Below are positions 1-64,000 of a stretch of 64,000 nt of DNA, one piece after another; the stretch's first letter is position 1, and every line of letters starts with the position of its first letter. Source of the stretch: Gemmatimonadales bacterium (GTDB lineage Bacteria; Gemmatimonadota; Gemmatimonadetes; Longimicrobiales; Gaopeijiaceae); contig REEG01000148.1 in the NCBI GenBank assembly GCA_007695195.1, positions 1-64,000 of the forward strand, in the 5' to 3' direction. The notes beneath the pieces were generated by a model. It was not told the DNA's origin. It ran no database searches and saw only the letters and a list, made by a program, of their open reading frames with translations. Both the position numbers and the translations under genes were made by a program.

Positions 1-2
1 TT

Positions 3-136
3 CGGCCGAGGGAACCCGCCTTCCCCGTCACCGCAGGAGCTCACCTGCCTGCGGCCGAGGGAACCCGCCTCCCCCGTCACCGCAGAGCCCCATCTCCCTG
101 GCCACGGGAACCTGCCTGCCTCCGGGCACGGGAACC
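3..136 (+). repeat. Direct repeats carrying GGAACC boxes upstream of the ECF sigma gene
   Basis: A 34-base unit at 3-36 recurs at 52-85 with one mismatch, and two shorter, decayed relatives follow. Each copy carries GGAACC, at 11-16, 60-65, 107-112 and 131-136. GGAAC is the classic -35 core of ECF sigma promoters, so these may be multiple -35 elements or regulator sites for the sigma gene at 241. The window begins here, so the array may extend further upstream, and the repeats could instead lie in the end of an unseen gene. Confidence 0.6.
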
Positions 137-156
137 GATCTCCCTCACCACGTGTT
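131..156 (+). promoter_or_regulatory. Candidate ECF-type promoter of the sigma/anti-sigma operon
   Basis: GGAAC at 131-135 is followed after 18 bases by GTT at 154-156. This GGAAC-N18-GTT layout is the known pattern of SigR/SigH-type ECF promoters of actinobacteria. It lies about 85 bases before the sigma start, which suggests autoregulation. The call rests on short motifs and is inference. Confidence 0.4.
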
Positions 157-240
157 TTCGGGGACGACGGGGACGACGGCAGGCGCGGGGACGCCCCAAG
201 GATCCCGCCGCGAAACATCACCTGAACCCGGGGGAAGTGG

Positions 241-897
241 GTGAGTGAACCCTCCATGAGTGAACCAGGTGTCCCCTCCACAACGGAGGGGGCCGAGGCC
301 GCGTTCGAGCGGGAGGCGCTTCCCGAGATGGAGGCGGTGTTCGGGTTCGCGCTGCGGCTGTCCGGTGGGCGCGACCAGGCCCAGGATCTGGTGCAGGAGA
401 CCTACCTCCGGGCCTGGAGGAGTTGGGACCGCTACACCCCGGGGACCCGCATTCGGAGCTGGCTCTTCACCATCTGCCGAAACCTGTTCTACCGAAGGGA
501 GCAGCGCTCCAGGCGACACCACGAGATCGTGAAGCAGATCGCTGAGGAGGAACCGGCGTCGGTGGCCATGGACGCCGTCGTATACCGTGCCACCCGTTCC
601 CACGACCCACAGGGCGCCTTCTGGGACCGGATCCTGGATGTTGAGGTTCTTCGCGCCCTGGACGCACTCCCTCCTCCCTTCAGGGAAGCGTTGATCCTGG
701 CCGATCTCGAATCCCTTCCGTACGACGAAATCGCCACCGTCCTCGATGTGGCTGTGGGTACGGTGAAGAGTCGGATCTTTCGCGCTCGCCGGATGATGCA
801 GGAGCAACTCTACGACTATGCCATCTCGCGAGGCATCATCCCGGGACCGACGCCCCGGACCTCCACCCCGCCCTCAACCGACCCGGAGTCCGCATGA
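241..897 (+). CDS. ECF-family RNA polymerase sigma factor
   Basis: This 218-residue protein has the two-domain layout of an extracytoplasmic-function sigma factor. Sigma region 2 (about residues 27-85) contains DQAQDLVQETYLRAW and RIRSWLFTICRNLFY. Region 4 (about 135-190) contains LPYDEIATVLDVAVGTVKSR, the helix-turn-helix that reads the -35 box. The linker between them, about 45 residues, is longer than in many ECFs. GTG at 241 has a GGGGAAG box just upstream; ATG at 256 is the alternative start. The stop overlaps the anti-sigma start as ATGA, so the two are coupled. GGAACC boxes upstream suggest autoregulation. The family is certain; the signal sensed is not known. Confidence 0.93.
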   Translation: MSEPSMSEPGVPSTTEGAEAAFEREALPEMEAVFGFALRLSGGRDQAQDLVQETYLRAWRSWDRYTPGTRIRSWLFTICRNLFYRREQRSRRHHEIVKQIAEEEPASVAMDAVVYRATRSHDPQGAFWDRILDVEVLRALDALPPPFREALILADLESLPYDEIATVLDVAVGTVKSRIFRARRMMQEQLYDYAISRGIIPGPTPRTSTPPSTDPESA

Positions 898-1247
898 ACT
901 GGATGGATGAGCTTCGGCGCCTGATCCGGCGAGCCCGTGAATCGGAGCCCGCGCCGGGACCCGAACCCGGGACGGCGCAAGGAGAGCCCGGGGGGCTCAC
1001 GTGCCAGGAGGCGGCGGCACGGGTCTATGAGTGGCTCGACGGCGAGTTGGATGCTGACATGCACGATCGGGTGGGAGAACACCTCACCACCTGCGCCCAC
1101 TGCTACCCGTTTCTCCAGTTCGAGGATGCCTTCCGCAGGGCGCTGCAGCGGGTTGGAGCGCACCCTGTTCGGGCGCCGTCGGACCTGGGGGACCGCGTCC
1201 GTCAATCCCTCCGCAAGGAAGGGTTCGGGAAAGGGGCCGAGGAGTGA
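894..1247 (+). CDS. Soluble zinc-binding anti-sigma factor (ZAS/RsrA-like)
   Basis: The 117-residue protein has Cys37, then His63-x3-Cys67-x2-Cys70 (HLTTCAHC), the zinc-binding signature of ZAS anti-sigma factors. No membrane segment is visible, so it should act in the cytosol, holding the sigma factor encoded just upstream. In soluble ZAS proteins such as RsrA, oxidation of the zinc-site cysteines releases the sigma factor. That mechanism fits here but is inferred. ATG at 894 overlaps the sigma stop by four bases. Helices flanking the zinc site are Arg/Glu-rich, as expected for a sigma-wrapping domain. Confidence 0.85.
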   Translation: MNWMDELRRLIRRARESEPAPGPEPGTAQGEPGGLTCQEAAARVYEWLDGELDADMHDRVGEHLTTCAHCYPFLQFEDAFRRALQRVGAHPVRAPSDLGDRVRQSLRKEGFGKGAEE

Positions 1248-1284
1248 GCGGAGGGTACCGAGGGCGCGAGAGGGTGCGGGGATG

Positions 1285-1638
1285 TCAGAACGTCACCACC
1301 TTCCAGTCCTCCACAAGTCGGGTGCGGAGGCTGGGGTGCCCCTCGAACTCGCTCAGGAACGCCACCTGGGCGCCCCGGATCTGCCCCTTCACATCGAAGG
1401 CTCCAGCGCAGAACTCGCACGCGCCTGCGATGTGGGGACGGACGGAATGGAAGACCTTGTGGAGACTGTGGTCCGGGTCGGCCAGGATGGGGATCCAGGC
1501 CACGGCGGCGCCGTCAAAGACGAGCTCCACCTCGTCTCCGCCTTCCATGCACTCGCGAACGAGCTCCAGGGCGTTGAGGACGCGGGCGAGATCGGCGTGG
1601 GCTTCGGTACCGGCCAGCAGAACGACGGAGACCTTCAT
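1285..1638 (-). CDS. DsrE-family small protein
   Basis: From ATG at 1638 the protein has 117 residues and starts with a beta strand (MKVSVVLLAG) typical of the DsrE/DsrF fold. GGAGG lies about eight bases upstream of this start, which is why the much longer upstream reading was not used. The second half has GACEFCAGAFDVKG, with a cysteine where DsrE-like sulfur-transfer proteins often carry one. No dsr or tus partners are present nearby, so a sulfur-relay role is only suggested. It is divergent from the hydrolase at 1796. Confidence 0.75.
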   Translation of the reverse strand: MKVSVVLLAGTEAHADLARVLNALELVRECMEGGDEVELVFDGAAVAWIPILADPDHSLHKVFHSVRPHIAGACEFCAGAFDVKGQIRGAQVAFLSEFEGHPSLRTRLVEDWKVVTF

Positions 1639-1795
1639 AGGGCTTGCCTCCAGGGTGTGGTGGGAGTGAAATAGGAAGGAGCCCGGATAGGTTTCCGGCT
1701 CCCAGTTGGAAACACGCAGCCCGACCGGGGCGGTTCCCTGTTCAGGCGTGGGCCAGGGGAACCTGTCGGGCCCATGCCCTGAATTGAGCCTTCCC

Positions 1796-2668
1796 ATGAT
1801 CCCTGACCCACACTGGCTGGATCGCTCCCAGTTCCCCTTCCAGCCCCGGTGGTGGAACACGCGGAACGGGACCATGCACTACGTGGACGAAGGGGAAGGC
1901 GACCCGGTAGTGTTCGTCCACGGCGTCCCCGGTTGGTCCTTCCATTTCCGCCACCTCATTCGCCATCTGTCCGCCGGCCACCGGTGCGTCGCGCCGGATC
2001 ACCTGGGCTTCGGGCTCTCGGACAAGCCCCGTGACTGGGACTACCCTCCTGAGGTACTTGCCGGGAACGTCTGGGGGCTGATCGACGAGCTGGAACTGGA
2101 AGATGTGGTCCTGGTGGTGCATGACTGGGGCGGACCGCTGGGGTTGAGCTACGCTCTGGAGCGGCCCGACAACGTGGTGGGTGTGGTGGTCTTCAACTCG
2201 TGGATGTGGTCGGCGAAGGGTGACTTCCGGACCCGAGCCACCACTCGCCTCCTGGCCTCGGGCCTATACCGCGCCCTGGATTCCCGCTTCGCCCTCACGG
2301 CCCGGGTCTTTCCCCCACTCGCCGCCGGCCATGGGCGGGCCCTGTCCCCTGCCAGCCGGACCCATTTCCACGGGCCTTTCCGGAACCCGGTGGACCGGGT
2401 GGGTCTCCTGAGTCTCGTGCGCTCGACCCACACCGCCGACTCCTGGGTCGGCGGACTCTGGGACCGCCGGCACGTCATTCAGGATCTTCCGGCGCTGGTG
2501 GTGTGGGGCATGGCCGACCCGGCCTTTCCCTCCAGGTACCTTACGCATTGGGAAGAGCTGTTCCCGGCGGCCCACCTTGAGCGGATGGGAGGGGCGGGGC
2601 ACTACCCTTTCGAGGAGCACCCGGCCCGAACCGGGGACCTGGTCGCCCAGTTTCTTCGGCGCCTTTGA
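1796..2668 (+). CDS. Alpha/beta hydrolase, haloalkane dehalogenase-like
   Basis: The 290-residue protein has an alpha/beta-hydrolase core. FVHGVPGWSF (about 40-49) is the oxyanion loop, VVHDWGGPLG places the nucleophile at Asp110, and GGAGHYPFEEHP near the C-terminus gives the histidine. An aspartate nucleophile in HDWGG, rather than a serine, is the mark of the haloalkane dehalogenase/epoxide hydrolase branch, and the length fits. The substrate cannot be read from sequence, and many such proteins in environmental bacteria are uncharacterised. ATG 1796 starts at the family boundary; an in-frame ATG at 1706 would add an unlikely leader. No signal peptide. Confidence 0.85.
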   Translation: MIPDPHWLDRSQFPFQPRWWNTRNGTMHYVDEGEGDPVVFVHGVPGWSFHFRHLIRHLSAGHRCVAPDHLGFGLSDKPRDWDYPPEVLAGNVWGLIDELELEDVVLVVHDWGGPLGLSYALERPDNVVGVVVFNSWMWSAKGDFRTRATTRLLASGLYRALDSRFALTARVFPPLAAGHGRALSPASRTHFHGPFRNPVDRVGLLSLVRSTHTADSWVGGLWDRRHVIQDLPALVVWGMADPAFPSRYLTHWEELFPAAHLERMGGAGHYPFEEHPARTGDLVAQFLRRL

Positions 2669-2824
2669 CCGGATCCGTGGGGGTGGAGGTGGAGGCTCTG
2701 GTCCGGTATTGATCATAGCCGGTCGACGGGCGGGGGTGGGGCTTCGTCGGATCCCTGGTAGCCGGATCCTGAGATGGGCTCTAGCTTGGCGGCTTCGGCC
2801 CATTCACATTCCGGAGGAGGTTCC

Positions 2825-3874
2825 ATGCCCGCTCCCCGCCCCCCGGCATACTGGACGCGCCATTCGTCCGGAGCCCGTTCGCCCGAAGCCTGCCACCCCC
2901 CCGCGGCCCGTCGTCCTGGGTGGAAGGCGTGCGCCCTGCCTGCCCTGGCTCTGAGCATTCTGGCTCTCTTCGCCCTGGCCCCCGCCACCGCCGTCCACGC
3001 CCAGGAGGCCCACCGGGAAATCCTACGGACCCAGTTCCAGCAGGAGCTCGAGGCCCTGGTCTCAGCCTACGAGGGGGTGGGCGGGGTCCATGTGGTGGAC
3101 CTCACCGATGGGACCCGCTTCGCGGTCCGCGACCATCTCATCTTCCCGCAGGCGTCCGCCATCAAGATTCCCATCCTCGTGGAGCTCTTCCGCCAAGCCG
3201 AGGACGAGCCTGGCCTGCGGGAGCGGAGGGTCGAGGTGACGGATCAGGTGCGGACGGCCGGGAGTGGCGTCCTGCAGCATCTTACCGACGGCGGAAGCGC
3301 CCTGTCGCTGGAAGACCACGCCATCTACATGATCCTCTACTCGGACAACACCTCCACCAACGTCCTCATCGACGAGCTGGGGATGGACGCGGTGAATGCC
3401 CTTTCGGCTTCACTGGGCGCCCCTGAGACCCGGCTCCAGCGGAAGATGATCCGACCGGAGCAATCGGCGAGGGGGAACGAGAACCTCTCCACCCCCCGGG
3501 ACGCCGCCGTCATCATGGAGCGGATCATGGAGTGTGATCTGCCCATGAGCGAGGCGTCGTGCCGGCGTGTGAAGGAGATTCTGGCCATCCCCAAGGGTGG
3601 GGCGTACATGGATCCCATCCCCGGGGGCGTGGCCGTACCCTGGAAGCCTGGGGGGATCACAGGCGTGGCCACCGCCTGGGGGGCGGTGGAGCTCCCAGGC
3701 CGGCCCTACGTTCTGGTGGTCATGTCCAGCTACGGAGGCGACGGCGGCGCCTTCATCCGGCAGGTGTCCACGGCCGCCTGGGGGTACTTCTCCCGCCTGG
3801 CCGGGGTGACCGAGTACGGGACCCGGGTTCCGCTTGACCTTCTGGAGCGGGGCGGCGGCGATTCCATTCGCTGA
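2825..3874 (+). CDS. Exported class A beta-lactamase-like serine hydrolase
   Basis: After a long N-terminus with a hydrophobic export segment (about residues 36-59, ending ATAVHAQ), this 349-residue protein shows the serine beta-lactamase/transpeptidase set. It has Ser111-Ala-Ile-Lys114, SDN at 173-175, and a KPGG...TGVA strand near residue 275 in place of KTG. ATG 2825 is preceded by GGAGGAGG. The fold is class A, but the altered third motif means true beta-lactamase activity is uncertain; a peptidoglycan- or peptide-directed hydrolase is equally possible. It converges on the lipoprotein gene at 3894. Confidence 0.82.
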   Translation: MPAPRPPAYWTRHSSGARSPEACHPPAARRPGWKACALPALALSILALFALAPATAVHAQEAHREILRTQFQQELEALVSAYEGVGGVHVVDLTDGTRFAVRDHLIFPQASAIKIPILVELFRQAEDEPGLRERRVEVTDQVRTAGSGVLQHLTDGGSALSLEDHAIYMILYSDNTSTNVLIDELGMDAVNALSASLGAPETRLQRKMIRPEQSARGNENLSTPRDAAVIMERIMECDLPMSEASCRRVKEILAIPKGGAYMDPIPGGVAVPWKPGGITGVATAWGAVELPGRPYVLVVMSSYGGDGGAFIRQVSTAAWGYFSRLAGVTEYGTRVPLDLLERGGGDSIR

Positions 3875-3899
3875 ACCCTGACGGAGGTAGCGTTCAGCG
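3869..3899. terminator. Inverted repeat between two convergent genes
   Basis: CGCTGAAC at 3869-3876 is the exact reverse complement of GTTCAGCG at 3892-3899, with a 15-base loop. It spans the stops of both convergent genes. There is no T-run, so it is a weak terminator candidate. Confidence 0.3.
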
Positions 3900-5240
3900 T
3901 TGGGTACCCTCCACCTCCAGCCACCCGGCCCGGACGGCGGACTCTCCGTCGCCGGCCCCGCCGGGTTCGGTCCAGGCCAGGAGGATCCGGCCCGCTTCGG
4001 ACACCGCCATCCGCGGAAAGCCCGATGCCCGGGCGCCGCTGGTACCGGCGAGGGTTCCCGTGGGACCTGATCGGCCGTCGGCCCACACCCGCCGCGCCAG
4101 GAGCACGGCATTGTCCCCGCCGGCCTCCAGCCACACCACCAGGGCGCTTCCGTCGGGGAGGAGCTCCACATCCACCCGACCCATGGGAGCCCCGTCGTCC
4201 ACCTGCACGGGCTCACTCCAGGTAGCGCCGGCGTCGCCTGAGAAGGCCACTCGCACCCGGGAGACATCGTCGGCGCCGGTGAACCACCCAGCGACCACAT
4301 CCCTGCCTCGGGCCGAGACGGCGGGTCCATTCACAGGGCAGGCGGCGATGTTCCAGCCGTCGGCGTGGATGGGGCTCGGGGCTTCCCACCGGCCATTGAC
4401 CTGGCGCACGGCGTGGATGTCCCGGATCTCGCCTGCGCTCCGGCCCCGGTAGACCACCACGACCCCCTCGTCGGTGAGGGCGGCGCCGGTCTGGCAGCAC
4501 TCGCAGATGCGGGGATCCAGGAGGTGCTGGTCCCGGGGGGTGCCGTCCCACTCCACCAGCCCGGCCCGAAGGGTCATGGGCCCGCCGCCGGGCATCTCCC
4601 GACCATCGAGCCAGACGGCGCCGAATCCGTCGGCCTGGGGGAAGAAGGAGACGAAGCCGTGCTCGGCCCGCACCCCGTCAGCGTGGAGGATCCGGGGCTC
4701 GGACCAGGAGGCGCCCCCGTTGGTGGACGCGCTCACCACCACGTCGTAGTCGAAGGTCCCCTCCCCGCTCCGGGCCAGCCAGTGAGCCGCCATCCGTCCG
4801 TCGCCCCCGTAGGCGATGGAAGGGAAGTCGGCCCAGTTCACGAAGAAGTCGTCAGAGGCGGCCAGGGTGCCGGGCTCGGACCAGTTGCCCTCACCATCCA
4901 GCGCGGCCCATCGGACGGCGAACTCCTGGTTCCCGTTCTCACCGACTCGGCCGGTGGGCTCGGTCCAACTCACCAGGAATCCGTCGGGGGTCCCCGCCAC
5001 GAAGGGCATCCCGGCCCCCGCCGCCGAGGGGAGGGGAGAGGAGAGGGGGTGGAGGGTGGGACCGGCTACGTCGGGCGGACTCTCCCCACACCCGGGAAGA
5101 ACCGCCATACTCCCCACCAGAACGATGCCTGAAAACATCCGAAGGGGGGCAATGGCCCATGAACGGGCAGCGGTCCCGTCGGCCCATGCGTTCACCCGAC
5201 GTCCGTTCACCCGATATCCGTTCACCCGACGTCGGTTCAC
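3894..5240 (-). CDS. BNR/Asp-box repeat lipoprotein, sialidase-like propeller
   Basis: The 448-residue protein has a lipobox (VLPGC, Cys51) after a hydrophobic stretch, so it is likely a lipoprotein. Two clear Asp-box motifs, SASTNGGASWSEP and AFSGDAGATWSEP, mark a six-bladed propeller of the sialidase superfamily. The catalytic arginine triad was not recognised, so enzyme activity is not claimed. A CECC motif sits mid-protein. GTG 5240 overlaps the stop of the LON-domain gene as GTGA. The first 17 codons are a 15-base tandem repeat with several possible GTG starts, and ATG 5138 would give a standard signal peptide. The start is therefore uncertain. Confidence 0.75.
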   Translation of the reverse strand: MNRRRVNGYRVNGRRVNAWADGTAARSWAIAPLRMFSGIVLVGSMAVLPGCGESPPDVAGPTLHPLSSPLPSAAGAGMPFVAGTPDGFLVSWTEPTGRVGENGNQEFAVRWAALDGEGNWSEPGTLAASDDFFVNWADFPSIAYGGDGRMAAHWLARSGEGTFDYDVVVSASTNGGASWSEPRILHADGVRAEHGFVSFFPQADGFGAVWLDGREMPGGGPMTLRAGLVEWDGTPRDQHLLDPRICECCQTGAALTDEGVVVVYRGRSAGEIRDIHAVRQVNGRWEAPSPIHADGWNIAACPVNGPAVSARGRDVVAGWFTGADDVSRVRVAFSGDAGATWSEPVQVDDGAPMGRVDVELLPDGSALVVWLEAGGDNAVLLARRVWADGRSGPTGTLAGTSGARASGFPRMAVSEAGRILLAWTEPGGAGDGESAVRAGWLEVEGTQR

Positions 5241-5249
5241 CAGCCGTTC
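5190..5249. repeat. Four 15-base tandem repeats at an operon junction
   Basis: Units starting at 5190, 5205, 5220 and 5235 all begin GTTCACC; the first three continue CGA and then diverge slightly. Read on the minus strand, each unit holds a GTGAAC that can act as a start codon. Translated, the repeat is a five-residue RVN-containing unit. It covers the end of the LON-domain gene and the start of the BNR lipoprotein. Confidence 0.75.
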
Positions 5250-6061
5250 TCCCCGCCCGAAGAGGCGTCCAGCACCCGACTCAGGAGGGCGTCGAGGCGG
5301 CTCAGCCGCTCCGACTCGTGGCGGATCTCCAGAAGGGACTGCTGCCAGAGGGGGTCGATGCGGATCCGGGCGGCGAGCTGAAAGGAAATCTCTTCCGCCG
5401 GATCCAGCCCGCTCTCGGGACGGGGGACCGAGTCGGCGGTGCCGTTCCGCCTCTCCCCGGCGAAGCCTTCCTCCGCTTCCGTGGGAGCCACCCCTGGGGG
5501 AGCGGCTTCCGGCCCGGCGTCACCTGGGGTCTCGTCACCACCTTCGGCCTCAGAGCCCTCCCTGGGGTCCGCGTCCGCCCCCGAGGTCGCCTCTCCTGCG
5601 TCTTCGTCATCGTGGATCCGCTCCACCAAGGCCTCGAAGAGGGTCAGCGACCGCTGCCGACGAGGCATCAATTCCTCCTCTTCCTCCGTGTCGTCGTGGA
5701 AGGGCTCCACCAGCGCCTCGTAGTAGAGGGTGTCGGACTCGATCCCGTCCACGATGCGGAAGCGGGGACCCCCGGTGGCCACCAGGAGGGAACGGCCGTC
5801 CGGGAGGATCTGGAATTCCCCGATCTCGGCGATGGTTCCCACCCGGTCCGGCTCCATGCCGAAGGGGCCCATGCGGTCGGGGTCGTGGTAGACGAGGCCG
5901 AACTTCCGGTCGTACTCGATGCACCGGGCAACCATCTGGCGGTAGCGGGGCTCAAAGATGTGGAGCGGCATGGCGGCGCCGGGGAAGAGCACCACCGGGA
6001 GCGGAAAGAGGGGGAGGCGGCGCATGGGCTCGCCCGTTTCATGTTGGATCTCATCGCTCAT
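5237..6061 (-). CDS. LON substrate-binding domain protein (stand-alone)
   Basis: The 274-residue protein starts RRLPLFPLPVVLFPGAAMPL, the hallmark of the Lon N-terminal substrate-binding domain, and keeps HIFEPRYRQM. There is no AAA+ or protease part, so it is one of the stand-alone LON proteins whose function is unknown. About residues 160-220 form an acidic, Ala/Gly/Pro/Glu-rich linker, unusual for the family, followed by a helical tail (EISFQLAARIRIDPLWQQSL). ATG 6061 starts one base after the DUF427 stop, and its own stop is joined to the next gene by a GTGA overlap. Confidence 0.85.
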   Translation of the reverse strand: MSDEIQHETGEPMRRLPLFPLPVVLFPGAAMPLHIFEPRYRQMVARCIEYDRKFGLVYHDPDRMGPFGMEPDRVGTIAEIGEFQILPDGRSLLVATGGPRFRIVDGIESDTLYYEALVEPFHDDTEEEEELMPRRQRSLTLFEALVERIHDDEDAGEATSGADADPREGSEAEGGDETPGDAGPEAAPPGVAPTEAEEGFAGERRNGTADSVPRPESGLDPAEEISFQLAARIRIDPLWQQSLLEIRHESERLSRLDALLSRVLDASSGGENGW

Positions 6062-6062
6062 C

Positions 6063-6548
6063 TCACCACCCCCGGGTACCGGGGCCTCCCTTGAAGGGGC
6101 CCGTGATCCATGAATTGATCCAGCCGCCATAGAACGACCCCTCCTGTGCCTGCACCTGCTCGTCGTCCACGAAACAGGCGTCCACCTTCCCGGCATAGAA
6201 CGACACGTGGTCCTTGAGCCGCTCATCTCGAGGGTGCGGGTACGCCCAGCACACGTCCGTGACCAGGCCATGCGGCGTCTTGAGCGACCAGTACCGGGCC
6301 TGCCCCTTCCACTCGCACAGGGTGCGGGTCCGGCTCGGGACCAGGCGCTCCCAGTCCACAGCGTCCGGGGGAAGGTAGTAGGTGGGTGGGTGGCTCGTCT
6401 CCAGCACCCGGTACCCGGCACTGGTCTCAGCCAGCACCGCGCCGTCGTGCTCGACCCGGAGCGGCAGAGTGTTGGCTTCGATTCGCGGGGGACGTGGGTA
6501 GTCCCAGACCGATTCGGGCGAGCGGTCGGCGGCAGAAGGTGGGGCCAT
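6063..6548 (-). CDS. DUF427 family protein
   Basis: From ATG 6548 (GGAG nine bases upstream) the protein has 161 residues. VWDYPRPPRIE, YLPPDAVDWERL, CEWKGQARYWSL and the DHVSFYAGKVDACFVDDEQV stretch are typical of DUF427 proteins, small cytosolic beta-structured proteins of unknown activity. It is the first gene of a three-gene minus-strand unit with the LON-domain protein and the BNR lipoprotein. No role is assigned. Confidence 0.85.
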   Translation of the reverse strand: MAPPSAADRSPESVWDYPRPPRIEANTLPLRVEHDGAVLAETSAGYRVLETSHPPTYYLPPDAVDWERLVPSRTRTLCEWKGQARYWSLKTPHGLVTDVCWAYPHPRDERLKDHVSFYAGKVDACFVDDEQVQAQEGSFYGGWINSWITGPFKGGPGTRGW

Positions 6549-6714
6549 GATCCGGACTCCAGGGTGCGGGGAAGGGATCCGGGGTAGAGGACCCCCGAGG
6601 CGGCGGCAGGGTCCCGACGCCGGAGGGTGTGCCCTGGTGGCCCCGCCGCCGCCTCCCAACGTCGCCGCCCCATGACGCCGGCCCGGCCCGACGATAGATT
6701 CGATTCCCGGACCG

Positions 6715-6724
6715 GGAACGTTCC
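6715..6724. promoter_or_regulatory. Perfect palindrome in the divergent region before ettA
   Basis: GGAACGTTCC is a ten-base perfect palindrome midway between the divergent DUF427 and ettA genes. It could be a repressor site. No matching regulator is known, and a chance occurrence is possible. Confidence 0.25.
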
Positions 6725-6792
6725 GGAACGGCGGCGCCGGCGAGTGCCCTCCGCCCCATCCGCTCTTCTTCCTTCCATCCAGTGATAGACCC

Positions 6793-8472
<1,680 letters not shown>

Positions 8473-8474
8473 GT

Positions 8475-9281
8475 CTACCCCTGGATGAGCCGATCCCGCC
8501 AGGACGCCGTCCCGCCCAGGAGGGGTTCGCCGGCCTCGAGACGGTCCAGGATGCCCTCCAGCGCCAGGCGGATGCGGGCCGACTCCTTCCCGTAATCGGC
8601 CCGGGCGGCAGCCGCTCCGGTACCCACGCCCAGGAGGAGGCCGGGCGCCACCAGCAGGGGCCCGATCCCGGTGACCAGGCCCAGCCCCAGGCCGAGTCCA
8701 AGGCCGCCGCCCAGCCCAAGACCCGCCGTCCACCCGAAGGTGGCCTCGGCGCGCCGCTTGGAATGGTCCGCCACCAGAGCCACCACCGAGCGGCCGTCTC
8801 CCAGCCCTTCGATGCTCATCTCCACCGATGAACACCGGGCCAGCTCGTAGGTGCGTCCGCCCCAGTTGAGCCCCCGCTGAAGCGACGCCAGCATCCCCTC
8901 CGCCGGTGCCCACCGCGAGCGGTTTCCCTGCTTGCGGATCCGGCGCAGGCTCTCACCCACGTCCAGATACTCTTCCATGGTGCGGAGGAGCGGCTCGGGC
9001 TCACGGGCCACGACCCGGGAGGCCCGGACGATGGCTGGACCCACCATACGATCCACAAACCCCTTCCCCTCGTCCTGGGAGGCGGGGAGGAGCGACTCGG
9101 CGCGAACCTCGCCCATGGCCCGGCGGAGGTGCTCGGGGTCGAGCCCCACCTCGCCGCCGATGCGCAGGATTTCGTCTTCAGAGAGACGGGGGCGGTCTGC
9201 CTCGCCGTCAGCCGAGAACTGAAGCTCCGAGGCCCGGCGGATCACCCGGTCCAGTGCGGCGCGGTCGAAGCCCTCTTCCAT
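8475..9281 (-). CDS. Uncharacterised protein with a glycine-rich hydrophobic segment
   Basis: The 268-residue protein has no recognised catalytic motif. The N-terminal part (about 20-70) resembles small helical DNA- or protein-binding regions (RLSEDEILRIGGEVGLDPEHL). Near residues 185-225 lies a run of Gly-Leu repeats (GLGGGLGLGLGLGL) followed by a second hydrophobic stretch; this looks like a glycine-zipper membrane hairpin. Both ends are charged, so the termini would face the same side. It lies eight bases after the TPR gene and is probably co-transcribed with it. Confidence 0.7.
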   Translation of the reverse strand: MEEGFDRAALDRVIRRASELQFSADGEADRPRLSEDEILRIGGEVGLDPEHLRRAMGEVRAESLLPASQDEGKGFVDRMVGPAIVRASRVVAREPEPLLRTMEEYLDVGESLRRIRKQGNRSRWAPAEGMLASLQRGLNWGGRTYELARCSSVEMSIEGLGDGRSVVALVADHSKRRAEATFGWTAGLGLGGGLGLGLGLGLVTGIGPLLVAPGLLLGVGTGAAAARADYGKESARIRLALEGILDRLEAGEPLLGGTASWRDRLIQG

Positions 9282-9289
9282 TGGCGGGG

Positions 9290-10078
9290 TCAGGAGATCT
9301 CGCGGAGCAGGGCCCGGGCCTCCTCCTGGAAGATGCGGTCGCCGGGTTGGCGGATGGGCGCCTGGGCCGCGGCCTCCAGGACCCGCCTTGCCTCGTCGGT
9401 CCGGCGACGATCACGGTAGAGTCGGGCCAGGTCCAACTGGAAGAGGATCATCTCCGGGGCCAGGGTGGCGGCCCGCTCCAGATGGTCCTCGGCCAGCGTC
9501 CAACTTGCTTCGTCCAGGGCGGCGCTTCGCACGAAAGTTCGGCCGAAGAAGCGGGAGATGCCCGAGACGCTCATGATCTCAGCGTAGAGCTTCCCCAGGG
9601 CGTGGTGGGCGCCGGCGTGCTCCGGTTCCTGATCCAGGATGGCTATGGCCCCTTCCCGGATGCGGTCGGCGTAGGCCGACGCCTCGCGGGGGCCGGCCCC
9701 CATGGCCAGCCGACCCACCGCAGCGACCTCCCAGTAGAGGCCTTCGATTCCCCGGGGCTCCAGCGCCTGGGCACGGGTAGCGTACTCCACTGCACGACCG
9801 TAGTAGTCGGTGTGGCCCCGGTCCGCTTCCTCCACCACGCCCACCGCCAGGGCGAAGGAGGCGGCGCGCCAGAGGGCGTCATAGTCCTCACCGCCCTCTT
9901 CCAATACCCGGAGCGTCAAGCGGAGCGCCTCGGCCGGTTCCCCCGCCTCGAAGATGGAGTCGGCCTGCTGCAGCCGCGGATCGTCCACCGGTGCCGCGCG
10001 AAACGAGAAGGGACGCACGTCATCGCCTCCCGGGAGGGGGGTGAAGAGGGTCAGGGCAGCCACCAGTAGGGTGAGCAT
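9290..10078 (-). CDS. Exported TPR-type helical repeat protein
   Basis: The 262-residue protein begins with a short hydrophobic signal (MLTLLVAALTLF). It continues with helical repeats of TPR type, such as ADSIFEAGEPAEALRLTLRV, HHALGKLYAEI and LDLARLYRDRRRTDEARRVL. The order of repeats and the HHALGKLYAE segment recall the RMD-1-like TPR proteins. These are scaffolds; no enzyme site is seen. It is followed after eight bases by the glycine-rich protein gene. A good ribosome site is not visible at ATG 10078. Confidence 0.75.
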   Translation of the reverse strand: MLTLLVAALTLFTPLPGGDDVRPFSFRAAPVDDPRLQQADSIFEAGEPAEALRLTLRVLEEGGEDYDALWRAASFALAVGVVEEADRGHTDYYGRAVEYATRAQALEPRGIEGLYWEVAAVGRLAMGAGPREASAYADRIREGAIAILDQEPEHAGAHHALGKLYAEIMSVSGISRFFGRTFVRSAALDEASWTLAEDHLERAATLAPEMILFQLDLARLYRDRRRTDEARRVLEAAAQAPIRQPGDRIFQEEARALLREIS

Positions 10079-10111
10079 GGCGTCTTTGGCGGAGAGGATT
10101 GGGGTTGGGGG

Positions 10112-11170
10112 TCAGCGCCCGTCGCCTTCATCGGCGTAGATGGCGGTGAACGGCTCACCTCCAGCCAGGAAGTGTCCCCGGTACATTCCCGGCGTGTTCA
10201 TGGTGAGGGCGATGTGCCCGTCCCGGTCGATTCCCACCACGCCGCCGGTCCCGCCATGGTCCAGGAGTTGTACCATGACCACGGCGTCGGCGGCCTCTTG
10301 GAGGGTTTCGCCGCGGTGCTCCATGCGGGCGCAGATTTCCCGGGCCACCACATTCCGGATGAAGTACTCGCCGTGCCCGGTGGCTGAAATGGCGCACGAG
10401 GCGTTGGAGGCGTAGGTGCCGGCGCCGATGATGGGCACGTCGCCTACCCGACCGAAGCGCTTGTTGGTCATCCCGCCGGTGGAGGTGGCGGCGGCCAGGT
10501 TGCCGCTGCGGTCCCGGGCCACGGCCCCAACGGTGCCGATCATGCGATCTTCTTCCATGTGCCAGCTCAGGGTGATCTCTTCCCGCTCCCGGGCCCGCTC
10601 CAGCGCTTCCCAGCGGGCGTCGGTATAGAACCAATCAGGTCCTACCCGCTCCAGCTCGAACTGATCGGCGAAGGTCTCGGCCCCGTCGCCGGTGAAGAGG
10701 ACGTGGGGCGACTCCTCCATGACCAGACGGGCCAGGAGGATGGGGTTGCGGAGGGTGGTGACGCCGGCCACGGCGCCGGCGTCCAGGTCCCGGCCGTCCA
10801 TGACGGCGGCATCCAGTTCGTTGGTTCCCTCGCTGGTGAAGACGGAGCCGCGCCCGGCGTTGAAAAGGGGCTCGTCTTCCAGGATCACCACCGCGGCCAC
10901 CACCGCGTCCATGGCCGAGCCTCCTGCCTCCAGAACTTCGTTCCCGGCCTCCAGCGCCGCACGGAGTGCCTCGTGGTAGGCGGCTTCCAGCTCTTCGGTG
11001 AGGTTCTCCCGGACAATGGTACCGGCGCCGCCGTGGATGACGATGCCGTACTCCGCAGCCCCCAGGCCAGGGGTCCGGTCCGGAGAGGCATCGGTTTCCC
11101 CGGGGTCGCACGCCATGAGGCTGAAGGCGGCCATGACGGTGGCTGAGACGAGGAAGGGACGACGAAGCAT
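10112..11170 (-). CDS. Isoaspartyl peptidase/L-asparaginase family lipoprotein
   Basis: From ATG 11170 the protein has 352 residues. A lipobox-like FSLMACD ends the signal peptide, and the mature part is an Ntn-hydrolase of the plant-type asparaginase family. VIHGGAG opens the fold, EAGGSAMDAVVAAVV and LFNAGRGSVFTSEG follow, and the autocleavage site is the threonine in MIGTVGAVARD. A typical glycine-rich TGG substrate loop (LDHGGTGGVVGID) is also present. Such enzymes remove isoaspartyl residues from degraded peptides or split asparagine. The predicted export suggests it works on peptides in the periplasm. It is divergent from the PIG-L gene. Confidence 0.88.
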   Translation of the reverse strand: MLRRPFLVSATVMAAFSLMACDPGETDASPDRTPGLGAAEYGIVIHGGAGTIVRENLTEELEAAYHEALRAALEAGNEVLEAGGSAMDAVVAAVVILEDEPLFNAGRGSVFTSEGTNELDAAVMDGRDLDAGAVAGVTTLRNPILLARLVMEESPHVLFTGDGAETFADQFELERVGPDWFYTDARWEALERAREREEITLSWHMEEDRMIGTVGAVARDRSGNLAAATSTGGMTNKRFGRVGDVPIIGAGTYASNASCAISATGHGEYFIRNVVAREICARMEHRGETLQEAADAVVMVQLLDHGGTGGVVGIDRDGHIALTMNTPGMYRGHFLAGGEPFTAIYADEGDGR

Positions 11171-11426
11171 GGGCTGAAGCTCGCTGTTCGAGGTGGAGGC
11201 CGGATCGGTGCTCAGGGGTTCCCTTGGCCGGCCCCGCCTGAGCACAACGCGACCGAAGTCGGGGGTAGGGGACACACCATGGGATCCTCACATGATCGCG
11301 GAACCCGCGGATATGGTCAAAGCTGGACCGGAACAGAACTTCCCGTGAAGGGTCGGGATGGAGTTTCCCTTCCTGGCCGGCCATTCTACGGTAGTACCAC
11401 CGGGACCATCTTCAGGAGCCGTTGCC

Positions 11427-12134
11427 GTGCGCATTCTCTACATCTTTCCCCACCCCGATGACGAGTGTTTCGGGCCGGCTCCCGCCATTGCCCGGCAGCG
11501 CCGTGACGGCGAGGAGGTCTTCCTCCTGACCCTCACCCGGGGCGAGGCAACCAAACAGCGGCACCGGCTCGGGCTTTCCAAGCGGGAGATGGGGCGGGTG
11601 CGCCTGGCGGAGATGCTGGCAGTGGAGCGGGCGCTGGATCTGAACGGAATGACGGTGCTCCAGTTCCCCGATGGACAGTTGGCGAAGGAAGATCCCCGGC
11701 GTCTGGAAGAGGCGGTGGAGGCGGAGATCCGGCGGGTGCGGCCCCATGTGGTGGTGACGTACGCCGTCCACGGGATTAGCGGTTTTCCCGACCACCTGGT
11801 CACCCATGCTGTGGTGAAGCGGGTGTTTTGCGAACTCCGGGACCTCTTCCCTGAGGTGGCGCCCAAGCGGTTGGCCTTCTTCACCCTGGCCGAGTCCGAG
11901 GCCGACGACGGGATCTTCACCCTCAAGACCTCGCCGGAGGAGGCCATTGCCGTGGCGGTGGAGGCCTCGCCCGAGGACATGGAGCGGGCGTATCGGGCCC
12001 TTCACTGCTACGAGACGTATCTGGAGGTCATCGAGAAGGCCGATCCGCTGGGGAGGGCCGGGTCCACCATCTTCTTCGAGCTTTTCGGAGAAGCCCCGCC
12101 ATCTCGGCTGGATTCTCTGTCGTGGGGGCTGTAG
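11427..12134 (+). CDS. PIG-L family zinc-dependent deacetylase
   Basis: The protein starts at GTG 11427, with AGGAG eight bases upstream, and has 235 residues. RILYIFPHPDDECFG is the HPDDE zinc and catalytic motif of the PIG-L/LmbE family. VVTYAVHGISGFPDHLVTHAVV contains the third zinc ligand (HLVTH). Family members remove N-acetyl groups from GlcNAc conjugates, as in GPI anchor, mycothiol and bacillithiol synthesis. No thiol-pathway partner lies nearby, so the substrate is open. Cytosolic, no signal peptide. Confidence 0.88.
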   Translation: MRILYIFPHPDDECFGPAPAIARQRRDGEEVFLLTLTRGEATKQRHRLGLSKREMGRVRLAEMLAVERALDLNGMTVLQFPDGQLAKEDPRRLEEAVEAEIRRVRPHVVVTYAVHGISGFPDHLVTHAVVKRVFCELRDLFPEVAPKRLAFFTLAESEADDGIFTLKTSPEEAIAVAVEASPEDMERAYRALHCYETYLEVIEKADPLGRAGSTIFFELFGEAPPSRLDSLSWGL

Positions 12135-12135
12135 G

Positions 12136-12154
12136 GGCCGCAGAGCCGGCGGCC
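12136..12154. terminator. Small hairpin between convergent genes
   Basis: GGCCGC (12136-12141) pairs with GCGGCC (12149-12154) over a seven-base loop in the 20-base gap between two convergent genes. There is no T-run, so it is a weak terminator candidate. Confidence 0.3.
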
Positions 12155-13105
12155 TCAGGATCCTGAGTGCCCCGGGTCATCCAGGAACGCGGAGACGGCG
12201 GAGATCCAGGCACCAGGGGCTTCCAGGTGGACGGCGTGGCCCACATCAGGCACACTGTGGCGTCGAGCTCTGGAGAGTGCGTCAGCCATGCGATTGGCCA
12301 GCTCTTCGAACTTCCGGTCGAGCCCTCCGGTGAGGAGGAGCACAGGCAGGTCCAACCGGGGAAGTTGGGGCCAGTAGGAGGGTTGGGTGCCCGTTCCCAT
12401 GGTGCGGAGGGCCTGTGCCAGGGCGTGGGCATCCTGCCGCAGGCGGGCAGCCCGGGCTCCGCTCTGCACCGGTTCCGGGAGACGCTTCTGGGAAGCGAAC
12501 AGGGCAAGCTCCATCCAGAAGTCCACAAAGGAGGCGATTCCCCGCTCCTCCAGGCGACGGGCGAGGGTCTCGTCCCGGGTGCGGCGGAGTTCCCTGGCCC
12601 GGGGGGTGTCGAGCCCCGGCGACGCGCTCTCCAGCACCAGGCGACGGACCCGATGGGGGTGGGTGACGGCGCCGGCCAGGGCGATCCGGCCCCCCATGGA
12701 GTAGCCGATCCAGTCTGCGGCGGCGATGCCTTCCTGGTCCAGGAGCCGCACCACCGCGTCCAGGACCGAGGTGAACCCGGAGGCGGGGGCGGAGGCAGGA
12801 GGAACGGCGACCGAGGATACAGGGGAGGAGGGGGCCGCGACGGAGGGGAGCGAAGGCGTCCCGCCGTGTCCGGGCAGGTCCACCGCCAGCACCGGTCCAC
12901 GCCGGGCCAACGCGTCGACGATGGGTGGGGGCCAGCTTCCGGACGAACCGGTGAAGCCGTGGAGAAGGAGCACGGGCGGGGCGCTACCGGAACCCCACCG
13001 ACGGAACCCCAGGGTCAGGATCCGTCGGTCCGATGGAGGGTGACGGTCCGGGTGTAGTTGGCCGGGTAGGTGCCGGCCTGGAGCAGGAGGGGGCGCAGCG
13101 TCCAC
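12155..13105 (-). CDS. Alpha/beta hydrolase of the MenH type
   Basis: LLLHGFTGSSGSW is the oxyanion loop, DLPGHGGT follows, and DWIGYSMGGRIALAGAV carries the nucleophile serine in the GYSMGGR context typical of MenH (SHCHC synthase). VPDVGHAVHLEAP gives the histidine. A Pro/Ser/Ala-rich insertion precedes the cap. No other menaquinone gene is nearby, so MenH function is a family hint only. The start is unclear: GTG 13105 lies deep inside the upstream gene without a ribosome site, while the family boundary fits a CTG at 13018 that overlaps the upstream stop as CTGA. Confidence 0.78.
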   Translation of the reverse strand: MDAAPPPAPGRHLPGQLHPDRHPPSDRRILTLGFRRWGSGSAPPVLLLHGFTGSSGSWPPPIVDALARRGPVLAVDLPGHGGTPSLPSVAAPSSPVSSVAVPPASAPASGFTSVLDAVVRLLDQEGIAAADWIGYSMGGRIALAGAVTHPHRVRRLVLESASPGLDTPRARELRRTRDETLARRLEERGIASFVDFWMELALFASQKRLPEPVQSGARAARLRQDAHALAQALRTMGTGTQPSYWPQLPRLDLPVLLLTGGLDRKFEELANRMADALSRARRHSVPDVGHAVHLEAPGAWISAVSAFLDDPGHSGS

Positions 13106-14592
13106 CGGATGTGGAGCTGGTTCACGTCTCCGCTGTCGTCCCGGGTGAACCATACGAACTCATTGCGCTGGGCGGGATTTCGCCAGTGGCCCCGGAAGGT
13201 GTCCCGGTGCCAGTGCTCCAGCGTCAGCACCTGATCGTCGTCACCCCAGAAGGTGATGACCAGTTCGTCCTCCTCCAGCGTTACCTCCACGTCGGCGTAG
13301 AGGGAGTCGTAGAAGGCGCCGGTGAAGTCGGCGAGGGGGCCGGAAGGGGTGGTGCCTTCCTCCCGTGCCCCATGGACCGAGTCCCGGGCCGCCATGGCCC
13401 GCTCGTACGATGCCAGGTAGGAGTCCCGGAAGTTCCGGTCCCAGGGCCGGTCCTCGACGCCCAGGAAGCGGTCCATGATCCGGTTGGCCAGCGCGCCGGT
13501 GAACGAGTTGAAGGTGTTGGTCACAACCACCAGGCCCAGCTCCTCTTCGGGAAGAAGCACCAGGGTGGTGTTCATTCCGTCGGTGGCACCGCCGTGCTGG
13601 GACATGCGGCGGCCCTCGTAGTGGCTGACGCGCCACCCCAGACCGTAGCTGGCGAGGCCCCCTGAGAGGCCGGCGTCGCCGAGGGCGTTCTGGGCACGGT
13701 GCATCTCCCGCACCACCCCCGGCGAGAGGAGGCGGATCCCGTCCACCTCACCGGGGCTCCCCAGGTGCAGGCGCATCCAGGTGGTGAGCTGGTCCACCGA
13801 CGAGTTGATGGAGGCGGAGGCGCCCACGTTATCGAAGTTCCGCCGGGGGATGGGGACCACCTCACCCTCGATCTCCTGGTGGGGCCAGGCGGCGTTCTCG
13901 CCGTCGACGATGCGGGTGACCGAGGTGTTGCTCCGGTCCATCCCCAGGGGGCGGAAGATGCGCTCTTCCACGAACTCGTCCCAGCTCTGGCCGGAGACGG
14001 CGCGCACCACCTCGCCGGCCACCATGTACATGACATTGGAGTAGACGTACCCGTTCCGGAAGGTTTGCTCCGGCCCCAGGTGGCGGATACGCGCCATGAG
14101 CTCCGTTCGCTCCCGGGCCGGGAGCCACTGGATCCGGTTCCCGGTCATGCGCCCGACACCGACCCGGTGGGCCAGGAGATCCCGCACCGTCACCGTCTCG
14201 GTGACGTACGGATCGTAGAGGCGAAACTCGGGGAGGTGCCGGATCACGGGGTCGTCCCAGTCCAGCCGCCCTTCATCCACCAGGATTCCCAGAGCTGCGG
14301 CGGTGAAGGCCTTGGAGACGGAAGCGATGCCGAAGAGGGTGTGCTCATCCACCGGCCGCTCCTCTCCGCTCCGGAGCACGCCGTACCCGCGGCTGTGCAC
14401 CACCTCATCCCGGTGGACCACCGCCACCGCCAGGCCGGGGATGCCCCACTCCGCCATGCCCGCCTCGATGAAGTCGTCCAGACCCTGGAGGGGAGGTGCC
14501 TGGGCATGGGTCGGCGCTGCCGCCGGGAGGAGGAGCGCCGCCAGCAGGACGACGCCCCAACTCCGGCGGTGGAGGGGGCGGGACGATGTCAT
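13015..14592 (-). CDS. Exported class C beta-lactamase-like serine hydrolase
   Basis: The 525-residue protein has a signal peptide (to about residue 31, APTHAQA). It then shows the class C/penicillin-binding set: SVSK at the nucleophile, YSN in GYVYSNVMYM, and HGG (SQHGGATDGM) as the third motif. The C-terminal about 130 residues form a beta-rich domain like the extension found on many family S12 peptidases. Likely roles are D-amino-acid peptidase or esterase in the periplasm; resistance to beta-lactams should not be assumed. The MenH-like gene is directly coupled downstream. Confidence 0.88.
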   Translation of the reverse strand: MTSSRPLHRRSWGVVLLAALLLPAAAPTHAQAPPLQGLDDFIEAGMAEWGIPGLAVAVVHRDEVVHSRGYGVLRSGEERPVDEHTLFGIASVSKAFTAAALGILVDEGRLDWDDPVIRHLPEFRLYDPYVTETVTVRDLLAHRVGVGRMTGNRIQWLPARERTELMARIRHLGPEQTFRNGYVYSNVMYMVAGEVVRAVSGQSWDEFVEERIFRPLGMDRSNTSVTRIVDGENAAWPHQEIEGEVVPIPRRNFDNVGASASINSSVDQLTTWMRLHLGSPGEVDGIRLLSPGVVREMHRAQNALGDAGLSGGLASYGLGWRVSHYEGRRMSQHGGATDGMNTTLVLLPEEELGLVVVTNTFNSFTGALANRIMDRFLGVEDRPWDRNFRDSYLASYERAMAARDSVHGAREEGTTPSGPLADFTGAFYDSLYADVEVTLEEDELVITFWGDDDQVLTLEHWHRDTFRGHWRNPAQRNEFVWFTRDDSGDVNQLHIRWTLRPLLLQAGTYPANYTRTVTLHRTDGS

Positions 14593-14617
14593 CGATAGGG
14601 GTCAGTGACAGGGGTGG

Positions 14618-15034
14618 TCAGTTAGCCGTGGTGCGGGTGCTGTAGAACCGGAAGACCGCCGGGCGGTCCAGGGTAAATCCGGTCACATCCCCGTGCATCT
14701 CGAACCGATTCGTGAGGCGGCCCGTGAACTGGCGGTCCTGACCCCGGTAGTTCTGGAAGGTGAAGGTGACCTGACCGTCGTTGTTCGCTCCTCCGGTGAC
14801 CGTGCCGGTGATCTGGCCGGTGGTTCCCCGCTCCCGCCAACTGCCTCCGAAGGTTCCGTCGGGGCTCGGGTGCTCAAAGAAGACGCTCAGGCCGCCGGTC
14901 TCCGCCTGCAGTGCCCCCATGCTGTCCCAGCTCCCGGCCAGGGAGACTTCGCCCAGATCGGTGACGGTGTCGCATGCAGTGAACGCCAGCGCCACGAGCA
15001 GGGCTGTCAGGCCGAGAAAAATCTTCCGAATCAT
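14618..15034 (-). CDS. Small lipoprotein of unknown function
   Basis: From ATG 15034 the protein has 138 residues. The signal ends in a lipobox (LAFTACDTV), so it is lipidated. The mature part is beta-rich and hydrophilic (GSWRERGTTGQITGTVTGG, then QVTFTFQNYRGQDRQFTGRL), a pattern of a small beta-barrel or lipocalin-like fold. An in-frame TTG at 15052 would add six residues. It lies 25 bases before the class C hydrolase gene on the same strand and may share its transcript. Confidence 0.72.
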   Translation of the reverse strand: MIRKIFLGLTALLVALAFTACDTVTDLGEVSLAGSWDSMGALQAETGGLSVFFEHPSPDGTFGGSWRERGTTGQITGTVTGGANNDGQVTFTFQNYRGQDRQFTGRLTNRFEMHGDVTGFTLDRPAVFRFYSTRTTAN

Positions 15035-15183
15035 GTCCCACCATTCCTTCAAAGAGGTAGTTCCCGGGAGGAGGGAGTCGGCGCGACACCTTCCTCCCCA
15101 ATCAGAATCAGTCTAACCGCCCACCCGGTCTTCTGTCCATGCGGTGGGATCCGGATGGGGTGGTTCGCAATCAGGGATCACGG

Positions 15184-15708
15184 CTATTCGTCGAAGCGGT
15201 CCAGGGCTGCGGCCACGGCACCGTGGCCCACCGCCCCGATGCAGAAGAGGAAGAGGCCCAGAACCAGGAGATCTTCCAGGAGGAGTCCGTCCGCTCCGGC
15301 TACGAAGGAGATGACCAGGGTGACGGGGAGCGCCAGGCCGAACCCGTACCGAATGGCGCGGTAGGGGAGGGAGCCGTGGACCGGCGTCAGGAGGAGGGCA
15401 ATGGGCGCGGCCATTGCGCCCGCCACCGCGAAGCCCGCGGTGCCCATCCCCCAGTCCGGCAGAGCCAGCGACAGAGCGGCGCCACCTCCCGCCCCCACCA
15501 CCGCTTCCAGCGCGAGACGGCTGGGTGTGCGCTCCATGAGCTCCCGTAGGGGTGGCCGAGGGAGTTCATCCAGGTCCGGAAGGGTATCGGACTCGGGGTC
15601 GAGGTTCGGCGAAGTGAGGGCTGTCTCCTCCGGCTCCTTTCCGGAAGAGGCGTTGCGGCTGCGGTGGCCGTTCATGATGGTTCCGTGGTCGGGGCGGTAG
15701 AAGATCAC
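15184..15708 (-). CDS. Small integral membrane protein
   Basis: The protein is 174 residues from GTG 15708, which follows the permease stop directly (TGAGTG); ATG 15675 would give a 163-residue form. The first about 60 residues are hydrophilic and acidic. Four hydrophobic segments follow, covering LALEAVVGAGGGAALSLAL, GTAGFAVAGAMAAPIALLL, GFGLALPVTLVISFVAGA and LLVLGLFLFCIGAVGHGAV. No family is recognised. Its close linkage to the amino-acid permease suggests an accessory or regulatory subunit, which is inference. Confidence 0.65.
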   Translation of the reverse strand: MIFYRPDHGTIMNGHRSRNASSGKEPEETALTSPNLDPESDTLPDLDELPRPPLRELMERTPSRLALEAVVGAGGGAALSLALPDWGMGTAGFAVAGAMAAPIALLLTPVHGSLPYRAIRYGFGLALPVTLVISFVAGADGLLLEDLLVLGLFLFCIGAVGHGAVAAALDRFDE

Positions 15709-17016
15709 TCAGTTTCCGGCTAAGCGGCGGAATGCCAGACGGCCTAGATGCCCGGCGACCAGGAGGCCAAGTCCCAGTGCCCAGTAGCGCGACTCCACCT
15801 GGAAGGCCAGGAAGGCGCAACCCACAAGGCCCATGACGGCAACCCACCGAGGGTAGAGCCGCTGGGCCGGCGAGAGGCGCAGCGCCGCCAGGTTGGTGAT
15901 TCCGTAGTACACCAGAACGGTGAAAGCGGAGAAGGACCAGGTGGCTCGTACATCGCCCAGCAGGACCATGGTGAGAACGGCGACCCCCACCAGACCCACC
16001 GCAACGCGCGGGCTTCCGCTTCGGGGGTGGACCCGACCGACGATGCCGGGAAGATCTCCTCGCCGGCCCATGGCCAGCGCCACCCGGGAGAGCCCCAGGA
16101 TGAGGTTCAGGAGGACGCCGACCATGGCAGTGACGGCGGCAACACCCATGGCCACTGCAAGGAAGGGCGTATCCAGGGCCGCCGCCACCACCTGCAGGGG
16201 CGCCGCCGTCTCGTCGGTGGCCCGGGCGAAGCCGTCGGGACCCAGGGCCGCCAGCGCCACGGCGGCCACTCCCATGTAGAGGAGGGTCACCACGCCCAGG
16301 GTGACCCATATGGCCCGTGGGATGGTGCGCCGGGGATCCTTCACCTCTTCCCCCAGGGTGGCGATGCGTCCGTACCCGGTGAAGGCCACGAAGAGGAGCG
16401 CCGTGGCGTGGAAGAGGGCGCCCGGTTCGGCGTCGATGAGCCCGCTGAAGAGTCCGGACAGGGCACCCTGGTCAGGGAGGTGGGCGCCGGAGCCGGGGAC
16501 GTCACCCGTGGAGGTGGGTGCCTCTGCGGGCCCCAGCACTGCCGGCATTCCCGCCGCCAGGAACCAGGCGAAGAGGACCAGGGTGACGCCCACCACTGCC
16601 AGGTTGACCCGATTTGAGCGGCGAATGCCCCCGGCCACCAGAACGGTGACGAGGATCAGGGTGATTGCCCCCAGCGCCACCAGAAGCCACCCCCGGGCCG
16701 CACCCTCACCGGTGAGGAGGAGGAGGGCACCGGCAACCCCCAATGCCGCCGTGGCGGCGGAGGCTCCCTTCGCCAGCAGGAACATCCATCCGGCGGTGAA
16801 GCCGAGGCCGGGGGAGAGGACACGGTATCCGTACTCATAGGTGCCCCCGCTCACGGGATGAGCGGCGGCCAACTGAGCCGAGGAGAGGCCGTTGGCCAGT
16901 GCCAGGAGGGCCGCCAGGGGGAGAGCCAGTAGGATTCCGGTGCCGGCGACCCCGGAGGCGATCCCCAACGAGACGAAGAGCCCGGTTCCCACGATGGACC
17001 CGAGGCCCATGGCCAC
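15709..17016 (-). CDS. APC-superfamily amino-acid permease
   Basis: The protein has about 12 predicted membrane segments. The first carries GLGSIVGTGLFVSLG, the substrate-binding G-S/T-G-x-G/I-F loop of APC transporters. FVAFTGYGRIATLGEEVKDPRRTIPRA is split here across TM6 and its following loop, which is diagnostic for the family. The annotated GTG 17016 is probably too short: the frame stays open upstream and encodes LLREVGLPGAV, the usual N-terminal stretch of the family. The only start-like codons there are CTGs, one of them (17072) overlapping the upstream stop as CTGA. The substrate is unknown. Confidence 0.88.
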   Translation of the reverse strand: MAMGLGSIVGTGLFVSLGIASGVAGTGILLALPLAALLALANGLSSAQLAAAHPVSGGTYEYGYRVLSPGLGFTAGWMFLLAKGASAATAALGVAGALLLLTGEGAARGWLLVALGAITLILVTVLVAGGIRRSNRVNLAVVGVTLVLFAWFLAAGMPAVLGPAEAPTSTGDVPGSGAHLPDQGALSGLFSGLIDAEPGALFHATALLFVAFTGYGRIATLGEEVKDPRRTIPRAIWVTLGVVTLLYMGVAAVALAALGPDGFARATDETAAPLQVVAAALDTPFLAVAMGVAAVTAMVGVLLNLILGLSRVALAMGRRGDLPGIVGRVHPRSGSPRVAVGLVGVAVLTMVLLGDVRATWSFSAFTVLVYYGITNLAALRLSPAQRLYPRWVAVMGLVGCAFLAFQVESRYWALGLGLLVAGHLGRLAFRRLAGN

Positions 17017-17069
17017 GGCGCCCGGCAGGCCGACCTCCCGGAGGAGCCCCCCGGTTCCGCCGGAGTCCG

Positions 17070-17612
17070 TCAGCGGAGCCCGTCTCCCGGCTGCACCACC
17101 GTGCTACGCTCCGCCGGCGGGCCCACCTCGATGAACCACATGTACTCGGCGGCGTGGCAGTCGTTGCAGGCAGTGGTGAAGGCGTCGTACTCCCGGAGGA
17201 TGTCGTCGGCGTTTCCGGCATCCAGGGCGGCCCGGAACCGGTCCACCGGCTCACCCAGGAAGTGCTCCCGGGCCGACTCGGCTCGCCCTGGCCGCCGGAT
17301 GATCCCCAGCTCCACGGCGCCGGAGATCTTGTCCACCTGGTAGTCGGCGTAGGCCCAGTTCTCGTCCTCAATGGCCCAATGGAGTTCGCGGTAGCGATGG
17401 GCTACCTCCCACATGGCGGCGCTGAAACCCGCCATCTGGTCGCCTACCTGCTGGAAGCGCTCGTCTATAGTCCCGGAGAGCCAGCGCGCTCCTCCCTCCC
17501 CTTCTCCCACCAGTTCCCGGTCAGGAGCGGGGTCGGCGCAGGCCACTGCGGCGAAGGTCAGAGCCAGGGTCCCGGCAAGGAGTGGGATTCGACGGAAGGG
17601 CGAGCTCTTCAT
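17070..17612 (-). CDS. Exported monoheme c-type cytochrome-like lipoprotein
   Basis: This 180-residue protein has a signal with a lipobox-like AAVACAD. The mature part is all-helical, and a single CNDCH heme-binding motif sits near residue 150 (FTTACNDCHAAEYMWF). Heme close to the C-terminus on a four-helix protein is the layout of cytochrome c-prime and c556 types. ATG 17612 has GGAG upstream and overlaps the pncA stop as ATGA. The link to nicotinamidase and a permease is not explained by known pathways. Redox partner unknown. Confidence 0.78.
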   Translation of the reverse strand: MKSSPFRRIPLLAGTLALTFAAVACADPAPDRELVGEGEGGARWLSGTIDERFQQVGDQMAGFSAAMWEVAHRYRELHWAIEDENWAYADYQVDKISGAVELGIIRRPGRAESAREHFLGEPVDRFRAALDAGNADDILREYDAFTTACNDCHAAEYMWFIEVGPPAERSTVVQPGDGLR

Positions 17613-18331
17613 GGGGCGATCTCCAGGGTGTCGGAATTCACGATGTGAACGCCGGCCCCTTCCAGTTCACTCCGGAGCGCCTCGTCTCCGGAGGGGTCCA
17701 CGGAGCGGGTCAGGTCCCACACCATGACCGTGTCGAAGCCGGCGGCGGCCGCGTCCTCGGCCGTCCAGCGGACACAGTAGTCCCTGGCCAGCCCACAGAC
17801 CACCACTCGCTGGATTCCCCGCTCCCTCAGGTAGCCCTCGAGTCCGGTGAGCGGGCGCCGGCCCCCGGGGCCCCAGTTGTTCCGAAAGCCCGAATAGGAG
17901 TCCACGGTCGGATCGGTGCCCTTGCGGATGACGGCGTCCACCCGGGTCCAGGGAAGGGCGCTGTGGAGTTCGGCACCGGGTGACCCCTGGATGCAGTGGT
18001 CCGGCCACAGAACCTGCTCGTGCCCGTGGAGTTGGATGACCTCGAAGGGTTCGCGTCCCGGGTGGGCCGAGGCGAAGGATGCGTGGGCGGGCGGATGCCA
18101 GTCCTGGGTGGCCACCTGAACGTCGAAGGTTCCGGACTTCATAAGGTGACGGATCCCGGGGAGGATCCGGTCGCCCTCCGCCACGGCCAACCGACCACCG
18201 GGGAGAAAGTCGGGCTGCACATCGACCACAAGGAGCGCGGTGGGGCCCTGACCCTTGTGGGTCCGGGGGCGGGCGGGCTCCCTGGCGTCGCCTGGGGATG
18301 CGGCTGGACCGATTCCCGAATCGTCGGACAT
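17609..18331 (-). CDS. pncA: Nicotinamidase (isochorismatase superfamily)
   Basis: The 240-residue protein shows the nicotinamidase pattern. LLVVDVQPDFLPGGRLAV holds the catalytic Asp, QDWHPPAHASF the metal-binding Asp and His residues, VLWPDHCIQGSPGA the substrate region, VIRKGTDP the catalytic lysine, and GLARDYCVRWTAEDA the nucleophile cysteine. The enzyme hydrolyses nicotinamide to nicotinate for NAD salvage. About 30 low-complexity residues precede the domain. It lies between lgt and the cytochrome-like gene, overlapping the latter as ATGA. Pyrazinamidase activity is usual for this family. Confidence 0.93.
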   Translation of the reverse strand: MSDDSGIGPAASPGDAREPARPRTHKGQGPTALLVVDVQPDFLPGGRLAVAEGDRILPGIRHLMKSGTFDVQVATQDWHPPAHASFASAHPGREPFEVIQLHGHEQVLWPDHCIQGSPGAELHSALPWTRVDAVIRKGTDPTVDSYSGFRNNWGPGGRRPLTGLEGYLRERGIQRVVVCGLARDYCVRWTAEDAAAAGFDTVMVWDLTRSVDPSGDEALRSELEGAGVHIVNSDTLEIAP

Positions 18332-18370
18332 GGTGGACCTACGGGCTTGGGGAGATGTGCGCTGTGTGCG

Positions 18371-19237
18371 CTACCGCCGCTCCCGCCGCCGGGTTCCGGC
18401 CCTTTGCCCGCTGCGACCCTCGCTACGGGCCGGCGGGTCCTCCACCGGATCGTGGGTGAGGACCCACACCAACATGATGACGCCAAGGACGCCCATGAGG
18501 CCCGAGAAGATCTGCGAAAGCGTCAGCTCCAGGGCCACGGTCCGCTCGTCCCGGACGAACATGAGGCCGAAGCGGATCCATCCGTAGAGGGCAATGAAGG
18601 ACCAGGTGATCACCCCCGGACGGGGCCTGAGTCCTTCCCGGAGGAGGAGGAGGCCGCCGGCCAACCCGAAGTTCTTGAGCATCTGGTAGAGCTGGGTGGG
18701 GTGCCGGCACTCCTGGGGCGGAGCCGCCATGTACTGGTTCTGGGAGTAGTCCACGCAGAAGGGGCCGTCGTAGGGAGTTCCGTACATCTCCGCGTTGATG
18801 AAGTTGGCGATTCGGCCGAAAGCCAATGCCAGCGCCACCGGTACCGCGATGCGATCGGTGATGCGGTAGACTCCGATTCCCCGGCTCCGGGCGAACCAGA
18901 AGACGGCCAGGACGATCCCCACCAGTCCCCCGTGGAAGGCGAGACCGCCACGCCAGACAGCGATCCATGCGGCCGGGTCAAAGCCGTACCGGTCGAACTC
19001 GAAGACGAAGACGTGGAAGAATCGGGCCCCCACCAGCGCCGCAACGATGGCGATGAGGACGAAGTTCTCCGCGTCCACCTCGGTGAGGTTGCGGATGCGT
19101 TTCTGCCTGGCCGCATTCCGGAGGGACCACCAGGTGAAGAGCATCCCCAGCATGTAGGGGAGCGAATACCAGCGGACTCCGAACCCTTCGCCGATTCGGA
19201 ACAGGAAGGGGTCGAAGTTGTGAACGATGGGGTCCAC
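18371..19237 (-). CDS. lgt: Prolipoprotein diacylglyceryl transferase
   Basis: The 288-residue membrane protein transfers diacylglycerol from phosphatidylglycerol to the lipobox cysteine of prolipoproteins. Family landmarks are VRWYSLPYMLG near the N-terminus, GGLAFHGGLVG, the signature FGRIANFINAEMYGTP, RHPTQLYQ, and GWIRFGLMFVRDE near the C-terminus. About seven hydrophobic segments are present, and the tail is Arg-rich. GTG 19237 has AGGAG eight bases upstream. The many lipobox proteins in this window are its expected substrates. Confidence 0.95.
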   Translation of the reverse strand: MDPIVHNFDPFLFRIGEGFGVRWYSLPYMLGMLFTWWSLRNAARQKRIRNLTEVDAENFVLIAIVAALVGARFFHVFVFEFDRYGFDPAAWIAVWRGGLAFHGGLVGIVLAVFWFARSRGIGVYRITDRIAVPVALALAFGRIANFINAEMYGTPYDGPFCVDYSQNQYMAAPPQECRHPTQLYQMLKNFGLAGGLLLLREGLRPRPGVITWSFIALYGWIRFGLMFVRDERTVALELTLSQIFSGLMGVLGVIMLVWVLTHDPVEDPPARSEGRSGQRAGTRRRERR

Positions 19238-19363
19238 GAGCCCGTCTCCTGGGGCTGGAAGCCGATGGGGATCCCGACTCGGCCAAGGGCGAGGCCGGAC
19301 AGGTGGGGCTCGGACCGAGCCGCCAGGGGGAAAGCCTCTCGCCCGGCGGTGGTCCTGTCAACT

Positions 19364-19402
19364 ACCCGGCGGTGACCGGGTAAACCGATGTCACCGCCGG
19401 GT
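19364..19402. repeat. Perfect 13-base inverted repeat after the kinase gene
   Basis: ACCCGGCGGTGAC at 19364-19376 is the exact reverse complement of GTCACCGCCGGGT at 19390-19402, with a 13-base loop. The right arm ends on the first base of the kinase stop codon. A third partial copy (CCCGGCGGTG) lies at 19342-19351. No T-run follows, so this may be a Rho-independent-like barrier, an operator for lgt, or an mRNA-stabilising hairpin. Confidence 0.6.
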
Positions 19403-20598
19403 CACCAGGAGCCCCCCGGACTCTCCAGGACGTCCGTCACTTGGCGGATCAGCTCGTCCCAGTCCTGTAACTTGTTGAGGACGGGCACACCCAACTCGTC
19501 CTCGGGCGGTGCTCCACCGGTGAGGATGAGGACCCGGTTAGCCAGGTGGGGATGCCGCCGAGAGAGGGTATGGAAGAGGTGTTCCCCGGAAACGGATCCG
19601 AGATGCAGGTCCAGGAGGATGATTTCGGGGTCCCATCGTGCCAGATCTTCCAACAGATTCCCACACTGGTCCCGTGGCGGGATGGTGGGGAGGAATACCC
19701 GAGCCCCCTCGCGCTGCAGCCGTCGACGCAGCACCCGGCGAAGCGCCGCGTCATCGTCCACCACGGCGATTCGGACCCCTGCAGGAAGCTTACCGCAGGC
19801 TTCCCCCGGCGCATCATTGTGGGATGGGGTCTCCTGTCGTGGGGGGAGTAGCGGCATCCACATCCGGAAGACCGCTCCCCCCAGATGACCCTTCACAGCG
19901 AGGAGTTCCAGACCACCCCCCAACTGCTCACACGCCCAGCGGGAGAAGGAAAGCCCGAGGCCCATACGGCCATTCCGCCCCGAGGTGAACGGGTCGAAAA
20001 GGGCGGTCTTCAGAGATTCGGCGACCCCTGAGCCGTCATCCTCCACAATAATCTCCAGGGTGGCCCCGCCGTCCGAGGTTCGCGCCGATACCCGGATCTT
20101 CCGCTCGGCATAGCGGGAGGCGTTCCGTACCAGATTTCCCAGGGCTCGGGTGAAAAAGGTGCGAGGTCCCGCCACCCTGCTTCCCCGGGGAAGGTGCATT
20201 TCCAGCGAAACCTGAACCCGCGGAGCCGACGAAAGCCAGCGCTGAAGGGTCTCTTCCATCAGTGGCGCGGCGGGCCACGCCGGCTCTCCCGGGGTCTCCA
20301 ATTTGCGCACCCGGGCCAGGATGTCACGAATCATGCGCCGGAGTTCCCGGGTGTCGTCCTGCACCCGGGCCAGATCTGAGGAGTTGCTCCGTCCCATGGC
20401 CGCTTCGGACCGGGCCACGGCCAGACGTCCCTCCACCACCGCAAGAAGACCCCCCAGATCATGAAGCAGCTCAGACGAGATAAGGCCCAGCGACTCCAAC
20501 TCCCGGGCTCGGAGGCTCGCCGTCCCTTCGAGTGCGGATTCCTCCGCTCCCTCCATCTCCGTCCGGTCCCGGCCGGGTTCCCACGCCTGCCCGGTCAT
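19402..20598 (-). CDS. Soluble hybrid histidine kinase with C-terminal receiver
   Basis: The 398-residue protein has no membrane segment and no PAS or GAF sensor. It opens with a short helical region, then an H-box with His46 (SSELLHDLGGLLAVVEGRLA) and a HATPase domain: NLVRNASRYAE (N box), VEDDGSGV (G1) and MGLGLSFSRWACEQLGG (G2). A receiver follows from about residue 275 (IAVVDDDAALRRVLRRRL), with the phospho-acceptor in IILLDLHLG and ILTGGAPP after it. The H-box is of the HDLGG type rather than HELRTPL. ATG 20598 overlaps the AraC-type gene stop as ATGA, so the two are a coupled pair. Input is probably a cytosolic ligand or protein. Confidence 0.87.
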   Translation of the reverse strand: MTGQAWEPGRDRTEMEGAEESALEGTASLRARELESLGLISSELLHDLGGLLAVVEGRLAVARSEAAMGRSNSSDLARVQDDTRELRRMIRDILARVRKLETPGEPAWPAAPLMEETLQRWLSSAPRVQVSLEMHLPRGSRVAGPRTFFTRALGNLVRNASRYAERKIRVSARTSDGGATLEIIVEDDGSGVAESLKTALFDPFTSGRNGRMGLGLSFSRWACEQLGGGLELLAVKGHLGGAVFRMWMPLLPPRQETPSHNDAPGEACGKLPAGVRIAVVDDDAALRRVLRRRLQREGARVFLPTIPPRDQCGNLLEDLARWDPEIILLDLHLGSVSGEHLFHTLSRRHPHLANRVLILTGGAPPEDELGVPVLNKLQDWDELIRQVTDVLESPGGSW

Positions 20599-21413
20599 CG
20601 TTTGTCCGCCCGGTCGTCACGGAGTTCCGCCAGCTCCCGGAAGAAGGCTTCCGAAACAGTCTCGAAGGCCCCCATGCGCCGGAGTTGAGTGGGTGTGTAG
20701 GGCACAGCCGACCGGATGGCGCGGCGAAGAGCCTGATCTCCGGAATAGCCGCAGGCGAGCCCCACGCTGAACACGGTGTGGCCAGGGTCGTCCAGAAGGG
20801 CCGACGCAAAGAGTACTCGCATCCAGAGAAGGAGCCGCCGAGGATTGGGAAGCTGGGACCGTTGACACCAGCGCAGAAGGGTGGACGGCGAGAAGCCCAA
20901 CGTTTTGGCCAGATCCTTGGGGTGACCGCCCGACATGACCGTTTCCACCGCCGCGTCAATGAGGGACCGGGCCCGACCGGTGAGCGGGGCGCTTCGGTCG
21001 TGGGTCAGCAGGCGGCGCATATGCTGTGCCCGGGCGGTCAGCAGCCGCCGTCGAATGGACTCGGGCGTCACATCCTCTTCGGTCTGGAGGATCTCGGCCA
21101 CGCCCCAATCCCCAAGGAGCCACAGGTCCCGATATCGGGCGGGATCGGCGTCGAGCGCTGCGATGACCGTTGCCGATGGAAACGCCTTCAGGACGTTGTA
21201 CAGATGAGGAGATGGGCCTCCACTCCGCTCCTGTCCATGGTATGGATCCACCAGGATAACCGCCGCGGGTGGGGCTTCGGCCACCGCGTTTCTGAGGTCG
21301 TCCCATTCATCCACAGTTGCCAATCGGAAACGGGTCTTTGAGATCCGTTCCAGCCGATCCCGAAGGAGGCGATCCGGGTGCAAAACGATGAGAGGACGGG
21401 GTGCAGTCTTCAT
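20595..21413 (-). CDS. AraC-type regulator with an N-terminal pseudo-receiver
   Basis: From ATG 21413 the protein has 272 residues. The N-terminal about 115 residues have a receiver-like alternation (PLIVLHPDRLLRDRL, then AAVILVDPYHG, then ATVIAALDADP). The acidic pocket is reduced to HPD, although an Asp remains at the acceptor position. The C-terminal part carries the double helix-turn-helix of AraC proteins, HPKDLAKTLGFSPSTLLRWC and VFSVGLACGYSGDQALRRAI. It is therefore probably a DNA-binding response protein whose receiver is degenerate. It is coupled to the hybrid kinase and divergent from the small lipopeptide gene. Confidence 0.78.
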   Translation of the reverse strand: MKTAPRPLIVLHPDRLLRDRLERISKTRFRLATVDEWDDLRNAVAEAPPAAVILVDPYHGQERSGGPSPHLYNVLKAFPSATVIAALDADPARYRDLWLLGDWGVAEILQTEEDVTPESIRRRLLTARAQHMRRLLTHDRSAPLTGRARSLIDAAVETVMSGGHPKDLAKTLGFSPSTLLRWCQRSQLPNPRRLLLWMRVLFASALLDDPGHTVFSVGLACGYSGDQALRRAIRSAVPYTPTQLRRMGAFETVSEAFFRELAELRDDRADKR

Positions 21414-21542
21414 AATTAGACGGAATACGTGTGGTTTTGAGCGGAACCGGAGTGTGGGAAGGTGCAAGGGCTGGCCGATACTGAAAGGCGAGGGCAGTCA
21501 AGTCCTATCGAGAAACATCCATTTCTGACCGGAGTCATCAAC

Positions 21543-21689
21543 ATGCGCCCCTTCCGTTTCTTTGCCGCCATCGCCGCCTTCGCTCTCCTCGCCGCCTGCA
21601 GCGACCTGGGTCCCACCGGAATCGAGCTGGCCGACGATTGCACCGAGGCGACTCTCGTACAGTGCGGGTACATCGGCTCCGATACCTGA
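21543..21689 (+). CDS. Small lipopeptide precursor (48 residues)
   Basis: ATG 21543 has GGAG eight bases upstream. The peptide has a basic N-terminus, a hydrophobic core (FFAAIAAFALL) and a lipobox LAAC with Cys19. Processing would leave a 30-residue lipidated peptide with two further cysteines, Cys33 and Cys41, separated by seven residues (DDCTEATLVQC), able to form a small disulfide loop. It lies between the divergent AraC-type gene and the convergent TPR gene, 25 bases from the latter. No family is recognised. It may be a signal peptide or a small structural lipoprotein. Confidence 0.62.
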   Translation: MRPFRFFAAIAAFALLAACSDLGPTGIELADDCTEATLVQCGYIGSDT

Positions 21690-21714
21690 GTCGGTGGGGA
21701 ATCCAGGACGGGGC

Positions 21715-23004
21715 TCATGCGTTGACCGGCTGGGCCTGAAGCGACTTGAGCAGTTCGCGGGCAAGCTGGTCGGTTTCCGGTTGGGCGCTGGAGGGTCGGT
21801 CTGATGATCGACTTTCCAGCGCCGCCTGCTCCGCCTGGATGGATTGGATGAGCGCCTCGGCTTCAAACCGGACCAGACTCTCACCCCTGTGGCGAGCCAT
21901 GGTCTCGGCCCGTTGGGCGAAGTCCCGGGCGTCATCGAAGCGGGCCATGGCAACGGCGCCGCGGGCCACCTCGGCCCATGCGTCCGCGATGCCCGGTCCA
22001 TCCCACCAGCGTTCCAGTTCCCCGACGGCCCAATCGAAGGCGGCCTCATCGCCAAGATGGCCGCCTGCTCGAGCCAGCGAGCCGATGGCAATGCCCCGAT
22101 AGCGCTCCTGAACCCGGTCCACCGTTTCTCGGAGAACCGGGAAGGCGTGCTCCACATCTCCGCGCTGCATCCAGAAGACGGCGATGTCGTGAGCCAGATG
22201 GGGGAGGTTTCGGTGTCGGGTCGGGAAGGTGGCCACGGCCCTGGTGGCATAGGTCACTGCGCGTGTCACGTTGCCGGCCTTGTCTTCCAGGATGAAGAGA
22301 TCCTGGAGGGTCATGGCCTCCAGTTCCTGCAGACCCTGCCTCACCGAGCGCCGGAGAGCCTTCACGTAACTCCGACGCGCTGCCGGGAGGACGCCTCGGC
22401 GGAGCATCATCTTTCCGTGCCCCAGGTAGGCTCGGATGTAGGTCTCCCAGTCTCCGGCTTGTCGGGCCAGTCCCACGGATCGTTGCAGCCACGACTCGGA
22501 TCGGGAATACTGCGCCAGGTCTCTCGTCGCCCGCCCAACGGCGAGAGCAAAGTGGGCGTTGGCCGGACAGGCCAGCGCGGCGGCTTGGAGGAACTCCAGT
22601 GATGTCAGGGGGGCGTCGGCCCCTTCGGCCCAGCCCGCGAGGCGCCGACATGCCAGGCCCACCAACTCCGGATCGACCCGCGCCGGTATGGCGAGGACCT
22701 CTGTGAGCATCTCCAGAGGCTCGCGGACGTCGTCTTCTTCCAGGGCCAGGGCAAGAAGGTCCAGCGCCCGTCGCTTGGCCGCGTCCGGAGCGAACAGGCT
22801 CTTCCGTTCGCTGGGTCTGGCCTGGGCCCAGAGTAGAACCGAGCGGAGGGATTTCCAGAGAACCCCCCCCAACTCGCTCCGAAACTCTTCCAGTACCGCG
22901 AGGCCCTCCGGACCCGGAGCCTTCGCATCCCTGAGGATGGGGGGCGGGATCCGCCAGCGGCGCTTTACGCCGGTATCGGATCTCCCGTTCAGCATTGTCG
23001 TCAT
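21715..23004 (-). CDS. Cytosolic TPR-repeat protein, possible peptide receptor
   Basis: The 429-residue protein has no signal peptide. From about residue 60 to 400 it is a continuous run of helix pairs of TPR type, such as LALAVGRATRDLAQYSRSESWLQ-like units, IRAYLGHGKMMLRRGVLPAA and AVFWMQRGDVEHAFPVL. The basic N-terminus (GVKRRWRIPPP) shows no clear helix-turn-helix. ATG 23004 has a very strong ribosome site, GGGAGGTGA. Such repeats mediate protein or peptide binding, as in RRNPP receptors. It converges on the small lipopeptide gene. Its function is unknown. Confidence 0.72.
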   Translation of the reverse strand: MTTMLNGRSDTGVKRRWRIPPPILRDAKAPGPEGLAVLEEFRSELGGVLWKSLRSVLLWAQARPSERKSLFAPDAAKRRALDLLALALEEDDVREPLEMLTEVLAIPARVDPELVGLACRRLAGWAEGADAPLTSLEFLQAAALACPANAHFALAVGRATRDLAQYSRSESWLQRSVGLARQAGDWETYIRAYLGHGKMMLRRGVLPAARRSYVKALRRSVRQGLQELEAMTLQDLFILEDKAGNVTRAVTYATRAVATFPTRHRNLPHLAHDIAVFWMQRGDVEHAFPVLRETVDRVQERYRGIAIGSLARAGGHLGDEAAFDWAVGELERWWDGPGIADAWAEVARGAVAMARFDDARDFAQRAETMARHRGESLVRFEAEALIQSIQAEQAALESRSSDRPSSAQPETDQLARELLKSLQAQPVNA

Positions 23005-23231
23005 TTCACCTCCCTTCTGGTCTACTATTTTTCAGCGGAAAAGGTGTGGCTGCCATCTGCTCACTCCTTTGAACGTACACTGCCCCCCTCGATATGTACA
23101 GCAGGTTCTTTGCCAGACCCGGCGTTGGGGGCGTTTGGGGCTCTGCCCGGCATTGCACTTATGCGATGGATCTGCAACTCTCGTTGGGTTCGGGGAGGTG
23201 GGATCTTCGACCATATGCGGAGGGGAGTGGG

Positions 23232-24776
23232 GTGACAGAGCGAAATCGGACGAACGGCGGAAGGGCACCGGCGGCGAGTCTGGCCGACCGGGCCCTGAAC
23301 TTCGTGGAGCGCACCGGAAACCGGCTCCCTGACCCCATTACCCTCTTCGTCCTCTTCATGGGCCTGGTTCTGGTGGCGTCCTGGTTTGCCGCCACCCTGG
23401 GCGTTTCGGCCCTCCACCCTGGACCGGATCAGGGTGAGATCGAAGCGGTGAATCTCCTCACCGGCGAGAGTATCCAGCGGATCCTCGTGGAGATGCCCCG
23501 GACCTTCACCGACTTCCCGCCCCTGGGATTGGTGCTGGTGGTCATGATCGGGATCGGGGTGGCCGAACGCACCGGCCTCATCGAGACGGCGCTCAAGGCC
23601 TTCGTTCGGAGTGTCCCCAACTGGCTCGTGACGTCGGCCATCGTGCTGGGCGGGCTTCTATCGTCGCTGGCGGTGGACGCCGGGTACGTGGTTCTGATCC
23701 CTCTGGGCGCTGTCATCTTCCACGGGATGGGCCGCCATCCCATTGCCGGACTGGCGGCGGCGTTCGCCGGGGTGTCCGGCGGGTTTTCCTCGAACCTCTT
23801 CCTTACGGCGCTCGATCCGCTCCTTGCCGGCTTCACCGAGCCCGCCGCCCAGCTTCTGGATCCCAACTACCGGGTGGATCCCACGGCGAACTACTACCTC
23901 ATGGCGGCGCTGGTGCCGGTGTTCACACTCGGGGCCACCTTCGTCACGGAGCGGATCCTGGAGCCGCGCCTGGGCGAGTACACCGGGGGCGTGGAGGTGG
24001 AGGAACAGGAAGATCTCACCGTTCAGGAGCGCCGGGGACTCTGGGCCGCCGGGCTTACCGTCCTGGCCACACTGGCGGTGATCGCGTGGATGGCCGTGCC
24101 CGCCGACGGAGCGCTGCGCGGGGAAGGGGGGGACATCGCACCCTTCCTGTCGTCCATCGTGGCCCTCATGCTCTTCGTCTTCTTCCTGCCCGGGCTGGTC
24201 TACGGGATCGTGACGGGGAAGGTGAAGAACGATCGGGATGTGGCGGCCATGACGTCGGAGACCATGTCGTCCATGGGCGCCTACATCGTGTTGGCCTTCG
24301 TGGCCGCCCACTTCATCGCCTTCTTCAACTGGTCGAATCTGGGACTCATCGTGGCCATCAGCGGGGCCAACGGACTCCAGGCGGTGGGGTTCACCGGGGT
24401 CCCCCTGGTGGTGGCCTTCGTCCTGGTGTCGGCCACCATCAACCTCTTTATCGGGAGTGCCTCGGCGAAGTGGGCCATCATGGCGCCGGTGTTCGTTCCC
24501 ATGCTCATGCTTCTGGGGTACTCGCCGGAGTTGACCCAGGCGGCGTACCGGATCGGTGACTCGTTCACGAACATCCTCACGCCGCTTCTCCCCTACTATC
24601 CCCTGGTCATCATCTTCGCCCAGAAGTACGAGAAGGACATCGGCCTCGGGACCCTGATCTCGGCCATGCTGCCCTACTCCATCGTCTTTGCCCTGACCTC
24701 CATCCCCATGCTGATCCTCTGGATCGTGTTCGGGCTTCCCCTGGGGCCCGGGGCGCCTATGGAGTTCGTGCCGTAG
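23232..24776 (+). CDS. AbgT-family transporter
   Basis: From GTG 23232 (purine-rich AGGGGAGTGGG upstream) the protein has 514 residues and about 11-12 membrane segments. Family features include NRLPDPITLFVLFMGLVL near the N-terminus, LLSSLAVDAGYVVLIPLGAV, GVSGGFSSNLF, and LFIGSASAKWAIMAPVFVPM. AbgT relatives import p-aminobenzoyl-glutamate in E. coli; others export sulfonamides and folate precursors by proton exchange. The precise substrate is not readable. Its 3' end overlaps the convergent acyltransferase gene by 20 bases. Confidence 0.92.
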   Translation: MTERNRTNGGRAPAASLADRALNFVERTGNRLPDPITLFVLFMGLVLVASWFAATLGVSALHPGPDQGEIEAVNLLTGESIQRILVEMPRTFTDFPPLGLVLVVMIGIGVAERTGLIETALKAFVRSVPNWLVTSAIVLGGLLSSLAVDAGYVVLIPLGAVIFHGMGRHPIAGLAAAFAGVSGGFSSNLFLTALDPLLAGFTEPAAQLLDPNYRVDPTANYYLMAALVPVFTLGATFVTERILEPRLGEYTGGVEVEEQEDLTVQERRGLWAAGLTVLATLAVIAWMAVPADGALRGEGGDIAPFLSSIVALMLFVFFLPGLVYGIVTGKVKNDRDVAAMTSETMSSMGAYIVLAFVAAHFIAFFNWSNLGLIVAISGANGLQAVGFTGVPLVVAFVLVSATINLFIGSASAKWAIMAPVFVPMLMLLGYSPELTQAAYRIGDSFTNILTPLLPYYPLVIIFAQKYEKDIGLGTLISAMLPYSIVFALTSIPMLILWIVFGLPLGPGAPMEFVP

Positions 24777-26127
24777 TCTCGGTCTCCACGCTTCCCAGCG
24801 AGCGCAGGCGCCGGGCCAGGTCGGCTTGCCGCTCCAGGAGCTTTCGGCGGAGGTCCTGACGGCCCTTGAGGAGCAGGATGCGGCGCAGGTCGGTGGCGGC
24901 GGTCTGCCACCGATCGCGGATGGCCAGCGTCATGATTCCCAGCAGGGGCAGCACCAGAAGGGCCGCCAACGCTGGTTGCCATCCCGCCAGTTCCCGGAGG
25001 AGGGCGGACAGGGCCAGAATCCACCCGCCGCAAGCCGTGGCGCCTCCCAGGACCTTGTAGGTGGCGCGCTTGTCCGGCGGAAGGTGGTACTTGGGTTCGG
25101 CCCATCCCACCAGGCGGTATGGGAAGAAGAAGACCACAGCGCCCAGGAGGGCCAGGGGCGCGGCCACGCCGAAGAAGAGAAGGTTCTTCAGGGTCCAACG
25201 GACGGCCACCGAAGCCGAGGGGACGTGGTGGAGGTCGCGGGGCTCCAGCCCCACCGAATCCAGCACCCGCTTGTGCCGGAGCACATCGGCCTCCAACTCC
25301 GCTTGCTGCTCAGCGTCGCCCAGGGTTCGGGCCGTCTGGAGTAGTGTGGCGGTCCGGCGCATGCGGGCCAGCCACCGGACCGGGTTGGACGAGCGGGACC
25401 GGCCATACTCGGCATGATGGATGGCCTCGGCGCCTTCCACAATGGGAAAGTCGTCCCAGCTCTCCAGATTCACCGTGACCCGGGACAGTCCGGCGTGGAT
25501 CCGCTGCGTGAGGTCCCGTACCGCCTCCACATCTCCTTCTCCAGCCTCGGCCAGATCGGCCCAGCGAATGGGGCGGCCCACAAGGAGGAGGGCGTCGGAG
25601 CGGAAGCGTTCCTTCCCCCCCCGGAAGGTGAGGCCCACGGGAAGAACCGGGAATTCGCCGAGACCCTCGGCAGCGGCCCCCAGGGCGATCCGCGCGGCCC
25701 CGGTCTTGAGGGGTGCCAGGGCCGGGGCCGAGTGGGACAGGCCTTCCGGAAATACCCCGATAGCGTCACCTCCCCGGAGGGCTTCCCGAACCGCCCCGAA
25801 CATACGGAGGTTGACCTGGCGGAGTTCATCGCTGACGCCTGCCGGGGCCGGGTCGCCACGGCGATGCACCGGGATGGCCCCGGAACCCCGGATCAGCCAC
25901 CCGATACTGCGTTGTTCGAACAGTCCGGCCCGGGCCAGCCACCGCACCGGTCGCTGAGCGGCGATGGCCACAAGCGCCGGGTCCAGGAGGGAGTTGGGGT
26001 GGTTGGCCACCAGCAGGAGGGGACCGGTCCGGGGGACCTCCGAGCCCGCCACATTGATGCGGTAGTAGGTCCGGGCGGCGAAGGTGGTCAGACCGTGGAC
26101 ATGACGGTGAAGCCAGGCGCTGGACAC
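24757..26127 (-). CDS. PlsC-like glycerolipid acyltransferase with C-terminal membrane part
   Basis: The 456-residue protein has the PlsC acyltransferase motifs. LLVANHPNSLLDP is the NHxxxxD catalytic box, IGVFPEGLSH is the PEG substrate-binding box, and FPVLPVGLTF is motif IV. An extension of about 200 residues follows, with coiled segments and three or four hydrophobic stretches (LLFFGVAAPLALLGAVVFFF and others), ending in an Arg-rich helix. Single-domain PlsC proteins are about 240 residues, so this is the long form. It should esterify lysolipids or glycerol phosphates at the inner membrane. GTG 26127 lacks an obvious ribosome site. Confidence 0.87.
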   Translation of the reverse strand: MSSAWLHRHVHGLTTFAARTYYRINVAGSEVPRTGPLLLVANHPNSLLDPALVAIAAQRPVRWLARAGLFEQRSIGWLIRGSGAIPVHRRGDPAPAGVSDELRQVNLRMFGAVREALRGGDAIGVFPEGLSHSAPALAPLKTGAARIALGAAAEGLGEFPVLPVGLTFRGGKERFRSDALLLVGRPIRWADLAEAGEGDVEAVRDLTQRIHAGLSRVTVNLESWDDFPIVEGAEAIHHAEYGRSRSSNPVRWLARMRRTATLLQTARTLGDAEQQAELEADVLRHKRVLDSVGLEPRDLHHVPSASVAVRWTLKNLLFFGVAAPLALLGAVVFFFPYRLVGWAEPKYHLPPDKRATYKVLGGATACGGWILALSALLRELAGWQPALAALLVLPLLGIMTLAIRDRWQTAATDLRRILLLKGRQDLRRKLLERQADLARRLRSLGSVETETTARTP

Positions 26128-26162
26128 GGGGCGATGGGCGGCGGGTCAGGACAAGGCCCGAC

Positions 26163-26936
26163 TCAGCTCCCCTCCAGGAGCGTCCGGATGGCGGCAGGGG
26201 GCTCCAGTGCGTCGGGATCGGCGTCGTCCACCGTCACGTCCAGGATCTCCAGGATCTGCTCGATTCCCATGGTGGACTGGATCATCCGGGTCGGCAGGAT
26301 CATCCCGTGGAACTCCTGATAGCCTGAATACCTGGTCACGCTGGGGATCTCACCCATCTCGGTGACCTGCACATCTTCGGATCGGAGGAGGAGGCCGGTT
26401 TCCGGGGCATAGCAGTCGAAGGTCTCGCGGCCGGAGACCCAGAGGAGCCGCACCCGGTAGCAGACGCCTTCGTCCAACTCCACCCTCCCCACCGTTTCGC
26501 GCTCCGGGACCAGCTCCCGGTCCCGGAAGCTGGCGGCGGCCAGGGCACGCTCCCGCATATGCTCGAGTTCGTCCCCTTCCATGAGCTGGGGACCGGTGAG
26601 CATATCCACGGACCATCCCACCTCACCGTCGAACCCAACCATGAGGTCACCGATCCCCGGTAGGGTCGAACTCATGCGGGAACCCACGTCGGGGATCTGG
26701 AGGAGTTCGAAGGTGCCGTCGAGTCCCATGGCCGGGATGGAAAGGGTTCCCGAGAACCGGATGGAGGCGGGGGTCAGGTGGGCATCACGACCTCCGATGG
26801 CCTCCACATACCGTTCAATGAGCACGTCGGCGTCGGGAAGGTCCTGGGCAGTGGCGGGAAGAGGGGCCACCAGTGCACCCGCCAGGGCCGGGAGGGCCAG
26901 GACGGTCGCCAGGGACAGAATGCGGGTGATGGTCAT
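26163..26936 (-). CDS. Exported protein, LolA/LppX-like lipid-binding fold suspected
   Basis: From ATG 26936 (GGAG upstream) the protein has 257 residues with a signal peptide ending PLPATAQ. The opening LIERYVEAIGGRDA and the repeated antiparallel strands with MRERALAAASFRD recall outer-membrane lipoprotein carrier-like proteins, often annotated as LolA-like in this size range. A Cys pair (Cys in VCYRVRLLW and in FDCYAPET) may form a disulfide. ATGA overlap with the upstream S41 protease gene means coupled synthesis. No catalytic residues are seen. Confidence 0.65.
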   Translation of the reverse strand: MTITRILSLATVLALPALAGALVAPLPATAQDLPDADVLIERYVEAIGGRDAHLTPASIRFSGTLSIPAMGLDGTFELLQIPDVGSRMSSTLPGIGDLMVGFDGEVGWSVDMLTGPQLMEGDELEHMRERALAAASFRDRELVPERETVGRVELDEGVCYRVRLLWVSGRETFDCYAPETGLLLRSEDVQVTEMGEIPSVTRYSGYQEFHGMILPTRMIQSTMGIEQILEILDVTVDDADPDALEPPAAIRTLLEGS

Positions 26937-28297
26937 GGGGAGGTCTCCAGGAGCAGCCGGCGCTGGGCGGTGATCCACTCCAGGGCTCGATTGAGGAAGG
27001 GGTCCGCCTCGGCCAGGAGTAGTTCCCGGGAGAGGTGGACCGGAGTATGGGGACGGACCCCGGCGCCTTCGAGACGGCTTCCGTCGGAGGCGGTGAAATC
27101 GGCCACGGCGTGCATGAGCCGGTCTCCGGTGGCCAGCACTGCGAGGTGGGCCGGGAGCGCCTGGCCCGCCGTGGTCTCGCCTACCAGATGAGCCCGATCC
27201 AGCGCCTTGAGCCCTCCGGCGAAAATCTCGCTGGTGCTGGCCGAGAGGCCGTCCACCAGGAGCACCAGGGGACCGTCGAAGGGTTGTACGCGGGAGCCGT
27301 CCGGTCCGATCCGCTGAGGGTTCACCACGAATCGCAGGGTCGTGTCACGGGTGCGCATCTCGCCCAGGTCGAGGCGCTCATCCAGGAAATGGCCGGCCAC
27401 TCCCATGGCCAGCCCGCCCACACCACCGGGATTGCCCCGCAGGTCCAGGACGATGCCGTCGGCGCCGCGGTGGCGGTCCACGGCCTCAGCCAGGAGCGGG
27501 GCCGCAGAAGGGAACCACCCGTTGAATCGGATGAGCCCGATGCGGGGTCCGTCCGGTCCACCGGGGTGGATCTCACGGTCGTCCACCTCCAGCCTGAAGG
27601 GAGGGAGGAGTCCGAACTGCACCAACTCCCCGGCGGGTTCGTCCAGCGCTACCTCCTTCTGCCGGACCCGGCCGTCGGCGTCCAGGATGCGCAGGGAGAG
27701 GGTCTCTCCGGGGATGCCCCGGATGCGGGCAGCCAGGACGGCATCGATCCAGAGCGCGGCGGCGTCGTCACCGGCAAGCTCAAGCCCGGCCACCAGATCG
27801 GCCAGGTCCTGGTCTCCAACGGTGCGCACCTCGTAGCCGGGCCTGAGCCCCGCCCGGGCCGCCCCGCCTCCCGGCTCCACCGACGTCACCAGCGCTGCTC
27901 CGTCGATCCACCGGACCCGCATTCCGGGATCGCCACGACCGGCCGCCGCCGTCGATGGATCCGCGGCGGTGGCGGGGATCAGGACAAAGTGGGACTCGCC
28001 CAGGCGGTCCAGCATCTCATCCATGATCCGGTGGAAGTCCGCCGAAGAGGTGGCCGCCTCGACCCGCGGTCGGAATTCGGCGCGGATGGCGTCCCAGTCC
28101 AGCCCGCCCAGGTCGGGATCGTAGTGGGTGTCCCGGATTCGCACCCACGCCGTGTCGAAAGCGGCGAGGCGGAGGGAATCCGACGTGACCCGGGAGACCT
28201 CTACGGTGCGGACGTCCGCTCCGGTGGAGAGCCCAGGGGCGGGGGCCATGGCGGGGCCCTGTGCGGCGATGAGGAGGGCGACAAGGGGGGCAAACAT
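26933..28297 (-). CDS. Exported S41-family tail-specific protease
   Basis: From ATG 28297 the protein has 454 residues. A short signal (MFAPLVALLIAAQGP) is followed by a helical domain, a PDZ domain (ALVTSVEPGGGAARAGLRPG, about 155-175), and the S41 core. GIVLDLRGNPGG is characteristic, and VDGLSASTSEIFAGGLK places the catalytic serine in SASTSEIFA with the general-base lysine further on near GETTAGQ. It would cleave C-termini of periplasmic proteins. The reading frame continues far upstream of 28297, but that part is not protease-like and overlaps the divergent promoter. The downstream gene is ATGA-coupled. Confidence 0.85.
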   Translation of the reverse strand: MFAPLVALLIAAQGPAMAPAPGLSTGADVRTVEVSRVTSDSLRLAAFDTAWVRIRDTHYDPDLGGLDWDAIRAEFRPRVEAATSSADFHRIMDEMLDRLGESHFVLIPATAADPSTAAAGRGDPGMRVRWIDGAALVTSVEPGGGAARAGLRPGYEVRTVGDQDLADLVAGLELAGDDAAALWIDAVLAARIRGIPGETLSLRILDADGRVRQKEVALDEPAGELVQFGLLPPFRLEVDDREIHPGGPDGPRIGLIRFNGWFPSAAPLLAEAVDRHRGADGIVLDLRGNPGGVGGLAMGVAGHFLDERLDLGEMRTRDTTLRFVVNPQRIGPDGSRVQPFDGPLVLLVDGLSASTSEIFAGGLKALDRAHLVGETTAGQALPAHLAVLATGDRLMHAVADFTASDGSRLEGAGVRPHTPVHLSRELLLAEADPFLNRALEWITAQRRLLLETSP

Positions 28298-28432
28298 ACC
28301 GGGCGAGGTTCGGGTGAAGGGATCTGTCGTGTCGCGTGTCAGTCCGATACGATAGCTGGCCGCGCCCCGGCAGGCACACCCCAGGCTTACCTGAGGAAGG
28401 GTCTCTTCTCCCCTCCCCGAAATTCGGACATC

Positions 28433-28678
28433 ATGAACTACCCATCCGACGCCGAACTTGATCGTTTCATCCGCACGCGACTCCAACTCCTGGGAATCGA
28501 CCTTTCGGTTCTCCCGGAGGAGGATGCCGACGCTCCGGCCGATCAGGCCCGGGTCGTGGCTGCGGTCCGCCGGCTGCTGCGGGATCAGATGCCGGTGGTT
28601 TCGGACTTCCCACTGGATCCCATCTCGGTTCCGCCGGTGCTCTACACCAGCGCACTCTCCGGGAGGCTTCATGGGTGA
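28433..28678 (+). CDS. AtzG/GatC-like small amidase partner
   Basis: The 81-residue acidic protein (ELDRFIRTRLQLLGIDLS, then ARVVAAVRRLLRDQMPVVSDF and a Pro-rich tail) has the size, helix pair and tail layout of AtzG/GatC-type subunits that assist amidase-signature enzymes. Its stop lies inside the amidase gene, an eight-base overlap. AtzG forms a stable complex with the amidase AtzE. It has no signal peptide, unlike the amidase it precedes, which is odd if the two form a complex. The similarity was judged by eye only. Confidence 0.6.
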   Translation: MNYPSDAELDRFIRTRLQLLGIDLSVLPEEDADAPADQARVVAAVRRLLRDQMPVVSDFPLDPISVPPVLYTSALSGRLHG

Positions 28679-30380
28679 CGGTTCCAGGCAGCCCCAGGAC
28701 GCCCTGGTGGACCGGCGGAGCTTCCTGGTTCGGATGGGAGCCCTCTCCGCCGCCGCCGCCGTGGGGTGCACGCCAGTGGGATCCGGCTCGGGGGCGGGAC
28801 CTGCGCCGGGGAGGGGCGACGTGCCGGTGGATGGATCCCCGGCGGATGTGGGCACCGCGACGGGGGCCGGCGCCGGGGTTGATCCGCGGGCCGCTGAATC
28901 CTTCTTCCGGGAGCTCCCCCGTCCGGACCTCTCCGGGGCGGCGCCGACGGATTCGGCCGAGTTCACCGCCTGGGAGGCGGGAGCGCTCCTCCGGGATGGG
29001 CGGTTGGGAGCCCTGGAGCACACCGAGGCCTACCTGGCGCGGATCCGTCGCTGGGACGGCGTCTACCAGGCCTTCAACGAGGTCACGGCAGAGGCCGCGC
29101 GAGCTCGGGCCCGTGCGCTGGACGGGGGTGCGGCGGAGGGGATCCTCCATGGGATCCCGCTGGCCGTCAAGGACAACATCCACACCGCCGGCGTCCGAAC
29201 CACCGCCAACTCCCACATCTTCCGGGACTTCATCCCGGACCGGGACGCCACCCTGGTGAGCGCGCTCCGAGGGGCCGGCTTCGTGATGGTGGGAAAGAGT
29301 CAACTCGGCCCCCTGGCCACCACCCGTGCGCTGACACCGGACGGTGAGGTGACCACCGTGAACGCCTGGACGCCTGGGAACCCCGATGTGAGTCCGGGTG
29401 GGTCCTCGTCCGGGTCGGCCACCGCCGTCATGGCGCGTCTCGCCGCGTCGTCGCTGGGGACCCAGACCGGAGGCTCCATTACCATGCCCTCCCGGGCCCA
29501 GGGGACCACCGGTCTGAAGCCCACCTTCGGTCGCGTTTCCCTGGACGGGGTAATTCCGCTGAGTTACACCCGAGATCATGTGGGCCCCCTGGCCCGGGAC
29601 GTGCGAGACGCCGCGCTGGTGCTTCAGGCCATGGCGGGAGAGGATCACCGTGACCCGCGGACCCTGGGCCTTCCCCCGGTTCCGGACTATCTCACCGCCG
29701 CCACGCCGGTGGAGGAAGGGGGGCGAGCCCGGGTTCGCTGGGATACCCGACTGGGGATCTTCCCCGACTGGGCCGATGGGGGTGGGGACGGGGGTCAGAA
29801 CCGCCGAGCCTTCCTTCGGGAGGCCGAATCGGTAGGGGTCGATGTGGTGGAGATACCGGTCCCGGACGGGTGGGACGAACTCACCTCCGGCGCTTTCAAC
29901 GCCATCCGCCTGGTGGAGCGAGCCGAGCCCTTCCTCCCGTACATGAAGGATGACGTCCGACTCATGGGGGTGACCCTCACCTCGTTCCTGTCGGGTCTCT
30001 TCGTTTCGGGAGATGAATACCTGAAGGGGCAGCGGGCGAAGTTGGCACTTCTCCGCCTGACGCTGGAAGGGGTCCTGGATCGGTGTGATGTGGTGGCGTT
30101 GGAGAGCCACATCCCCTTCGACATGATCGGTCTTCCCCTCCTGGCACTGCCGGTGGGGATCCGGGAGATGGGTGGTGTGGAACTCCCGGACGGGGTATTG
30201 CTGGGGGGCGCCCCCTTCGGCGAGGAGCGCCTCCTTGCGGTGGGGACGGCGGTGCAGGCCCGCACCGACTGGCATCGGCGCCGACCCCCTGAACCCTCAC
30301 CGGCCGACGAGGCCTGGCTGCGGCGTCCAGGAGCTCGGGGACGGCTTGATCTGGATACCGTGGCCCGGGAGGCACAGTGA
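28671..30380 (+). CDS. Tat-exported amidase-signature hydrolase
   Basis: The 569-residue protein starts with a twin-arginine leader (DRRSFLVRMG, hydrophobic AAAAVG) and a lipobox cysteine (AVGC), so it is probably a Tat lipoprotein. The amidase-signature core follows a Gly/Ala/Pro-rich spacer. PLAVKDNIH holds the catalytic lysine, SPGGSSSGSAT the cis-serine, and LGTQTGGSI the nucleophile serine. Signature amidases hydrolyse diverse amides and glutamine. GGGAGG lies four bases before ATG 28671. It is joined at its 3' end to the TPR lipoprotein gene by a GTGA overlap. Confidence 0.88.
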   Translation: MGDGSRQPQDALVDRRSFLVRMGALSAAAAVGCTPVGSGSGAGPAPGRGDVPVDGSPADVGTATGAGAGVDPRAAESFFRELPRPDLSGAAPTDSAEFTAWEAGALLRDGRLGALEHTEAYLARIRRWDGVYQAFNEVTAEAARARARALDGGAAEGILHGIPLAVKDNIHTAGVRTTANSHIFRDFIPDRDATLVSALRGAGFVMVGKSQLGPLATTRALTPDGEVTTVNAWTPGNPDVSPGGSSSGSATAVMARLAASSLGTQTGGSITMPSRAQGTTGLKPTFGRVSLDGVIPLSYTRDHVGPLARDVRDAALVLQAMAGEDHRDPRTLGLPPVPDYLTAATPVEEGGRARVRWDTRLGIFPDWADGGGDGGQNRRAFLREAESVGVDVVEIPVPDGWDELTSGAFNAIRLVERAEPFLPYMKDDVRLMGVTLTSFLSGLFVSGDEYLKGQRAKLALLRLTLEGVLDRCDVVALESHIPFDMIGLPLLALPVGIREMGGVELPDGVLLGGAPFGEERLLAVGTAVQARTDWHRRRPPEPSPADEAWLRRPGARGRLDLDTVAREAQ

Positions 30381-32062
30381 TCTGCAAGGGTTCCGTTTTC
30401 GCCGGGGTCTCCGTCGTCTTCTCGGTGGCCTTCTTCCTTTCCGGCTGTGATAACGACCACTCCCACCCCTCGGGCGACCACTCGCCCGGCGACGGTGCCA
30501 CGGTGATGGTCCCGGCGGAGGACCATTCGGGGCACCACGGCGTGGCATCGTCAAGCGGGGAGGATGTGGGACGGGTTTCCTTCGCCGCGAGCTGCGAGCC
30601 GGAGGCGGTGGAGCGTGTGGAGGTAGGGCTCGCCATGTTCCACTCGTTCTGGTTCCCGCAGGCGGACGGGGCCTTCCGCGAGGCGCTGGAGCATGATCCC
30701 ACCTGTGGGATGGCGGAATGGGGCCGGGCCATCACCCGGATGGGGAACCCCTACGCCGGGTCCATCCCCGAGGCGCGGCGGACCGAGGCGCTGGCGGCGC
30801 TGGACCGGGCCGAGGCGGCGGGACTTCCCACGGCTCGGGAGCGGGAGTGGGTGGCGGCCTTCCGACAGCTCTTTGGCCAGGAGGGTGGCGAGACGGAGCG
30901 GGAGCGCCGGTTGGCGTGGGAGGCGGCCATGCAGGAGATGGCCGAGCGTCATCCGGACGACCTGGAGACCCGCGTCTTCCTGGGGCTGGCGCTCCTGGCG
31001 GCGGCGCCTCCGGAGGATACCACCTTCGCCCGGCAGCTTCGGGCCGCCGAAATCCTGGAAGAACTCTTCCGGGACCGACCGGAGCACCCGGGGTTGGCCC
31101 ACTACATCATTCATGCATACGACGTACCCGCCCTGGCCGAGCGGGGGCTCGAGGCGGCGCTCCGCTACGCCGACATCGCCCCCGACGCCCCACACGCCCT
31201 CCATATGCCCTCCCACATCTTCACCCGTCTGGGGATGTGGGATCGGTCCGTGGAGGCGAATCTCCGTTCGGCGGAGGCGTCGGGTGGGGACTGGGAGCGG
31301 ATTCACGCCTGGGACTACCTGGTCTATGCCTACCTGCAGCAGGGGCGCGACCGGGAGGCGGAGGAGTTGGTGCGGCTCGCATTGGCGGCGGCGGACGAGC
31401 TCCCCTCCCCTGCCCAGGCCCACGGAACGTTCAACTGGCAGGCAATGGCGGCCCGGCTGGTCCTGGAGCTGGAGAGTTGGGACGAAGCGGCGGCGCTGCC
31501 CCTGGCGGGGGAAGGGACGAGTCCGGCCGTGGCCATCCGCCACTTTGCCCGCGGTATCGGGATGGCCCGGGCCGGCGACCTGGAAGGGGCAGCCGGGGAG
31601 GCCGGTCGCCTGGATACCATCCGCACCGGCTTGTCCGCGGCGGGAGAGGTGTACTGGGCCCGCATCGTGGAGGCCCAGATGCTGGGGGTAGAGGCCTGGA
31701 TCCATCGGGGCGAAGGAGATCTCGATACGGCGCTTGCGCTCCTGGACAGGGCCGCCGCCCTGGAGGAGGAGGTGGAGAAGCATCCGGTGACGCCGGGTCC
31801 CCTCCTCCCCGCCCGGGAGATGCACGGCGAACTCCTCCTGGAATCGGGAGGTCCCGGTGAGGCGCTGGCCTCCTTCAGGCGGGTTCTGGAGCGGGAGCCC
31901 CACCGCGCCCGCACTACCTTCCTGGCAGGACGGGCGGCCCTTGAAGCCGGACAGGGAGCGGAGGCGAGGCTCCACTTTGCCGCCTACCGCGAGTTGACCG
32001 GCTCAGGGGACGGAACGCGGGCCTGGGACCGGATGGCGTGGGAGGAGGGGGGCCAGGACTGA
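30377..32062 (+). CDS. TPR-repeat lipoprotein
   Basis: GTG 30377 overlaps the amidase stop. The 561-residue protein has a lipobox (FFLSGCD), then a His/Gly/Ser-rich linker (DNDHSHPSGDHSPGDG, then EDHSGHHG). About eight TPR-like repeats follow, including MAEWGRAITRMGNPYAG, LGLALLAAA and AYLQQGRDREAEELV. The histidine-rich spacer could bind metal but may be only a flexible tether. The lipid anchor and TPR array suggest a scaffold at the membrane for its operon partner, the exported amidase. Confidence 0.8.
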   Translation: MICKGSVFAGVSVVFSVAFFLSGCDNDHSHPSGDHSPGDGATVMVPAEDHSGHHGVASSSGEDVGRVSFAASCEPEAVERVEVGLAMFHSFWFPQADGAFREALEHDPTCGMAEWGRAITRMGNPYAGSIPEARRTEALAALDRAEAAGLPTAREREWVAAFRQLFGQEGGETERERRLAWEAAMQEMAERHPDDLETRVFLGLALLAAAPPEDTTFARQLRAAEILEELFRDRPEHPGLAHYIIHAYDVPALAERGLEAALRYADIAPDAPHALHMPSHIFTRLGMWDRSVEANLRSAEASGGDWERIHAWDYLVYAYLQQGRDREAEELVRLALAAADELPSPAQAHGTFNWQAMAARLVLELESWDEAAALPLAGEGTSPAVAIRHFARGIGMARAGDLEGAAGEAGRLDTIRTGLSAAGEVYWARIVEAQMLGVEAWIHRGEGDLDTALALLDRAAALEEEVEKHPVTPGPLLPAREMHGELLLESGGPGEALASFRRVLEREPHRARTTFLAGRAALEAGQGAEARLHFAAYRELTGSGDGTRAWDRMAWEEGGQD

Positions 32063-32068
32063 ACCCGC

Positions 32069-33112
32069 TCAGGGATCCTGGTGGGACCTTCCAGTAGTTG
32101 GCGGTGGCGCTGACGGATTCACCGATCCCTCCAGCACGGCCAGATGCGCCAGGGCGTCTCCACGATTCACCGTGGGGCTCCGGGTGAGTCCCACCACCAC
32201 ACCGGACCGGTTGCTCCGGACCGGGAGGGCGTGTTCGCCGAATGCGTCGCGGATGACTCCGATCCGCCGCCCCTTCTCCACCCGTTCGCCCAGATCCACG
32301 TCCAGCCGGAGGAGGCCTCCCCGGCCCGCCCGGATCCAGGACGTGTCCCTGGATTCCAGGGAAGGTTGGGCAGGAGGGATGGGTCCACCTCCCCGCATTC
32401 CCAACTCCCGGAGTACGCGGAGGATCCCGGACGTCCCCGCCTCGATGACGGTGCGATCGAAGCGGCGAGCCTCTCCCCCTTCGAAGACCAGGACGCGGGT
32501 ACCCCGGGCCGTGGCCGCCGCTCGCAGCGAGCCATCCCGCAGGCCTGCGTGAATGAGGATGGGGGCCCCAAAGGCCCGGGCGAGACGGGCGGTTTCGGGA
32601 TCGGACAGGTCGGCCCGAATCTGGGGAAGGTTCGTCCGCTGGTCGGATCCGGTGTGGAGGTCGAGTCCCAGGGAGCATCCCCGCACCACCTCCTGCATGA
32701 AGAGGTGGGCCAGGCGCGAGGCCATGGACCCCCGCGGGGAGCCCGGGAAGGAGCGGTTCAGGTCGCGCCGGTCCGGGAGGTAGCGGGACTCCAGGAGAAA
32801 GCCCTGCACATTGACGATGGGGACCGCCAGGATCGTTCCAGCCAGGCGCTGGGGGTGCAGTTCCGAGAGGAGCTTCCGGATGATCTCAACCCCGTTCAGT
32901 TCATCGCCATGGATGGCGGCGCTCATCCAGATCCTGGGGCCCGGCCGGGTACCGTGGAGAACCTCCAGGGGAAGTGGAAGGGCGCTGCCGGTGGCCAGGA
33001 CACCGGTGGGAAGTTCGATCCGACGCCGTTCTCCGGGGTGTATGGTCTGGCCCGCCACCTTCACAGGTGTGGCTTCTTCGGGCGGCTCCCCCTGGGTGTC
33101 TTGCCCGGTCAC
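32069..33112 (-). CDS. AstE/aspartoacylase-family zinc hydrolase
   Basis: The 347-residue protein has the M14-related aspartoacylase fold. [11 protein letters not shown] provides the zinc ligands His and Glu, DLNRSFPG is conserved around the substrate pocket, and GLDLHTGSD gives the third ligand. A C-terminal barrel follows ([21 protein letters not shown]) like that in AstE and DoeB. Known members remove acyl groups from N-acyl amino acids. GTG 33112 overlaps the rimK stop as GTGA. The operon places it with RimK and RimB, which hints at a substrate related to glutamate peptides. Confidence 0.85.
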
Positions 33113-34008
33113 CGGGCCTTCCTCTCAATGTATTCGATGACACGCCCGGCCACATCCACGCCGGAGGCGCCTTCCACCCCCTCCAGTCCCGGCGACGAGT
33201 TCACCTCCAGGACCACGGGGCCCCGGTTGGAGCGGAGCATGTCGACACCGGCCACCGAGAGACCCATGGAGCGGGCGGCCTGGACGGCGGTTCGGCGCTC
33301 ATCCTGGGTGAGTTCCACGGCCTCGGCCGTGCCGCCCTGGTGGAGGTTGGATCGGAACTCGCCCGGAGCTGCATGGCGGATCATGGCGGCCACCACCCGG
33401 CTCCCGATGACCAGGGCGCGCAGGTCCTCCCCGCCGGCCTCCTTGATGAACTCCTGCACCAGGATGTTGGCGTCCAGTTGGCGGAAGGCGGCGATGACGG
33501 ACTCTGCCGCCTTCCGGGTCTCGGCCAGTACGACGCCCACCCCCTGGGTGCCTTCAAGGAGTTTCACGATGACCGGTGGGCCACCGACCCGGTCCAGTAC
33601 GCCCTTGGTGTGGCGGGTGGAGTGGGCAAAGGTGGAGGTGGGAAGGCCGACCCCGGCCCGGGAGAGGATCTGCATGGAGTGGAGCTTGTCCCGGGAGCGG
33701 AGAATGGCTTCGGATGGGTTCACGCTGAACACTCCCATCATCTCGAACTGCCGGACCACAGCCGAACCATAGTAGGTGTAGGACGCGCCGATCCGAGGGA
33801 TCACGGCGTCGAACTTCAACTCCTCCTCCGTGGCGTTCCGGTCGGCGACCAGGTCCTGATAGATCACCGAGGGGCGGCGGGCGGTGATGTCCATGTAGCA
33901 GCGGAGGTAGTTCACGACCCGGACATCGTGGCCGCGTTCCCGCGCCGCCTCCACCAGCCGGGCGGTGGAATACAGGGACGCCTTGCGCGAAAGGATACCG
34001 ATTCTCAT
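33109..34008 (-). CDS. rimK: RimK-type alpha-L-glutamate ligase
   Basis: The 299-residue length and the ATP-grasp features match RimK. N-terminal [20 protein letters not shown] and [16 protein letters not shown] are typical of RimK rather than other ATP-grasp ligases. [20 protein letters not shown] forms the ATP-binding lid, and [13 protein letters not shown] binds magnesium. RimK adds glutamates to the C-terminus of ribosomal protein S6 and can make free poly-glutamate. It is coupled on both sides: ATGA with rimB and GTGA with the AstE-like gene. Confidence 0.93.
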
Positions 34009-34553
34009 GGGGTGTTCCCGAGGGTTTGGGGTTCCCTTGGATCCCCATGTCCGTGAAGAAAGGAGGCTCCCGGATCCACGAGGAACCGGCCGCGAAGGGC
34101 GGTTCGTCCCAGGAGCATCCGAAAGCCCATGCGGTCCCGCCGGGTGAGGGTGACTTCTACCGGCCAGCGGAGGGGACCCAACGCCACCTCGAGACGCACC
34201 GTGGGCCGGGGCTCGGCAATCCCGGAGGAACTCCGAACCTCCCGATGGTCCACAAGGGGAGCTACGATCTCCACTTCATCGCCGCTTCTCCGCTGATGGG
34301 GATGGACGGTGAATCGGATCAGGCCGTGGCCGGCCGCCTGGATGCCCGTGGCATGGAGAGCCGACGAGCGCGCCCCTGTGTCCACCTTCACCTTGATGGG
34401 GATGGTGGGACCTGCCGGCAGGATGATCCACTCCCTCCACCCGACCCGGCAGAGTGGTTCATCGCGAGAACGCCCGTCCCCGCGGGTGGGTGGCTCGTGG
34501 CGACGGACCGGTTCTTCGTGGGAAGCCGGCTCGTCGGATGGGTGGCGGGACAT
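34005..34553 (-). CDS. rimB: RimB-type retropepsin-like aspartic protease
   Basis: The 182-residue protein carries [16 protein letters not shown] (Asp58-Thr-Gly-Ala), the single-copy DTGA motif of retropepsin-like RimB proteins, then [23 protein letters not shown], the family's C-terminal signature. In Pseudomonas the rimABK cluster controls RimK and S6 modification. The first 35 residues are hydrophilic and not family-like, so the real start may lie downstream. No ribosome site is seen at ATG 34553. Its end overlaps rimK as ATGA. Confidence 0.82.
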
Positions 34554-34643
34554 TCCGCTGGGAGCTCTCGTCTGTGGTCGGGGGGGAAGGATCGGACCTC
34601 GAGGGGCCCTGGAGCCGATCCCGGATGGGAACCGAAAAGATAG

Positions 34644-34898
34644 TCATTTCCGCGACGATTCGCCCCCGGATTCGTCGGCGGTGGATTCGGGCCGGGGGAG
34701 ATCGAGGACGGCGCTTCGCCCGCAGGATGGGCACAGGTACCAGCGGCGTCGGCGAACGTAGGAAACGCCGGGGGGACGGGGGACGGGGCTGGATTCCATG
34801 GGGACCCGGCAACGGGGGCACGGAAGGGTGCCGTCCCGAGGGAGGGACTCCCGGAGGGCCGCCAGCTCCAGGCGGGAGAAGATCTTTCGTTTCGTCAT
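34644..34898 (-). CDS. Small zinc-ribbon protein
   Basis: From ATG 34898 the 84-residue protein has two CxxC pairs, CPRC and CPSC, about 27 residues apart, separated by an aromatic/basic stretch (YVRRRRWYL). This is a zinc-ribbon pattern. The N-terminus (MTKRKIFSRLELAAL) is basic and helical. The tail is acidic and serine-rich. It lies 90 bases upstream of rimB on the same strand. Nucleic-acid or ribosome binding is plausible but unproven. Confidence 0.68.
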   Translation of the reverse strand: MTKRKIFSRLELAALRESLPRDGTLPCPRCRVPMESSPVPRPPGVSYVRRRRWYLCPSCGRSAVLDLPRPESTADESGGESSRK

Positions 34899-35000
34899 GG
34901 GTGAAACCAGCGGTCGATCCGCATCGTAGGGGAGGACGGGCGGGGCGAGCGACTTCCAGCTCCCCTTGCCTGAGAACCTGCAACCCATGGAGTACCCACG

Positions 35001-35207
35001 ATGCTTACCCTCCTCAAGTTCCTGGTGGTGGGGATCCTCGTCCTGGCCGCGCTCAATATCATCGGCGGCCTCCTGGCCCCCATTCTGGTTCCCATCTTCG
35101 TCCTGGTGGTCCTGGCCCTGGCCCTGGCGGTTCCAGTGGCGTTGGTCATGGGACTGGGCTGGGTGGTGGTTCGGCTCTGGGGAGCCCTGGACGCGGAACC
35201 GATCTGA
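35001..35207 (+). CDS. Small hydrophobic membrane protein
   Basis: ATG 35001 has GGAG nine bases upstream. Nearly all of the 68 residues are hydrophobic and form two or three membrane segments (FLVVGILVLAALNIIGGLLA, then VPIFVLVVLALALAVPVALV). There is a short hydrophilic end (ALDAEPI). No family is recognised; the run of Leu/Val/Ala resembles small membrane-tethering proteins. It stands alone between divergent and downstream genes. Confidence 0.62.
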   Translation: MLTLLKFLVVGILVLAALNIIGGLLAPILVPIFVLVVLALALAVPVALVMGLGWVVVRLWGALDAEPI

Positions 35208-35288
35208 AGACCGGTCCAGCCCCCCGACAGGGTTCGCGGATGGACCGAAAACCTTGCAATCAGGCGGGATCCCGGCTCGGGATCTCTC

Positions 35289-35315
35289 TTGACGCCCTCG
35301 GCAGGCGACTATAGC
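35289..35315 (+). promoter_or_regulatory. Candidate sigma-70 promoter of the HU gene
   Basis: TTGACG at 35289-35294 is followed after 15 bases by TATAGC at 35310-35315; the spacer is short. The leader to the HU start would be about 165 bases. It contains a perfect seven-base hairpin, TCCCGAC/GTCGGGA at 35341-35359, and a T-rich tract near 35400. Confidence 0.4.
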
Positions 35316-35485
35316 GTTCTTCCAGCCTCTGCCCGGCGAGTCCCGACGGCTTGTCGGGAAGGGGTCGGGCACCGCGCCGAATGCTTGGCGTCGGAGGTGC
35401 TTTTGTTTTTCAATATTCGCCAGCAATCGGCGCCGTCCAGAGCGGGCGGTCCCTGTGAACATTACCCAACCGAGGAGTAAAGCTC

Positions 35486-35770
35486 ATGAACAAGTCCGAG
35501 CTCGTGGATGCCCTGTCCGAACACGCCGGCATGACCAAGGCCCAGGCCGGAGAGGCGATCGACGCGCTCTTCGACACCGACAAGGGCATCATCGCGGGCG
35601 CCCTGGGGGCGGGGAAGCGGGTGCAGATCACCGGATTCGGGACCTTCGAGACCAAGGAGCGGAAGGCTCGCACCGGTCGGAACCCCCGCACCGGTGAGAC
35701 CATCGAGATCGCCGCCACCAAGACCCCCGGATTCCGGGCGGGCAAGGGGCTGAAGGACGCGGTGAAGTAA
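35486..35770 (+). CDS. hup: HU-family DNA-binding protein
   Basis: This 94-residue protein is a typical HU/IHF fold. MNKSELVDALSEHAGMTKAQ forms the helical start, VQITGFGTFETKERKARTGR is the signature beta arm, and NPRTGETIEIAATKTPGF holds the proline-tipped DNA-intercalating loop. A GAGGAG box precedes ATG 35486. HU compacts the nucleoid. An insertion (FDTDKGIIAGALGAG) is longer than in E. coli HU. It ends in a strong terminator. Confidence 0.95.
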   Translation: MNKSELVDALSEHAGMTKAQAGEAIDALFDTDKGIIAGALGAGKRVQITGFGTFETKERKARTGRNPRTGETIEIAATKTPGFRAGKGLKDAVK

Positions 35771-35830
35771 GTCGGGGCTCTCCCCGGTTCGGTCTCGGTC
35801 TAGAGGCCGCAGTAAGGCCGCAGTAAAGGA

Positions 35831-35870
35831 AAAGGGGCCGCATCCCGGAGTGTGGGGGTGCGGCCCCTTT
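35831..35870. terminator. Strong terminator hairpin after the HU gene
   Basis: AAAGGGGCCGCA at 35831-35842 pairs with TGCGGCCCCTTT at 35859-35870 around a GC-rich loop. The T-run after the right arm is short. A-rich bases before the left arm allow bidirectional use, serving also the convergent DEAD-box-like gene ending at 35892. Confidence 0.8.
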
Positions 35871-35891
35871 CGCGTCGTGTGCCAGAGCGGG

Positions 35892-37559
35892 TCAGCGGCT
35901 CGGTGGGCCCTTCCTGCGGGGTCCGCCCGGACCCCGGTCCCGGCCACCCCCAGGCCCACGGTCCCGGCCACCCCCGGCACCCCGCTCCCGGGGACCACCT
36001 GCGCCACGGTCGAAGTCCACCCGGACGCTGCGGCCCCGAATGGAGGTTCCATTCAGCGCCTGGATGACCTTTCCGGCGACCGTATCGGCCACTTCCACCC
36101 GGGCAAAGGTGTCCCGGATGTCGATGCGGCCCACCTGCTCGCCCTCAAGCCCCGCCTCTCCGGTGATGGCTCCCAGGAGATCGCCCGGGCCCACCCCATC
36201 CCGGCTCCCGACACTGAGGAAGAGTCGGGTGAAGGCAGGCGGCCGGGGTCGAACCGACGGTGACTGCGCCAGCGTCCCCTCGGCTGTACCCGATGAAACG
36301 GCTGCGGCCGAGGCGGCGGGACGGATGCCCCGATCCCTGAGGAGTGCGGCCAGGGCCGCCGCCACCTCCACCCCGGACCACTCCTCGAGGAGGGGCTCGA
36401 GTAGGGTCGTATAGGCAGCCAGGTCACGGGTCTCCAGGGCCCCCCGAATCCCGTCCCGGAAGGTGGTGATCTCGCTGTGGGACGGAGTCTGTGGGGAGGG
36501 GAGGGGGCGGAGGCGATAGCCGGCCTCGCGAGCGAGTCGTCGGAGGTGGGGGAGTTCCCGGGGTTCGGCGACGCAGACCGCCTGTCCCCGACGGCCCCCA
36601 TGGCGCCGGTCCAGGGTGTCGGTGTCCAGGGGAAGGTCCAGGGACACCGTTGCCACCCGCTCCGGAGTGATCCCCGCCTCATCGATTCGCTTCCGGTCCG
36701 ACAGGGCGTCGAGTCCCAGCCAGACCGGTGTATTCGGATCTCCCGGCATTCCCGCCACGAAGCCGTGGAGCGTGAGGAGATCACCGGCGTCGGCGGCTCG
36801 GTCCTCGGAGCGGCAGAAGAGGAGCACGTGGTGGATCTCCTCATCCAGGAGGCGATCCACCAACCCCACCGGATCCCGCAGGATATCGGGTCGTTCCACC
36901 ACGTGGAGATGGATGTCCCCCCGTTCGACGGGCGCGGCGGCCGCATCGTCTCCGGCGGCCTCCGAGGGCAGGAAAACGGCGCGGCGAAGGTTGGCATCCA
37001 CCCATTCTCGCACGGCCGGGGTGAGGGGGTCGGCCACCACGATTCCCTGCCAGCCCTCGGATTCCGCGGCTTCCAGGATGAGTTCGATCCGGGCCGGTCC
37101 ATCCCCTTCAAGAAGGAAACCGGCACCATCCAGGACCAGCGCGTCCAGGCCGTCCAGCTTGACCTCGGCGGCCCGGACCGCGGCGCTCAGGTCTTCCGGT
37201 GTCGCCACCAGAAGGTCGGCGTGGCCGGGGAGGGCCCAGCCAGGGGCCAGCGCCGCACAGCGGTGACCGGTGGCCAGTCCCAGCCGGGCCAGCGACCGGG
37301 CGATGGCCACGGCCGATTCGGCGGTACTGGTAAGGACCACCCCCGCCGGCCGGCCTCCGCCGGCTTCAAGGCGAGTCAGGAGGGCTGTACCGTAGGCCAC
37401 CATCGCGCCGGCTCCCGGGCCCGCGCGAAGCACCGCCGGATTTCCCCGAACAAGGACGGGGATGGCATCGGCTTGAAGTCCCGAGGGGACTTCGATGCCC
37501 TCGGCGGCGAGGGCCTCCAGCAACTCGGGGCCGAGGCCCAATTGGTCGAACGAATCCAT
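35892..37559 (-). CDS. DEAD-box-like protein with dead ATPase motifs and DbpA RNA-binding domain
   Basis: The 555-residue protein is laid out like a DEAD-box helicase. It has a Q-motif region (Gln29, GLQADAIP), RecA-like domains and, near 440-515, a DbpA-type RNA-binding domain (TRLFLSVGSRDGVGPGDLLG, then GRIDIRDTFARVEVAD). An RGG-like tail rich in Gly/Arg/Pro follows. But the catalytic boxes are lost. Walker A reads AGPGAGAMV (no Lys), motif II reads LDGAG instead of DEAD, motif III reads ADP in place of SAT, and motif VI reads DRRHGGRRG. It should bind RNA without ATP-driven unwinding. AGGA lies before ATG 37559. Confidence 0.85.
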   Translation of the reverse strand: MDSFDQLGLGPELLEALAAEGIEVPSGLQADAIPVLVRGNPAVLRAGPGAGAMVAYGTALLTRLEAGGGRPAGVVLTSTAESAVAIARSLARLGLATGHRCAALAPGWALPGHADLLVATPEDLSAAVRAAEVKLDGLDALVLDGAGFLLEGDGPARIELILEAAESEGWQGIVVADPLTPAVREWVDANLRRAVFLPSEAAGDDAAAAPVERGDIHLHVVERPDILRDPVGLVDRLLDEEIHHVLLFCRSEDRAADAGDLLTLHGFVAGMPGDPNTPVWLGLDALSDRKRIDEAGITPERVATVSLDLPLDTDTLDRRHGGRRGQAVCVAEPRELPHLRRLAREAGYRLRPLPSPQTPSHSEITTFRDGIRGALETRDLAAYTTLLEPLLEEWSGVEVAAALAALLRDRGIRPAASAAAVSSGTAEGTLAQSPSVRPRPPAFTRLFLSVGSRDGVGPGDLLGAITGEAGLEGEQVGRIDIRDTFARVEVADTVAGKVIQALNGTSIRGRSVRVDFDRGAGGPRERGAGGGRDRGPGGGRDRGPGGPRRKGPPSR

Positions 37560-37593
37560 TCGGAATCCTGTCGTCAGGGGTTGGGGTGTGAAA

Positions 37594-37896
37594 TCACTCG
37601 GGGTCGCCGGAGCCGCGACCCCCCTGGTCGCCGGGCTCGTAGGGAAGCCGATTCAGGAACAACTGGATCTCGTAGTCCATCCGGGACGTACGCAGCTGGT
37701 CCGTCTGGGCGACGACCTCCGTGTACATGGAGTGTCGATGGGCATGGAGGGATACGGTGCCCTCCTTCCCCGAATAGGTGGCGCCGTGACCCGATGCCTT
37801 GGTCCGATCGAGACCGAGGCGGTCCGGAAGGAGGCCTTCCGCCTCCTTGAGCACCTCGGCGGGAGACGCCGCCGTCTTTCGTACGTAACCTGCCAT
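37594..37896 (-). CDS. Small uncharacterised protein
   Basis: The 100-residue protein has AAGGAGA ten bases before ATG 37896. It is hydrophilic and mixed-charge (PAEVLKEAEGLLPDRLGLDR, then SLHAHRHSMYTEVVAQTDQL, then DYEIQLFLNRLPYEPG). No domain was recognised. The middle reads as beta strands between two helices. It starts five bases after the stop of the DsbA-like gene and is followed after 34 bases by the helicase-like gene, so a three-gene operon is likely. Confidence 0.7.
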   Translation of the reverse strand: MAGYVRKTAASPAEVLKEAEGLLPDRLGLDRTKASGHGATYSGKEGTVSLHAHRHSMYTEVVAQTDQLRTSRMDYEIQLFLNRLPYEPGDQGGRGSGDPE

Positions 37897-37901
37897 GGAA
37901 T

Positions 37902-38654
37902 CTACTCTCCTTGCGCTGGGGGCGATTTTCGCGACGACGGGAACGGTTCGGGGGCCGCCCCGGGATGGTCCGGCGGCATGCCGGGAGCGGTGGGTGTCGA
38001 TCCCGGCCCGGCCGTGAGGATGAAGGAGCGGAGGGCTTCAATGCCGGAGAAGCCCTCAAGCCGCCGGTCCTTCCCGATCAGGGTGGGGACACCTCGCACC
38101 CCCTGGCGCAGGGCATGGGATCGGGTTTCTTGTACGGCCGGCGCGAATCGGTCGACTCCCAGGACGGCGTGGACCTCGGATCGGTCCAGACCCGCCTCCT
38201 GGGCCAGGGTCACCAGGACATCCACACGACCCAGGTCCAGGCCCTCCTGAAAGTGGGCGCGGAAGAGGCGGTGGTGGAGCGTCGTGGCGCCGGCCCCGTC
38301 GCCTCCCGTTCGTTCCTGAGCATGGAGGGCGAGTTCGTGGGCCTTGCGGGTCCAGGGAATCAGGGTCGGTGTTCGGAACGGGATGTGCACCGTGCTGGCC
38401 ACTTCCATCAAAGCTTCCGTCATCTCCTGCCAACGAGGAGACTGGGGATCCTGCAGGGGCCGGGGGGGTGGACAGAGTTCCAGCGGGCGATAGATCACGT
38501 CCAGAGCTGGACCCGCGGTGTCGGCGAGGGCTCCACGGAGAATCTCGTGGACCAGGTAGGATCCAGGGTCCACGAAGTCGAAGTAGAAGAAGATTCGATC
38601 TGAACTCAACGCGCTCGCAGGGGATGACCACCGCAGTGGTGCGATCCCGTCCAT
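37902..38654 (-). CDS. DsbA/FrnE-like thioredoxin-fold protein without CxxC
   Basis: The 250-residue protein opens with RIFFYFDFVDPGSYLVHEIL, where FrnE/DsbA enzymes have FDxxCPWC-type active sites; here the cysteines are replaced (VDPGSYL). The helical insertion and GVRGVPTLIG, the conserved cis-proline loop, are kept. A serine at this place also occurs in the related 2-hydroxychromene-2-carboxylate isomerases, so an isomerase or glutathione-binding role is possible. It has no signal peptide. A low-complexity Pro/Gly/Ala tail follows. Redox activity is unlikely. Confidence 0.72.
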   Translation of the reverse strand: MDGIAPLRWSSPASALSSDRIFFYFDFVDPGSYLVHEILRGALADTAGPALDVIYRPLELCPPPRPLQDPQSPRWQEMTEALMEVASTVHIPFRTPTLIPWTRKAHELALHAQERTGGDGAGATTLHHRLFRAHFQEGLDLGRVDVLVTLAQEAGLDRSEVHAVLGVDRFAPAVQETRSHALRQGVRGVPTLIGKDRRLEGFSGIEALRSFILTAGPGSTPTAPGMPPDHPGAAPEPFPSSRKSPPAQGE

Positions 38655-38921
38655 GACCTGGGGGTGTGGCCGACGCGATCCTGGGGGGTCTCCAAGCCGG
38701 AGGCGCCGGGATCGGGAACGTTGCCGCCTGTGGGGGCGAACGCTCCGGAGGCTTCAATGTCGCCGGTGAAGGGGGGCGGGATCAACCTCCCGCCCAGGTT
38801 GGCCGTGCCCTTGCTCCCCACTCGGGCGCTGAGATATTCTGGGCTCTTGGGATCGGGCGGCTCTCTGGATACGAAATCGTCCCATCCATCTCTCAAATCT
38901 TGACTCCCACGGCGTCGTTCC

Positions 38922-40115
38922 ATGGAATTCAGCTCCAACATCGCCTCGCTCCAACCCTCCGCCACCATGGCTGTGAGTTCGCTGGCCAAGCAACTCCGGG
39001 CCGAGGGGCGGGATGTCATCGACCTGAGTGCGGGAGAGCCGGACTTTCCCACCCCCTCCTGGATTTCGGACGGGGCCATGGATGCGGTGCGGGCCGGCCG
39101 GACCCGGTATACTCCGGCGCCCGGACTCCCCGAGTTGCGAAAGGCGGTGGCCGACGATCTGTCGCGCCGCTCGCTGGCGGGCTGGTCTTGTTCTCCCGAG
39201 GCCGTGGTGATCACGGCAGGGGCCAAACAGGCCATGTACAACGCCTGCTTCGCCCTCTTCGGACCCGGGGACGATGTTCTGGTGGCGAGCCCCTACTGGA
39301 CGAGCTACCCGCAGATGGTGGGGCTTTCCGGGGCACGGCCGGTGCCTGTCCGTGGTCCGGAGGAGATGGGGTTCAAGCTCCGTCCCGAGGATCTGGAGGC
39401 GGCGGCCGGGGACTCCACCCGTGGACTCATCCTCTGCTCGCCCTGCAACCCCACCGGCTCCGTCTACTCGTTGAAGGAACTGGAAGCCGTTGCCCAGTGG
39501 GCCCGGGAGCGGGGGATCTGGCTCATGTCGGACGAGATCTACCGGCGGATCGTCTTCACCGGATCCGGAGGGGATGCGCCCAGTCTCTCGGACATCCCCC
39601 AGGAGAAGCTCGGGCCGCACGTGCTGGTGGACGGCGCGTCCAAGTGCTTCGCCATGACCGGCTGGCGGATCGGCTATTCCGTCACCGACCCGGAGGTGGC
39701 CCGTAAACTTGCCGCCTTCCAGAGTCACACCACCTCCAACGCGGCGACGCCGTCCCAGTGGGCGGCGCTGCGGGCACTGAGTGATCCGGTTCGGGCCCAG
39801 GACAGTATCGGGAACATGGTCACCGCCTTCCTCCGCCGCCGAAATCTCATGGTGGAGGGCTTCCGCCGGCACCTTCCCGATTTGACGCTGGTGGAGCCGG
39901 AGGGGGCGTTCTACCTCTTCTTCCGGGTGGATGGGGAGTACACCGATGCCGTGCCCGACTCCCAGACTTGGTGTTCCCGGGTGCTGGAAACCACCGGGGT
40001 GGCGCTGGTGCCAGGGGCAGCTTTCGGAGACGACCGCTATGTGCGGCTCAGCTACGCCACCTCCGATGATCTCCTGGCCGAAGCACTCCGCCGTCTGGTT
40101 GAGGACCGGGGGTGA
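38922..40115 (+). CDS. Class I PLP-dependent aminotransferase (aspartate type)
   Basis: The 397-residue protein matches AspC/AATase subgroup 1-gamma. VIDLSAGEPDFPTP, RTRYTPAPGLPELRKAVAD, ITAGAKQAMYN, CSPCNPTGSVYS, MSDEIYRRIVF and VDGASKCFAMTGWRIGY are all present. The last contains the PLP lysine (GASK) and the arginine that anchors the substrate carboxylate. It probably transfers amino groups between aspartate and 2-oxoglutarate, or serves aromatic or prephenate substrates. GTGA overlap links it to the methyltransferase. Confidence 0.92.
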   Translation: MEFSSNIASLQPSATMAVSSLAKQLRAEGRDVIDLSAGEPDFPTPSWISDGAMDAVRAGRTRYTPAPGLPELRKAVADDLSRRSLAGWSCSPEAVVITAGAKQAMYNACFALFGPGDDVLVASPYWTSYPQMVGLSGARPVPVRGPEEMGFKLRPEDLEAAAGDSTRGLILCSPCNPTGSVYSLKELEAVAQWARERGIWLMSDEIYRRIVFTGSGGDAPSLSDIPQEKLGPHVLVDGASKCFAMTGWRIGYSVTDPEVARKLAAFQSHTTSNAATPSQWAALRALSDPVRAQDSIGNMVTAFLRRRNLMVEGFRRHLPDLTLVEPEGAFYLFFRVDGEYTDAVPDSQTWCSRVLETTGVALVPGAAFGDDRYVRLSYATSDDLLAEALRRLVEDRG

Positions 40116-40762
40116 GCCGAACATCGGAGATGGGCCCGGCTGAGGCCTTCGTGGCGGGACTGTTCGCGTCGGAGGATGCCCACCTCCTGCGACTGCGGGC
40201 CACCATGGAGGCCGAGGGACTGCCGGCCATTCAGCTCCCGGCCACCACAGCCCGGGCTCTCCAGCTCCTCCTCTCGCTGGCCGGGTGCCGTCGGGTTCTG
40301 GAGATCGGAACGCTGGCGGGCTATTCGGCGCTCTGGATCGCCCGTGCCCTGCCGGACGGCGGCCAGGTGGTCTCCATCGACCGGGATCCCTCCCGAACCG
40401 GGTTGGCCCGGAGGCTTACCGCAAGCACCGAGGTGTCGGATCGGCTTGAGTTCCGCACCGGGGAAGCCATGGATATCCTGGAGGCCGAGCGGGAAAAGGG
40501 GGCCCATTGGGACGCCGTGTTCCTGGACGCCGACAAGGAGGATCTGCCCCGATACGTGGCCATTGCCCGGGATCTTCTCCTCGCTGGGGGCCTTCTTCTT
40601 GTGGACAATGCCCTCTGGAAGGGTCAGGTGGCGGATCCCGGGGTGGAGGACCAGGCCACCGAAGCCATTCGGGAGATGCTCCGGCAGGTGGCGTCGGATT
40701 CCGGCTTCGACGCCACTATCCTCACCGTGGGTGACGGCCTCCTGGTGGCGCGCCGTCGCTGA
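40112..40762 (+). CDS. Class I SAM-dependent O-methyltransferase
   Basis: GTG 40112 overlaps the aminotransferase stop. The 216-residue protein is of the catechol/caffeoyl-CoA O-methyltransferase type. VLEIGTLAGYSALWIARALP binds SAM, VVSIDRDPSRTGLARR follows, and WDAVFLDADKEDLPRYV contains the metal-binding aspartate motif (FLDADK). LLLVDNALWKG supplies the second metal site. Substrate unknown. The preceding aminotransferase suggests an amino-acid-derived substrate, which is inference. Confidence 0.88.
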   Translation: MSRTSEMGPAEAFVAGLFASEDAHLLRLRATMEAEGLPAIQLPATTARALQLLLSLAGCRRVLEIGTLAGYSALWIARALPDGGQVVSIDRDPSRTGLARRLTASTEVSDRLEFRTGEAMDILEAEREKGAHWDAVFLDADKEDLPRYVAIARDLLLAGGLLLVDNALWKGQVADPGVEDQATEAIREMLRQVASDSGFDATILTVGDGLLVARRR

Positions 40763-40776
40763 GGCGGCTCCCGGCG

Positions 40777-41688
40777 TCAGTCCAGCACGGCCCGGAGGCA
40801 GCGAAGCGCCTGATTCCCATACCCACCGCCGAAGAGGTTCACGTGGACCAGAAGCGGGTAGAGCTGGTAGGCCATGCGCCGCCGCTCGTATCCGTGCCGT
40901 AGGGGGTGGACCTCCCTGTAGGCCTCCTGAAAGAGCGGGCCCGGGGACCCGAACAGGTCGAGCATGGCCAGATCCACCTCCCGGTGCCCGCGGTAGACGG
41001 CCGGGTCCACCAGATAGGGGGTCCCATCGTCGGCGGTGAGGACATTGCCCCCCCAGAGGTCACCGTGGACCAGACAGATCCCGTCGGCCTCCCACCCTTC
41101 CAGTACCTCCGGCAACGCCACATCCAGCGCCTTCATGTCCGACTCGGATTCAGGTGGAAGGGCGCCGGTGCGGCGGGCCCGCTCCCACTGCGGCCGGATC
41201 CGTTGCCGGAACCAGAAGGTCGGCCAATCGGCCTCGGCTCCGTTTGATTGGGGGAGGGTGGCGATCCAGCCGTCCTCATCCCAGCCCGGGGGGGTGCCGA
41301 CGGGAAGGGAGCGGTGGAGACGGGCCAGACCCGCTCCCAGCGAACGAACGGACCGGTCCGTGGTTCGTCCGGGCTCGACCCACTCCAGGAGGAGCCAGGG
41401 GACGCCTCCGCCGTCGTTGGGCCCTTCGCCGTCGCCTGAGAAGCCCAGCACCCGGGGGATGGCGACGCCGCCTCGTTCCGAGAGGGCCCGGAGCCCGCGA
41501 GCTTCAACCCCATACCGATCCACTCCCGGTTCCCCGGCCCACTTGAGGAAGGCCCGGTCGCCGTCGGCCAGATCGATCCGGGCTGCCGGGTCGATACATC
41601 CACCGCCCACCCGGCGCACCCCCGTTACCGGCCCCAGGCGGGCTTCCACCGCTCTCCGGATCCGGTCGGGCAGAGGATGCCCCCTCAC
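40777..41688 (-). CDS. Fructosamine/ribulosamine 3-kinase family protein
   Basis: GTG 41688 overlaps the phosphatase stop, giving 303 residues. LADGDRAFLKWAG, a conserved GVEARGLRALSE and PWLLLEWVEPG, then CLVHGDLWGGNVL (Brenner motif of the aminoglycoside-kinase-like fold) and YLVDPAVYRGHREVDLAML identify the FN3K family. Bacterial members mostly phosphorylate ribulosamines and erythrulosamines on proteins, which destabilises the adduct and repairs glycation. It is coupled to a low-molecular-weight phosphatase, a known neighbour of such kinases. Confidence 0.9.
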   Translation of the reverse strand: MRGHPLPDRIRRAVEARLGPVTGVRRVGGGCIDPAARIDLADGDRAFLKWAGEPGVDRYGVEARGLRALSERGGVAIPRVLGFSGDGEGPNDGGGVPWLLLEWVEPGRTTDRSVRSLGAGLARLHRSLPVGTPPGWDEDGWIATLPQSNGAEADWPTFWFRQRIRPQWERARRTGALPPESESDMKALDVALPEVLEGWEADGICLVHGDLWGGNVLTADDGTPYLVDPAVYRGHREVDLAMLDLFGSPGPLFQEAYREVHPLRHGYERRRMAYQLYPLLVHVNLFGGGYGNQALRCLRAVLD

Positions 41689-42170
41689 TTTCGCTCCGCC
41701 TCCAACGCGTCCAGAAGCTCCAAACATGAGCGGTGGACCATGTGGAAGACCTGATCGAATCCTCCGGGGCCTCCATAGTAGGGGTCCGGCACCTCCGCGT
41801 CGTCTCCGGCATCGGGGTCGAATTCCCGAAGAAGGTGGAGTCGGGCCCGACCGCCGTTCCGGATACGTTCCAGATTCTCCTGGTTCTCCCGGTCCATGGC
41901 GATGATGACGTGGAAAGTGCGGAAGTCCTCGTCTGATACCTGGCGGGCCCGTCCGTCCAGAACGATGCCGTGCTTCCGGGCTACGGCCCGGGAGCGCGGG
42001 TCAGCCGGTTCCCCCACATGCCAAGCCCCGGTTCCCGCCGAGTCCACCTCGTACCGATCCTCCAGCGAGGCGTCCCGAACCAGCTCGCGGAAGACCCCCT
42101 CGGCGAGGGGTGACCGGCAGATATTGCCGAGGCAGACGAAGAGAACGCGGGTGGTGTCGGAGGCGGACAT
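41685..42170 (-). CDS. Low-molecular-weight protein tyrosine phosphatase family
   Basis: From ATG 42170 the protein has 161 residues. VLFVCLGNICRSPLAEGVF contains the C-x5-R phosphate loop (Cys13 to Arg19), and DPYYGGPGGF near residue 131 holds the general-acid aspartate. ARQVSDEDF and VIIAMDRENQENL are family-typical. It may be a protein phosphatase or, given the coupled fructosamine kinase, a sugar-phosphate phosphatase in deglycation. A longer N-terminal reading to 42368 exists but overlaps the helicase promoter and start. Confidence 0.9.
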   Translation of the reverse strand: MSASDTTRVLFVCLGNICRSPLAEGVFRELVRDASLEDRYEVDSAGTGAWHVGEPADPRSRAVARKHGIVLDGRARQVSDEDFRTFHVIIAMDRENQENLERIRNGGRARLHLLREFDPDAGDDAEVPDPYYGGPGGFDQVFHMVHRSCLELLDALEAERK

Positions 42171-42221
42171 GGAGGGCTTGGGGCTGGAAACGAGGAAGGG
42201 GAGCGCGGAACGCGACGAATG

Positions 42222-42240
42222 GGTGTAAACTATAAACACC
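42222..42240 (+). promoter_or_regulatory. Promoter -10 inside an interrupted palindrome before the helicase gene
   Basis: GGTGT (42222-42226) and ACACC (42236-42240) flank TATAAA (42231-42236), a good -10 box. Transcription would begin near 42243. A clear -35 is not visible. A repressor binding the palindrome would block the promoter. Confidence 0.45.
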
Positions 42241-42274
42241 GACGTCCGGCGTGGGAGCGTCCCACGCCGGCGTC
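42241..42274 (+). ncRNA. 15-bp hairpin in the helicase mRNA leader
   Basis: Bases 42241-42256 and 42260-42274 pair in a 15-bp stem with one bulged T (42245) and a GCG loop. It lies directly after the -10 box and about 18 bases before the ribosome site of a DEAD-box helicase gene. No T-run follows, so it is not a standard terminator. It fits a cis-acting leader that the helicase itself could resolve. Confidence 0.6.
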
Positions 42275-42301
42275 CCGAGGGTACCCAGAACGGAGTTGAA
42301 C

Positions 42302-43558
42302 TTGACCGAGGTAACGACATTTCAGGCCATGGGCCTTTCGCCCGAGCGCCTGGCAGCCATTGAAGCACTTGGGTGGACCGATCCCACCCCCATCCAGCGC
42401 CGAGCCATTCCCGAAGCGACCGGGGGAAAGGATGTGGTGGGGATCGCCCAGACGGGGACCGGGAAGACCGGCGCCTTCATGATTCCATCGCTGGAAAAGG
42501 TGGAGCCGGGAAAGGGCATGCAGGTGCTGGTACTCTGCCCGACCCGGGAGCTTGCGCAGCAGGTGGCCGAGGATAGCCGCCACCTGTCGCGGGGCACTTC
42601 CCTCCGCATCGCCGATGTGGTGGGAGGGGTGAGCTACGATCAGCAGATCGAAGCGCTCCGGGGCGGGTGGGAGGTCATCGCCGCCACGCCCGGCCGCTTC
42701 AACGACCACATGGAGCGGCGGAACGTGGACCTCTCCAGCCTGAAGGTGCTGGTCCTGGACGAGGCGGACCGTATGCTGGACATGGGATTCCGGCCCCAGA
42801 TCGAGGACGTCCTGCGCCGGAGTCCGCAGAATCGGCAGACCATGCTCTTCTCGGCCACCATGCCCAACGGGGTGCATGCCCTGGCGCTCCGGATTACCAA
42901 GGACCCCTTCTGGGTCGAGGCGACGCCCGCCGGGACAGTGGCGGAACTCATCGAGGAGCGGGTCTATACAGTGAAGCCCGGGAAGAAGCCGGACCTTCTC
43001 CTCCACCTTCTGGATGAACCGGGGTGGGACCAGGTTCTGGTCTTCACCCGGACCAAGTCCGGAGCCGACTCGGTGAGTGGCCGCCTCACGGTAGCCAATG
43101 TGGGGACCGAGGTCATGCACTCGGATCGCCGGATGCAGCACCGGGTGCGGGCGCTGGACCGCTTCTCCACCGGCTCGGTGCGGGTCCTTGTGGCCACCGA
43201 TGTGGCCCAGCGGGGCCTCGATGTGGAGGGGATCTCGCATGTGGTGAACTACGACGTGCCCACCGACCCGGAGGACTATGTGCACCGGATCGGCAGGACC
43301 GGTCGGGCCGGATCGGCTGGAACCGCGGTGACCTTCGTTACCGCGGCGGAGCTCGGGTACCTTCGGTCCATCGAGCATCGCCTGGGGCGCAATCTGGAGC
43401 GGGTATCGCTGGAGGAGTTCGACTATGCCGGCGAGTCCCACGCCGCCAGCGGCAGGGATCGCCCTAAGCACCCGAGAAGTCCCGGCGGCATTGGAACCCG
43501 CTCGGCCAAGGACCTGAGCGACGAGGAGTTGCAGCGTCTCTTGGGGTTCTCCAAGTGA
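42302..43558 (+). CDS. DEAD-box ATP-dependent RNA helicase
   Basis: TTG 42302 has GGAG seven bases upstream and keeps the Q-motif phenylalanine (TTFQAMGL), giving 418 residues. All helicase motifs are intact: TPIQRRAIP (Q), AQTGTGKT (49-56), PTRELAQQ, TPGR, VLDEADRML (DEAD 153-156), FSAT, VFTRTKSGAD, VLVATDVAQRGLDVEG and YVHRIGRTGRAG. The tail is short and lacks the DbpA domain, unlike the dead paralogue at 35892. RhlE/CsdA-like; it should remodel structured RNA in ribosome assembly or cold. The leader carries a hairpin. Confidence 0.92.
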   Translation: MTEVTTFQAMGLSPERLAAIEALGWTDPTPIQRRAIPEATGGKDVVGIAQTGTGKTGAFMIPSLEKVEPGKGMQVLVLCPTRELAQQVAEDSRHLSRGTSLRIADVVGGVSYDQQIEALRGGWEVIAATPGRFNDHMERRNVDLSSLKVLVLDEADRMLDMGFRPQIEDVLRRSPQNRQTMLFSATMPNGVHALALRITKDPFWVEATPAGTVAELIEERVYTVKPGKKPDLLLHLLDEPGWDQVLVFTRTKSGADSVSGRLTVANVGTEVMHSDRRMQHRVRALDRFSTGSVRVLVATDVAQRGLDVEGISHVVNYDVPTDPEDYVHRIGRTGRAGSAGTAVTFVTAAELGYLRSIEHRLGRNLERVSLEEFDYAGESHAASGRDRPKHPRSPGGIGTRSAKDLSDEELQRLLGFSK

Positions 43559-43614
43559 GATCCGGAGGCCTCCGGTGAACTCCATCCCTGGGATGCAGGG
43601 TTGACGGGGCGAAG

Positions 43615-44148
43615 ATGTTGAAGCCGGCTCTCACCAACCTTGTTCTGTTGGCGTTGCTGATGGGGTGCACCTTCGAGCAGCGCGGGAACGGCGACGATAT
43701 GCCGACTTCCGTGCCCGAGGCGCTGACGGAATCGGATGCCACAGTCGAGCCCCGCCTTCCCGGCCCCACCGCTACCGTCCGGGCCTTCCGGGACGCCGTG
43801 GCGGTGGGGGATCTCGCCCTGGCTCTGGCCTTTCTGGATCGTCAGGCGTTCTTCGTGGACGATCTGGTGGGAGATCCCGATGTGGCAGGGTCCCGGGGTG
43901 AGGCGCTCCTGGAGCTCAGGGCCCGTCTGGCGGAGGGACTGAGTCTGCAGGAGGAGTCGTCCAGGGTGAACCTTTCGGGAGATGGGGCGGTTGTCCTCTC
44001 CCGCCTTCGGTTGGAGGTCTCGGAGGATGCCCATGAGTTGACCCGATCCCTGCATGGCCGGGTCCTCACCGAAACGGTAGTGTTGGTCGTGACCGAGGAA
44101 GGGTGGCGCATCGGACACTTCCATCGTTCTCTTCTTGCTGAATCCTGA
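43615..44148 (+). CDS. Lipoprotein with NTF2/SnoaL-like domain
   Basis: The 177-residue protein has a lipobox (LALLMGC) and a short linker. Its domain starts GPTATVRAFRDAVAVGDLALAL and runs to WRIGHFHRSLL. This alternation (helix, FLDRQAFFVDD, long strands, terminal HFHRS strand) is the cone-shaped NTF2-like fold used by DUF4440/SnoaL proteins. No catalytic residues are evident. It is 30 bases upstream of ilvA on the same strand. Confidence 0.72.
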   Translation: MLKPALTNLVLLALLMGCTFEQRGNGDDMPTSVPEALTESDATVEPRLPGPTATVRAFRDAVAVGDLALALAFLDRQAFFVDDLVGDPDVAGSRGEALLELRARLAEGLSLQEESSRVNLSGDGAVVLSRLRLEVSEDAHELTRSLHGRVLTETVVLVVTEEGWRIGHFHRSLLAES

Positions 44149-44178
44149 TCTCCCCAACTCCCCCGGTCCCGGAGTCCC

Positions 44179-45420
44179 ATGCCCACCCTCCAGGATGTGC
44201 GTGACGCCCGAGAGCGCGTTCAGGGCCACATTGTCCTCACTCCCTGCACCCGCACGCTGGTCTTCGATGACCTGATCCCTTCGACCCTCTACTTCAAGTT
44301 CGAGAACCTGCACCGCACCGGCTCGTTCAAGGAGCGGGGTGCGCTGAACCGCCTCCTCACCCTCTCCGACGAGGAGCGGGAGCGCGGGGTCATCACCGCC
44401 AGTGCCGGCAACCACGCCCAGGCGGTGGCGTTCCACGCGCGGCAGTTGGGGATCCCGGCCACCGTGCTCATGCCCGAGACCACGCCTCTGGTGAAGGTCA
44501 GCAACACCCGCCGCCACGGAGCGGAGGTGATCCTTCACGGCCAGCGGTTCAGTGAGGCCATCGAGGAGTCGCGGCGGCTCCAGGTCGAACGGAACCTGGT
44601 GATGGTCCATGCCTTCGATGACGAGATGATCGTGGCGGGGCAGGGGACCGTGGCGCTGGAGATTCTGGAGCAGACCCCCGACGTCGATACTGTGGTGGTA
44701 CCGGTAGGGGGTGGAGGGCTGATCTCCGGGATCGCGCTCACGCTCAAGGCACTGAAGCCCTCCGTGCGCGTCGTGGGTGTGGAGGTGGAGGCGGCGCCGT
44801 CGGCGCACCGCTCCCTGGACGCCGGGCACATCGTGCAGGTGGAGACCGGCGAGACGCTGGCCGATGGGATCGCGGTGAAGGCTCCGGGTGCGGTGACCTT
44901 CCCCCTTCTTCAGCGCTATGTGGACGATCTGGTCCTGGTGGGGGAAGAGGAGATCGCCAGGGCCATCCTCCTCCTTCTCGAACGGGAGAAGAGCATGGTG
45001 GAGGGGGCTGGGGCCGCCGGGTTGGCCGCGCTCATCTCGGACCGGATTCCGGTGGCGGCGCGGGAGACGGTGGTGGCGGTGCTCTGCGGGGGGAACATCG
45101 ACGTGAATATCCTTTCCCGGATCATCGATCGGGGGATGGTGGATGACGGGCGCATGGCCAGGCTGGTGGTGACGGTCCGGGATCGCCCCGGCTCTCTCGC
45201 CCGGTTGACCTCGCTGGTGGCGGGGCAGGGCGCCAACGTCCTGGAGGTCGCTCATCAGCGGGCCTTCGCCGACATCTCGATGGGGGATGTGGAGATCGTC
45301 ATGCACCTGGAGACCCGGGGGCGGGATCATGTGGAAGAGATCATTCGCCTTCTGCAGGACGACGGCACCCGGGTGCGTGAAGCGGTACGGCCGTTCCGGA
45401 CATCCCCGCTCGGCCCGTAG
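44179..45420 (+). CDS. ilvA: Threonine ammonia-lyase with C-terminal ACT domain
   Basis: The 413-residue protein matches the short (TdcB-like plus ACT) threonine dehydratases. YFKFENLHRTGSFKERGALN holds the PLP lysine (SFKERG), ITASAGNHAQAVA binds the substrate carboxylate, VVPVGGGGLISGIA binds PLP phosphate, and the ACT domain begins near LVVTVRDRPGSLARLTSLVA. It converts threonine to 2-oxobutanoate and ammonia, the first step toward isoleucine. The single ACT domain suggests allosteric control by an amino acid. Confidence 0.93.
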   Translation: MPTLQDVRDARERVQGHIVLTPCTRTLVFDDLIPSTLYFKFENLHRTGSFKERGALNRLLTLSDEERERGVITASAGNHAQAVAFHARQLGIPATVLMPETTPLVKVSNTRRHGAEVILHGQRFSEAIEESRRLQVERNLVMVHAFDDEMIVAGQGTVALEILEQTPDVDTVVVPVGGGGLISGIALTLKALKPSVRVVGVEVEAAPSAHRSLDAGHIVQVETGETLADGIAVKAPGAVTFPLLQRYVDDLVLVGEEEIARAILLLLEREKSMVEGAGAAGLAALISDRIPVAARETVVAVLCGGNIDVNILSRIIDRGMVDDGRMARLVVTVRDRPGSLARLTSLVAGQGANVLEVAHQRAFADISMGDVEIVMHLETRGRDHVEEIIRLLQDDGTRVREAVRPFRTSPLGP

Positions 45421-45432
45421 GCGGCTCGATAC

Positions 45433-47817
45433 GTGACGGTACAAACCTTCCTCCGGCTGCTGGTGGTCCTGGGTGTACTCGGCAGCGCCTCGGCGGCAGC
45501 TGCCCAGAGCCCGGTGCCCGGTGGCGTGGAAGGTCGGATCACCGAGGTGGAGGGGCCCCCACTGCGCGGTGTCACCGTAGAGGTCATCGCCGAGGGAGAG
45601 GAGGATCCGGCCCGGACGGTGGGGACCGATGAGAACGGCTTCTTCCGGGCCGATGGACTGGAGCCGGGGCCCTATCGCCTGCGCATCTCCCGCATCGGAT
45701 TCCAGGCGGTGGACGTGTCCGTGGAAATCCCGGAGGGGGAACGGGTGCGGCAGGATGTGGAGCTGGAGGCGGCCGTACTCCTGGTGGAGGGGATCGCCGT
45801 GGAGGGGGAGCGGAGTCGCCGGAGGGTCCGCTTCGAGGAAGGAGCGGGAATTACCATCCGGGAACTCACCATGGATCAGATCCGGGGTCTGCCCGGATTC
45901 GCCGAGGCGGATCCGCTCCGGGCCCTGGAGATCCTTCCCGGGGTGGTTTCTCCCACCGATTTCAGCGGGAGCTACAACGTCAGGGGAGGTTCGGCCGATC
46001 AGAACCTCATCCTCCTGGACGGCTTCCCCCTGTACAACCCGTTCCACCTGGGAGGTGTGTTCTCGGTGTTCAATGCGGATCTGGTGGATCGCATAGAACT
46101 GGAGTCCGGAGGGTTCCCGGCGGAATTCGGGGGAAGGGTGTCCTCGGTGCTACGGGTGGAAACGGATCCCGGGTCGGGGGAGTTCCAGGTGGACGGCGGG
46201 ATCTCGGTGCTGGCCGCCCGGGTGGCGCTGGCGGGGTCACTGGGGGAGGGGGTGGAGAATGCCCTGGGCCTGCAGACGACCCGCTGGCGGGTGTCCGGTC
46301 GCCGCTCCTACGTGGATCAGGTCGTGCGCCCCGTGACCGAGTTGCCCTACTCCATCCGGGACGTGCAGGGGATTCTGGATAGCTGGACTCCCGGGGGCGG
46401 ACGGCTGACCTTCACCGGATACACCGGTCGCGACGTGCTGGACCTGTCCCGGATCGAGACCGAAGACTTTCCTCTGCGGATCTTCTGGAGTTGGGGGAAC
46501 GATATGGTGGGTGCCCGGTTCCGGCGTCCCTTCGAGGGTGGAGGGGGTACTGAATTGCGTTCCGGGGTCACCCGATTCGACTCGCGGCTGGCCTTCACCG
46601 ACTTCGATGACTCGGAGTTCGGCAGTGAGATCCAGCAGTGGGTGCTCCACGGGAGCCTGGACCGCTACCTGACGGGAGGATGGCGGCTCAAGACCGGGGC
46701 CGATGTGGACCACTTCCGATTCGACAACTTCGCCGAGTCCGGCGGGACCACCTTCGGCGGCGGGACCGGTGATGGGACCTCCGTGGGACTCTTCGGGCAG
46801 GCCGAATGGAGAAATCCGGGTCGATGGACGGTGCAGGCGGGTCTTCGGCTCGACGGTTGGTTCCCCGACGAGGGCCCCCGGCTCGCCGTCCCTGCACCCC
46901 GTCTGGCGGTGCGTCGATTCGTGGCCAACGGCGAGGGGGCGCTCAAGGCTTCGGTAGGCCGCTACTCCCAGTTCGCCCATTCGCTTCGGGACGAGGAACT
47001 ACCCCTGGGCATCGATGTCTGGGTCATCGCATCGGACATGGTTCCCCACATCGTCTCCGATCAGATCCAGGTTGGGGTAGAGCGCTTCGTGGGCGATACC
47101 TGGATCTTCTCGGCCGACGCCTTCTACCGGGATTTCAGCGGTGTCATTGCCGCCAACGCCGCCAGCGATCCCAACGATCCCGGCGATGACATCGTTCAGG
47201 GAGATGGGAGGGGGTATGGGGCCGACATGTTCGTGGAGCGGATCGAAGGGTCGCTGACCGGCTCCCTGTCCGTCTCATGGCTGAAGGCGGACCGGACCTT
47301 CCCCGACTTCATCTCCGGGCGGGAAGATCGCCCGGCCATCACCTACGCTCCCCTCCATGACCGACGGCTGGACCTGGATATGGTCCTGAGCTTCCCCCTT
47401 CCGCGGGAGTGGACCGGCGGCCTCCGTTGGCATGTGGGAACCGGGCTTCCCTATACCCGACCCCTGACCCAGTATGCCTTCTTCGAGCCTCGCCAGACCC
47501 GGGATGGTCGCTATCGCTGGCAGGGCTCCAGCGGCGGGTTCTCCAATGGGGACGACGGAGACGATCTGGCCCGTGCCGTCTTCCTGGGGCCACGGAACTC
47601 CGCGCGCTACCCCGCCTATCACCGCCTCGATCTCTCCTTCCGGCGGACGTTCAGGCCGTCATGGGGCTCGCTGACCCCGTACCTGGATATCCTGAACGTC
47701 TACAACCAGCCCAACGTCCTCTTCTACTTCTATGACTTCGCGGGCGACCCGCCCACACGCTCGGGCCTCTCCATGTTCCCCGTCCTCCCCACCATCGGGG
47801 TGGAGGTGAGTTTCTGA
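45433..47817 (+). CDS. TonB-dependent receptor with carboxypeptidase-like regulatory domain
   Basis: GTG 45433; 794 residues. A signal peptide (to ASAAAAQ) is followed by a carboxypeptidase regulatory-like domain (GRITEVEGPPLRGVTVEVIA, then ENGFFRADGLEPGPYRLRIS). The plug domain contains YNVRGGSADQNLILLDGFPL, and a large barrel ends in an aromatic residue (GVEVSF). It transports bulky or scarce ligands across the outer membrane using TonB energy. Sequence does not give the ligand. It is coupled to a DUF4249-like lipoprotein and converges on a DtxR gene, which may point to metal or siderophore use. Confidence 0.92.
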   Translation: MTVQTFLRLLVVLGVLGSASAAAAQSPVPGGVEGRITEVEGPPLRGVTVEVIAEGEEDPARTVGTDENGFFRADGLEPGPYRLRISRIGFQAVDVSVEIPEGERVRQDVELEAAVLLVEGIAVEGERSRRRVRFEEGAGITIRELTMDQIRGLPGFAEADPLRALEILPGVVSPTDFSGSYNVRGGSADQNLILLDGFPLYNPFHLGGVFSVFNADLVDRIELESGGFPAEFGGRVSSVLRVETDPGSGEFQVDGGISVLAARVALAGSLGEGVENALGLQTTRWRVSGRRSYVDQVVRPVTELPYSIRDVQGILDSWTPGGGRLTFTGYTGRDVLDLSRIETEDFPLRIFWSWGNDMVGARFRRPFEGGGGTELRSGVTRFDSRLAFTDFDDSEFGSEIQQWVLHGSLDRYLTGGWRLKTGADVDHFRFDNFAESGGTTFGGGTGDGTSVGLFGQAEWRNPGRWTVQAGLRLDGWFPDEGPRLAVPAPRLAVRRFVANGEGALKASVGRYSQFAHSLRDEELPLGIDVWVIASDMVPHIVSDQIQVGVERFVGDTWIFSADAFYRDFSGVIAANAASDPNDPGDDIVQGDGRGYGADMFVERIEGSLTGSLSVSWLKADRTFPDFISGREDRPAITYAPLHDRRLDLDMVLSFPLPREWTGGLRWHVGTGLPYTRPLTQYAFFEPRQTRDGRYRWQGSSGGFSNGDDGDDLARAVFLGPRNSARYPAYHRLDLSFRRTFRPSWGSLTPYLDILNVYNQPNVLFYFYDFAGDPPTRSGLSMFPVLPTIGVEVSF

Positions 47818-48761
47818 TGCGGAGGATCGGTGGGTGGCTTGCGGCGGGTCTCGTCCTGCTCCTTGGCGGCATGGCCGCAGGGTGCGAACTGGGCGAGATC
47901 ACGGTGGCCGAGCCGGAGGATCTGCTGGTGGTGGAGATCTATCTCAGGGTGGTGGAGGATCGGGGCGAGGCGCTGGCCATCGTACACTGGTCCGGAGGGC
48001 GTGAGGCTCGTCCCACCACCCAGGCTGAGATCCTTCTCCGTCGCGGAGACGGCGTCGAGGTCACCATGCCGTCGGTGGGGCTGCAGCAGTGCATGGACGA
48101 GATCCTCCCCGAGGACTTCTTTCTGGCCTGTTTCCGGCTGGCTCCGGGACGGGGCGGTGCGTTCATCCGCCCGGGGGAGAGATACGACGCCGTGGTGACC
48201 CTCCCCTCAGGCGAGCGCCTGGAAGGTCGAACCACGGTTCCGGGAGACTTCCAACTGATTTCACCGAGTGTGGAAGGGCGAGTGTGCGGCCTTCCGGGGC
48301 AGACTCTCCTGCCCATGCACTGGACTCCGTCCCGGGGCGTGTGGGCCTACGTCCCGGAGGTGGAACTCTCGGGCCTGCGGGAGGCGCTGGAGCCTGAGGG
48401 GATCCCGGTGGAAACGGATCCACTCATCCTCCTGGGGCTGGCGCTGTCGGAAGAGGATACCAGCATCGTCTTCCCCACCGAATTCGGACTCTTCCAGCGC
48501 TTCTCCGACGAAGCCGAGGTGCTCCTGGCCCTCCGCGACGGGGCCCCCGAGGGCGTTAGGGGCCGGTTCACCATCTCGGCCCTGGACCGGAATGGCACGA
48601 ACTGGAGCCGGGGTGGGAATTTCAATCCGTCGGGGCCGGTGAGGATCCCCTCCCTTTTCGGCGATGGAACCGGAGTCCTGGGAGCGGTGGTGGTGCGGGA
48701 GTTGCGGGTGGAGGTGGACAACGAAGGGCAACTCCCACCCTGCCTTCCCGGTGCCGGGTAA
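47817..48761 (+). CDS. DUF4249-like outer-membrane partner lipoprotein
   Basis: ATG 47817 shares its first base with the receptor stop. The 314-residue protein has a lipobox (GMAAGCE) and a mostly beta domain (LLVVEIYLRVVEDRGEALAI, then Cys residues in LQQCMDEI and FFLACFRL and RVCGLPG). Lipoproteins of this size that follow TonB receptors are usually surface partners that help bind the ligand. Four cysteines besides the lipidated one may form two disulfides. Assignment to DUF4249 is by position and pattern only. Confidence 0.72.
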   Translation: MRRIGGWLAAGLVLLLGGMAAGCELGEITVAEPEDLLVVEIYLRVVEDRGEALAIVHWSGGREARPTTQAEILLRRGDGVEVTMPSVGLQQCMDEILPEDFFLACFRLAPGRGGAFIRPGERYDAVVTLPSGERLEGRTTVPGDFQLISPSVEGRVCGLPGQTLLPMHWTPSRGVWAYVPEVELSGLREALEPEGIPVETDPLILLGLALSEEDTSIVFPTEFGLFQRFSDEAEVLLALRDGAPEGVRGRFTISALDRNGTNWSRGGNFNPSGPVRIPSLFGDGTGVLGAVVVRELRVEVDNEGQLPPCLPGAG

Positions 48762-48813
48762 CGGGGCCAGGGAGCCGGTGGCGCGTGTGGGGTGACCGGC
48801 CAAGGGTCGATGT

Positions 48814-49527
48814 TCAGGCTGGAGGGGACTCCGGAGGGGATGCCGGTGGGGTCTCTCCCGCATCCACCAGGATCCGGCGGGCCAGTTCGTAGCCGATGGT
48901 CTGGGTCGTTCCGGGGAAGGTATCCAGCCGGACGGTCACAGGACCGTTGAAAGGGGCCTGCTTCTCGACGATGAGATGAACACCAGGCAGGAGCCCCCGG
49001 GCCTCCATGTATCGCAGCCGCTCGGAGTCATCGTCCTGGACCGCACAGATTCGCACGCGGGTGCCCACGTCGGCCTGGGAGAGGCTCGTCCATGAATTGG
49101 GTTCCACGGTTCCTCCCGGGGTGGGGATGGGGGCACCGTGGGGATCGTGGCTGGGGTACTGGAGGGCTGCGGCCATGCGCTCGATGAGGCGGTCCGACGC
49201 CGCGTGTTCCAGGCGTTCGGCCTCTTCGTGGACGTCATCCCAGGAGAATCCCAGCCGTTCACTCAGGTAGGTCTCCAGGATCCGGTGGCGCCGGATGATG
49301 CGCAGCGCTTCCCGACGCCCGTCGCCGGTCAGTCGGGCGCCCCGGTAGCGCTCATGCTCCACGTACCCTGCTTCGGCGAGGCGCTTCACCATTCCGCTCA
49401 CGGAGCCTGGTTGGAGGTCCAGGACTTCGGCCAGTCCACTGGTGCTCACGGCATCCCCTTGCTCCTCCAGGCTGTAGATGGCCTTGAGGTAGTCTTCCAC
49501 CGAGCGGGAAAGAGAACGTTTCGGCAT
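48814..49527 (-). CDS. DtxR/MntR-family metal-dependent repressor
   Basis: From ATG 49527 the protein has 237 residues. The N-terminal winged helix (SVEDYLKAIYSLEEQGDAVS, then LAEVLDLQPGSVSGMVKRLA) binds DNA. The dimer and metal domain contains HRILETYLSERLGFSWDDVH and EEAERLEHAASDRLIE. A C-terminal SH3/FeoA-like domain follows (RYMEARGLLPG). It probably senses Fe(II) or Mn(II). The receptor operon converges on it, so any regulation of that operon would be through a distant operator. Starts upstream of 49527 are rejected as not family-like. Confidence 0.9.
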   Translation of the reverse strand: MPKRSLSRSVEDYLKAIYSLEEQGDAVSTSGLAEVLDLQPGSVSGMVKRLAEAGYVEHERYRGARLTGDGRREALRIIRRHRILETYLSERLGFSWDDVHEEAERLEHAASDRLIERMAAALQYPSHDPHGAPIPTPGGTVEPNSWTSLSQADVGTRVRICAVQDDDSERLRYMEARGLLPGVHLIVEKQAPFNGPVTVRLDTFPGTTQTIGYELARRILVDAGETPPASPPESPPA

Positions 49528-49740
49528 TCCACGAAGGGAGGCGGGCGAACCGGTTGCATGGGGGCGTGTCGAGGCGGCTGTGCCGGGATGGTTACGTCCC
49601 ATACCGGTCCTAGCAATGTACCGGGCCGGCGCCGGCGGAAGAAGGGATCCGGAACCGGGGCGTCTCCCTATTTCTCCCGAGTCGGGTCGCATGTTCCTGG
49701 CTTCCTCACAACTTCCTATATTCAGAGACCTCTGCGACGG

Positions 49741-50010
49741 ATGACTCCGTTGTTACGTTCCTGGTATCTGGAGGATGATGTGAGCGATTCGGTGGCGGTG
49801 GATGCGAAGCGGATCCTCCTCCGGTACGGAGCACCCATCTCCGTGCTGAGTGGGATTGAGGATCCGGAGCGTATCGAGCTTGCTCGGCTGGTGAGTCGCA
49901 TCGAGGTGCCGGATCGCGGTCAGCGACTCCAGGAGTTGTTGGTTGAACGGGGGTATCTGGATCCAGCTTCCATCACCCCTCCCAAGAAGAGGCGGAGGCG
50001 AGGGCGTTAG
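49741..50010 (+). CDS. Small uncharacterised basic-tailed protein
   Basis: This 89-residue protein begins MTPLLRSWYLEDDVSDSVAV. It has a compact helical middle (RIELARLVSRIEVPDRGQRL, then LQELLVERGYLDP) and a basic tail (PPKKRRRRGR). A TATATT box lies 18 bases before the start, too close for a normal leader, so the true start or promoter is uncertain. No domain is recognised. The tail could bind nucleic acid. Confidence 0.5.
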   Translation: MTPLLRSWYLEDDVSDSVAVDAKRILLRYGAPISVLSGIEDPERIELARLVSRIEVPDRGQRLQELLVERGYLDPASITPPKKRRRRGR

Positions 50011-50067
50011 TCCCTGTGAAACGCCGGTCCTGGGAGAACGGGTCCTTGCCTTTGGGGTCAGGGTCCA

Positions 50068-51705
50068 TCAGAGGGCGATGATGGCCAGTACGGTGGCCAT
50101 GACGGCGCCGATGGTGGCGGCCGCCAGGGCTAGCGGGAGCTGGGTCAGGACGTGGTCCATCACATCACACCCGCAGGCCAGCGACGACAGGATGGTGGTA
50201 TCGGAGATGGGGGAGCACTGGTCCCCGAAGACGGCACCGCCCAGGACTGCGCCGAAGGCCAGCGACATGTAGAAGGGATCGGGGTTGATGGCGTAGGCCA
50301 GCGGCATGGCCAGGGGGAAGACCACGGCGTACGTCCCCCAGGATGAGCCGATGGAGAAGGCCACCACCATGCAGATGAGCATGAAGACCGCAGGGATGAG
50401 CACCGCCAGGTCCCGGAATGGTTCCGCGGCGATTTCCACGATGAAATTGGCGGTTCCCAGGGTCGACGAGACGGTGCCCAGCGTCACCGCCAACGCCAGG
50501 ATGATGGCGCCGATGGTGACTCCCTTGCAGCCGTCCACGAACCCGTCCACCACCTCCTTCAGTTCCATCCCCTTCACCATGGCCAGCGCCATGGCCGAGA
50601 GCACGGCCAGTCCGAATGCCTCGGCGATGGGCACGGAGATTCCCGCCAGGAAGAGTTCGATCTCTCCCTGTTGCAGTGCCGGGATGAGGGGGCCGATGAC
50701 GCCGGTCATGGCCACCCCCACCAGGACCAGAAGGGGGACGGCAAAATCCTCCAGGCCGGTGCGGTACCCCTCGGGGATTCGGAGTTGGCTCAGTTCCCGC
50801 GCCGAGAGTGGATCCGAGCCCGGCCGATCGAGCTGACCCGTCTCCCGGGCTCGCTTCCGGGCCCGCTTCATCCGCTTCCCCTCCCACGGGAGGACCTCCA
50901 GGGCGAAGAGAAGGGTCAGGGTGACGGCGAAGAGCCCGTAGAAGTTCAGGGGGATGGAACGGAAGAAGAAGGTGACCACATCCTGCTCCGTCATGAACAG
51001 GGGTGTGGTCCCCACCAGGAGACCCGCCACATAGAGGGGCCAGGCATTGAGGGGGATGACGGTGGCGATGGGCGACGCGGTGGAGTCCACCACGTAGGTG
51101 AGTTCCTCGTGGGAGACCTTCTGCTGATCGGTTACCGACTTCACCGTGGTTCCCGCCAGGATGGTGGAGATGGTCCCACCCTGGTGGAAGGTGATCCCCA
51201 TGAGCCAGGCGAAGAACTTGGCGGAGCGGGGGCCGCGCACAATATGCCTCGCCGCCCAGGCGGCGAAGTGCCGGGCACCTCCCGTGCGAGTCCAGATCCC
51301 GATGAGCCCACCCAGCGCCCACAGATACACCAGGAGGATCACGGCAAAGGACTGGGTGCCGATGGCGGGGAGGAGGAACTGCTGGATGATGTTCACATCG
51401 GAGAGGAAGCGCTCCGCGTGAGCCAGATCAGCCAGGACGAATCCCGCCACCAGGATGCCCAGGAAGAGCGAGCTCACCACATCCCGGGTGAAGAAGACCA
51501 GGATCAGGGTGGTCAGCGCCGGAAGGAGGGAGAGGAAGCCGTAGTGTCCGCCCTCGGCCACCGGGACGGTGAGGGAGGGGGAGAGTGAGAGGGCCAGGAC
51601 GATGGCCAGGCCCGTGAGTACGAAGGGCGCCCAGACCCGCCACGCCGGTTTAGGCCTCCCCGATCCCTTCTCCTTTTTTGTCTCCTTCACCTCACGCTCG
51701 CTCAA
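50068..51705 (-). CDS. nhaC: NhaC-family Na+/H+ antiporter
   Basis: The 545-residue membrane protein has about 12 segments. Landmarks include GITFHQGGTISTILAGTTVK, YVVDSTASPIATVIPLNAWP, SIGSSWGTYAVVFPLAMPLA and GAVFGDQCSPISDTTILSSL; the last is the strongly conserved NhaC/NhaD-type motif. It exchanges cytosolic Na+ for protons. TTG 51705 overlaps the upstream gene by 14 bases; GTG 51690 is an alternative. It is last in a four-gene operon with the CDF exporter. Confidence 0.9.
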   Translation of the reverse strand: MSEREVKETKKEKGSGRPKPAWRVWAPFVLTGLAIVLALSLSPSLTVPVAEGGHYGFLSLLPALTTLILVFFTRDVVSSLFLGILVAGFVLADLAHAERFLSDVNIIQQFLLPAIGTQSFAVILLVYLWALGGLIGIWTRTGGARHFAAWAARHIVRGPRSAKFFAWLMGITFHQGGTISTILAGTTVKSVTDQQKVSHEELTYVVDSTASPIATVIPLNAWPLYVAGLLVGTTPLFMTEQDVVTFFFRSIPLNFYGLFAVTLTLLFALEVLPWEGKRMKRARKRARETGQLDRPGSDPLSARELSQLRIPEGYRTGLEDFAVPLLVLVGVAMTGVIGPLIPALQQGEIELFLAGISVPIAEAFGLAVLSAMALAMVKGMELKEVVDGFVDGCKGVTIGAIILALAVTLGTVSSTLGTANFIVEIAAEPFRDLAVLIPAVFMLICMVVAFSIGSSWGTYAVVFPLAMPLAYAINPDPFYMSLAFGAVLGGAVFGDQCSPISDTTILSSLACGCDVMDHVLTQLPLALAAATIGAVMATVLAIIAL

Positions 51706-53359
51706 TCAGGATCCTCCGTTCCGGGTCCAGAGGGAATTGCAGACTCACCCGGGAGCCCCCCTCCACGGGCTCACCGGGTAGATCCACCATCTCGTCGCCC
51801 AGCGTCACCACCAGAGGTGGCTCCAGGGGCAGGGAAAGATGGAGGACCAGATTCAGGGGAAGGCTCCCGCTGTCCTGGAGTAGCCGCAACGTACAGGAGG
51901 AGCCGTCGAGGCGATAGTCGAAGGCCACTGTAGCATCACCGGTGCGCAGATGGCTGATCTCCAGCTGCCTTGGACCTTCCGTCAGGTCTGGAGACAGTTC
52001 CAGGCGTCCGTAGGTCATGTCGGGGGCGGCGCCCAGCACGCCTTCTACCCAGGACCGTACAAGGCGGGCGGCGTGGAGAGCCCGGCGGGGCGCCTGTCCC
52101 GGGTCGAGGATGGGGGCGAAGGCGGCGGGGTGGGGCACCTGCGGTGGCGGCTCGGTGATGGGGAGAGGCGGAGGTTCCTGCTTTGCACCCAGGACTGGAA
52201 GGCTGCGGCGAGCTGCTCCCGGGGGGGCAGGGTGATCCGCAGCTTCCAGCCGTCCGAGCCGTTCGAGGAGGGAGGCCTGCCATCCTCTTCCGGCCCGTTC
52301 CACACCCTGGGCCAGACGCCGGAGGGTACTCCGGGGGCCTGGCCATGCCGCCGGTGGGGGCGCGGGGGAGGCAGATCCTTCGGGCGTGCGGCGAGCTCCA
52401 TGTGTGCTGACCAGTCGCTCAGCCGCCTCATCCAACTCCGGACGAAGAGCCGCCAGGCGGGGCAGGTCGCCGGTCCATGCCGCCATCTCGCCGGCCAGGT
52501 GGAGAAGGGGGATGGATGGGGGGGTGGGCGAACGGGCCAGCCCCTGGAAGAGACTCCACGCCAACGGGTGGCGCCCGGCCAGGAGGGCACCCAGTGCCAG
52601 CTCGGCCAATGCGGGTCCGGCGGCCTGCACCGGTACACCGTCCTGGATGCCCACCAGGAAGGGTGGGGAGGGGTCGCGCTTCCCGTCCACACCGGTAGCC
52701 ACCCGATCCAGCATGAGGATGGCCTCGGCAAGCCCACCTTCGGGGGTGCGCAGGTGAAGAGCCGGAACCGGGTCACGTCCATGTCTGGCCCGCTCCCGGG
52801 CCCGGATGGGGAGCACCCTGGCCGGGATCCGGGAGGGGTCGGTCCCGGGGGAGAGCAGGAGGATTCCGGGAGCCGTGGACCCTCCCCCAATGGACCGTCT
52901 CAAGGGGGCCATGGGGCCGGCCGCAGAGACGGGGACACCGGACCCATCCGGGAGGTGCACGGTGACCTCCAGCGCCGGTGGGGGCGTCCCGTCCGGTCGG
53001 CTCCACTCCACCGCCAGGGCCGGCCCCGAGTCCAGAAGGACCCCCCGCTCCACCAGGACCACACCGCCGGGGACTTCAACCCGGCGTTCCCATCCGCCTG
53101 CGCCCAGGATCAGGGGGCCGGTCCCTCGTGCCTCGCCATGGGGGGTGCTCACCACCACCTTGGTGGAGAGCCGTGCGCCTTCCTCACCGAAGACGGCCAG
53201 GATTCCCCGGTCCGGGGCGATCAGGGCCGTCCACCCTCCCCCGCCCACAGGTTCCGGAGGCGAACCTGGAGGTAGGACGACGCGCGCCTCCCTGGGCGGG
53301 CCGAGCATTCCGGGACCCTCGGGGATGGGGAGGAGCACGGGGGGAATCGAAGGTGTCAC
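51692..53359 (-). CDS. Large protein of unknown function in the cation-transport operon
   Basis: The 555-residue protein is coupled on both sides: GTGA with the CDF gene and a 14-base overlap with nhaC. No signal peptide or membrane segment is seen. The first 170 residues look like beta strands (GGWTALIAPDRGILAVFGEE, then SRPDGTPPPALEVTVHLPDG). A helical part follows (FLVGIQDGVPVQAAGPALAE, then LHLAGEMAAWTGDLPRLA), interrupted by a Pro/Ala-rich linker. The C-terminus is again beta-rich. The layout recalls (alpha/alpha)6-barrel glycosidases with beta flanks, without recognisable active-site acids. Confidence 0.6.
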   Translation of the reverse strand: MTPSIPPVLLPIPEGPGMLGPPREARVVLPPGSPPEPVGGGGWTALIAPDRGILAVFGEEGARLSTKVVVSTPHGEARGTGPLILGAGGWERRVEVPGGVVLVERGVLLDSGPALAVEWSRPDGTPPPALEVTVHLPDGSGVPVSAAGPMAPLRRSIGGGSTAPGILLLSPGTDPSRIPARVLPIRARERARHGRDPVPALHLRTPEGGLAEAILMLDRVATGVDGKRDPSPPFLVGIQDGVPVQAAGPALAELALGALLAGRHPLAWSLFQGLARSPTPPSIPLLHLAGEMAAWTGDLPRLAALRPELDEAAERLVSTHGARRTPEGSASPAPPPAAWPGPRSTLRRLAQGVERAGRGWQASLLERLGRLEAADHPAPPGAARRSLPVLGAKQEPPPLPITEPPPQVPHPAAFAPILDPGQAPRRALHAARLVRSWVEGVLGAAPDMTYGRLELSPDLTEGPRQLEISHLRTGDATVAFDYRLDGSSCTLRLLQDSGSLPLNLVLHLSLPLEPPLVVTLGDEMVDLPGEPVEGGSRVSLQFPLDPERRILIERA

Positions 53360-54360
53360 TGGGTCCGGGGAAGGGGCGGAAGGGGCGGGATCCGGGCGTC
53401 CTCGAAGGACAGCGGATCTTCCAGCGGTTCCAGGTGGGTGAGGACGTGGCTACCGGGTACTGCGTCGCGGAGACGGCATTCGATGAGTTCGGCCAGGTCG
53501 TGGCCCCGCTGCACAGTCCACTCTCCGGGAACCAGGACGTGGAGCGAGACGAAGCTTCGTTGACCGGCTCGCCGGGTTCGGATGGCGTGGAATTCGATGC
53601 CGTCCCTCCGGAAGTCGTCCAGAATCCGGTCGATGGTCCCCAGGTCCGTCGCCGGGAGCGCGGCATCCAGGAGTCCGGCGGCGGAGCGTCGCAGCAGGCG
53701 CCACCCCGTCACCAGGATGTGAACGGCCACACCCATGGCCAGGAGGGCATCCAGATGGTTCCATCCGGTAAGCCCCACCAACCCGACCCCAACAATGACG
53801 GCGGCAGAGGTCCACAGGTCGGCCAGGAGATGTTGCCCCCCAGCCTCCAGGGTAATGGAGCCGTGCTTGCGGCCCGCCCGCAGTAGGATCCACGCCACTC
53901 CGCCGTTCAGTACCGACGCCACGACGGCCACGGCGATCCCCGCGGCCACTGCCTCCACCGGCTGAGGCGAAATAAGGCGCGGGACCGACGCCCAGAAGAT
54001 CCCTACCCCTGCCACAAGGATCAGCGCCCCCTCGAATCCGCTGGAGAAGTACTCAGCTTTGCTGTGCCCGAAGACGTGTTCGTCGTCAGGGGGTCGCGAG
54101 GCCCACCAGAGCATGGCCCAGGCCATGAGGGCGCCGGCGAGATTCGCCAGCGACTCCACCGCGTCGGAGAGAAGCCCGATGGATCCGGTGAGATGCCAGG
54201 CCAGGAGTTTCAGGGAGATGACCACCACGGCCACCGCCGCCGCCAGGCCGGCGAAGCGGGTGAGACTCCCGTTCACGACGGGTGCCTCGACCTCCGGCCC
54301 GTCCGGCTGGATTGGATGATGGGTGGATGGAGGGGGCATTCCGGTCTTCCGTCGGCTCAC
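53356..54360 (-). CDS. Cation diffusion facilitator (CDF) family transporter
   Basis: The 334-residue protein has six membrane segments. SIGLLSDAVESLANLAGALM (TM2) includes the HDxxD-like DAVES metal site, DDEHVFGHSKAEYFSSGFEG follows, and GGQHLLADLWTSAAVIVGV (TM5) gives the second site, HLLAD. The C-terminal about 85 residues (HAIRTRRAGQRSFVSLHVLV) form the CDF cytoplasmic domain. CDF proteins export Zn2+, Co2+, Fe2+ or Mn2+ against protons. GTGA overlaps join it to the cupin gene upstream and the unknown gene downstream. Confidence 0.9.
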   Translation of the reverse strand: MSRRKTGMPPPSTHHPIQPDGPEVEAPVVNGSLTRFAGLAAAVAVVVISLKLLAWHLTGSIGLLSDAVESLANLAGALMAWAMLWWASRPPDDEHVFGHSKAEYFSSGFEGALILVAGVGIFWASVPRLISPQPVEAVAAGIAVAVVASVLNGGVAWILLRAGRKHGSITLEAGGQHLLADLWTSAAVIVGVGLVGLTGWNHLDALLAMGVAVHILVTGWRLLRRSAAGLLDAALPATDLGTIDRILDDFRRDGIEFHAIRTRRAGQRSFVSLHVLVPGEWTVQRGHDLAELIECRLRDAVPGSHVLTHLEPLEDPLSFEDARIPPLPPLPRTQ

Positions 54361-54713
54361 TCCAGGAGCTCGATCCGATCCTCGTCGTCAGGTACCACGC
54401 AAAGGAATTCGAAGGGCTCGTCGCCCTCCGACCGGTACCAGTGGGGCACCCCACCGGGGATGTGGACCACGTCGCCGGCCGACACCTGGAAGGTCTGGTC
54501 GCCGATACCGATCCGGGCGCGTCCCCTCAGGACGTACTGCTGGTGCTCCACCAGGTTCGTATGGCGAGGCATTCCCCCACCCGGCTCCATGATGAAGCGG
54601 CGCATGTGGAAGCCGGACCCGGATCCCCGGGAGGTGAGGGTCTGCCGCCGGGTCCCGGAGCCGGCGCCCACCGGCTCTTCGGGGATCTGGGAGTTGGGTC
54701 GGACAGTGGTCAT
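54357..54713 (-). CDS. Small cupin protein
   Basis: From ATG 54713 (GGAGG eight bases upstream) the protein has 118 residues. PGGGMPRHTNLVEHQQYVLRG and AGDVVHIPGGVPHWYRSEGD are the two cupin motifs, with metal ligands His, His and His. Single-domain cupins can be isomerases, dioxygenases or sensors. Heading an operon with two cation transporters, it may bind a metal or a ligand that reports cation stress; that is inference. Confidence 0.82.
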   Translation of the reverse strand: MTTVRPNSQIPEEPVGAGSGTRRQTLTSRGSGSGFHMRRFIMEPGGGMPRHTNLVEHQQYVLRGRARIGIGDQTFQVSAGDVVHIPGGVPHWYRSEGDEPFEFLCVVPDDEDRIELLE

Positions 54714-54815
54714 GGTGCGTCCTCCGGGGTGTGTGTCGTTCCGGGCGGCCGCCTCGCGCATGCTGCGATCAGTCGATGGCGGGGAACGGAAGCTGCACTG
54801 CTCCCCGCCCTTCGG

Positions 54816-56552
54816 TCAACTGATCCGGAGGGAGCGGAGCCGGTTCAGCGCAGCGGCGAATTCGTACCGGCGGAATCGGGAGAGGTCTCCATCGTGGCCG
54901 TGTCCCAGGGCATCGAGACCCTCCTCGTCCAGGATCGCCATGACCCGATCCACCACCTGGGCGACGGTTCCATGGCCATCCACCACCCGGCTCGATGCGA
55001 GGAGGAGGGCCTCGCTCACCGCCCGCGTCTGGGACCACGAGACGAGCTGGTCCACGGCAGCCAGGTCGATGGCCTCGGTGCCAAAGACGATCTCATCGTC
55101 TCCCCGGACCTTCAACTTGATCCGCCCCCGCCGCGAGGTGGGGCGGAGGGATTCGGGGATCGGACGACGGAGCTCTTCATCCAGTGCCCCGGCCAGGGGG
55201 TGCGGAATCTCCCGCAGGCGGCCGGTGGGATGCTCCATGGCCACCGCCCGGGCTCGCTCGGTGACATCGGAGGCACGGTAGTCCCGCATGGCAATAACCG
55301 TGTCGGCCACATCCAGGTAGTCGCCGCTCCCTCCCATCACCAGAACCGACGAGACCCCGAGTTCATCATGCAGCTCACACACGCGATCGATGAACGGAGT
55401 GATGGGCTCACCCTCCCGGGGAACCAGGACCTGCATCCGTCGGTCCCGGATCATGAAGTTGGTGGCCGAGGTGTCCTCATCCATGAGGAGTGCCGAGGCG
55501 CCCACCTCCAGTGCCTCCACCAGGGCGGCTGCCTGGGAGGTGGAACCGGAGGCATCGGAGGTGGAAAAGCGCCGGGTGTCTCGATCCCCGGGGAGGGTGT
55601 CGATGAAGGGGGAGATGTTCACCCCCGCCACGCTTCGCCCGTCCTCGGCCCGGATCTTCACCGCGCCCGGAGCCGTAACCACCCGTTCCCGGCCGTCCCC
55701 GGGGCGATGGTTGTAGACGCCCCGTTCCAGCGCTCGTAGAAGGGTGCTCTTGCCGTGGAACCCTCCGCCCACAATGAGGGTCACGCCATGGGGGATTCCC
55801 ATCCCCGAGACCGGACCGCCATTGGGCGTGGCGAGGGTGGTCCGAAGCGTCTCCGGTGCCCGGAACGGGACCACTGCCGATCCCTCCATGGGACGGTCAT
55901 CGATCCCGGAGCTACGGGGGAGGACGGCGCCATCGGCCACGAAGGCCACGAGTCCCGCGTCGGCGAGTCCGGTCCGGAGAGCCTCGGCGTCCTCATTGGT
56001 TTCGGCGTGGAGGCGGAGGTCACCGGGCTCGAAGGATCGGGCCAAAAGGGAGTTCCGTGCGAGAAGGGGGAGTGCCTCCAGGAGGAGCTCCTCGGCCTGC
56101 CTTCCCTGGATCCGACGCCCACGGGCCGGGAGGCCGACCCGAAATCGGGCTTCCACCCCACCATCGGCCGCGATCCGTACCGCCGTCCCTTCCAGAACCT
56201 CCTGCCCCGGGGCTTCCATCTGGATCTCACCTGAGCGTCCGCTTCCCATCTTGCGAGTGGTCGAAGCAGCCCGTCGGGCGAATTCCCGCGCCAGACGGGC
56301 CTCGACGCCCAGGATCCGGGATGGAGACGACAGGAGATCAGGTGGAAAGTCCACCAGACCGGGGGAGAGGAAGAGCCGGGCACGGCTGGGGGCGGCGAAG
56401 GGATCGCCCTGTACGTGGTCCACCACCAGGGTCATGTCATCCAGCTGCCAGGAGCCCCGAATGTCCTGGTAGGCCTTGTAGCTGCGGCCGTCGATTCGCC
56501 GGAGGATCTCCCGGAGCTGTTCGGCCGGAGCGATGTGGGTGTGTGGGTGCAT
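54816..56552 (-). CDS. Predicted ATPase of the ABC class (MRB1590-like)
   Basis: The 578-residue protein belongs to the ABC-class ATPase family known from trypanosome MRB1590. RIDGRSYKAYQDIRGSW is the diagnostic N-terminal motif. TLIVGGGFHGKSTLLRALER is the Walker A region (GGGFHGKST). FSTSDASGSTSQAAALVEAL serves as the signature, LLMDEDTSATNFMIRD contains Walker B with its catalytic Glu, and VMGGSGDYLDVADTVIAM is the switch region. It has no membrane part. Its bacterial role is unknown; nucleic-acid binding is suspected. Confidence 0.88.
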   Translation of the reverse strand: MHPHTHIAPAEQLREILRRIDGRSYKAYQDIRGSWQLDDMTLVVDHVQGDPFAAPSRARLFLSPGLVDFPPDLLSSPSRILGVEARLAREFARRAASTTRKMGSGRSGEIQMEAPGQEVLEGTAVRIAADGGVEARFRVGLPARGRRIQGRQAEELLLEALPLLARNSLLARSFEPGDLRLHAETNEDAEALRTGLADAGLVAFVADGAVLPRSSGIDDRPMEGSAVVPFRAPETLRTTLATPNGGPVSGMGIPHGVTLIVGGGFHGKSTLLRALERGVYNHRPGDGRERVVTAPGAVKIRAEDGRSVAGVNISPFIDTLPGDRDTRRFSTSDASGSTSQAAALVEALEVGASALLMDEDTSATNFMIRDRRMQVLVPREGEPITPFIDRVCELHDELGVSSVLVMGGSGDYLDVADTVIAMRDYRASDVTERARAVAMEHPTGRLREIPHPLAGALDEELRRPIPESLRPTSRRGRIKLKVRGDDEIVFGTEAIDLAAVDQLVSWSQTRAVSEALLLASSRVVDGHGTVAQVVDRVMAILDEEGLDALGHGHDGDLSRFRRYEFAAALNRLRSLRIS

Positions 56553-56737
56553 GGCGGCAGGTCCGGCGAGATCGGTGGAAGGTGGGGGCGGGCCAACCCT
56601 GACGGTGGGTAGGGTCCGGTTCCACGGGTGGGGTGTCCCCGGAGCAGGGGTGTCCTTGCCAAGGGCCGGTGCCCGATACCACTCTCATCCATTCACCCCC
56701 GCCGGCTCAACCCCCACCTCCTCGATCCCAGTTCCCC

Positions 56738-57721
56738 ATGGACCCCGCTCCGTCTTCCATTCGGCGAGAAGATCCCCTGGCGATCCCACACCGAATTGCC
56801 AGTCTCCTCCCTTCGGCCACTGAGATCGTGTGTGCCCTGGGCCTGGACGATCGCCTTGTCCTCCGCTCCCACGAGTGTGACTACCCGGAGTGGGTCGGGG
56901 AACTCCCCTTCGCCACACAGCCCAGGATCCGGGTCGAGCAGTCAGGCGGGGAGATCGACCGGGATCTCCGGGAGTTGCTCCGCCAGGGACTGTCCATCTA
57001 TGAGGTGGATCCAGGGACCCTGGTCGAGGTCGCACCGGAGTTGATCGTGACCCAGGACCAGTGCCGTGTCTGCGCCGTGCCCCTGGCCACCATCGAGGAG
57101 GCGGCGCGGGACCATCTGGGCGAGGGGGTCCGCATCGTGTCCCTCTCTCCGGGAAGCCTCCACGACGTCCTGGCCGACATGGAGCGGGTGGCCGTGGCCG
57201 CTGGGGTGCCGGCCCGTGGCGTGGCGCTCACGGCCCGGCTCCGGGATGAGATGGCCGAGCTGGAGGCCCGGGTTCGGGAAGTCGGTTCGGTTTCCCCGCG
57301 GCCGGCACCGAGGGTCCTGTTCATCGAGTGGGTGGAGCCCCTCATGGTGGGCGGAAACTGGATTCCCGAACTGGTGGCCATGGCCGGTGGGGAGGCCCTC
57401 CTGGGAGAGGCGGGCCGCCATTCTCCCTTCGTTGAGTGGGACCGGATGAAGGCAAGCGATCCGGATGTCATCGTCGTGGTCCCGTGCGGCTTCCCGCTGG
57501 AGCGAACCCGGGAAGAGGCGGAGGCGCTGAGGAGGCTGCCGGGGTGGGCCGAACTTCGAGCCGTGCGGGAGGGGAGGGTCGCCCTGGCCGATGGCCACCA
57601 CTACTTCAATCGGCCCGGGCCGAGGATCGTGGATTCTCTGCGTATTCTGGTCGAGATGCTCCACCCCGAACTCCGCCCGGCCCGGCCGGAGGGGTGGTGT
57701 TGGATGGCCCCCCTTCCTTGA
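56738..57721 (+). CDS. Cytosolic cobalamin-binding-like protein (BtuF fold)
   Basis: From ATG 56738 the protein has 327 residues and no signal peptide. IASLLPSATEIVCALGLDDR, LVLRSHECDYPEWV, VAPELIVTQDQCRVCAVPL and DVIVVVPCGFPLERTREEAE are typical of the non-exported BtuF-like family, including the Cys-Arg-Val-Cys pair. Periplasmic BtuF feeds the B12 ABC transporter; the cytosolic relatives lack that partner and their role is open. No ribosome site is obvious. It lies 20 bases before the D-aminoacylase gene. Confidence 0.85.
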   Translation: MDPAPSSIRREDPLAIPHRIASLLPSATEIVCALGLDDRLVLRSHECDYPEWVGELPFATQPRIRVEQSGGEIDRDLRELLRQGLSIYEVDPGTLVEVAPELIVTQDQCRVCAVPLATIEEAARDHLGEGVRIVSLSPGSLHDVLADMERVAVAAGVPARGVALTARLRDEMAELEARVREVGSVSPRPAPRVLFIEWVEPLMVGGNWIPELVAMAGGEALLGEAGRHSPFVEWDRMKASDPDVIVVVPCGFPLERTREEAEALRRLPGWAELRAVREGRVALADGHHYFNRPGPRIVDSLRILVEMLHPELRPARPEGWCWMAPLP

Positions 57722-57740
57722 ACCCAGGACCCCTCGGACC

Positions 57741-59426
57741 ATGAACCTCAGGCAAAGGTGGACCGCCGTGATTCCCGGATTCCCCAGTAAGCTCCTCACT
57801 GTGGTTGCCCTTCTTCCCGCCCTTTCCATCGGGGCTTTCGCGTCCGCTCCGGGGAATCCCGAAGGTGGTGAGCGAGGGCTGGAGGATCGGGCTCGTTCGG
57901 CACAGGAGGTGGACCTCATCCTCCGGGGCGGACGGCTCCTGGATGGGAGCGGGAATCCGTGGGTGCTGGCGGATCTGGCCATCCGGGGAGACCGGATCGT
58001 GGGCGTGGGACGGTTGGCCGGTTGGGTGGGTGCCCAGGAGCTGGACGTATCGGGACTGTACGTGGCTCCCGGCTTCATTGATGCCCACTCCCATGCCGGT
58101 GACGGGTTGGCTTCAGAGGACCGGAGCCACGCCGAGCCTCAACTGGCTCAAGGGGTCACCACCCTCTTCGTGAATCCCGACGGGGGTGGGCCGGTGGATC
58201 TGGTGGAGCAGCGAGGGGACCTGCTGGAGCACGGCCTCGGGATCAATGTGGCGCAGCTCGTTCCTCACGGATCGATCCGGGCCCAGGTGATGGGTCTCGA
58301 GGATCGGGCACCCACGGCCGAAGAACTGGAACGAATGCTTACCCTCACCCGGGAAGGGATGGAGGCGGGGGCGTTTGGGCTCTCCACGGGCCCCTTCTAC
58401 GCTCCTGGGAGCTTCGCCGACACGGCTGAGCTGGCGGCGCTGGCCGCCGTCGCCGCCGAATACGGGGGGATCCACACCTCCCACATCCGTGATGAGGGAG
58501 ACTACTCCATCGGCCTGGTGGCGGCGGTGGACGAGGTCATCGAGGTGGCGAGGCAGACGGGCGTCCGGAGCATCGTGACCCATGTGAAGGCGCTGGGTCC
58601 CCGGGTCTGGGGCTACTCAGGCGCCGTGATCCGGCGGGTGGAGCTGGCCCGGGACGAGGGGCTCGAGATCTTCACGGACCAGTATCCCTACAACGCCTCG
58701 GCCACCTCGCTGGCGGCGGCACTTGTGCCCAGGTGGGCGCAGGAGGGGGGCACGGAACGGATGCGGGAGCGCTTCGATGACCCGGCGCTCACCGACAGGC
58801 TCCAGGATGAGATCGGGGAGAACCTGGATCGGCGGGGTGGGGCGGATCGGATCCAGTTCCGGAACCACCCGGAGGATCCGTCCATCGAGGGGCGTACCCT
58901 GGACCATGTGGCCCGGGTCAGGGGGCTGGATCCGGTGGCAGCCACCCTGGACCTGCTCCGGGAGGGTGGTCCCGGGATCGTTTCCTTCAACATGGACGAC
59001 GGGGACATCCACGCCTTCATGCGTCAGCCCTGGAACATGATCGCATCGGACGGCTCCTTCCCCCGGTGGGGCGAAGGGGTGCCGCACCCCCGGTCCTACG
59101 GGGCCTTCCCCCGGGTGATCCGGAAGTACGTCCAGGAGGATGGCGTCCTGACGCTGGAAGACGCCATCCGGAAGATGACCTTCCTCCCGGCATTGGTTCA
59201 CCGCATGGACGACCGGGGCGTTCTCCGGGCCGGGGCCGTAGCCGACGTGGTGGTCTTCGATCTGGATCGGGTGAACGACCGGGCCACCTTCACCGACCCC
59301 CACCAACTCTCGGAAGGAATGGTCCACGTCTTCGTCAACGGTCGCCCGGCCATCCGGGATGGAGGGTTCACCGGCGAGCGCGCGGGACGGGTGCTGACCA
59401 TGGAGAGGGCCGGGTCGGAGGAGTGA
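57741..59426 (+). CDS. Exported N-acyl-D-amino-acid deacylase (amidohydrolase)
   Basis: The 561-residue protein has a signal peptide (to about residue 36) and the D-aminoacylase pattern. DLILRGGRLLDGSGNPWVLA starts the beta sandwich, and APGFIDAHSHAGDG holds the HxH metal site. Further ligands are expected in GGIHTSHIRDEGD and SIVTHVKALGP. MIASDGSFPRWGEGVPHPRS contains the catalytic aspartate, SDG. It hydrolyses N-acyl D-amino acids, with likely periplasmic location. The same family includes dipeptidases, so the exact substrate is open. Confidence 0.9.
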   Translation: MNLRQRWTAVIPGFPSKLLTVVALLPALSIGAFASAPGNPEGGERGLEDRARSAQEVDLILRGGRLLDGSGNPWVLADLAIRGDRIVGVGRLAGWVGAQELDVSGLYVAPGFIDAHSHAGDGLASEDRSHAEPQLAQGVTTLFVNPDGGGPVDLVEQRGDLLEHGLGINVAQLVPHGSIRAQVMGLEDRAPTAEELERMLTLTREGMEAGAFGLSTGPFYAPGSFADTAELAALAAVAAEYGGIHTSHIRDEGDYSIGLVAAVDEVIEVARQTGVRSIVTHVKALGPRVWGYSGAVIRRVELARDEGLEIFTDQYPYNASATSLAAALVPRWAQEGGTERMRERFDDPALTDRLQDEIGENLDRRGGADRIQFRNHPEDPSIEGRTLDHVARVRGLDPVAATLDLLREGGPGIVSFNMDDGDIHAFMRQPWNMIASDGSFPRWGEGVPHPRSYGAFPRVIRKYVQEDGVLTLEDAIRKMTFLPALVHRMDDRGVLRAGAVADVVVFDLDRVNDRATFTDPHQLSEGMVHVFVNGRPAIRDGGFTGERAGRVLTMERAGSEE

Positions 59427-59514
59427 GGGGCCCGGGCACCCCTGGAATCATCGGGGGCTCGTTTCTAGTTTCAAGGTTTTGGTCCCGCACCGGATCCCCA
59501 ACCAGGAGTCGCCG

Positions 59515-60492
59515 ATGAGCTCCGTCCGCCAGTTCATGGACAAGCACTACCGCCACTTCAACGCCCGAGAGGCCGTGGCGGCCGCCCGCGCCTGGGAGGC
59601 CCATCTGGAGGCCGGTGGCAAGATGTTGGTGAGTCTAGCCGGGGCCATGTCCACCGGCGAGTTGGGGATCATCCTGGCCCGAATGATCCGGGAGGGGAAG
59701 GTGCACGCCATCTCCTGCACCGGCGCCAACCTGGAGGAGGATGTCTTCAACCTCCTCGGGCACAACGAGTACGAGGTGGTGCCGAACTGGCGGGCCCTGT
59801 CCGCCGAGGACGAGGTGGCTCTCTATGATCGGGGGATGAACCGGGTCACCGACACCTGCATCCCGGAAGACATCATGCGTCACCTGGAGGCCCGGCTTGT
59901 GGAGCGGTGGAGGAAGGCCTGCGAGGCGGGGGTCCGGAAGTTCCCCTTCGAGTACCTCTACGACATCCTCCGCTCCGGCGAGGTGGACGAGTACTACCAG
60001 ATCGACCCGGCCCATTCCTGGTTGCTGGCGGCGCTGGAGCACGACATCCCGGTCTACTCACCGGGATGGGAGGACTCCACCACCGGCAACATGTTCGCCG
60101 CCAACGTCCTTACCGGGAAGCTGCCCCATCATCAGTGTTGCAAGACGGGTACGGAGCAGTTCGCCCACCTCATCCAGTGGTACCTGGCCAACAACGGCGA
60201 GGATGAGGGGAAGCCGTCGGTGGGCTTCTTCCAGATCGGCGGCGGCATTGCCGGGGATTTTGCCATCTGCGCCGTTCCCAGCATCATCCAGGATATGCAG
60301 CGGGAGACCCCCTTCTGGGGCTACTTCTGCCAGATCACCGACGCCGATGTGTCATACGGTGGATACTCGGGGGCAGTCCCCAACGAGAAGATCACCTGGG
60401 GGAAGCTGTCGGCCGATACGCCCAAATTCCACATCAAGTCCGACGCCAGCATCGTCGCCCCTCTGATCTTCGGATACGTCCTGGGCGATTGA
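59515..60492 (+). CDS. Deoxyhypusine-synthase-like protein
   Basis: ATG 59515 has AGGAG six bases upstream; 325 residues. The protein keeps the NAD-dependent DHS fold. SLAGAMSTGELGIILARMIR, AISCTGANLEEDVFNLLG, DSTTGNMFAANVL, QIGGGIAGDFAIC and the active-site lysine in VPNEKITWGKLSAD are all present. Bacteria lack eIF5A, so deoxyhypusine synthesis is not expected. Relatives act as spermidine-dependent homospermidine synthases. Which amine acceptor is used here is unknown. Confidence 0.9.
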   Translation: MSSVRQFMDKHYRHFNAREAVAAARAWEAHLEAGGKMLVSLAGAMSTGELGIILARMIREGKVHAISCTGANLEEDVFNLLGHNEYEVVPNWRALSAEDEVALYDRGMNRVTDTCIPEDIMRHLEARLVERWRKACEAGVRKFPFEYLYDILRSGEVDEYYQIDPAHSWLLAALEHDIPVYSPGWEDSTTGNMFAANVLTGKLPHHQCCKTGTEQFAHLIQWYLANNGEDEGKPSVGFFQIGGGIAGDFAICAVPSIIQDMQRETPFWGYFCQITDADVSYGGYSGAVPNEKITWGKLSADTPKFHIKSDASIVAPLIFGYVLGD

Positions 60493-60532
60493 CGGACGGC
60501 GAAACTGGAGGGACGGCGTCGGTGGATGCCCT

Positions 60533-62071
60533 TCAGGCGTTGTTCCCGTTGTCGCCCTTGGCAACTCCCAGAATGGCCTCCAGCCTCCGGGCCTGAGCTG
60601 TGGGGATCTCATGGCGAAGGCCGCCCCTTCCCACCATTCCACGGCCCAGGAGTCTGCCCCTGTGGTGAAGAACCACCGGTCCGGGGGGAAGGGTGGGATC
60701 CTGGAGGGCCCCTCCGTCCAGGAGGTGTTCGAGTTCCCGGTCGGAGAGTGAGCGATGGCGGAGACTCGCTTCGGGGTCTCCTGGAGCGGGGAGGTGGGCG
60801 GCGAACCGGCCCAGGAAGTGGTTGGACGGGGTCTCCTTGTCCCCTCCTGCGGACCGGAAGGCACGAAGCCCCAGCGACACCACCCGCCAGCCGCCATGGT
60901 CCTTCCAGCTTCCCACCGGCCACTGGGCCGCCGTCTGCACCCAGATGTTCTCCTTCCGGACCATCCAGCCCAGTCCTTCCAGGGCCTCCGGTGCCAGTCC
61001 GTATTCCACGCGGAGGAGGCGAAGGGCTTCGCGGATCCGGTCCCCGGCCACGGTGGAATCCTCCCCGGGGAAGGCTGCGGGAACCGGTTTCCAGCCACGG
61101 TCCGGGTCCAGGTCAACCTCGGTCCCGCCAGGCGGGCTGGAGAGAGGTGCGGACGGATCCTTCCGGAATCGGGCCATGAACATCCCTCCCGAGTCCAGGT
61201 GATGGGGATAGACCCGCCAGGTCCGGGCCATCTCCGGGGCCAGATCACGATCTTCCCACCGGGTCAGTCCCGGCTGGTGGGGGAGATCGAGATCGATGGC
61301 TTCGAGGGTGACGGGACATGACTCCAGGATCCGCTGCACCACCAACTCATTCTCTTCGGGAGCGAAGGTGCAGGTGGAGTAGACGATGGATCCGCCGGGA
61401 CGGGTCAGTTCGATGCCGCGTTTCAGGAGGGCGGACTGGAGTTCGGTGATGTAGAACTGGAACTCCCGGGTCCGCTCCGGAAGTCGGCCTCCCTGCTTCC
61501 GGTAGTTCCCCTCGGCGGAGCATGGTGCGTCCACCAGGACCCGGTCGAAGCTCACCCCGTGGGGCAACTCCCGCCCATCGGCCGCCACCACCAGGGCATT
61601 GGTACAGCCCAGTCGGAAGAGGTTGCTCATGAGGCCCCGGAGCCGCTTTTCCTTGGGGTCCACCGCCACCAGGGGGCCACGGTCGTCCATGAGTTCGGCC
61701 AGGTGGGCCGTCTTCCCGCCGGGAGCGGCACAGAGGTCCAGGACCCGCTCTCCGGGCCGGGGAGCCAGAGCCAGGGACGGGAGGGCCATGACCGCCTGCT
61801 GCACGTGGAGGAGTCCCAGCCAGTGCTCCATGGTCTGGGCCACGGAGTGGGGGCCTCCGTCTACCCTCAGGTAGTCGGATAGCCCATGCACCGCCGTCAG
61901 GGAGAATCCCTGGCGTTCCAGGCGGCCCATGAGTTCGTCCACCGGCGCCAGCGCCCGCCGGACGCGCAGTGTGGTGGGCTCGGGAGCGTGGTTCGACTCG
62001 AAGAACGCGGGCCAATCGTCGACGATCTCCCGGTAGCGGAGGAGACGGCGTTTCGGGTGGGGATCGGTCAT
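60533..62071 (-). CDS. RsmF/NSUN-type RNA cytosine methyltransferase
   Basis: The 512-residue protein has the NOL1/NOP2/Sun layout. An N-terminal region is followed by LDLCAAPGGKTAHLAELMDD (SAM site), VDAPCSAEGNYRKQ (motif IV cysteine) and IVYSTCTFAPEENE (motif VI nucleophile cysteine). A C-terminal part of about 200 residues includes a PUA-like domain (GPVVLHHRGRLLGRG), as in RsmF and YebU. Members methylate C5 of rRNA cytosines, typically 16S C1407. Acts alone on the minus strand. Confidence 0.9.
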   Translation of the reverse strand: MTDPHPKRRLLRYREIVDDWPAFFESNHAPEPTTLRVRRALAPVDELMGRLERQGFSLTAVHGLSDYLRVDGGPHSVAQTMEHWLGLLHVQQAVMALPSLALAPRPGERVLDLCAAPGGKTAHLAELMDDRGPLVAVDPKEKRLRGLMSNLFRLGCTNALVVAADGRELPHGVSFDRVLVDAPCSAEGNYRKQGGRLPERTREFQFYITELQSALLKRGIELTRPGGSIVYSTCTFAPEENELVVQRILESCPVTLEAIDLDLPHQPGLTRWEDRDLAPEMARTWRVYPHHLDSGGMFMARFRKDPSAPLSSPPGGTEVDLDPDRGWKPVPAAFPGEDSTVAGDRIREALRLLRVEYGLAPEALEGLGWMVRKENIWVQTAAQWPVGSWKDHGGWRVVSLGLRAFRSAGGDKETPSNHFLGRFAAHLPAPGDPEASLRHRSLSDRELEHLLDGGALQDPTLPPGPVVLHHRGRLLGRGMVGRGGLRHEIPTAQARRLEAILGVAKGDNGNNA

Positions 62072-62110
62072 GGGGATCCGCAGAAGTGAATCCGGCGAGA
62101 TGAAAGAAGA

Positions 62111-62138
62111 GGGGCGACCGGGTTGCCCCGGTCGCCCC
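62111..62138. terminator. Terminator hairpin between usp and the rRNA methyltransferase
   Basis: GGGGCGACCGGG (62111-62122) pairs with CCCGGTCGCCCC (62127-62138) around a four-base loop. Read on the minus strand the stem is followed by a T/C-rich tail (TCTTCTTTCA), fitting a terminator for the upstream usp gene. Confidence 0.85.
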
Positions 62139-62166
62139 CCTGAGCCCAGCTCAGCGAGTCGGAGGG

Positions 62167-63039
62167 TCAGACTTCGGGCTCCGGTGGCTTGGCCACCTCG
62201 GTGGGAACGAGGAGGACGGTGGCATTGGCTCTCCGCACCACCTGCCGGCTCTCGCTCCCCATGACGATCTCGGGGAGTACGCCACGACCGTGGGTCCCCA
62301 TTACCACCATGTTGTGCCGCGACTTCCCACCCTCGGAGAGGATCTCCTCGTGGGGGGTCCCCAGCCGAACCTTGCAGGAAATCTCCGCGTTCCCGGTGGG
62401 GTCAATCTCGGCCGCCAGCTTCTCGAGCTGGGCCATGGCTTCATTGCGCCCATCCTTGGCCTCTACAGGGAGGACGTGGAGCAGCGTGAAGGTCCGAACC
62501 CCGCGGGCTGCCAGCGCCTGGAGCCAGGGAAGGGCCCGTTGGGCCGTAACGGAGAAGTCGGTGGGGTGGACCACCCGATCTGGTAGCCCCTGGCGGCGCG
62601 CCTCCAGCGCCGCATCGGCGTCGTTACGGCCAGCCTGGATCCGCTTCAACATGACCGGACGGTTCGAACGTCGTACCAGCTCCCAGGCCACGCTCCCCAC
62701 GAAGGCTTCCCGGATCCGGGTGTGACTCCGGGACCCGACCACGATGACGTCAGGATCCTTGGAATCAGCGACCTTGATGAGTTCGCTGGCCGGACTCCCG
62801 GTGGGTACCTCCACAGTGACCTTCAAATCCGACTCACCCAAACGCCCGGCCAACTCGTTCAGGCGCTCCCTCAACTCGCCGATTTCCCGGAGCGAGTTGG
62901 ACACCGGTTCCCGGATCGGCCGGGCCACGTGGGCGAGAATGATCTCTCGGGTTCCAAACTCCCGGAGACCCGGAAGTGTTGAGACCAGGGCCTCCGTCGC
63001 GGGAGAGAGGTCCATGGCCACGAGAACGCGCTCGAACAT
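62167..63039 (-). CDS. Tandem universal stress protein
   Basis: From ATG 63039 (GAGG eight bases upstream) the protein has 290 residues, two Usp domains. The first runs from FERVLVAMDLSPATEALV to SNRPVML, with GSRSHTRIREAFVGS. The second ends with MGTHGRGVLPEIVMGSES, a complete G-2x-G-9x-G-S ATP-binding motif. So the C-terminal domain should bind ATP, while the first is degenerate at its third position. Usp proteins build up in stress and starvation. Its promoter is clear. Confidence 0.9.
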   Translation of the reverse strand: MFERVLVAMDLSPATEALVSTLPGLREFGTREIILAHVARPIREPVSNSLREIGELRERLNELAGRLGESDLKVTVEVPTGSPASELIKVADSKDPDVIVVGSRSHTRIREAFVGSVAWELVRRSNRPVMLKRIQAGRNDADAALEARRQGLPDRVVHPTDFSVTAQRALPWLQALAARGVRTFTLLHVLPVEAKDGRNEAMAQLEKLAAEIDPTGNAEISCKVRLGTPHEEILSEGGKSRHNMVVMGTHGRGVLPEIVMGSESRQVVRRANATVLLVPTEVAKPPEPEV

Positions 63040-63225
63040 GAAGGTTACCTCGATAGTGAAGGCGGATGGGGTGAACTTTTTCGGAATAGCGGAGCGTGGC
63101 TCGGAGAGGGGAAGCCCCAGGGGACCGAAGGCCCATGCCACAGGATCGGACGATGCCCGATCCAATGAACCCCCACCCTTCTGCCAGATCCATGCCCGAC
63201 TCTCGATTCCGAGCGCCACCTGCCC

Positions 63226-63254
63226 ATAATGGGAGGCGACGCTCTATTTCTCAA
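63226..63254 (-). promoter_or_regulatory. Sigma-70-type promoter of the usp gene
   Basis: On the minus strand TTGAGA (63254-63249) is followed after exactly 17 bases by CATTAT (63231-63226). The leader to ATG 63039 would be about 180 bases. Confidence 0.65.
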
Positions 63255-63435
63255 GGCGTAACAGGATATTCGCCTGCGCCGGCTGTGGCAAATCCGGTCC
63301 CCTTCCTGGGACATATTGTCTCGGAAAGGGCGGGCGGGAGTGACCCAAGTACGGTTGGTCCCTGGGTTGGGGGAGTGGATTGGGGGTGGATGGGTGTCGG
63401 GAGAGGAGGGTCGGCGGAAGCTCAGGACACCAGGG

Positions 63436-63464
63436 GTGACGGACAGAGGGCAGAACTCTATACT
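63436..63464 (+). promoter_or_regulatory. Sigma-70-type promoter of the WYL regulator
   Basis: GTGACG (63436-63441), a 17-base spacer, and TATACT (63459-63464) give a good match. Transcription would begin near 63471, leaving a 38-base leader before ATG 63509. Confidence 0.6.
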
Positions 63465-63508
63465 TCGCCTGAATCTCCGACGTTACAGTTCCGCACTACC
63501 CCCGGCCC

Positions 63509-64000
63509 ATGAACTCCAAGCCCTCCAAGGTCGTTCGTTTGCTGGATCTCCTGGCGTTTCTCTCGACGCGCCGGTTCCCCGTGTCCGGAGAGACTCTCCT
63601 TTCGGAGTTGCCCGCATATCGGGTGCGCTGGGTCCATGGTACCGATATGGAGCGGGACTCGGTGCGGCGCATGTTCGAGCGGGACAAGCAGGAATTGCGT
63701 GCCCTTGGCATCCCCTTGAGGGTAGAGACCGAGCCCGGGAATGACGAGGCCTCCTACTCCCTGAAGTATGGGGAGTTCTACCTTCCGGTCCTTCGGCTTC
63801 TCGGGGATGCCGGACCCCCCGGGTCCGCTTCCCGGAGGGCGGCGCCTCTCGGGCCCCGAAATCTTCAGATGATGGTGGAGGGCTTGCAGCATGTCATGGA
63901 ACTCCCGTCGTTTCCCCTCCGCCGAGAAGCCCGCTCGGCCCTGCGCAAGCTCACCTTCGACCTGGCCACCGGCCTGGCGGACGGAGACCAGCGCATCGTG
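63509..64000 (+). CDS. WYL-domain transcriptional regulator (5' part, truncated by the window)
   Basis: The open frame runs from ATG 63509 to the last base, 164 codons with no stop, so the gene continues outside. The N-terminus has a winged-helix layout: KVVRLLDLLAFLSTRRFPVS, then DSVRRMFERDKQELRALGIP, then VETEPGNDEASYSLKYGEF. The RDKQELRALGIP turn is typical of WYL regulators such as PafB, PafC and DriD. The WYL ligand-binding domain would lie in the missing part. These proteins often answer to DNA damage or nucleotide signals. Confidence 0.8.
   Translation, partial: MNSKPSKVVRLLDLLAFLSTRRFPVSGETLLSELPAYRVRWVHGTDMERDSVRRMFERDKQELRALGIPLRVETEPGNDEASYSLKYGEFYLPVLRLLGDAGPPGSASRRAAPLGPRNLQMMVEGLQHVMELPSFPLRREARSALRKLTFDLATGLADGDQRIV

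Follow-up and report, generated by a model that had tools for sequence, protein, structure and literature searches.

A gene on the minus strand of the window, the 64,000-nucleotide stretch of Gemmatimonadales bacterium DNA analysed here (contig REEG01000148.1, positions 1 to 64,000), encodes a pseudohelicase that is kept by selection and whose age reaches to the depth of the class Gemmatimonadetes. Its DEAD-box-like core is stripped of catalytic motifs, while a DbpA-type RNA-binding domain (RRM) is retained. We favor, at a probability of roughly 0.6, a role as a stand-alone, RRM-guided RNA or RNP scaffold for which ATP hydrolysis is not needed, with rRNA as the most plausible target.

Domain architecture and motif state

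The coordinates of the gene given in the first-pass annotation of this DNA are correct, and its frame lies on the minus strand. The gene and the parts of its product are located as follows:

35892..37559, minus: pseudohelicase gene, 555 aa plus stop; open frame with ATG at 37559 and TGA ending at 35892
36960..37559, minus: RecA1-like pseudo-domain, ~residues 1-200; Pfam DEAD 7e-6, pLDDT mostly >90
37401..37424, minus: remnant of motif I, AGPGAGAM (residues 46-53), in which Lys and Thr are gone
37119..37130, minus: motif II remnant DGAG, residues 144-147, replacing DEAD; from the motif alignment
36492..36944, minus: RecA2-like pseudo-domain, ~residues 206-356; from the alignment, pLDDT mostly >88, without Helicase_C match
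36324..36479, minus: helical dimerisation-domain remnant, ~residues 361-412; Pfam DeaD_dimer 5.3e-6, residues 363-408
36018..36227, minus: DbpA-type RNA-binding domain (RRM), ~residues 445-514; PF03880 match
35895..36008, minus: Gly/Arg-rich tail, residues 518-555; from sequence composition

The RRM is matched by PF03880 at 86.5 bits (cut-off: 25.6; e-value: 2.3e-25 to 1.2e-24). The Pfam DEAD match is barely significant (26.3 bits; cut-off: 26), the DeaD_dimer match (26.8 bits; cut-off: 23) is weak or missing in some orthologs, and no Pfam Helicase_C match was obtained in the window protein. Two RecA-like domains are present in the predicted AF2 model, as compared by Foldseek against the PDB (mean pLDDT: 86; RecA blocks mostly >90; low only in the linkers and tail), and the best matches of this model among solved structures are E. 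coli DbpA (E: 4.4e-23) and CshA (E: 4.6e-20). In Longimicrobiales-type members the median Arg/Gly/Lys fraction of the tail is 0.56.

The Walker A lysine, the glutamate of the DEAD motif, the SAT motif, motif V and both arginine fingers are all missing from the window protein. The remnants that had been read from the sequence in the first-pass annotation, AGPGAGAM for motif I, LDGAG for motif II, ADP (from SAT) for motif III and DRRHGG for motif VI, were all recovered; furthermore, motif Ia has changed from PTREL to STAES, and in the alignment motif IVa is wholly deleted (~16 residues gone) and motifs V and VI are degraded. The earlier statement that all motifs are degraded is slightly too strong: it holds in this protein for motifs I, Ia, II, III, IVa, V and VI, but residues F4 and Q29 of the Q motif are still present, and the GxGKT of motif I persists in two of the lineages discussed below (f3 and f9). 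Its overall description as a DEAD-box-like pseudohelicase with an intact DbpA-type RRM and a Gly/Arg tail is borne out by Pfam and the motif alignment. Two helicases of the same genome served as controls and carry every motif, namely the RhlE-like helicase at 42251-43558 and, on another contig, a DeaD+DbpA paralog (L002; G000:C66:9209-10849). The latter is an intact DeaD/CshA-like helicase with a dimerisation domain and a DbpA RRM, and is the only other DbpA-domain protein in this genome. Most sister genomes within its family seemingly lack a counterpart of L002.

DbpA itself, to which the protein had initially been related, does not qualify as parent. The window protein scores 103.5 bits against the NCBIfam DbpA model (NF008744), far under its cut-off of 524, and an origin as a pseudo-DbpA is rejected in view of the DeaD/CshA-like architecture and paralog. 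To our knowledge, E. coli DbpA lacks a matching dimerisation domain. The remnant dimerisation domain and L002 instead point to an ancestor that looks DeaD/CshA-like, with a helicase core, dimerisation domain and RRM.

Conservation of the RNA-binding domain

The RRM shows a median identity of 60% among the dead proteins and 58% among the active ones, and is 53% identical between the window protein and L002, the cores of which share 30 and 21%. In YxiN and Hera, guanine is read by the main-chain amides of a V/I-G-x-I/V loop (PMC3695512), the counterpart of which aligns in the window protein as V476-G477-R478-I479, with G477 and I479 invariant in the family alignment. The loop uridine is contacted by K427 of YxiN (PMC3695512), a position occupied by G467 in the window protein. 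Judged from these alignments, RNA binding by the RRM is likely. Specificity for 23S helix 92 is not claimed here, given the replacement of K427 by G467 and the fact that the active paralog has the same guanine-binding backbone loop as the dead protein.

Shared motif losses among orthologs

Orthologs are present in 55/57 related whole genomes of the order (31-66% identity), while a scan of named genomes returned 80 loci that, a few MAG titles excepted, are titled Gemmatimonadota or Longimicrobiales. Four MAGs titled Gammaproteobacteria (loci L063, L071, L079 and L095) carry the pseudohelicase gene together with the Gemmatimonadota gene order, and these titles are probably misassigned. Related dead copies are spread over the class Gemmatimonadetes, and the matches listed for a phylum sample all fall within this class. 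A DbpA-domain match was absent from families f5 and f8 (four genomes).

Comparison with orthologs, as had been proposed at the outset, revealed losses common to all of those examined in Longimicrobiales. The motif II glutamate is found in 0/134 scored members of this order and either arginine finger in 0/155 family members, none of which has HRxGR, whereas all scored motifs are intact in 11/11 active DeaD+DbpA paralogs; the loss is therefore not due to chance. Within the order the Q motif retains its F in 131/134 and its Q in 134/134 members, the motif I glycines G49 and G51 are invariant in the family alignment, and the Walker A lysine is present in 8/134 members; in f9 it is present in 5/6. 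In f3 (Longimicrobiaceae-like) and f9, GxGKT is present and motif II is already gone, while in f1, f2, f4, f6 and f7 both Walker A and motif II are gone, motif II of one f4 member excepted. This member of the dead family (L141, genome G079) carries the string DEAD at motif II without any other catalytic motif, perhaps by chance or reversion. We read this pattern as a graded decay in which the common ancestor lost motifs II, IVa, V and VI and the loss of Walker A followed, perhaps more than once.

Descent and selection

Two trees, built by a quick method and rooted on RhlE-like sequences, unite all dead proteins in a single clade (SH-aLRT: 100) apart from the active DeaD/CshA-like paralogs, the support for the active clade being weak (30-87) and the stem of the dead clade so long (0.87-0.97) that separate origins could be hidden by it. 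Families f1, f2, f3, f4, f6, f7 and f9 each fall on one side of a branch, which fits the expectation for vertical descent. One active and one dead copy are found in each of eight f6 and f7 genomes.

Pairwise dN/dS values (Nei-Gojobori; dS <1.6) are ~0.08-0.31 for the whole protein, mostly 0.08-0.33 for RecA1 and mostly 0.04-0.5 for RecA2. The RecA2 domain and the dimerisation remnant change fast, and the median core identity is 41 and 34% among dead proteins against 68 and 69% among active ones. With open frames and dN/dS <1 in all domains, the gene does not behave as a pseudogene. A single decayed copy is excluded as an explanation by the class-wide losses and purifying selection, as is a sequencing or frame error by the open frame in many independent assemblies. 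The view that a decaying duplicate is heading for loss would accommodate the disappearance of all enzymatic motifs and the fast evolution of RecA2, but is highly improbable in the face of frames that are open class-wide, dN/dS values that lie well under 1 for each domain and a class-deep retention that exceeds that of the active copy.

Gene neighborhood

Four neighboring genes in the window are relevant to the context of the pseudohelicase gene:

37594..37896, minus: orf100, conserved 100-aa protein; upstream and co-directional, at 77/80 named loci
37902..38654, minus: DsbA-like thioredoxin-fold gene, leading the presumed operon; PF01323 2.3e-22
35486..35770, plus: HU-type DNA-binding protein, convergent neighbor; PF00216 3.9e-32
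42251..43558, plus: RhlE-like active DEAD-box helicase without RRM; all motifs intact

In the window, 34 bases separate orf100 from the pseudohelicase gene and five bases separate the DsbA-like gene from orf100. Across the named loci the gap between orf100 and the pseudohelicase gene has a median of 13 bp and is ≤60 bp in 70/77, and a DsbA-homologous ORF occurs at 73/80 loci. The linkage of orf100 is tight in f1 and f2 and is not universal, as the two genes are separated in most f3 loci. The orf100 product shows a mean column identity of 63% (60 members) and a predicted fold of strand-helix-four strands-helix (pLDDT: 88). It has no Pfam or NCBIfam match, nor any other profile match, and its model returned no significant match against the PDB (best E: 5e-3).

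The complete helicase that had been remarked upon at a distance of 5 kb is indeed a conserved neighbor with intact motifs but has no RRM; across loci the gene lies ~3-7 kb off, and its synteny holds in most of those whose length suffices to reveal it. Its annotated GTG start adds ~20 residues ahead of the conserved domain start, and from the sequence the true start may lie further downstream.

Relationship to the active paralog and proposed function

Among the 57 related genomes, 21 encode two DbpA domains, 33 encode one and three encode none. Where there is only one, it belongs by position to the dead protein in 32/33 genomes; in the exception, G044, the dead copy is cut at a contig end. Likewise, only the dead copy was found in several f6 genomes. 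In G026 and G029 no DbpA-domain protein other than the dead one was found either, and as each of these genomes is a single contig, a missed second copy is unlikely there. The dead copy is kept more often than the active one, which argues that its main role is independent of an active DbpA-domain paralog, the count covering DbpA-domain proteins and leaving room for a link with other helicases. Persistence in genomes without an active DbpA-domain copy also suggests a job done without a motor, and the function is probably one that needs none.

We propose that, early in the history of the class Gemmatimonadetes, a DeaD/CshA-type helicase with a DbpA-type RRM was duplicated. Of the two copies, one would have lost the catalytic glutamate, motifs IVa and V and the arginine fingers, together with the Walker A lysine in most lineages. 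The pair of RecA-like folds, a helical domain resembling the dimerisation domain, the RRM and the basic tail would have been retained in this copy. Structured RNA would then be bound via the RRM and the Gly/Arg tail independently of ATP, and the RecA pair and helical domain may form a rigid surface for protein docking or RNA ordering in an RNP. The target might most plausibly be ribosomal, since rRNA is the ligand for which DbpA-type RRMs are best known, and gene linkage makes the orf100 product a candidate partner. A scaffold role, already suggested in the first-pass annotation, fits a conserved pseudohelicase with shared losses.

The inhibition of DbpA that had been offered beside this role is unlikely, as 32/57 genomes lack any other DbpA-domain protein and the only one here is L002. 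A broader form of this idea, in which the dead protein tunes the active DeaD-like paralog by competing for RNA through the RRM or by forming mixed dimers, gains from the co-occurrence of both copies in this genome and in 21/57 relatives, from the similarity of the two RRMs and from a still detectable dimerisation remnant. It is nevertheless rather unlikely, since the genomes that lack a second DbpA-domain protein include single-contig ones, several f6 genomes show the dead copy alone, and the dimerisation segment is only 21% identical to that of L002. Proximity of the RhlE-like gene in most loci of sufficient length could also indicate an adaptor, the dead core recruiting this helicase, or a helicase or nuclease of a degradosome-like complex, to RRM-bound RNA; the two genes are, however, divergent with unrelated metabolic genes between them, and the linkage is lost in f3 loci L106 and L108, which makes such an adaptor unlikely. 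The Q-motif F and Q present order-wide and the GxGKT of f3 and f9 would suit a protein that binds but does not hydrolyse nucleotide and changes shape on RNA. Such an ATP-binding switch is possible in the f3 and f9 lineages, judging by their motifs, but decidedly unlikely as a general explanation, since the Walker A lysine is missing, along with motif V and both arginine fingers, from the window protein and from the large majority of the order. Beyond the scaffold role itself, it is a tentative suggestion that the protein is a lineage-specific ribosome- or RNP-assembly factor, parallel in function to the eukaryotic Utp25, and that the protein has outlived its parent enzyme and works with the orf100 product.

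Comparison with known systems and significance

The pseudohelicases identified by a literature search were eukaryotic Utp25 and Deinococcus PriA; neither a bacterial DEAD-box pseudohelicase nor the Gemmatimonadota family turned up in it. Utp25/Def is a pseudohelicase of the eukaryotic SSU processome that is essential in ribosome assembly and can do without what remains of its motifs Ia and VI (PMC9539457). It may be regarded by analogy as the nearest functional precedent: its DEAD-box fold is predicted to be kept, its catalytic motifs are gone and it is conserved over a long time, although it is eukaryotic and has a disordered N-terminal region, and a DbpA-type RRM is not described for it (PMC9539457). 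A ribosomal role is established for Utp25 and is putative for the window family. PriA of Deinococcus radiodurans is without ATPase or unwinding activity, keeps nucleic-acid binding and shows motif loss phylum-wide (PMC4504706). It is likewise a bacterial helicase-family protein with motifs lost across a large clade, but it acts in DNA replication restart, is not of the DEAD-box type, and is a dead ortholog rather than a diverged paralog (PMC4504706).

Among active enzymes, L002 and Thermus Hera share with the window protein two RecA folds, a dimerisation domain and a DbpA-type or similar RNA-binding domain (for Hera: PMC3695512), but keep all catalytic motifs, the core being only 21-30% identical to the dead protein. 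DbpA and YxiN resemble it in the RRM, with E. coli DbpA as the best sequence and fold match, but are active enzymes specific for 23S helix 92, and the window protein falls far short of the DbpA model threshold.

Pseudohelicases are seldom described, and here a class-wide family is found with its lineages frozen at differing stages of loss, providing a natural experiment that can tell which portions of a DEAD-box protein count when no ATP is hydrolysed. The family also serves as a warning, as automated annotation would label such proteins as DbpA or as helicases. Should the bound RNA be ribosomal, the pseudohelicase would represent an assembly factor specific to its lineage, in a phylum that has been little studied.
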